Part shown: positions 1 to 23,156 of the stretch, piece by piece | Layout: every line of letters begins with the position of its first letter | Position numbering within the stretch: position 1 is the stretch's first letter | Source: a virus | IMG/VR virus record: IMGVR_UViG_3300048028_000311 | Span: 1 to 23,156 of that record | Length of the DNA stretch: 23,156 nucleotides | Strand: one strand, 5' to 3' | Made by a program: the position numbers and the translations under genes | Notes under the pieces: generated by a model | Databases searched by the model: none | The model's input: the letters and a program-made list of their open reading frames with translations, nothing else | Told to the model about the DNA's origin: nothing

Positions 1-1011
1 ACAAACGAAACGTATGTTGAGTTTGTTGACGGCGTTCAGTTTGATTCAAAATTAAAATCACCACACTTAGCTACTGATAAAGAAAAATCAGTTTGTACTC
101 TAGAAAATCCGTATGTTTTATTAATATCTTCAACAGTTACAAACATAAGAAAAATACAAAGTGTTCTTGAGTTTGTTATTAAAAACAAAAAACCTTTATT
201 AATAGTTGCAGATCTAGAGCAACAACCTTATGCAACATTAGTAGCAAACAAAGTAAAAGGTAATATAAAAGTAAACATAGTTGAGCCACCTGGCTTTGGG
301 CCTACAAAGCTACAGTCTATGGAAGATTTAGCATTTTTAACAGGTGCTAAACTAATGAACGAAGAATTAGGTGATGACTTAGATTTAATAGATCCATCTG
401 TGCTTGGTACAGCAATAAAATCCGTGACAGATAACACCAACACCGTGTTACAAGTTAATAAAGAAAGAGAAGATCTTAAAGAAAGGATAGACGGCGTTAA
501 GTCAAAGATAAAAGAAGAGACAAACGGATTTTTTAAGAAAAAACTAGAACAACGCTTGGCTATGTTATCAGGAATAGTTGGCATCGTTAAAGTAGGCGCT
601 AACAGTAAGGTAGAGCTTAAAGAAAAGAAAGATAGAGTTGAAGACGCTATATACGCAACTAAGGCGGCACTAAAAGAAGGTATCATTGCTGGCGGGGGTG
701 TTGCACTACTAAACGCGGCTCAACAAATAGAAACAAAATCATTTGGAGAAGAAGCTCTTTTAAAGGCAATAACCTCCCCATACTTTACTATACTACAAAA
801 TGCTGGCATTGATGAATGTGGATGTCATGATGAAATAAACTTTGGCATAGACGTTAACACGGGTAAAGAAGTCGACATGATTAAAGCTGGAATTATAGAC
901 CCGGTTTTGGTTACAAAATCGGCGCTAAAAAACGCGGTTAGTGTAGCTACTACAATAATATCTGCTGATTGTATAATTAGTAATAAAAGATTAGACGATG
1001 CAAGCAATTAA
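1..1011 (+). CDS. groEL: Phage-encoded GroEL-type chaperonin, 5' end outside window
   Basis: The frame is open from the first base, giving the last 336 of the roughly 540 residues of a group I chaperonin: most of the apical domain, the second intermediate segment and the C-terminal equatorial segment. Visible landmarks are DGVQFD at the apical hinge, the PPGFG loop, LEQRLAMLSG, RVEDAIYATKAALKEG with the catalytic Asp (D398 in E. coli numbering), the GIIAGGGVALL nucleotide loop and AGIIDPVLVTKSAL with the ATP-pocket Asp (D495). The protein ends in RLDDASN with no GGM-repeat tail. Aligned by eye to E. coli, several substrate and GroES groove residues differ (Y199L, Y203H, F204L, L234Q, L259Y, V264A), and the R197-E386 salt-bridge pair is S and K. 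It overlaps groES by 14 bases and leads straight into virion genes, so it is a viral copy. Role: ATP-driven folding of proteins in the host cytoplasm, probably virion proteins. Confidence 0.95.
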   Translation, partial: TNETYVEFVDGVQFDSKLKSPHLATDKEKSVCTLENPYVLLISSTVTNIRKIQSVLEFVIKNKKPLLIVADLEQQPYATLVANKVKGNIKVNIVEPPGFGPTKLQSMEDLAFLTGAKLMNEELGDDLDLIDPSVLGTAIKSVTDNTNTVLQVNKEREDLKERIDGVKSKIKEETNGFFKKKLEQRLAMLSGIVGIVKVGANSKVELKEKKDRVEDAIYATKAALKEGIIAGGGVALLNAAQQIETKSFGEEALLKAITSPYFTILQNAGIDECGCHDEINFGIDVNTGKEVDMIKAGIIDPVLVTKSALKNAVSVATTIISADCIISNKRLDDASN

Positions 1012-1255
1012 TTATTATTTAGTAGTTGAAAAAATAAAAGAGGCACCGAAAAAAGTAGGTGGCTTAGAGTTAACTGAATCTCAGGACAAAGACATTAGAT
1101 ACTTAAAGGGAAAAGTTATAAGCGTTGGAGATCAGGTTCCTGTTGTGAAAAAAGACGATATAGTCAGATATGACAAACATCAAGGTTTTGGCATAGAATA
1201 TGAAGAAAAACTTTACTATGTTATAAAAATATCAGACGTTGTTATAGTTGAATGA
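998..1255 (+). CDS. groES: Phage-encoded GroES co-chaperonin
   Basis: An 85-residue protein with the 10-kDa chaperonin pattern: an N-terminal strand (YYLVVEKI), a mobile loop at about 14-31 carrying GGLEL where E. coli GroES has GGIVL, the strand GKVISVGD, then DDIVRYDKHQGFGIEYEEK and the closing YYVIKISDVVIVE. It is about 12 residues shorter than E. coli GroES (97). The loss lies between VGD and KKDDIV, which corresponds to the roof hairpin of the dome. The ATG sits inside the last codons of groEL (14-base overlap), implying translational coupling and a functional pair. It should cap the GroEL ring and release bound protein. Phage GroES-type proteins such as T4 Gp31 enlarge the folding cage for the capsid protein; here the roof is shorter, not the wall longer. 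Confidence 0.9.
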   Translation: MQAINYYLVVEKIKEAPKKVGGLELTESQDKDIRYLKGKVISVGDQVPVVKKDDIVRYDKHQGFGIEYEEKLYYVIKISDVVIVE

Positions 1256-1692
1256 GAATAAGCGCTAAAGAATTACGTGACAAGCAAATATTTAAGTATT
1301 ATAGGTTAGTTCGAAAGTGGGCTTGTAAAACATATGATATTAAAGACGCTGATCTCGAGTTGTTAATATACTTAGACTGTAAACAATTTTTTACACGCAA
1401 TGGATTTATAGATGGATCTTATACTTATAGCTGGGACAAACACAGATGGAACAGGTTAAGAAACGCGGGTTGGATAGATGTTTTTAAAAAAAGAAATAGA
1501 ACAACGTCAAAATATGCAGTATATAAAGTTTCTACTAAGTGTAAACATTTAATAACTAGAATATATAGAATATTATTAGGCGAAGAAGATATACCAACTT
1601 ATAGCAAAAGTAAATTTTACAAAAATAAAACATATACAGACAAGGTCTATAATAAGGCTATAGATGATATGATAAAAGATAACGAAAGATAA
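1252..1692 (+). CDS. Possible winged-helix DNA-binding protein
   Basis: A 146-residue basic protein starting at an ATGA overlap with the groES stop, so it is translationally coupled to the chaperonin genes. Residues about 14-100 read like a MarR-type winged helix: a leading helix (KYYRLVRKWACK), a helix DADLELLIYLDCK, a region WDKHRWNRLRNAGWIDVF matching a recognition helix plus wing strand, a second wing strand (SKYAVYKVS), and a trailing helix (HLITRIYRILLGEE). The C-terminal 40 residues are lysine- and tyrosine-rich. If the fold is right, it may regulate late transcription or act in packaging. I do not recognise the family with certainty, and no operator-like palindrome is seen beside it. 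Confidence 0.5.
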   Translation: MRISAKELRDKQIFKYYRLVRKWACKTYDIKDADLELLIYLDCKQFFTRNGFIDGSYTYSWDKHRWNRLRNAGWIDVFKKRNRTTSKYAVYKVSTKCKHLITRIYRILLGEEDIPTYSKSKFYKNKTYTDKVYNKAIDDMIKDNER

Positions 1693-1702
1693 ACTAAACA
1701 AT

Positions 1703-1960
1703 ATGAACTTACCAATTACAGCAAGAGCACAATACTCTACACAACAAGGATTAAAATCAACACAACCAATAATAGGTGGCGACTTTGATTGCGAACCTCC
1801 ATGCGATTGTGGTTCACCTGCTAAATATTCGGCAAAAAACAAGGGACAACAAAGTCTTATAGATTCTGGACCTAAGGGTGTTAAAGCCGCTAAGTCAATG
1901 GGTGTTACTTCTCAAATGGATGGGTCTGCTTTACCTAAAAAAGGTTGTAAATATAACTAA
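1703..1960 (+). CDS. Small cysteine-containing phage protein, unknown function
   Basis: An 85-residue protein ten bases after the previous stop. The N-terminal half carries a tight cysteine group, DCEPPCDCG (about residues 29-37), with one more Cys near the C-terminus (KKGCKYN), so a small metal site or knuckle is possible. The rest is rich in G, S, K and A (GPKGVKAAKSMG) and probably disordered. There is no signal peptide or membrane segment. The stop overlaps the next ATG by one base (TAATG), so it belongs to a coupled set of small proteins between the chaperonins and the fibre genes. No function is assigned. Confidence 0.6.
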   Translation: MNLPITARAQYSTQQGLKSTQPIIGGDFDCEPPCDCGSPAKYSAKNKGQQSLIDSGPKGVKAAKSMGVTSQMDGSALPKKGCKYN

Positions 1961-2340
1961 TGAGCTTTAAACTTAAAAGCAAGGGAGATCTTCTTGGATA
2001 TAACGAAGAGCTGTCTACATTTGGAAGACCTGTTTTTGAAAAAAACCTAGACAAGAACGTTATAGCAGAGGCAAACAGAGACGGAACAACTTTTGTTGAC
2101 AAAAATGTTTCAGACAAAAAAAAGAGAGAGGCTATACCTGAAGAAAACAAACACCATGATCAAATGTCTCAAAATAAATTAGATTATAATAATGATATTG
2201 TAACTTGGAAAAAAGATACTAAATCAACTCCGAGGGTTTATAAAAGAGAACAAGGATTATTAATATCAATGGACACAGGTAAATCAGATCAAGAAGGCGG
2301 GGATTTTCCATGGGAAAAAGAAGCAAAATCAAAATCATAG
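1960..2340 (+). CDS. Charged, probably disordered phage protein
   Basis: A 126-residue protein starting on the last base of the previous stop codon. It is dominated by K, E, D and N with few hydrophobic stretches. The only patterned part is the N-terminal LLGYNEELSTFGRPVF; the C-terminus ends in GGDFPWEKEAKSKS. No signal peptide, membrane helix or enzyme motif is seen. Coupled placement among similar small genes suggests a virion or assembly protein made late, but this is inference only. The coding call rests on the tight TAATG junction upstream and the two-base gap to the next gene. Confidence 0.6.
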   Translation: MSFKLKSKGDLLGYNEELSTFGRPVFEKNLDKNVIAEANRDGTTFVDKNVSDKKKREAIPEENKHHDQMSQNKLDYNNDIVTWKKDTKSTPRVYKREQGLLISMDTGKSDQEGGDFPWEKEAKSKS

Positions 2341-2342
2341 CT

Positions 2343-2921
2343 ATGGCTTACAAAAGAAATATAATAACAAATAAAGCTAAATCTTCGGCTTTTAAAATGA
2401 ATGAAGCTTTAATGAAAGGCGCTAAATACGCCGGAGGAACTCACACAGACTATTCTAAAGTGGCTAGTGATGGTTTTGATTCTACGGCTCCTGAGAAAAA
2501 AGATACAGACGAAATACAAAGATTAAAAGACGCGGCAAGTTCTAAAAAAGTTCAAAAAAGCGCTTCTGACATGATTAAACCTGTTAGTATTACACCTGTT
2601 TCTATAACAACTTCTTTTGATGCTTCTTCAATAAAAGCGCCATCTAAGCCTTCACCTGTTCCTAGAATAAGAAAAACAACAAAAGGTAAAGGTAGAAATT
2701 TTAGATCAGTAGATGAAGGCGCTGGAATGACATCAGCAGGTGTTAAAAAATATAGAAAAGAAAACCCTGGTAGTAAACTTAAAACAGCGGTTACAAAATG
2801 CGATGTAGAAGCTGGTACAAAAGCTTATAAAAGACAAAAAGCCTTTTGCTCGAGATCTAAAAGTTGGACTGGGGAAAGAGGTAGAGCAGCAAGAAAAAGA
2901 TGGTGCTGCAGTAGATTTTAA
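2343..2921 (+). CDS. Basic phage protein with conserved cysteine/arginine C-terminal domain
   Basis: I chose the ATG at 2343 (MAYKRN), two bases after the previous stop, giving 192 residues. The in-frame ATG at 2310 would add 11 residues and a 31-base overlap. The first 100 residues are low-complexity (S, K, P, T). Residues about 115-192 form a distinctive domain: GAGMTSAGVKKYRKENPG, SKLKTAVT, a KRQKAFCSRS segment and a GRAARKRWCCSRF end. I have seen this GMTxxGVxxYRxxNPGSKLKTAVT plus FC-R-RW pattern in other phage proteins, and I believe it is a domain of unknown function (possibly DUF6321), but I cannot check. Four cysteines in the last 55 residues may bind metal. The strong positive charge suggests contact with DNA or an acidic virion partner. 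Confidence 0.65.
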   Translation: MAYKRNIITNKAKSSAFKMNEALMKGAKYAGGTHTDYSKVASDGFDSTAPEKKDTDEIQRLKDAASSKKVQKSASDMIKPVSITPVSITTSFDASSIKAPSKPSPVPRIRKTTKGKGRNFRSVDEGAGMTSAGVKKYRKENPGSKLKTAVTKCDVEAGTKAYKRQKAFCSRSKSWTGERGRAARKRWCCSRF

Positions 2922-2930
2922 TAAAACACT

Positions 2931-3074
2931 ATGGAATCAAAAGGATTAGGAGACTCAATAGAGAAGTTTACAAAAGCTACTGGTATAAAAAAAATGGTTG
3001 AAAAACTACCAGGTGATTGCGGTTGTAAAAAAAGAAAACAAGCCTTAAATAAAGCTTTTCCTTACAAAAAATAA
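2931..3074 (+). CDS. 47-residue CGC-motif phage protein
   Basis: A short gene in the nine-base gap after the preceding stop; it ends four bases before the next ATG and fills an otherwise unexplained 157-base gap. The product reads LGDSIEKFTKATGIKKMV in the first half, then GDCGCKKRKQALNKAFPYKK. The pairing of a GDxIEKFTKATGIKK helix with a DCGC(K)KR knuckle and an ALNKxFPY end is a pattern I recall from many uncultured marine phage genomes, which supports it being real despite its size. The close CxC could be part of a metal site completed by a partner protein. The function is unknown. Confidence 0.7.
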   Translation: MESKGLGDSIEKFTKATGIKKMVEKLPGDCGCKKRKQALNKAFPYKK

Positions 3075-3078
3075 TAAT

Positions 3079-3999
3079 ATGGCTTTTAGTATGAAAAAAA
3101 AGTTAAACACAGATGGTTTAACTAACAATGAGCAACCTATTAAAACAGAGGTTTTACCAGAGGTAGATTTAGGTGTTATTCCTAGTAAAAACATTAAGCC
3201 TACATATGAAGGTCATCAATTTGCTCACATAGGTGAAATGCATAAAGATAAAAGTTTAGTAACAAAAGGTAAAACTGATAAATCTATAGGTTTTTTTGAA
3301 GCAGTTAACCCTGCATTAAAACCTGAAGAATCACAAGAAGGAAAAAAAGTATCACAAAAAGAGTGGTTTTTTAAACATTACGGACAACCGGAGGTTTTAG
3401 AACTTATGTCTAAGCAAGGATTAACTGCTGACGGTAAAAGACTTTCTGTTGAAGACCTAAAAAAAATGTACGAGCAAACTAAAAAAGCTAGAATACTTAA
3501 AGGTGAAGCCCCAGAACATGCTAATGCGTCTGTTGTCACTAAATACGAACCAAAAACAGGCTTACATAGAAACGTTGGAATTGGTACTTCTATTGACGCG
3601 TTAAAAGGAGAAGTTGGAGCAACTGGCCCAATGCTTGACGAAGAACTTACTCATTACAGTAATTACGACGCTTTGCAAGGTCGCGTACTAGTTAATATAC
3701 TAGGTGGAGATATAATAAAATCTACTAGAGGCAAAAACTTAACTATGGAGCAAAGAGAATATATTTCAAGACCTGAAGAAACTATGGGTACTTTTAATCA
3801 ATTTAGATCATTAATAAACCATGAATACGGTAAAAAATACAATGTTAATGATCTTAAAAAAATAGAAAATAAAATTCCAGAAGTTAAGGAACAATATTTC
3901 TATAAAGCCTTTGATAAAGCAAAAATAGTTAAAGCACTTAATACTATTGCTCAGAATGAAGTAGAGCAAGATATTGTTTCTAATTTTAGAGATGCTTAA
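3079..3999 (+). CDS. Hypothetical 306-residue late phage protein
   Basis: A soluble, lysine- and glutamate-rich protein, four bases after the 47-residue gene. The first 45 residues are low-complexity. The middle has YEGHQFAHIGEMHKDKS, EWFFKHYGQPEVLELMSKQG and a helical LSVEDLKKMYEQTKKAR. Residues 187-192 read DEELTH in a helix followed by YSNYDALQGRV, which resembles a zincin HExxH site whose first His is replaced by Glu; I treat this as suggestive only. The C-terminal third is helical. Length and location among late genes suggest a structural or internal virion protein. No family is recognised. Confidence 0.6.
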   Translation: MAFSMKKKLNTDGLTNNEQPIKTEVLPEVDLGVIPSKNIKPTYEGHQFAHIGEMHKDKSLVTKGKTDKSIGFFEAVNPALKPEESQEGKKVSQKEWFFKHYGQPEVLELMSKQGLTADGKRLSVEDLKKMYEQTKKARILKGEAPEHANASVVTKYEPKTGLHRNVGIGTSIDALKGEVGATGPMLDEELTHYSNYDALQGRVLVNILGGDIIKSTRGKNLTMEQREYISRPEETMGTFNQFRSLINHEYGKKYNVNDLKKIENKIPEVKEQYFYKAFDKAKIVKALNTIAQNEVEQDIVSNFRDA

Positions 4000-4055
4000 A
4001 AAAATATATAACGTGTAATTATATATTATATATATAAACAATAAAATTTAATAAA
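4000..4055 (+). promoter_or_regulatory. AT-rich intergenic leader, possible promoter
   Basis: One of the few real gaps in this packed cluster. It is almost pure A/T, with an alternating TATATATTATATATATA run around 4020-4037 followed by an A/T-rich stretch just before the ATG at 4056. The same AATTTAATAAAATG ending precedes the gene at 11013, so this may be a standard translation leader. I see no clear Bacteroidota -7 box (TAnnTTTG), so the promoter call is weak. Confidence 0.3.
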
Positions 4056-4439
4056 ATGAAAACATTATTTTTAACAATAAGCATAATAATATCAACTGTA
4101 TTAATTAAACCACAAGCAGAGAATAGTAAGTTCATAGGAACTTGGAAAAGTGAAGGCAGTGATTATACAATGCTGATAACTGCAAAAAACAAAAATTTAG
4201 ATATATATAATTACAACTTTCAAAAACAAGATCTTGATAACGTGTCAAGCGTTACATTGAGCACTGTTGAAGAAAAAGTTATTCAGTTTAGTAGAAGAAA
4301 GATGAAAACAAATATATTCTACGAAAAAAACAACCACAGAGTGTCTATTACATATAAAATAATAAACAAAGAAAAAATGAAAGCTATTTTTAAAGGAAAC
4401 TGGAATGGCGTCATATACTATAACAAACAAAACAAATAA
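4056..4439 (+). CDS. Small secreted lipocalin-like protein
   Basis: A 127-residue protein with a clear N-terminal signal peptide: K after the start, a hydrophobic core LFLTISIIISTVLI, and likely cleavage after PQA near residue 21. There is no lipobox Cys, so it is not a lipoprotein. The mature part begins FIGTWKSEGSDYTMLITAKN and continues as alternating strands ending GNWNGVIYYNK, the look of the small lipocalin-like domains common in secreted proteins of Flavobacteriia. It should act outside the cytoplasm. It stands apart from its neighbours by having its own 56-base leader and a host-like character, so it may be a moron acquired from a host. Possible roles are envelope modification, superinfection exclusion or a virion accessory. 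The exact function is unknown. Confidence 0.65.
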   Translation: MKTLFLTISIIISTVLIKPQAENSKFIGTWKSEGSDYTMLITAKNKNLDIYNYNFQKQDLDNVSSVTLSTVEEKVIQFSRRKMKTNIFYEKNNHRVSITYKIINKEKMKAIFKGNWNGVIYYNKQNK

Positions 4440-4440
4440 A

Positions 4441-4785
4441 ATGGGAAACAACGGAAAAGGCATAGGCCCTCAAAAATTAGGATATGCTAAATCAATGGCT
4501 AAAAAATCATATGGTTCAATGGCTAAAAAATCATATGGTTCAATGGCTAAACAAACAGGACCAAAAAAAGAACCAAAAACAGGTGAAGACACTGCTTTTA
4601 ATGATGCAAACAATGATGGAAATATGTTTAGTCGTACGATTAAAGCTTTTTCAGATGGCACTAAGCGTTCTGATGAAAAAGCAGCAAAAGCTAAAAGCTA
4701 TCAACAGAGCATAAATAATAAATTTATTGGCGATATTAAAAGCAAAGGTTTTGTTAAAGCGGTAAAAGATAATTTTAGATTTTAA
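4441..4785 (+). CDS. Small basic phage protein with SMAKKSYG repeats
   Basis: I prefer the ATG at 4441 (MGNNGKGIG), one base after the preceding stop, giving 114 residues. An in-frame ATG at 4405 would overlap the lipocalin-like gene by 35 bases. Near the N-terminus the eight-residue unit SMAKKSYG occurs twice, followed by a half copy SMAK. The rest is lysine-rich and probably disordered, with a final IGDIKSKGFVKAVKDNFRF segment that could form an amphipathic helix. The stop overlaps the holin ATG by one base. The function is unknown; as a neighbour of the holin it could be lysis-related or a virion protein. Confidence 0.6.
   Translation: MGNNGKGIGPQKLGYAKSMAKKSYGSMAKKSYGSMAKQTGPKKEPKTGEDTAFNDANNDGNMFSRTIKAFSDGTKRSDEKAAKAKSYQQSINNKFIGDIKSKGFVKAVKDNFRF
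4492..4551 (+). repeat. 24-bp in-frame tandem repeat, 2.5 copies
   Basis: Two identical 24-base units (4492-4515 and 4516-4539) and a 12-base partial third (4540-4551) begin with TCAATGGCTAAA and encode SMAKKSYG. Identity at third codon positions shows a recent duplication by slippage, so copy number probably varies between related phages. Confidence 0.9.
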
Positions 4786-5183
4786 TGAAAAAAATTTGGC
4801 AATGGCTAACCGGCAATGTAATTAAAGAAGTCGGGAACGTTATTGATAAGCTTACAACTACCAAAGAAGAAAAACTAGAGGCGCATCGCCTTATAACTGA
4901 AATACTTGAGAAGGCCGATAAAGAAGCCCAAGAGCAGGTAACGGCAAGGTGGAAAGCAGATATGGAATCTGATAGCTTTTTATCTAAGAATATACGTCCA
5001 ATGGTACTTATATACTTAACTGTTATATTCACAGCGCTGTGTTTTTTTGATGGTAATATAGGAGAATTTAGTATAGCTGAAGAGTATATACCTATTTTCC
5101 AAACACTATTAGTAACCGTGTATGGCGCTTATTTTGTAGGAAGAACCTGGGAAAAAGCAAAAGCTATTACAAAAAAAGATTAA
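4785..5183 (+). CDS. Holin of the gene-transfer-release type (Holin_3TMs-like)
   Basis: A 132-residue protein starting at a TAATG overlap. The N-terminal half is helical and charged (residues about 10-60). It is followed by the family signature ARWKADMESDSFLSKNIRP, in which WxADMxSDSxLSxNIRP matches the GTA-type holin family (PF11351 as I recall). Hydrophobic segments lie at about 71-88 (PMVLIYLTVIFTALCFF) and 102-119 (IPIFQTLLVTVYGAYFVG), with the charged tail TWEKAKAITKKD. It should insert in the inner membrane and help trigger lysis. No endolysin is visible in this window, so the lysis genes are not all together. Similar proteins occur in virion-gene clusters of many marine phages. Confidence 0.8.
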   Translation: MKKIWQWLTGNVIKEVGNVIDKLTTTKEEKLEAHRLITEILEKADKEAQEQVTARWKADMESDSFLSKNIRPMVLIYLTVIFTALCFFDGNIGEFSIAEEYIPIFQTLLVTVYGAYFVGRTWEKAKAITKKD

Positions 5184-5915
5184 ATGGCTAGAATTAGTAC
5201 GTACATTATAGACACGGCGGTATCACTGCTAGATAAGCTCATTGGTACAGATGAAAATGGATTAGGTACTAAAAACTTTACGGTAGAATCTTTAGCCGAT
5301 GTCTTTGGTGAAAATAACAAAACTAATGTAGCTGATCAATCTATATTTAAATTTCAAGATATTGCATCAACAGGAAGAAAAACTGGAAGCATAAGCTTTG
5401 AAAGCTTTGGAGGCGTGGGAACTACTTTTAGTAGTATTACTACTTTCATGGTAAGTAAAACAGCTGGCGGTAATAAAGATGTTGCAAATTTTTTACAATT
5501 ATTTATAAATAAAAATATTATACTAGCTGAGCTAGATGATGTAAATAATTTTGGAGCTTATAAGGTTTCTGGTATAACACAACATCCAACCGAATCGAAT
5601 TTCTATAACGTTACTGTTGTTTCTTATAATAGCAACGGAGTAATAAAAAAAGATAAAAGCTATATATTTAGTGAATTCACAAACCCTGCTGATGATAGTG
5701 GGGATTTACATTTTACATATAATCAAGTTTCTGCTAGTAGTGTCTGGAACATTCAGCATGATCTTGGTAAAAACCCGGCTGTTTCTGTTGTAGATTCTGG
5801 CCACAACACTGTCTTAGGGCAAATTAAATATGTAGACGCAAATGGAGTTGCATCTACAAATCACGTACAAATAACTTTCACTGCTTCCTTTTCAGGTAAA
5901 GCATTTTTAAACTAA
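5184..5915 (+). CDS. Tail fibre or adhesin-tip protein
   Basis: A 243-residue protein immediately after the holin stop. The N-terminus has ISTYIIDTAVSLLDKLIGTD followed by TKNFTVESLADVF, a pattern found at the start of phage fibre or baseplate-attached proteins. The C-terminus (about 188-243) is the recurring phage adhesin module: WNIQHDLGKNPAVSVVDS, then VLGQIKYVDANG, then VQITFTASFSGKAFLN at the extreme end. The middle is beta-rich. It is probably a short fibre or a tip joined to the larger fibres encoded next, taking part in host surface binding. Confidence 0.75.
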   Translation: MARISTYIIDTAVSLLDKLIGTDENGLGTKNFTVESLADVFGENNKTNVADQSIFKFQDIASTGRKTGSISFESFGGVGTTFSSITTFMVSKTAGGNKDVANFLQLFINKNIILAELDDVNNFGAYKVSGITQHPTESNFYNVTVVSYNSNGVIKKDKSYIFSEFTNPADDSGDLHFTYNQVSASSVWNIQHDLGKNPAVSVVDSGHNTVLGQIKYVDANGVASTNHVQITFTASFSGKAFLN

Positions 5916-5927
5916 ACAACTACAATT

Positions 5928-7775
5928 ATGGCAATGGATTTTTTATGCAATGTAGATTTTAATAAAAATCAACTGCAAAACCCAGTAATACACCCTTTAG
6001 GAACAGCACCATCGTCGCCTTCTGAAGGCCAAATATATTTTGACTCAACAACAGGCGATAAAAAGCTTTACTTATATAACGGAAGTGCTTGGGTTGCTTT
6101 AGCTACAGGAAGTGATAGTTATATTAGTAGCGTTGCGCTTAGTGGTAGCAACTTAACATTTACAGGAGTTGGTAGCGCATTTTCTGGAACTATAGATCTA
6201 AGCGGTATAGACACTGGAATTACCAGCATTGAATTAGCTTCAGACGGAAACGCTACTTCAGGAAACACAATAACAGCTAACGGAACACTAACACTGTCTT
6301 TTGATGGTTCAAGTTCACAATACGTAAATGGTGCTGGAAATTTAACTACTTTTCCTTCTATACCTACAGTTAACGACGGCACATTAACAGTTCAAGGAAC
6401 AGGTGCTTTAGGAGGTACAGGAACATTTACAGCAAATCAATCAGGTAATACAACAATATCTGTAACACACGATACATTTGGTACAGCTGGCACTTATGCT
6501 TATCCTTCTTCTGTAACAACGAACGATACTGGTCATATAACCTCAATAACAGCTGGCTCAGCTCCTACAGCTCCAAATAATTCAACAATCACATTAACCG
6601 GCGGAACTGGTTTAGCAAACAACGGAGGATCTTTTACTTTAAATCAATCTTCAAATGAAACTATTACGTTTAACGTAGGAGGTGGTGATGGTATTATTGC
6701 TAACGCTAATGATATTGAGGTAGATGTTGATAACGCTACTATTGAAATATCATCAGGCAAAGTTGCTGCAAAAACCGCAGCTGTAGCTAACAATGGAACA
6801 GCTCTTGCTACAGGTGATCAAATCTATGATTTTGTAACTGCACAAATAGGGCAAATACCCGCTGGTCTTTCATTTGAAGGAAACTGGAACGCAAGTACTG
6901 ACTCTCCTTCTTTAGCAGGAACAACCCCTGATAATGGAACGTTTTATATTGTAAGTGTAGCAGGTAGCACAAATTTAGATGGTATCACGGACTGGAAAGT
7001 TGGTGATTGGGCAGTATACGTTTCAGACGGAGCTGGAACTGATGCTTGGCAAAAAATAGATAATACATCTACACTTTCAGGATCAGGTGTTGCTAATCAA
7101 CTAACTTATTGGACTGGAACAGCAAATGTTGCAGGAGATGCGGGATTAACATATGATGCTTCCGGTAATAACTTAACCGTTGGAAACAATATAACAGCTG
7201 GCGGAACAGTAACAGACACAAACGGTAATGGAACTCAATGGACAGAAGCTTATAATAATTATGTCGCAAGCGCCGCTGTAACCGGTACTACATCAAAAAC
7301 AATGACCTTTACACAAAGAGATGGAGGTACATTTACAGCCGGATGGACAGACAGCGACACGGGAGTAACTAGTGTAACTGGAACGACTCCAATAAACTCT
7401 TCAGGAGGAACAACACCTGATATTAGTATTGACGATGCAACGGCATCAGCTGTGGGCGCGGCAAGAGTTACCGCTGGTACTGGTGTTAGCGTTTCAGTGT
7501 CTAGTGGTAATTTTACTGTTACAAACACCGACACTAACTCTAGTAATTCTTTTGCAGCAACAATATCTTCTGGAACTACAACAGCGGAAATTACTCACGG
7601 TCTAAACAGTGCTGATGTTATTATACAGCTATATGATATGACTACTGAAGCCACTGTTTATGCTTGTGTGGCTAGAACAGATAGTTCCGGAAATGCAAGT
7701 ACTACTAAAGCTAAAATAACATTCGGCTCTGCCACTACAAACGACGTAAGAGTTTTAGTCTATAAAGTAGGTTAA
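5928..7775 (+). CDS. Long tail fibre protein A
   Basis: A 615-residue, Gly/Thr/Ser/Asn-rich, beta-structured protein. It starts MAMDFLCNVDFNKNQLQNPV; a second in-frame ATG two codons in could also serve. Residues about 33-58 contain EGQIYFDSTTGDKKLYLYNG and SAWVAL, the common phage fibre motif of the form Q-x-x-YF-D-T-x-x-x-K-x-L-Y-x-Y-N-G-x-x-W. The centre has LSFEGNWNASTDSPSLAG and a following GDWAVYVSDG and WQKIDNTS, a shaft module seen in other fibres. The C-terminal end (ITHGLNSADVIIQLYDMTT, then VRVLVYKVG) is probably the receptor-facing tip. Very low Cys and Lys and long Thr/Gly runs fit an extended trimeric fibre. Confidence 0.8.
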   Translation: MAMDFLCNVDFNKNQLQNPVIHPLGTAPSSPSEGQIYFDSTTGDKKLYLYNGSAWVALATGSDSYISSVALSGSNLTFTGVGSAFSGTIDLSGIDTGITSIELASDGNATSGNTITANGTLTLSFDGSSSQYVNGAGNLTTFPSIPTVNDGTLTVQGTGALGGTGTFTANQSGNTTISVTHDTFGTAGTYAYPSSVTTNDTGHITSITAGSAPTAPNNSTITLTGGTGLANNGGSFTLNQSSNETITFNVGGGDGIIANANDIEVDVDNATIEISSGKVAAKTAAVANNGTALATGDQIYDFVTAQIGQIPAGLSFEGNWNASTDSPSLAGTTPDNGTFYIVSVAGSTNLDGITDWKVGDWAVYVSDGAGTDAWQKIDNTSTLSGSGVANQLTYWTGTANVAGDAGLTYDASGNNLTVGNNITAGGTVTDTNGNGTQWTEAYNNYVASAAVTGTTSKTMTFTQRDGGTFTAGWTDSDTGVTSVTGTTPINSSGGTTPDISIDDATASAVGAARVTAGTGVSVSVSSGNFTVTNTDTNSSNSFAATISSGTTTAEITHGLNSADVIIQLYDMTTEATVYACVARTDSSGNASTTKAKITFGSATTNDVRVLVYKVG

Positions 7776-7792
7776 TAAAATAAATAAAATAT

Positions 7793-9610
7793 ATGTCAAT
7801 TAAATATTTATGTGGAATCGACGTGGACAACGGTTTGTTGTACACAGACACTGCTAATGATAGAGTTGGTATTGGAACAACTAGTCCTTCAAGATTATTA
7901 ACGTTAAAAGGCGCAGATACTCCAACTATAGAAATTACAGATACAACGACTCCAGTAACTTTAAATATTTCAGCTGCAAACTCTAGAGCAAGTGTAGGTA
8001 CAGTAACATCGCATCCTTTGAGATTTCTTACTAATGACACTGAAAGAATGCGTATTCATCAAAGCAACGGAGACGTAGGTATTGGAACCACGAGTCCTGG
8101 CGCTAAGCTTGATGTAGTAGGAACTATAAGAGCAACAAACCCAAGCGGTAATCAAGCCAGTTTAACAGGTAGTAGTTTATTATTTCCTGATGCAGCAACT
8201 ACAACAATAGGCGCTAATATAGTTAATTTTAATACCGGCACAAAAAACCTTATAATTGGCGGAAATTCTACAAAATGGAATGATGTGACCGTAATTTCTA
8301 ACACTTACAAGTGGTCGTCAGGAGGAATTGGTAACACAGGTGAATTAAATATTTCATCTTCTTCAATGGATGTAGATGTTCTACTAAAGATAGAAGATGG
8401 GGTTAATATAGAAAATCTTGCAAACGCAACTAGCGACACTGATAGATTTCTAGTTTCAGATCCGGGACAGTCTGATAGAGTTAAATATAGAACTGGTGCT
8501 CAATTAGCAGCTGATATAGGTGCTGTTACAGGCGGACCGTTTCTACCACTTGCACCAACAGGCACAGACGTAGTAACTGGAGATGTTAGAATAGCAGAGA
8601 ATAAGTATTTTAGATTCGGAGCTAGTGCTAATGCAGCTGGAAGTTTAATAATAGGGCATACAAACTTTGGATCACCATATAGTCAAATATTAGAAAATGG
8701 AACAGGTGATTTAAAAATATCAGCAACTAATTTAATATTAGAATCTGCTAATGCAGAAACATATATTGATTGTAATTTTAACAGCAGCGTAGACTTATAT
8801 CACAACAATGTTAAAAAGTTTGCAACATTATCAACTGGAGCTTCAGTAAATGGGAGTCTTGGTATTAACACAACTAGTCCTAACACTCAAATAGAAATAG
8901 TTAATTCTGAGGATCAAACTTCAACTTTAAGGCTTACAACTAGCGATAATTCTTCTGGCAATGTTTCTGGTGAAATATCATTTGCGCTTGATGGATCAAC
9001 TGTTGGAGCTAAAATACAAAGCATTATTAATGCGAATGAAGATGGCACTGATTTAAAGCTAGATTCTACTAATACTACTTTAACTGGAGATTTAACAGTA
9101 TCAGGCGGTGATATTAGTTTAAGTGGAACAGGTAGAATACAAGGTGTCGATACAGTTAGTGCCTCAACTGACGCTGCTAACAAAGCTTATGTAGACGCTC
9201 ACGTACCTACAGACACCCAAACTATATTGTTTAGTAATTTTCAGGACTCAGGAAGCACTACAAGTTCTTTAAGAATACCATTCAACACCTTAAACGAAAC
9301 AACATCAAATCAATATTACAATCATTTTGATTGTCCTGCTGATGGTACTATAAAAAGAATAAGGATGCAAAATACAAGTGGAAGTTTAAGTACAAGTTTT
9401 ACAACTATATTTGATATATGGAAAAATGCTACTGGTACACCAACACAATCATCAGGTTCTTTAACCGCTAGTGGTGGATCTATAGAATATGATCCTAACC
9501 TTAGTTTTTCAAAAGGTGACAATATTCAAATTGGTTATAGAAAAAGTGCAGGTGCTAAATACTGGCAAGGAGTTAGTGCGTCAATAATTTTAGAATTTGA
9601 ACAAGTATAA
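7793..9610 (+). CDS. Long tail fibre protein B with VGIGTTSP repeats
   Basis: A 605-residue fibre protein. Its start, MSIKYLCGIDVDNG, shares the LC-x-(I/V)-D tag with the previous fibre, suggesting both attach to the same virion partner. It holds the VGIGTTSP motif at residues 25-32 and 95-102 and a diverged LGINTTSP at 356-363, the repeat type found in the shafts of phage fibres and in adhesins of Bacteroidota. A helical stretch DAANKAYVDAHVP near 464-476 is the classic fibre hinge or trimerisation motif. The last 120 residues (FQDSGSTTSSLRIPF, FDCPADGTIKRIRMQN) form a separate beta domain, probably carbohydrate binding. No intramolecular chaperone (peptidase S74) tail is present. Confidence 0.8.
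   Translation: MSIKYLCGIDVDNGLLYTDTANDRVGIGTTSPSRLLTLKGADTPTIEITDTTTPVTLNISAANSRASVGTVTSHPLRFLTNDTERMRIHQSNGDVGIGTTSPGAKLDVVGTIRATNPSGNQASLTGSSLLFPDAATTTIGANIVNFNTGTKNLIIGGNSTKWNDVTVISNTYKWSSGGIGNTGELNISSSSMDVDVLLKIEDGVNIENLANATSDTDRFLVSDPGQSDRVKYRTGAQLAADIGAVTGGPFLPLAPTGTDVVTGDVRIAENKYFRFGASANAAGSLIIGHTNFGSPYSQILENGTGDLKISATNLILESANAETYIDCNFNSSVDLYHNNVKKFATLSTGASVNGSLGINTTSPNTQIEIVNSEDQTSTLRLTTSDNSSGNVSGEISFALDGSTVGAKIQSIINANEDGTDLKLDSTNTTLTGDLTVSGGDISLSGTGRIQGVDTVSASTDAANKAYVDAHVPTDTQTILFSNFQDSGSTTSSLRIPFNTLNETTSNQYYNHFDCPADGTIKRIRMQNTSGSLSTSFTTIFDIWKNATGTPTQSSGSLTASGGSIEYDPNLSFSKGDNIQIGYRKSAGAKYWQGVSASIILEFEQV
7865..8881 (+). repeat. Dispersed VGIGTTSP-coding repeats in the fibre gene
   Basis: Three related 24-base segments lie at 7865-7888, 8075-8098 and 8858-8881 (GTTGGTATTGGAACAACTAG-type start). 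Each encodes (V/L)GI(G/N)TTSP and is followed by a short strand. They mark repeated shaft modules within fibre B and could serve as sites for homologous domain exchange. Confidence 0.7.
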
Positions 9611-10104
9611 TGGCAAATATAAACGACAACATAAGAGGTAAAAAACTATTTAAAGAAGGGAGTTCTAAACAACTTGCATCTAAAGGTAGTGATGGAGAAA
9701 TAACTGTATCTAAAGAGATATCAGATGATTTAGCATCATTAACAGATGTTAGTGATGTATTTAATGATGATGGATTATATCAGATTAATAGATTTTTAAT
9801 AAAACAAATTGAAGATCTTAGAGAGGATGTAGAAGAACTACATGCGTTTATAAAGGATGCTTTTGGTAAAGACTCTTCATCTGCAGCTTCACAAGGTGCT
9901 AAAGGAGATACTGGAGCTCAGGGTCCAGCTGGCGCAGATGGAACTAATGGTTCTAATGGAAAAAACGGAGCTGATGGCAATAGTCATTTATCCAGTGTGC
10001 ACTCTATAGTGTTTAACGCTAAATCAAAAAAAATAAATATAGTTCTTCTAGAAGGTAAAGGCGGCGAAGACGAAGTTACATATCAATTAGAAGTAGCGAA
10101 TTAA
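9610..10104 (+). CDS. Collagen-like virion protein, probable fibre trimeriser
   Basis: A 164-residue protein starting on the last base of the fibre B stop. Order of parts: a polar N-terminus, a segment SLTDVSDVFNDDGLYQINRF, a probable coiled coil at about 61-85 (LIKQIEDLREDVEELHAF), nine to ten consecutive Gly-X-Y triplets at 96-124 (starting GAKGDTGAQGPAGADG), and a small beta domain at the C-terminus (HSIVFNAKSKKINIVLLEG). A coiled coil before a collagen-like rod is the usual way to start a triple helix, so it should form a homotrimeric stalk with a terminal head. It probably joins or caps the fibres encoded upstream. Confidence 0.75.
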   Translation: MANINDNIRGKKLFKEGSSKQLASKGSDGEITVSKEISDDLASLTDVSDVFNDDGLYQINRFLIKQIEDLREDVEELHAFIKDAFGKDSSSAASQGAKGDTGAQGPAGADGTNGSNGKNGADGNSHLSSVHSIVFNAKSKKINIVLLEGKGGEDEVTYQLEVAN

Positions 10105-10111
10105 TAAAATT

Positions 10112-10609
10112 ATGCTTAAAACTTTTTGGGACGAATTTAACGATAACTTAGAAGGACAAGTTAAAAATGTAAACGGTAGCTTTATGTTCATACCTTATAT
10201 GTATGGATTAGATGATCATATATACAAAAGTTACATAAAAGAGTTATTAAAGCTAGACTGGTTGCATCATAAATTATATGTAGTTGGAGGTATACTTGAA
10301 GGTTTTCCAACAACAGATATAGATATATGTGTAACGGGTAAAGCTGATTATAGAACTAGAGAGTTAATGTTGCAAGCTAGAGCCATGGGGCCTTTTGATA
10401 TGTATTGGGTTAAAACTTACGATAAAATATTTAAAGGTAAAGACAACGGAATAAAAGTTTGGAAGTTTGCTAAAGCACACGATCGTTGGACTAAACACGG
10501 CAAACAATGGAACGGTAAATGGAAGAAAAATGGATTATTTCACATGTCTGGATTGTTTCAACCAAAAGAAAATAGAAAATACAAAAAAAACGCAAAACAA
10601 ATAAATTAA
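10112..10609 (+). CDS. Possible nucleotidyltransferase-fold protein
   Basis: A 165-residue basic protein. Residues 54-75 read KLYVVGGILEGFPTTDIDIC, which fits the pol-beta nucleotidyltransferase signature: a hydrophobic strand, Gly-Gly (59-60), then Asp-x-Asp (69 and 71) on the next strand. A third catalytic acid is not obvious. The N-terminus (TFWDEFNDNLEG) and the Trp/Lys-rich C-terminal half (KHGKQWNGKWKKNG) do not match a known enzyme that I can name. It lies between the collagen-like protein and small late genes. If active it could transfer a nucleotide to a small molecule, RNA or protein; otherwise the fold may be structural. Confidence 0.5.
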   Translation: MLKTFWDEFNDNLEGQVKNVNGSFMFIPYMYGLDDHIYKSYIKELLKLDWLHHKLYVVGGILEGFPTTDIDICVTGKADYRTRELMLQARAMGPFDMYWVKTYDKIFKGKDNGIKVWKFAKAHDRWTKHGKQWNGKWKKNGLFHMSGLFQPKENRKYKKNAKQIN

Positions 10610-10613
10610 TACA

Positions 10614-10955
10614 ATGATAACATATAATTGGAACTGCAAGACAGTAGATGTATATCTTCAATCAGAAGGCGAAACAAATGTGGTTTATAACGTGCATTGG
10701 ATTGTGACTGGTGTTTCAGAAGAATTAGATGCAAATGAAAAACCATATTTAGCAACCAGTATAGGAACCCAAATAGTGTTAATAGATCCTGATACTGATT
10801 TTATAGATTTTGAAGATTTAACTAATGAAATAGTTGTAGAATGGACAAAAAATGCTATTGGTGAAGAACAACTTCAAAAAATTGAAGAACATATTTCTTA
10901 TCAAATAAATGAACTAGTAAACCCAACGTCTATTACTATGACAATAGAAAATTAA
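10614..10955 (+). CDS. Small conserved marine-phage protein, unknown function
   Basis: A 113-residue acidic protein with a beta-rich first half (YNWNCKTVDVYL, VVYNVHWIVTGVSEELD, then SIGTQIVLIDPD) and a second half DFIDFEDLTNEIVVEWTKNAIGEEQLQKIEE. The order VHW, small beta sheet, DFIxxxDLTxxxVxxWxxxxxGEEQ and a final helix with NPTS is a pattern I recall in many cyanophage and marine phage virion clusters (DUF7936 as I remember, unchecked). It is probably a minor structural or assembly protein. It is the last gene before a 57-base gap. Confidence 0.65.
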   Translation: MITYNWNCKTVDVYLQSEGETNVVYNVHWIVTGVSEELDANEKPYLATSIGTQIVLIDPDTDFIDFEDLTNEIVVEWTKNAIGEEQLQKIEEHISYQINELVNPTSITMTIEN

Positions 10956-11012
10956 AGTAACGCTTAAATGCGTAATACTTAACTATATGTAAAACAACTT
11001 AAATTTAATAAA
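10956..11012 (+). promoter_or_regulatory. Intergenic leader with a weak hairpin
   Basis: A 57-base gap. ACGC (10960-10963) and GCGT (10970-10973) can pair around a six-base loop, too weak to call a terminator. The rest is AT-rich and ends in AATTTAATAAAATG, the same ending as before the gene at 4056, which suggests a preferred translation leader. A promoter is possible, but I see no convincing -33/-7 pair. Confidence 0.3.
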
Positions 11013-11255
11013 ATGGCAAAAAAAATAAAAAAAGAAGAATTAACTAAACTTCAAGAATTAGTAAAAAACCATAATCAACACCAATTAAGATTAGGTGAAT
11101 TAGAAATTACTAAGCACGAATTACTACACAGCGTGTCAAGCATACAGCAAGATCTTCAAAAGTTTCAAGACGAACTAAAAGAATCTTACGGCGAGGTTAG
11201 CATTGATATAAATGACGGTAAAATAGCAAAAAATGAGCCTAGTAAGAAAGATTAG
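11013..11255 (+). CDS. Small coiled-coil phage protein
   Basis: An 80-residue protein that is almost entirely helical: heptad-like LTKLQELVKNHNQHQLRLGE and LEITKHELLHSVSSIQQDLQ run to about residue 57, then a short strand GEVSIDINDGKI and a charged end. The pattern ELxKLQELVxxxNxxQxxLGxLExxKHELLH is one I recall from other marine phages, where such proteins lie just before the next gene here. It overlaps the next gene by 23 bases. It may be a small scaffold, clamp or tail-assembly factor; the function is unknown. Confidence 0.65.
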   Translation: MAKKIKKEELTKLQELVKNHNQHQLRLGELEITKHELLHSVSSIQQDLQKFQDELKESYGEVSIDINDGKIAKNEPSKKD

Positions 11256-11451
11256 TATAGGCCGAGATTATAAAAATGACGCTATGCATTACGCCGTTGG
11301 TCAAGAGGTGTACGGTGGTCATGTTATAGAAAGTATAATAGAAGAAGAAGACAAGTATTCTATTTATATTAAAAAAAACAACGAAACACTTCCGTGGAAA
11401 GACTTTAATAAAAACATGGCAATTGCTGTCGAGTATAATTTAGAGTATTAA
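11233..11451 (+). CDS. Small conserved phage protein (SIGRDYKNDAMHY family)
   Basis: A 72-residue protein in a different frame, starting 23 bases before the preceding stop. It carries ISIGRDYKNDAMHYAVGQEV, then YSIYIKKNNETLPWKDFNKN and a final VEYNLEY. The GRDYKxxAMHYxVGQ core followed by WKxFNxNMxxxxEYN recurs in many marine phages in my memory, so the gene is likely real despite the overlap. It looks like a small all-beta protein. Its stop overlaps the next ATG by one base. The function is unknown. Confidence 0.7.
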   Translation: MSLVRKISIGRDYKNDAMHYAVGQEVYGGHVIESIIEEEDKYSIYIKKNNETLPWKDFNKNMAIAVEYNLEY

Positions 11452-12041
11452 TGAATAGTGTTTTTGATTTTATAGTAAAACCATTTAGCAAAAGAAATAA
11501 TAATAAAGTTGAATTAAATGGTTCTGAGTTAATATTAAACACAGAAATGCAAAACCACCAATATGTGAGCAGGCATGGCGTTGTTGTTTCAACACCATTA
11601 GCTTATTGTTCTGAAATAAAACCAGGTGATGAAGTAATAGTACATCATAATGTTTTTAGAAGGTTTTATGATGTAAGAGGTAAAGAGAAAAATAGCAGAA
11701 GCTACTTAAGAGAAGACTTATTTCTTGTTCAACAGAACCAAGTATATGCTTATAAAAGAAGCGAAGAATGGAGAGCTGTTAAAGGTTTTTCTTTTATCAA
11801 GCCGCTACAGCAGATTGATACAATGCAGTTAAGCAATGAGATTGTAGGTAAAGGCGTAGTAAAGCATAGCGATGGCTACATGGAAAAAGGTGCGTTAGTT
11901 TCTTTTAAACCAGGTTCAGAGTACGAGTTTTTTATAGAAAACGAAAGACTATATAGGGTTCCAAATAAATTTATTACAATTAAATATGAATATAAAGGAA
12001 ACGAAGAAGAGTATAATCCAAGCTGGTCACAAAGCAGTTGA
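11451..12041 (+). CDS. Tandem GroES-like (co-chaperonin-fold) protein
   Basis: A 196-residue protein that appears to hold two GroES-like barrels. Part one (about 38-101): YVSRHGVVVSTP, then KPGDEVIVHHNVFR, then a strand ending QVYAYKR. Part two (about 130-180): EIVGKGVVKHS, then GALVSFKPGSEYEF, FIENERLYRVPNKF and ITIKYE. Each half shows the GxVV, about ten residues, (K)xGDxVxF order of GroES, and the second half closes like GroES with a YRVxxxxIxxI pair of strands. No hydrophobic mobile loop of the GGIVL kind is evident. It sits just before the terminase genes, far from groEL/groES. It could be a co-chaperonin variant or a virion protein that uses the fold. The homology is my reading by eye. 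Confidence 0.5.
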   Translation: MNSVFDFIVKPFSKRNNNKVELNGSELILNTEMQNHQYVSRHGVVVSTPLAYCSEIKPGDEVIVHHNVFRRFYDVRGKEKNSRSYLREDLFLVQQNQVYAYKRSEEWRAVKGFSFIKPLQQIDTMQLSNEIVGKGVVKHSDGYMEKGALVSFKPGSEYEFFIENERLYRVPNKFITIKYEYKGNEEEYNPSWSQSS

Positions 12042-12258
12042 GGAGTTAATAAAAGTTGCAAAAGAGCCTATTGTTGATTCAGATGATGATATATCTGCTG
12101 ATAGACTTAAAAACGCAGCAGCAACTAAAAAACTAGCTATTTTTGATGCTTTTGAAATATTAACAAGAATACAATCAGAAGAAGCTATTTTAGAAGATAA
12201 GCCAAAAGATGAAAGTAAAAAAACTTTTAGTGGTTTTGCAGAAAGGAGGTCTAAATAA
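11986..12258 (+). CDS. Candidate small terminase subunit
   Basis: A 90-residue helical protein directly upstream of, and overlapping by one base, the large terminase. The ATG at 11986 is the only plausible start in this frame, giving a long 56-base overlap with the preceding gene in another frame. The core SADRLKNAAATKKLAIFDAF followed by EILTRIQSEE is a pattern I recall from proteins upstream of terL in marine phages. It is shorter than most TerS proteins and no helix-turn-helix is certain, so DNA recognition is inferred from position only. If correct, it forms a ring that selects phage DNA for packaging. Confidence 0.5.
   Translation: MNIKETKKSIIQAGHKAVEELIKVAKEPIVDSDDDISADRLKNAAATKKLAIFDAFEILTRIQSEEAILEDKPKDESKKTFSGFAERRSK
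12244..12250 (+). promoter_or_regulatory. Strong Shine-Dalgarno before the terminase gene
   Basis: AGGAGGT lies eight bases before the ATG at 12258, at ideal spacing. It is the only canonical Shine-Dalgarno I see before any start in the window. It is also inside the coding sequence of the upstream gene (the codons for Glu-Arg-Arg-Ser), so chance cannot be excluded. Confidence 0.45.
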
Positions 12259-14468
12259 TGTACGAGCAGAGTTTATATAAAATAATACAACCTGTAAAAA
12301 TAAACACATTAAACAGATTAAATAAATCTAAAAAATGGAAATATGGCTATAATAAAGAAAATGATATTATAGTTATAAGCAAAACAGGTCAAATAGGTGA
12401 AGTATACGAAATACAAGGGCTTAAAATAGCGCTTCCTAAGGCTCCAAAAAATTTAATTAAAGGCAACAACTGCTGGGAGCCTGAAAAATATCCTAAAGAG
12501 CTTAAAAACATTGCAAGCGTATTTGAATGGAGAGATTACCCCAGCAGCTTCAAGGCTAAGTGGGAAAATTATATTGATAATGAATTTAAAAAAAGAGAAG
12601 AAGGTCATTGGTTCTATAATAGAAGCCTGGCTACTTACATTACTGGCACTCATTTTATGTACTTGCAGTGGTCCAAGATTGATGTTGGGAAGCCAGACTT
12701 TAGAGAAGCAAACAGACTATTCTTTATATTCTGGGAAGCTTGTAAAGCCGACTCACGATGTTATGGAATGTGTTATCTTAAGAACCGCCGTTCCGGATTC
12801 TCTTTCATGTCTTCAGCAGAAACCGTTAATTTGGCAACAATTACATCAGATGCACGGTACGGTATCTTGTCTAAGTCTGGTTCCGATGCTAAGAAAATGT
12901 TCACAGACAAAGTCGTACCAATATCAGTCAACTACCCGTTCTTTTTCAAACCCATCCAGGACGGTATGGACAGGCCAAAAACCGAGCTCGCCTATAGAAT
13001 ACCTGCCTCCAGACTTACCAGAAAGTCAATACAAAACAAAAAAGATCAAGAATTACTTGAAGGATTAGATACAACGATTGACTGGAAAAACACTGGCGAT
13101 AATAGTTATGACGGTGAAAAATTAGCTTTATTAGTACACGACGAGAGCGGTAAATGGGAAAGACCTGACAATATATTAAATAACTGGAGAGTTACAAAAA
13201 CTTGCCTTAGGTTAGGATCTAGAGTTATTGGTAAATGTATGATGGGTTCAACTTCTAATTCATTAGATAAAGGTGGAGAAAATTTTAAAAAACTATACTA
13301 CAACTCAGATGCTAGTAAAAGAAACAGGAATGGACAGACTAGCTCAGGATTATATTCTCTGTTCATACCTATGGAATGGAACTACGAAGGATTCATTGAT
13401 TCTTATGGACACCCTGTTTTCGATACTCCAAAAGAACCAGTTGAAGGGCCTCATGGCGACCTAATAGACATAGGTGTTGTAGAGCATTGGAATAACGAAG
13501 CAGATGGTTTAAAAGGCGACCAAGACGCTTTAAATGAGTTTTACAGACAGTTTCCAAGAACTGAAGAACATGCTTTCAGGGACGAAACAAAAAACAGTAT
13601 ATTTAATTTAGTAAAAATATACGAACAAATAGATTACAATGAAGACTTGAGAAACACTAATGTTGTTTCTACAGGAAGTTTTCAATGGCAAAACGGAGTA
13701 AAAGACAGCGTGGTAAGTTTTTTACCAAACTCTAACGGAAGATTTAAATTAACTTGGGTGCCAAATTACTCTTTACAAAATAAGCAAGTTTTAAAAAATG
13801 GTATAAAACATCCAGGTAATGAACATATAGGTGCTTTTGGTTGTGATAGTTACGATATCTCAGGAACAGTTGATGGAAATGGATCTAAAGGTTCTTTGCA
13901 TGGATTAACTAAGTTTTCAATGGAAGATGCTCCACCTAATTCTTTTTTTTTAGAATACGTGGCTAGACCACAAACGGCAGAAATGTTTTTTGAAGATGTT
14001 TTAATGGCTTGTGTTTTTTATGGCATGCCTCTTTTAGCTGAAAATAATAAACCTAGATTATTATATTATTTTAAAAGAAGAGGTTACAGAGGTTATTCAA
14101 TGAATAGACCTGATAAGATATGGAACAAGCTGTCTGTTGCGGAAAAAGAAATAGGTGGCATACCAAATTCTAGTGAAGATATAAAACAAGCTCATGCTGC
14201 TGCTATTGAGTCTTATATAGATAAGTATGTAGGATTAAAATCAGATTCACAATATGGTGATATGTATTTTAACAGAACTCTAGGTGATTGGGCTAAGTTT
14301 GATATAAACAAAAGAACAAAATTTGATGCAGCTATAAGTTCTGGGTTAGCTATAATGGCTTGCAATAGGCACTTATATAGACCTGTTGCTAAAATAGAAA
14401 AACAACCAATAAATATAAAAATCGCTAAGTTTAGTAATGGCGGTAGTTTATCAAAAATAATAAAATAA
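12258..14468 (+). CDS. terL: Terminase large subunit (packaging ATPase/nuclease)
   Basis: A 736-residue protein. An N-terminal extension (1-165) precedes the ATPase. The Walker A region is the deviant MCYLKNRRSGFSFMSSAE at 171-188, of the KxRxxGFS type known in terminases. Walker B is KLALLVHDESGKW (288-300) with D294 and the catalytic E295. The coupling motif is CMMGSTSN at 327-334. The nuclease half starts at about 525 with FGCDSYDISG, whose D530 is the likely first metal ligand, and ends with DWAKFDINKRTKFDAAISSG. It motors DNA into the prohead through the portal encoded next (three-base gap). Bases about 12640-13025 have a higher GC content and different codon choices than the rest of the gene, suggesting recombination in the ATPase core. 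Confidence 0.92.
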   Translation: MYEQSLYKIIQPVKINTLNRLNKSKKWKYGYNKENDIIVISKTGQIGEVYEIQGLKIALPKAPKNLIKGNNCWEPEKYPKELKNIASVFEWRDYPSSFKAKWENYIDNEFKKREEGHWFYNRSLATYITGTHFMYLQWSKIDVGKPDFREANRLFFIFWEACKADSRCYGMCYLKNRRSGFSFMSSAETVNLATITSDARYGILSKSGSDAKKMFTDKVVPISVNYPFFFKPIQDGMDRPKTELAYRIPASRLTRKSIQNKKDQELLEGLDTTIDWKNTGDNSYDGEKLALLVHDESGKWERPDNILNNWRVTKTCLRLGSRVIGKCMMGSTSNSLDKGGENFKKLYYNSDASKRNRNGQTSSGLYSLFIPMEWNYEGFIDSYGHPVFDTPKEPVEGPHGDLIDIGVVEHWNNEADGLKGDQDALNEFYRQFPRTEEHAFRDETKNSIFNLVKIYEQIDYNEDLRNTNVVSTGSFQWQNGVKDSVVSFLPNSNGRFKLTWVPNYSLQNKQVLKNGIKHPGNEHIGAFGCDSYDISGTVDGNGSKGSLHGLTKFSMEDAPPNSFFLEYVARPQTAEMFFEDVLMACVFYGMPLLAENNKPRLLYYFKRRGYRGYSMNRPDKIWNKLSVAEKEIGGIPNSSEDIKQAHAAAIESYIDKYVGLKSDSQYGDMYFNRTLGDWAKFDINKRTKFDAAISSGLAIMACNRHLYRPVAKIEKQPINIKIAKFSNGGSLSKIIK
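12640..13025 (+). other. GC-richer, codon-shifted patch within terL
   Basis: By hand count, 12661-13020 is about 44 % GC (157 of 360), against 29 % at 12301-12480, 36 % at 13081-13260 and 30 % at 14041-14160. Codons rare elsewhere here (CCC, CTC, GCC, TCC, ACC, ATC) cluster in this patch, for example at 12940-13018. The protein reading frame is intact. The edges are approximate. Confidence 0.7.
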
Positions 14469-14471
14469 CAT

Positions 14472-16901
14472 ATGGCTGATTCAGTTGTAAAAAGTTTTTT
14501 TCCTAGTCAAGTTACTAGTGATCAAGAAAAAGCCTCTCAAGAGTATGGCTTAAAAGTTGGTAGAGCTATACAAGACGAGTGGTTTAAAACTACAAACGGT
14601 GCTAATAGATACAGAAGTAACCAAAACACATTTCATAGGCTAAGATTATATGCTAGAGGCGAACAGTCAATACAAAAGTATAAAGATGAATTATCTATAA
14701 ATGGTGATTTGTCTTATCTTAATTTAGATTGGAAACCAGTTCCTATTATACCAAAGTTTGTTGATATTGTTGTTAACGGTATATCAGAAAGAACTTTTGA
14801 CATAAAAGCATATTCTCAAGATCCTTATGGTATAAGTAAGCGTACTGCTTATATGGAATCTATAATAAGAGATTTACAAACTAAAGAAATTAATGAATAT
14901 GTCAACGAAAACTTAGGTGTAAATCTTTTTGAAAACAAACCTGAATCATTACCAGAAACAAAGGAAGAACTTGAGTTGCATATGCAGTTAACATATAAGC
15001 AAAATGTTGAAATTGCAGAAGAGCAAGCTATAAATGTATTACTAGATGGTAATAAATATGATTTAACAAGAAAGAGAGTTAACTACGACTTAACAACTCT
15101 AGGTATTGGTGCTGTAAAAAATAGATTTTCTGAATCTGAAGGCGCCGTCGTAGAGTATGTTGACCCTGCTTATTTAGTTTACTCATATACAGAGTCTCCT
15201 TATTTTGATGATATATATTATGTAGGTGAAATAAAGTCAGTTCATATAAATGAATTAAAAAAGCAGTTTCCTAATCTTAGTAAAGATGATTTAGAAGCTA
15301 TAAGCAAGACATCGTTTCAAAGCAGCGGCTCTTATGACACAACAATGTCAAATTATGATAACTCTGACTCTAATACTGTTCAGATATTATATTTTAATTA
15401 TAAAACCTACATGAACGAGGTTTATAAAGTTAAAGAAACATCTACAGGTGCTGAAAAGATAATAATAAAAGATGATCAATTTAACCCGCCAGAAGAAATA
15501 CTAGAACAATATGGTATACAAAAAATAGGTAGATCTTTAGAGGTTTTATATGAAGGTGTTTTAGTCTTAGGAACAGATAAATTACTTAAATGGGAAATGG
15601 CTAAAAACATGTTAAGGCCTAAAAGCGATTTCACTAAAGTTAAAATGAACTACAGTATCTGTGCACCTCGTATGTATAAAGGTCAAATAGAGTCTTTAGT
15701 AAGTAGAATTACTGGCTTTGCTGATATGATACAACTAACGCACTTAAAACTACAGCAAGTATTATCGCGTATGGTGCCAGATGGTGTTTACTTAGACGCT
15801 GATGGTTTAGCGGAAGTTGATCTTGGCAATGGCACAAACTACAACCCTCAAGAAGCTTTGAATATGTTTTTTCAAACAGGTTCTGTTATAGGTAGATCAT
15901 TCACACAAGAAGGAGACTTAAATCCTGGAAAAGTACCAATTCAAGAAATAGCAAGTGGATCTGGTGGTAATAAAATACCACAATTAATAAACACCTATAA
16001 TTACTATCTACAAATGATACGTGATGTCACTGGTCTTAACGAGGCTAGAGACGGAGGAACTCCTTCAAAAGACGCTTTAGTTGGTGTTCAAAAACTAGCG
16101 GCAGCAAATTCAAATACAGCTACTAGGCATATATTAACAAGTGGTTTGTTTATAACATCTGACTTAGCTCAAAACTTATCGTTAAGAATATCAGATATAT
16201 TAGAGTTTTCACCTACAAGAGACGCCTTTATACAACAAATAGGTGTTCACAATGTAGCAACTTTAGATGAATTAAGTGAATTACATTTGTACGATTTTGG
16301 TATATTTATAGAGCTACAGCCAGATGAAGAAGAAAAAACAGTTTTAGAAAACAATATACAAATGGCTTTGGCTCAAAAATCTATAGATCTAGAAGATGCA
16401 ATAGATATTAGAAACGTAAAAAGTATAAAGTTAGCAAATTCTTTATTAAAATTAAGAAGAAAAAAGAAGTTAGAGCGAGATCAGCTAATGCAACAACAAA
16501 ACATACAAGCTCAAGCTCAAGCTAATCAGCAGTCCCAGCAAGTTGCTGCTCAGTTAGAGGTTCAAAAACAAACCGCTCTTACTCAAAGCAAAATACAGCT
16601 AGAGCAAGCTAAACTAAGCTTTGAATCTCAAAAACTACAAACAGAAGCACAGCTTAAAAAAGGTTTAATGGCATATGAGTTTCAAATAAACATGAAACTT
16701 CAAGAAATGCAGTCTAATGTTGTTTCTTCAAAAGATGAAATTAAAGAAGACCGTAAAGACGAAAGAACTAAAATACAAGCATCACAACAAAGCCAACTAA
16801 TAGCACAAAGAAAAGATAATTTACCGCCAAAAAACTTTGAATCATCTGGAAATGATGTAATGCAAGGTGGATTTGGTTTAGGTTCTTTTGAACCTAGGTG
16901 A
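14472..16901 (+). CDS. Portal protein
   Basis: An 809-residue protein straight after terL, the usual portal place. The N-terminal part has RLRLYARGEQSIQKYKD and the typical portal pattern DWKPVPIIPKFVDIVVNGIS. The stem and crown part includes MAKNMLRPKSDFTKVKMNY and, from about residue 518, a TGLNEARDGGTPSKDALVGV segment followed by QKLAAANSNTATRHI. From about 660 to 785 it changes to a Gln/Lys-rich helical stretch (LMQQQNIQAQAQANQQ) that should form the long barrel or coiled-coil crown, then ends GGFGLGSFEPR. Twelve copies should form the DNA gate at one head vertex and bind the terminase, scaffold and connector proteins. Confidence 0.9.
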   Translation: MADSVVKSFFPSQVTSDQEKASQEYGLKVGRAIQDEWFKTTNGANRYRSNQNTFHRLRLYARGEQSIQKYKDELSINGDLSYLNLDWKPVPIIPKFVDIVVNGISERTFDIKAYSQDPYGISKRTAYMESIIRDLQTKEINEYVNENLGVNLFENKPESLPETKEELELHMQLTYKQNVEIAEEQAINVLLDGNKYDLTRKRVNYDLTTLGIGAVKNRFSESEGAVVEYVDPAYLVYSYTESPYFDDIYYVGEIKSVHINELKKQFPNLSKDDLEAISKTSFQSSGSYDTTMSNYDNSDSNTVQILYFNYKTYMNEVYKVKETSTGAEKIIIKDDQFNPPEEILEQYGIQKIGRSLEVLYEGVLVLGTDKLLKWEMAKNMLRPKSDFTKVKMNYSICAPRMYKGQIESLVSRITGFADMIQLTHLKLQQVLSRMVPDGVYLDADGLAEVDLGNGTNYNPQEALNMFFQTGSVIGRSFTQEGDLNPGKVPIQEIASGSGGNKIPQLINTYNYYLQMIRDVTGLNEARDGGTPSKDALVGVQKLAAANSNTATRHILTSGLFITSDLAQNLSLRISDILEFSPTRDAFIQQIGVHNVATLDELSELHLYDFGIFIELQPDEEEKTVLENNIQMALAQKSIDLEDAIDIRNVKSIKLANSLLKLRRKKKLERDQLMQQQNIQAQAQANQQSQQVAAQLEVQKQTALTQSKIQLEQAKLSFESQKLQTEAQLKKGLMAYEFQINMKLQEMQSNVVSSKDEIKEDRKDERTKIQASQQSQLIAQRKDNLPPKNFESSGNDVMQGGFGLGSFEPR

Positions 16902-16934
16902 TTATAGTAAATAATAATTATATAATATTTTATC

Positions 16935-18113
16935 ATGAAAGAAAACAAAGAACAACAGTCTAAAAAAGACGAAGTTAAAAAGCAAATTGAAGTAGACACG
17001 CCAGTTGTTCAAGACGGCGAAGGCACTATAAAGATAGATTTATCAAAACTAAACAACGTAAAAAAAGAAGTTGTTTCTGAAGAAGAAAAAACCGAAATTA
17101 ATGACGCTGTAGAAGAACAAGGTGTTATCGAAGAAGTAAAGCAAGAAGTTGCTACTGAAGAAAAAACAGAGTTAGAAGACACTCCTGTTTTAGAAGAAAT
17201 AACAGATGAGCATGTTGAAGAAAAAACAGAAGAACTAACTGAAGAAGTTGAAGAAGCTGTTGCTGAGGCGCAAGCCACTGGTGATCCTTTGCCAGAAAAT
17301 ATACAAAAGGTAGTAGATTTTATTAATGAAACAGGTGGAAGTTTAGAAGACTATGTTAAACTAAACAAAGATTACTCTTCATTAAACGAGTCTCAAATAA
17401 TAAAAGAGTATTATCAAGCAACTAAACCTCATTTAGACAAAGAAGATATAGATATTTTAATGGAAGATTTTCTATATGACGAAGAGCTAGATGAGCCAAA
17501 AGATATACGTAAAGCTAAAATTGCATTTAAAGAAGAGGCTGCTAAAGCAAAAAAACATCTTGAAAAACTTAAAAGCAACTATTACGAAGAAATTAAAGCT
17601 GGATCTAAATTAAATCCAGAACAACAAAAAGCGGTTGATTTTTTTAATCGCTATAATAAAGAAAAAGAACAATCTATTAAGATTGAAGAACAACAAAAAA
17701 CAGCGTTTAATAACAAGACAAACGACGTTTTCAATGATAATTTCAAAGGTTTTGAATATTCTGTTGGAGACAAAAAATACCGTTTTAACGTTAAAGACGC
17801 TAAAGGAGTAAAGTCAAACCAAAGTGATATTAATAATTTCGTCAAGAAGTTCTTGAATGAAAAAAATGAAATGTCAGATGCTTTGGGTTATCACAAATCT
17901 TTATTTACAGCCATGAACCCTGACGCTGTTGCAAAACATTTTTATGAGCAAGGAAAATCTGATGCTATAAAAACTAGCGCTGCTACTGCTAAGAACGTAG
18001 ATATGGAGCCGAGACGGGGCCATGAAAAAACTACAACTTCAAACGGCTGGACAGTAAGATCTGTTAATGGACTTGATACTTCTAAATTACGAATGAAAAT
18101 AAGAAAAAAATAA
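16935..18113 (+). CDS. Capsid scaffolding protein
   Basis: A 392-residue protein between portal and major capsid genes. Residues about 45-115 are extremely acidic (E, D and V repeats such as EEVKQEVATEEKTELED). The centre is helical (KIAFKEEAAKAKKHLEKLKS), and the last residues are strongly basic (LDTSKLRMKIRKK), the arrangement usual for internal scaffolds whose basic tail contacts the capsid protein. A moderately conserved middle (AVDFFNRYNKEKEQ, YRFNVKDAKG) may be family-specific. It should guide capsid assembly and leave or be digested before packaging; no protease is evident here. Confidence 0.8.
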   Translation: MKENKEQQSKKDEVKKQIEVDTPVVQDGEGTIKIDLSKLNNVKKEVVSEEEKTEINDAVEEQGVIEEVKQEVATEEKTELEDTPVLEEITDEHVEEKTEELTEEVEEAVAEAQATGDPLPENIQKVVDFINETGGSLEDYVKLNKDYSSLNESQIIKEYYQATKPHLDKEDIDILMEDFLYDEELDEPKDIRKAKIAFKEEAAKAKKHLEKLKSNYYEEIKAGSKLNPEQQKAVDFFNRYNKEKEQSIKIEEQQKTAFNNKTNDVFNDNFKGFEYSVGDKKYRFNVKDAKGVKSNQSDINNFVKKFLNEKNEMSDALGYHKSLFTAMNPDAVAKHFYEQGKSDAIKTSAATAKNVDMEPRRGHEKTTTSNGWTVRSVNGLDTSKLRMKIRKK

Positions 18114-18140
18114 AAAACTAAAAACTAAAAATTAAAAATT
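18114..18140 (+). promoter_or_regulatory. A-rich 7-bp tandem leader before the capsid gene
   Basis: The whole 27-base gap between scaffold stop and capsid ATG is AAAACTA, AAAACTA, AAAATTA, AAAATT: four near-identical seven-base units with no G. Such unstructured A-rich leaders promote initiation in Bacteroidota, where Shine-Dalgarno use is rare. This probably boosts the most abundant virion protein. Confidence 0.6.
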
Positions 18141-19622
18141 ATGGCTGGAACATTTCCGGGCACTGGTGCCCAATTGAATCACCAAACTCCACGTCCTACT
18201 AAAGGCTTGTTTGCGGACAACTACCTTTCTTTGACAGACATGGATTTCACAAAACAGTTCTTACCAGAAGTGTATGAAAAAGAAGTAGAAAGATACGGTA
18301 ATCGTACTATTTCTGGATTTTTACGCATGGTAGGAGCAGAAATGCCTATGGCTTCTGACCGAATTGTATGGTCTGAGCAAGGGCGTTTACACATCGCTAT
18401 GGACGATTGTAAAGTAACTGTAGCTAACGCTGCTGCTAATCATGTAACTTTTATTGATGATCCAGCTGGAACTGCCGGATTACAAACAAAAGAGCAAAAA
18501 GCGGCATTAATTAACGCTGGCCAAACAGTTATCGTTGCTAAAGATGGTATTGTAATTAAAGCTAGAGTAACAACTGGAGGTACAGGTGCTAATGCACATA
18601 TTGTTGTAGCGCCTTACGGAGCTCAAAATTTAAACACAATCTTAGGTGGTGGCAATGCTACTATTGAAGGAGTTGCTGTTTTTGTTTATGGTTCTGAATA
18701 CAAAAAAGGATCTTCAGGAATTGCAGCTCAACCTGATGCTAAATTCACTCAGTTCAACAACAAACCAATTATACTAAGAGAAAAGTATAGTGTTAATGGT
18801 TCTGACGTTGCTCAAATTGGATGGGTTGAAGTAACTACTGAAGCTGGAACTGGAGGGTACTTATGGTACTTAAAGTCTGAGCATGAAGCTAGATTACGTT
18901 TTGAAGACTACTTAGAAATGTCTATGATTGAAGCTGTTAAAGATAATGGTGGTGGAGCTGGAGCTTCTGCTGGTGACCTTGGTTTTACCGGTAGTGAAGG
19001 TATGTTTGCTGCTATTGAAGACAGAGGATTAGTATTTAACGACCCAGATTTTGCCTCAACAGCTGCTAACGCACCAGGAATTGCTGATTTTGATGCAATT
19101 TTAGGTGAATTAGATAAGCAGGGTGCTATCGAAGAAAACATGCTTTTCTTAGACCGCGCAACTTCTTTAGATATTGATATTATGTTAGCTGCTCAAAATG
19201 CTTATGGAGTTGGCGGAACGTCTTACGGTGTATTTGAAAACTCTGAAGATATGGCTTTGAACCTAGGATTTAACGGTTTCCGTAGAGGATCTTATGATTT
19301 CTACAAAACAGATTGGAAATATTTAAATGACTCAACTACAAGAGGAATGATAAAAGATATTCTTGGTGTTGTTGTGCCTGCAGGTACTTCTACTGTTTAT
19401 GACCAAATTTTAGGACAGAATATTCAAAGACCATTTTTACACGTACGCTACAGAGCTTCTGAAGCAGACGATCGTAGATTAAAATCTTGGATTACTGGAT
19501 CTGTTGGCGGAAACTTTACAAGTGACGTTGATGAAATGAATGTTAACTTCTTGTCTGAAAGAGCATTATGCGTTCAAGCGGCTAACAACTTTGTACTTCT
19601 TAAGAAAACAGCAAATTTCTAA
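18141..19622 (+). CDS. Major capsid protein
   Basis: A 493-residue protein in the portal-scaffold-capsid order. It starts MAGTFPGTGAQLNHQTPRPT, then FADNYLSLTDMDFTKQFLPEVYEKEVERYGNRTISGFLRMVGAEMPM-type helices, a beta domain (IVWSEQGRLHIAMDDC, VTFIDDPAG), RFEDYLEMSMIEAVKDNGGG, and LFLDRATSLDIDIML. It ends VDEMNVNFLSERALCVQAAN. Length and context fit an HK97-fold shell protein; the fold is inferred. Codons here lean to C-ending forms more than in neighbours, as expected for the most highly expressed gene. It is the likely client of the phage chaperonins encoded at the left end of the window. Confidence 0.85.
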   Translation: MAGTFPGTGAQLNHQTPRPTKGLFADNYLSLTDMDFTKQFLPEVYEKEVERYGNRTISGFLRMVGAEMPMASDRIVWSEQGRLHIAMDDCKVTVANAAANHVTFIDDPAGTAGLQTKEQKAALINAGQTVIVAKDGIVIKARVTTGGTGANAHIVVAPYGAQNLNTILGGGNATIEGVAVFVYGSEYKKGSSGIAAQPDAKFTQFNNKPIILREKYSVNGSDVAQIGWVEVTTEAGTGGYLWYLKSEHEARLRFEDYLEMSMIEAVKDNGGGAGASAGDLGFTGSEGMFAAIEDRGLVFNDPDFASTAANAPGIADFDAILGELDKQGAIEENMLFLDRATSLDIDIMLAAQNAYGVGGTSYGVFENSEDMALNLGFNGFRRGSYDFYKTDWKYLNDSTTRGMIKDILGVVVPAGTSTVYDQILGQNIQRPFLHVRYRASEADDRRLKSWITGSVGGNFTSDVDEMNVNFLSERALCVQAANNFVLLKKTANF

Positions 19623-19640
19623 TAAGAAGGTAAATTAATG

Positions 19641-19679
19641 TAATTATTACCCTCGTTATATCGACGGGGGTAATTATTA
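19641..19679 (+). terminator. Hairpin after the capsid gene
   Basis: Arms TAATTATTACCCTCG (19641-19655) and CGGGGGTAATTATTA (19665-19679) pair over 15 positions around a nine-base loop, with one T-G position. As + strand RNA that position is a U-G wobble; on the other strand it would be an A-C mismatch, so the hairpin is tuned to the late transcript. A T-containing run (CTTTTATT) follows. It is a terminator or an RNA-stabilising 3' end. Confidence 0.75.
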
Positions 19680-19709
19680 CTTTTATTAACTATTTAATTA
19701 TATTATATC

Positions 19710-20534
19710 ATGGCTAAAAAAGCTAAAGCAGAAGAAATTGTTGAGGTTGCACCTCAGGTAGTGGCTACAAAAAAACCACAATCTCCACCTGCAAAACCAG
19801 AGTGGGAAATAAAAGACAGATTATATACATTAACAGAAAATTTTGGAAGTCCAATTGTTTTTACTATAGCGTCTAAACACAGCACTAAATTTCCATTATT
19901 ATATTTTGATGAAAAACTAGGTTATCAAAGAGAATTAAGATATGCTACAAATATGGCATCTCCTTTTGTAGATGAGCAAAAAGGACAGGCAACTTTAGGT
20001 AGAATAGTTTTTAGAGACGGTAAATTGTTTGTTCCAAAACAAGAAGTTGCTTTGCAAAAACTTTTATCTTTATATCACCCTCTTAGAAATAAATATTTTG
20101 TAGAAAACAAGCCAAAAGAAAGAGCTGTAAACGAGTTAGAATATATCAATTATGAAATTGAAGCACTACTTGCTGCAAAACAAATGGATATTGAAGGCTT
20201 AGAAGCTATACTAAGAGTTGAATTTGGCGAAGAAGTTGACAGTTTGTCTTCTAGTGAATTAAAAAGAGACGGATTAGTTTTCGCAAAAAGAAATCCTGTT
20301 TTATTTCTACAATTAGCAAATGATGAAAATGTAGAACTAAGAAACATTGGAATAAAAGCAGTAAACCAAGGTATTATTAATTTATCTCAGGATCAAAGAA
20401 CTTTTACTTATGGTAGTACTGGTAGAAAATTAATGACCGTACCATTTGATGAACATCCATACTCCGCTTTAGCGGCATTCTTTAAAACAGATGAAGGCAT
20501 GGAAGTTTATAAACACATAACTAAAAAAATATAA
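19710..20534 (+). CDS. Head-associated structural protein, family recognised but unnamed
   Basis: A 274-residue protein after the capsid gene. A Lys/Pro/Val-rich N-terminus (1-30) precedes KDRLYTLTENFGSPIVFTIA, LLYFDEKLGYQRELRYATN, a SPFVDEQ and LGRIVF segment, LQKLLSLYHPLRNKYF, helices in INYEIEALLAAKQMDIEGLE and ELKRDGLVFAKRNPVLFLQL, and VPFDEHPYSALAAFFKTDEG near the end. I recall proteins of this pattern behind capsid genes in other marine phages. It lies between two hairpins, so its mRNA may be separated from those of the capsid and tail genes. Possible roles are head decoration, head completion or capsid-tail joining. Confidence 0.65.
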   Translation: MAKKAKAEEIVEVAPQVVATKKPQSPPAKPEWEIKDRLYTLTENFGSPIVFTIASKHSTKFPLLYFDEKLGYQRELRYATNMASPFVDEQKGQATLGRIVFRDGKLFVPKQEVALQKLLSLYHPLRNKYFVENKPKERAVNELEYINYEIEALLAAKQMDIEGLEAILRVEFGEEVDSLSSSELKRDGLVFAKRNPVLFLQLANDENVELRNIGIKAVNQGIINLSQDQRTFTYGSTGRKLMTVPFDEHPYSALAAFFKTDEGMEVYKHITKKI

Positions 20535-20545
20535 GTTATCATTAT

Positions 20546-20580
20546 AGTAGTTAGGCTACCTTAATGGTGGCCTAATTATT
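20546..20580 (+). terminator. Hairpin after the post-capsid structural gene
   Basis: The core stem TTAGGCTACC (20551-20560) pairs with GGTGGCCTAA (20566-20575) around a five-base loop with one U-G wobble, and weaker pairing extends it to about 20546-20580. An AT-rich, T-bearing tract follows. As at 19641, the wobble works only in + strand RNA. A leader with AATAAAAAATTAT precedes the next ATG at 20597. Confidence 0.65.
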
Positions 20581-20596
20581 ATTAATAAAAAATTAT

Positions 20597-21328
20597 ATGG
20601 CAGTAAGCGTAGATACAGTATATCAGAAAGTTTTAGGTATATTAAATAAAGAACAAAGAGGCTATGTTACCGCCCAAGAATTTAACTTATTTGCTAATCA
20701 AGCACAGTTAGATTTATTTGAGCAGTATTTTTACGACATAAATCAGTTTGGTAGAATTCCTGGCAACAGCACTAAATATTCTGACATGTTAAACATGTTA
20801 GACAAAAAAATATCTCCCTTTAAAACATCAGCATCACTAACTTACGACGCTGTTAATAATCACTTTGACTTACCGGCAGACGTATACAGGCTAGGAACAG
20901 TAATATACTCAAACTCAACCACTGATGGTTTTGGCGTAACAAGCACTGAGCAAATAGAAGCCGAGAGAGTTAATCAAAACGAAATATTATACATAAACTC
21001 ATCACCATTAACAAAACCCGTTAATACACGCCCTATATACACCCAAAACAGCTCTGGGCTTAATGTTTATGGTGCGTCCGAGCTAATAACTAATGTTTCT
21101 TGCGCTTACATAAAAAAACCGGCAAAAGTTCAATGGGCTTATACTATAGTCTTTGATGAGCCTTTATATAATGCGTCTCAATCTGTTGACTTTGAATTAG
21201 AGCCATCAGAAGAAACAGAATTAGTTATAAAAATACTTGAACTATCTGGTTTATTAATAAAAGATTATAATTTATATAACGCAGTTAATCAAGAAGAGAT
21301 AGAAACTATACAACAAGAAAAATCTTAA
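20597..21328 (+). CDS. Head-tail connector or adaptor protein
   Basis: A 243-residue protein. The N-terminal helical part has VYQKVLGILNKEQRGYVTAQ, then EFNLFANQAQLDLFEQYFYD, a strong pattern in marine phage structural clusters. The centre is a beta domain (FDLPADVYRLGTVIY, NVYGASELITNVSCAYIKKP), and the C-terminal helix (ETELVIKILELSGLLIKDYN) ends EEIETIQQEKS. The order helix bundle, beta domain, C-terminal helix at this position suggests a head-completion or adaptor ring protein joining portal and tail. The exact ring is not determinable from sequence alone. The next gene starts three bases after its stop. Confidence 0.65.
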   Translation: MAVSVDTVYQKVLGILNKEQRGYVTAQEFNLFANQAQLDLFEQYFYDINQFGRIPGNSTKYSDMLNMLDKKISPFKTSASLTYDAVNNHFDLPADVYRLGTVIYSNSTTDGFGVTSTEQIEAERVNQNEILYINSSPLTKPVNTRPIYTQNSSGLNVYGASELITNVSCAYIKKPAKVQWAYTIVFDEPLYNASQSVDFELEPSEETELVIKILELSGLLIKDYNLYNAVNQEEIETIQQEKS

Positions 21329-21331
21329 TAA

Positions 21332-22237
21332 ATGGCACTAATAAATCAAACTAATGAGCAATATTACGAAGGCCCAGATGGTGTCTGGAACAGTTTAGAT
21401 GAAGATTATGGCAATTATCAGTTTATATCTTTAAAAGATATTATAAATAATTTCATTATTTCTTATGTAGGTGAAGGCAAGATTATTAGTAAAATAAAAA
21501 GAACTGATATTGCTTTTCACGCGCAGAGAGGTATACAAGAATTTAATTTTGATTTATTACCCTCGTTCAAGTCTCAAGAAATAGAAATAGGACCACAGCT
21601 ATATATGGTTCTACCTCAAGACTATGTTAATTATGTTAAGTTAACATGGGTTGATGATAGTGGAATAGAACACGTAATATATCCAGCAATAAAAACTAGC
21701 GATCCTTTACCTATAGTGCAAGACAGCAATTACGAGTACACCTTTGATAACAACGGTGAAATAATTTATGCTCAAGATTCAGAAACCCTTAAAAGATTTA
21801 AATTAGATCGCAAAGGAGAAGATGCTTTAACAAATGATAATAACAGTGATTTAATACATCAACATTTTTTAGGTAGAAGATATGGTATTAACCCTGAAAA
21901 CGCACAATCTAACGGTGTGTTTTATATAGACCAAATAAAAGGATTAATACATTTTAGCTCAGATATGGTTAATCGCGTAGTTACATTGAAGTATATAAGC
22001 GACGGCCTTGCTAAAGATGAAGAAATGACAGTTCATAAGTTTGCTGAAGAAGCTTTATATAAGTATATAGCTCATGCTATTTTATCGACTAGAATAAACA
22101 CTCCAGAATATATTATAGCAAGGTTTAAACGGGAAAAGCAAGCCGCTAGAAGAAATGCTAAATTAAGATTATCTAATATAAAAATAGAAGAAATTACGCA
22201 GGTTATGCGTAACAAATCTAAACAAATAAAACATTAA
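21332..22237 (+). CDS. Tail tube/connector protein, gp11-like in position
   Basis: A 301-residue protein. It starts with NQTNEQYYEGPDGVWNSLDE and YGNYQFISLKDIINNFI, then a SYVGEGKIISKIKR segment, FHAQRGIQEFNFDLLPS, LYMVLPQDYVNYVKLTWVDD, and a helical basic C-terminus (FKREKQAARRNAKLRLSNIK). The QRGIQEFNFD and LPQDYVNYVKLTWVD blocks recur in phage structural proteins encoded beside the adaptor gene. By position it corresponds to the gatekeeper or tail tubular A protein of podoviruses (T7 gp11 type), but sequence similarity to T7 is not visible, so the role is inferred. Confidence 0.6.
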   Translation: MALINQTNEQYYEGPDGVWNSLDEDYGNYQFISLKDIINNFIISYVGEGKIISKIKRTDIAFHAQRGIQEFNFDLLPSFKSQEIEIGPQLYMVLPQDYVNYVKLTWVDDSGIEHVIYPAIKTSDPLPIVQDSNYEYTFDNNGEIIYAQDSETLKRFKLDRKGEDALTNDNNSDLIHQHFLGRRYGINPENAQSNGVFYIDQIKGLIHFSSDMVNRVVTLKYISDGLAKDEEMTVHKFAEEALYKYIAHAILSTRINTPEYIIARFKREKQAARRNAKLRLSNIKIEEITQVMRNKSKQIKH

Positions 22238-22240
22238 TAT

Positions 22241-23156
22241 ATGCCGGAATTTGTACATGTTTTCCAGACTGGAAGAATGAATAAAGACCTCGATGAGCGA
22301 TTAATACCTAACGGTGAATATCGCGACGCTTTAAACTTAGATTTAGCAAACTCAGAGAGATCAAATGTAGGTGTTTTACAAAACGTAAAAGGCAATATTG
22401 AGCTTAGAAGTAAACAAAATGATGTTTTATGGCAAGCTAACTACATAGAAGACCTTGCTAACCCAGTATGTATTGGCTCAACAGTAGATGAAGCTAATGA
22501 AAAAATATATTGGTTTATAGCGTCTGACAACGTTAGTGCTATAGCTGAATATGATCAAACTACAGGCTTTATACACCCTGTTCTTGTAGACACTCAAGGT
22601 GTTTTAAATTTTACAAAAGATTATTTAATAACTGGAATAAACATATTAGATAAATTTTTATTTTGGACAGACGATCAAACAGAACCTAAAAAAATAAATA
22701 TAGAAAAATTTAAAACAGGATCTACTAACTTTCTAACCCACACAGTTGTACCAAGCTACGATCCAATTTCTAATTCGTATTCTAATATTATATCTGGAAG
22801 ACCTAATTTTTTAGAAGAAGATGTTACTGTTGTTAAAAAATCTCCACTAGGTCCTATAATACCGCTAATGGAACCATCTTTAGTCGGTGGTTTTGGAACT
22901 GGTATTACCCCAGTAACCACACAGTTGACAACACCTTCTGGTATGTTAAACTTTACTTATATAGAAGATACTGTTAATGACCCTTTGCTTTCCATACCTT
23001 TAGACACCTACGGCGCATATTTAGCTAATATAGCTGATAATTCTAATTATTATCAAAATAGTTCCATACCCAACTGGAACGGTACAGTAACTTTTGAAAC
23101 TTCATTTCCTCCTAATTGGCAAGAAGGCAGTTTAGTGCTTCTTAAGTCTGATTTTG
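22241..23156 (+). CDS. Large tail protein, tail tubular B/nozzle-like, 3' end outside window
   Basis: An open frame from the ATG at 22241 (three bases after the previous stop) to the right edge, at least 305 residues. It opens FQTGRMNKDLDERLIPNGEY, then RDALNLDLANSERSNVGVLQ and NVKGNIEL: the phage structural motif GxMNKDLDERxxPxGxYRxAxNxxxxxSExxxVGxLxNxxGN. This is followed by propeller-like strands VCIGSTVDEANEKIYWFIAS and FLFWTDDQTEPKKINIEKFK. Such proteins follow the connector genes in podoviruses of Bacteroidota and marine phages and probably form the tail nozzle (T7 gp12 position). A podovirus-type tail is likely but not proven. Confidence 0.75.
   Translation, partial: MPEFVHVFQTGRMNKDLDERLIPNGEYRDALNLDLANSERSNVGVLQNVKGNIELRSKQNDVLWQANYIEDLANPVCIGSTVDEANEKIYWFIASDNVSAIAEYDQTTGFIHPVLVDTQGVLNFTKDYLITGINILDKFLFWTDDQTEPKKINIEKFKTGSTNFLTHTVVPSYDPISNSYSNIISGRPNFLEEDVTVVKKSPLGPIIPLMEPSLVGGFGTGITPVTTQLTTPSGMLNFTYIEDTVNDPLLSIPLDTYGAYLANIADNSNYYQNSSIPNWNGTVTFETSFPPNWQEGSLVLLKSDF

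Follow-up and report, generated by a model that had tools for sequence, protein, structure and literature searches.

The window analysed here is an entire virus contig of 23,156 bases (IMG/VR record IMGVR_UViG_3300048028_000311, positions 1–23,156), which opens inside a chaperonin gene. The 3' part of groEL occupies positions 1–1011 of the plus strand and encodes 336 amino acids corresponding to E. coli GroEL residues ~183–525 (Cpn60_TCP1, 6e-26; phrog_5725, 1e-82); the start of the gene lies beyond the left end of the record, and the window copy comprises these last 336 residues only. On the same strand follow groES (998–1255, 85 aa; Cpn10, 5e-9; phrog_3188), which overlaps the end of groEL by 14 nt, a second GroES-like gene (11451–12041), terL encoding the terminase large subunit (12258–14468), and a gene for a virion structural protein, probably the major capsid protein (18141–19622; phrog_13704). 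Beyond groES the contig also has genes for a holin, tail or fibre-like proteins and a portal, as well as a crAss-type muzzle protein gene of which the start is present, and the groE genes share their strand with the virion genes. Judged by terminase and structural protein, the nearest named viruses are the environmental podovirus MW202828, Flavobacterium elemo phages, Cellulophaga phages (phi38:1 in the case of terL) and Maribacter phage Panino. The virus is best explained as a Flavobacteriia-type podophage that makes its groEL and groES as an overlapping pair. A host or prophage origin was sought among 397 genomes of the family of a Polaribacter genome, where the best match reached 45% identity, and so a close cellular relative was not found there. 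Three further plus-strand genes were noticed: 2310–2921 encodes a very basic protein with an Arg/Lys/Cys-rich C-terminal tail, possibly nucleic-acid binding or virion-associated; 4405–4785 a small protein containing three tandem, nearly identical repeats (SMAKKSYG); and 9610–10104, between fibre-like genes, a collagen-like repeat protein.

The initial annotation, aligning the protein to E. coli GroEL by eye, had read a series of substitutions in the substrate groove and in an inter-subunit salt bridge next to a conserved ATP pocket. We aligned the protein to the GroEL sequence of the E. coli genome record in two MAFFT runs with different relatives, both of which place the residues in identical columns, so that the positions are not shifted by alignment, and every residue lies where it had been read. 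The plus-strand segment 46–69, where R197 is lost and the groove residues of the underlying segment are altered, holds S197 (nt 46–48), L199 (52–54), H203 (64–66) and L204 (67–69). Helix H, the site of GroES and substrate docking (contact role, PMC3514286), carries Q234 (157–159) and a retained L237 within 157–168, and helix I runs from Y259 (229–231) to A264 (244–246). K386 (607–609), the catalytic D398 (643–645) and the nucleotide-pocket residue D495 (898–900) complete the set, the two aspartates being kept.

Are these substitutions a property of Bacteroidota GroEL at large? In 80 cellular loci, drawn mainly from Bacteroidota and sister phyla, we found R197 in 79, Y199 in 79, Y203 and F204 in all 80, L234 in 78, L259 in 80, V264 in 77 and E386 in 79 of 79. 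The 22 additional loci that match the window protein best among cellular sequences (closest Flavobacteriaceae) show R, Y, Y, F, L, L, V and E at 197, 199, 203, 204, 234, 259, 264 and 386 without exception. None of the window substitutions was thus found in ordinary Bacteroidota GroEL across the 80 loci and the 22 closest matches, and the possibility that they are commonplace in Flavobacteriia falls away. The picture is reversed in 80 viral contigs whose GroEL is 66–82% identical to that of the window: L199, K200, H203 and Q234 occur in all 80, S197 in 79, L204 in 71, A264 in 60, Y259 in 57 and K386 in 57 (20 others having E and 3 having Q).

The GroEL of this clade is about 38–44% identical to cellular GroEL (38% to that of E. 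coli). A quick tree places the window inside its phage clade with 100% SH-aLRT support and apart from the MW202828 clade, the elemo clade and cellular GroEL, with long branches that leave the deep placement unsure. Capture from Bacteroidota GroEL was considered and set aside, the clade being kept apart with this full support, subject to the same uncertainty at depth. In the alignment R197 persists in the two sister phage clades alongside D386 or E386, and positions 203 and 234 are fixed there in ways of their own, mostly as L203 with E234, or as G203 with L234. The MW202828 clade retains R197–D386, has lost ring–ring contacts too, and combines a groove with E234/K238 with a hydrophobic GroES loop. 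Several records labelled as Listeria, Enterococcus or Salmonella 'phage' carry an ordinary-looking bacterial groEL and may represent host DNA contamination.

The protein is a group I chaperonin by its Cpn60 sequence profile, its three-domain GroEL fold and its intact ATP site (T30, D52, D87, GDGTTT, D398, D495). For L002, the closest relative with a full-length sequence, the AF2 model has the GroEL fold, with a pLDDT of 86 and a TM-score of 0.90 to 4aaq. T30, D52, D87, GDGTTT, D398, G414–416 and D495 are invariant or nearly so in the clade, being retained in 74–80 of the 80 relatives, and nearly all other rows simply lack the region; the N-terminal residues among them are known from the relatives, as the window copy begins at about E. 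coli position 183. Because the ATP site is so uniformly conserved, the protein is likely a working ATPase, and the ATPase part of the proposed working ring appears sound.

In E. coli, E386 is the partner of R197 at rest and of K80 once ATP binds (PMC3326522). In the phage clade R197 is replaced by S in 79 of the 80 sequences and K80 by N in all 76 that reach position 80; D83 has become K or R, and K327 is lost. The initial annotation described the R197–E386 pair as converted to S197 and K386. The loss of R197 does extend across the clade; the notion of K386 as a conserved charge swap had to be abandoned, as the residue varies among relatives (57 K, 20 E, 3 Q). To judge from the sequences, the relay has been taken apart by the loss of both partners of E386, rather than the pair being turned into S–K. 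Since R197 and K80 are both gone, altered cooperativity, as first proposed, can fairly be inferred. Among its near kin only this clade has lost the bridge, R197 being accompanied by D386 or E386 in the sister phage clades; farther afield, the EL and OBP phage chaperonins have lost R197–E386 too. A charge-swapped counterpart of D83–K327 is possible, with K/R83 facing D/E near 326–327, where the alignment could be off by one residue.

The groove itself presents a less straightforward case. Four of its residues (L237, E238, T261 and N265) are unchanged, and 8 of 14 host-fixed groove sites have changed in the phage clade against 39 of 74 other host-fixed apical sites (Fisher p=0.50). The groove is therefore not singled out, its rate of change being what ~38–44% identity to cellular GroEL gives. 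What exceeds chance is not the number of changes but the fixation of some of them: among 33 dereplicated relatives with pairwise identities of 65–96%, S197, L199, H203 and Q234 are invariant or nearly so, the invariant columns overall amounting to 127 of 341. The proposal of a rewired groove accordingly holds insofar as S197 and the groove changes are clade-specific and absent from hosts, and fails insofar as it argued from their count. L234 and V264 are, moreover, also GroES docking residues (PMC3514286, PMC5653362), which weakens the case for rewiring driven by a client, because the loop of the phage GroES has changed as well. The product of the nearby capsid gene is a candidate client only.

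A larger departure, overlooked in the initial annotation, is the loss of the ring–ring interface and of the GGM tail. GroEL rings touch through A109, K105–E434/D435, R452–E461, S463 and V464 (PMC2741606, PMC5575113), and the E. coli quadruple mutant at R452, E461, S463 and V464 forms single rings (PMC2741606; PMC5575113). In the window a shortened stretch at 718–837 (+) stands in place of E. coli ~425–476, lacking E434/D435, E461, S463 and V464 and carrying F at position 452. Throughout the clade residues 433–435 and 460–464 are deleted, with D435/E434, E461, S463 and V464 gone in 80 of 80 relatives, A109 is replaced by E or D, and R452 is hypervariable, taking many different residues. For a residue set picked from known GroEL contacts and their neighbours, the surviving ring–ring columns have a mean entropy of 2.01 bits against 0.51 in the rest of the equatorial domain, a contrast matched in none of 20,000 samples; it recurs in the MW202828 clade (2.50 against 0.97) and is weak in hosts (1.14 against 0.80, P=0.05). 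The AF2 model of L002 has a loop in place of helix 462–471, as has also been reported for the phage EL chaperonin (PMC7185714). The GGM tail is absent, about 2 residues following position 525 compared with 19 in hosts.

The contact residues of R452–E461, K105–D435 and V464 by which a staggered double ring might be recognised are thus deleted or variable, and mitochondrial Hsp60, itself a family member, lacks these bridges too. In mitochondrial Hsp60, residues of the K105–E109 type form a weak inter-ring bridge (PMC7174398). K105 is combined with E or D at 109 in 46 of the ~76 relatives that have both positions; since this resembles the Hsp60 bridge, a labile double ring is possible. Elsewhere in the clade position 105 is E, Q, D, N or S, and the closest relative, L002, has D105/E109.

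The GroES lid has changed in the same lineage. In all 80 relative loci groES follows straight after groEL with an overlap of 1–17 bases, the reverse of the groES–groEL order in all 77 host loci where GroES was found; the stop/start overlaps suggest that the two genes would be translationally coupled. E. coli GroES docks through I25–V26–L27 on L234, L237 and V264 of GroEL (PMC3514286; PMC5653362). The equivalent tripeptide of the window GroES, at 1064–1072 (+), is L-E-L, and in the clade it reads L/I-E-L/M, with Glu26 in 80 of 80 relatives, in 0 of 77 hosts and in neither of the two sister clades. Position 26 is I, Y, F or V in hosts, L, I, V or M in the MW202828 clade, and Y or I in the elemo clade. 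On the docking side of GroEL, the clade replaces L234 by Q and V264 by A or S and keeps L237 and N265. By their residues, then, the docking faces of GroES and GroEL have both become less hydrophobic in one and the same lineage. A weaker lid contact restores cycling in engineered single-ring GroEL, and GroES I25L or I25F seem functional (PMC5575113); the commonest residue at position 25 in the clade is L. Glu26 alone need not weaken the lid much, because binding to E. coli GroEL survives the V26D change in GroES (PMC5575113), and by analogy ordinary grooves may tolerate it. Full orthogonality of the phage pair to the host on the strength of Glu26 was considered and is weakened by this V26D binding, so that orthogonality is to be regarded only as a hypothesis.

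The 196-aa product of 11451–12041, encoded two genes before terL, has as its sole sequence match the co-chaperonin GroES family phrog_13932 (8e-17), and its Pfam Cpn10 match is below the cut-off. Its AF2 model (pLDDT 75.5) has a disordered loop at residues 18–38, and the best Foldseek hit among solved structures, matching over its length, is Cpn20 7ekq_R, the tandem Cpn10 of a green alga (E 7e-4, TM 0.53); the next hits are all GroES. By its predicted fold only, the protein would consist of two GroES barrels in one chain, similar to Cpn20, and it could putatively act as a lid for the phage GroEL or for that of the host, if for either. It is kept in the relatives whose contigs reach it and in the MW202828, elemo, Calle and Panino phages. 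The protein has an invariant HHNVFR...EKNS motif. In the crAss phage cr111, too, a gene annotated as a 10 kDa chaperonin lies a short way upstream of terL.

How does this system relate to known chaperonins? With the GroEL–GroES of E. coli and Bacteroidota the phage clade shares the fold, the ATP pocket, D398, L237/N265/E238 and a partner GroES; it differs from them in having lost R197, K80, D83–K327, the inter-ring contacts and the GGM tail, and in its groEL–groES order and L-E-L loop. The loss of R197–E386 is already known from phage EL gp146 and OBP gp246, which also have altered ring–ring contacts (PMC7185714, PMC9598537), EL having lost D83–K327 as well, and the clade represents a further variant of known phage chaperonins. 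Yet EL and OBP act without GroES, and EL is 22% identical to GroEL; the clade, with 38% identity and a groES overlapping in 80 of 80 loci, falls outside the EL/OBP/AR9 group as defined by the absence of a co-chaperonin and low GroEL identity. Phage AR9 gp228, likewise a phage GroEL, is a single heptameric ring, a state only predicted for the clade; it keeps R197–E386 and needs no co-chaperonin (PMC9598537), whereas the clade has lost the pair and carries groES. The GroEL of the elemo, phi38:1/Calle and MW202828 phages, the nearest by terminase and capsid, has lost ring contacts too, but forms separate clades with R197 and E/D386 kept and other residues at 199, 203 and 234. Human mitochondrial Hsp60–Hsp10, of unrelated origin, shares the absence of K105–D435 and E461–R452; its single and double rings are in equilibrium, and it has a lid of its own (PMC5575113, PMC7174398). 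The virioplankton chaperonins of Marine et al. 2017 reportedly include marine phage GroEL with GroES, probably of the present kind among them. The Hsp10 loop stays hydrophobic, unlike that of the clade GroES.

We consider it probable that the locus, shared by a family of marine phages, encodes a functional, cognate GroES-dependent GroEL–GroES machine with a single or labile ring that folds phage proteins. The phage GroEL would form a single ring, or weakly paired rings like those of mitochondrial Hsp60, with lower cooperativity. A phage protein, most plausibly one of the abundant virion proteins, would be bound by the ring and then capped by the cognate GroES; because docking is less hydrophobic, the lid might be released without a signal from a second ring. 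An ordinary double ring held by other contacts (those of the 1:1 type known from phage EL, or a K105–E109 bridge like that of Hsp60), with inter-ring coupling only weakened, is rather unlikely: phage EL does keep double rings without the GroEL contacts (PMC7185714), and the 46 relatives with K105 and E/D109 have the residues that Hsp60 uses, but the ring–ring columns rank with the most variable positions in the clade's equatorial domain, and the other relatives, L002 with its D105/E109 included, depart from that combination.

The model of the initial annotation, in which the groove was rewired mainly to choose a client of the phage, for example its capsid protein, is doubtful while retaining an appreciable chance. 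It draws on the fixation of L199, H203 and Q234 in the clade and their absence in hosts, on the different but likewise fixed groove residues of the sister phage clades (L203/E234, G203) and on the shared strand of groE and virion genes; against it, the groove is no more altered than other host-fixed apical sites, and the same residues dock a GroES whose loop has changed too. That a fast-evolving viral GroEL simply works as the host enzyme, with changes devoid of special function, would suit both the low identity to cellular GroEL and the missing groove enrichment; this relaxed divergence is nevertheless improbable in view of S197, N80, L199, H203, Q234 and GroES E26, near-invariant down to 65% identity, and of ring contacts consistently deleted in 80 of 80 relatives. 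That the gene is degenerating or has lost its function, and is being shed from the phage genome, is extremely implausible: the window copy is incomplete, though only because the record ends, and nearly all relatives have full-length intact genes, an invariant ATP site and an overlapping groES. Going beyond the machine that we favour, one may tentatively envisage, as a speculation with the odds against it, a self-contained single-ring GroEL–GroES insulated from the host, devoid of inter-ring signalling and of the E386 relay, with GroES E26 and GroEL Q234/H203 rewired reciprocally, and with the tandem protein as a second lid linked to the packaging module.

Engineered single-ring GroEL jams as the release of GroES fails. 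If a natural phage family has lost the same contacts and yet keeps its lid, it would reveal how a single ring can evolve the freedom to cycle. Such a system would also provide a small, possibly host-independent folding machine.
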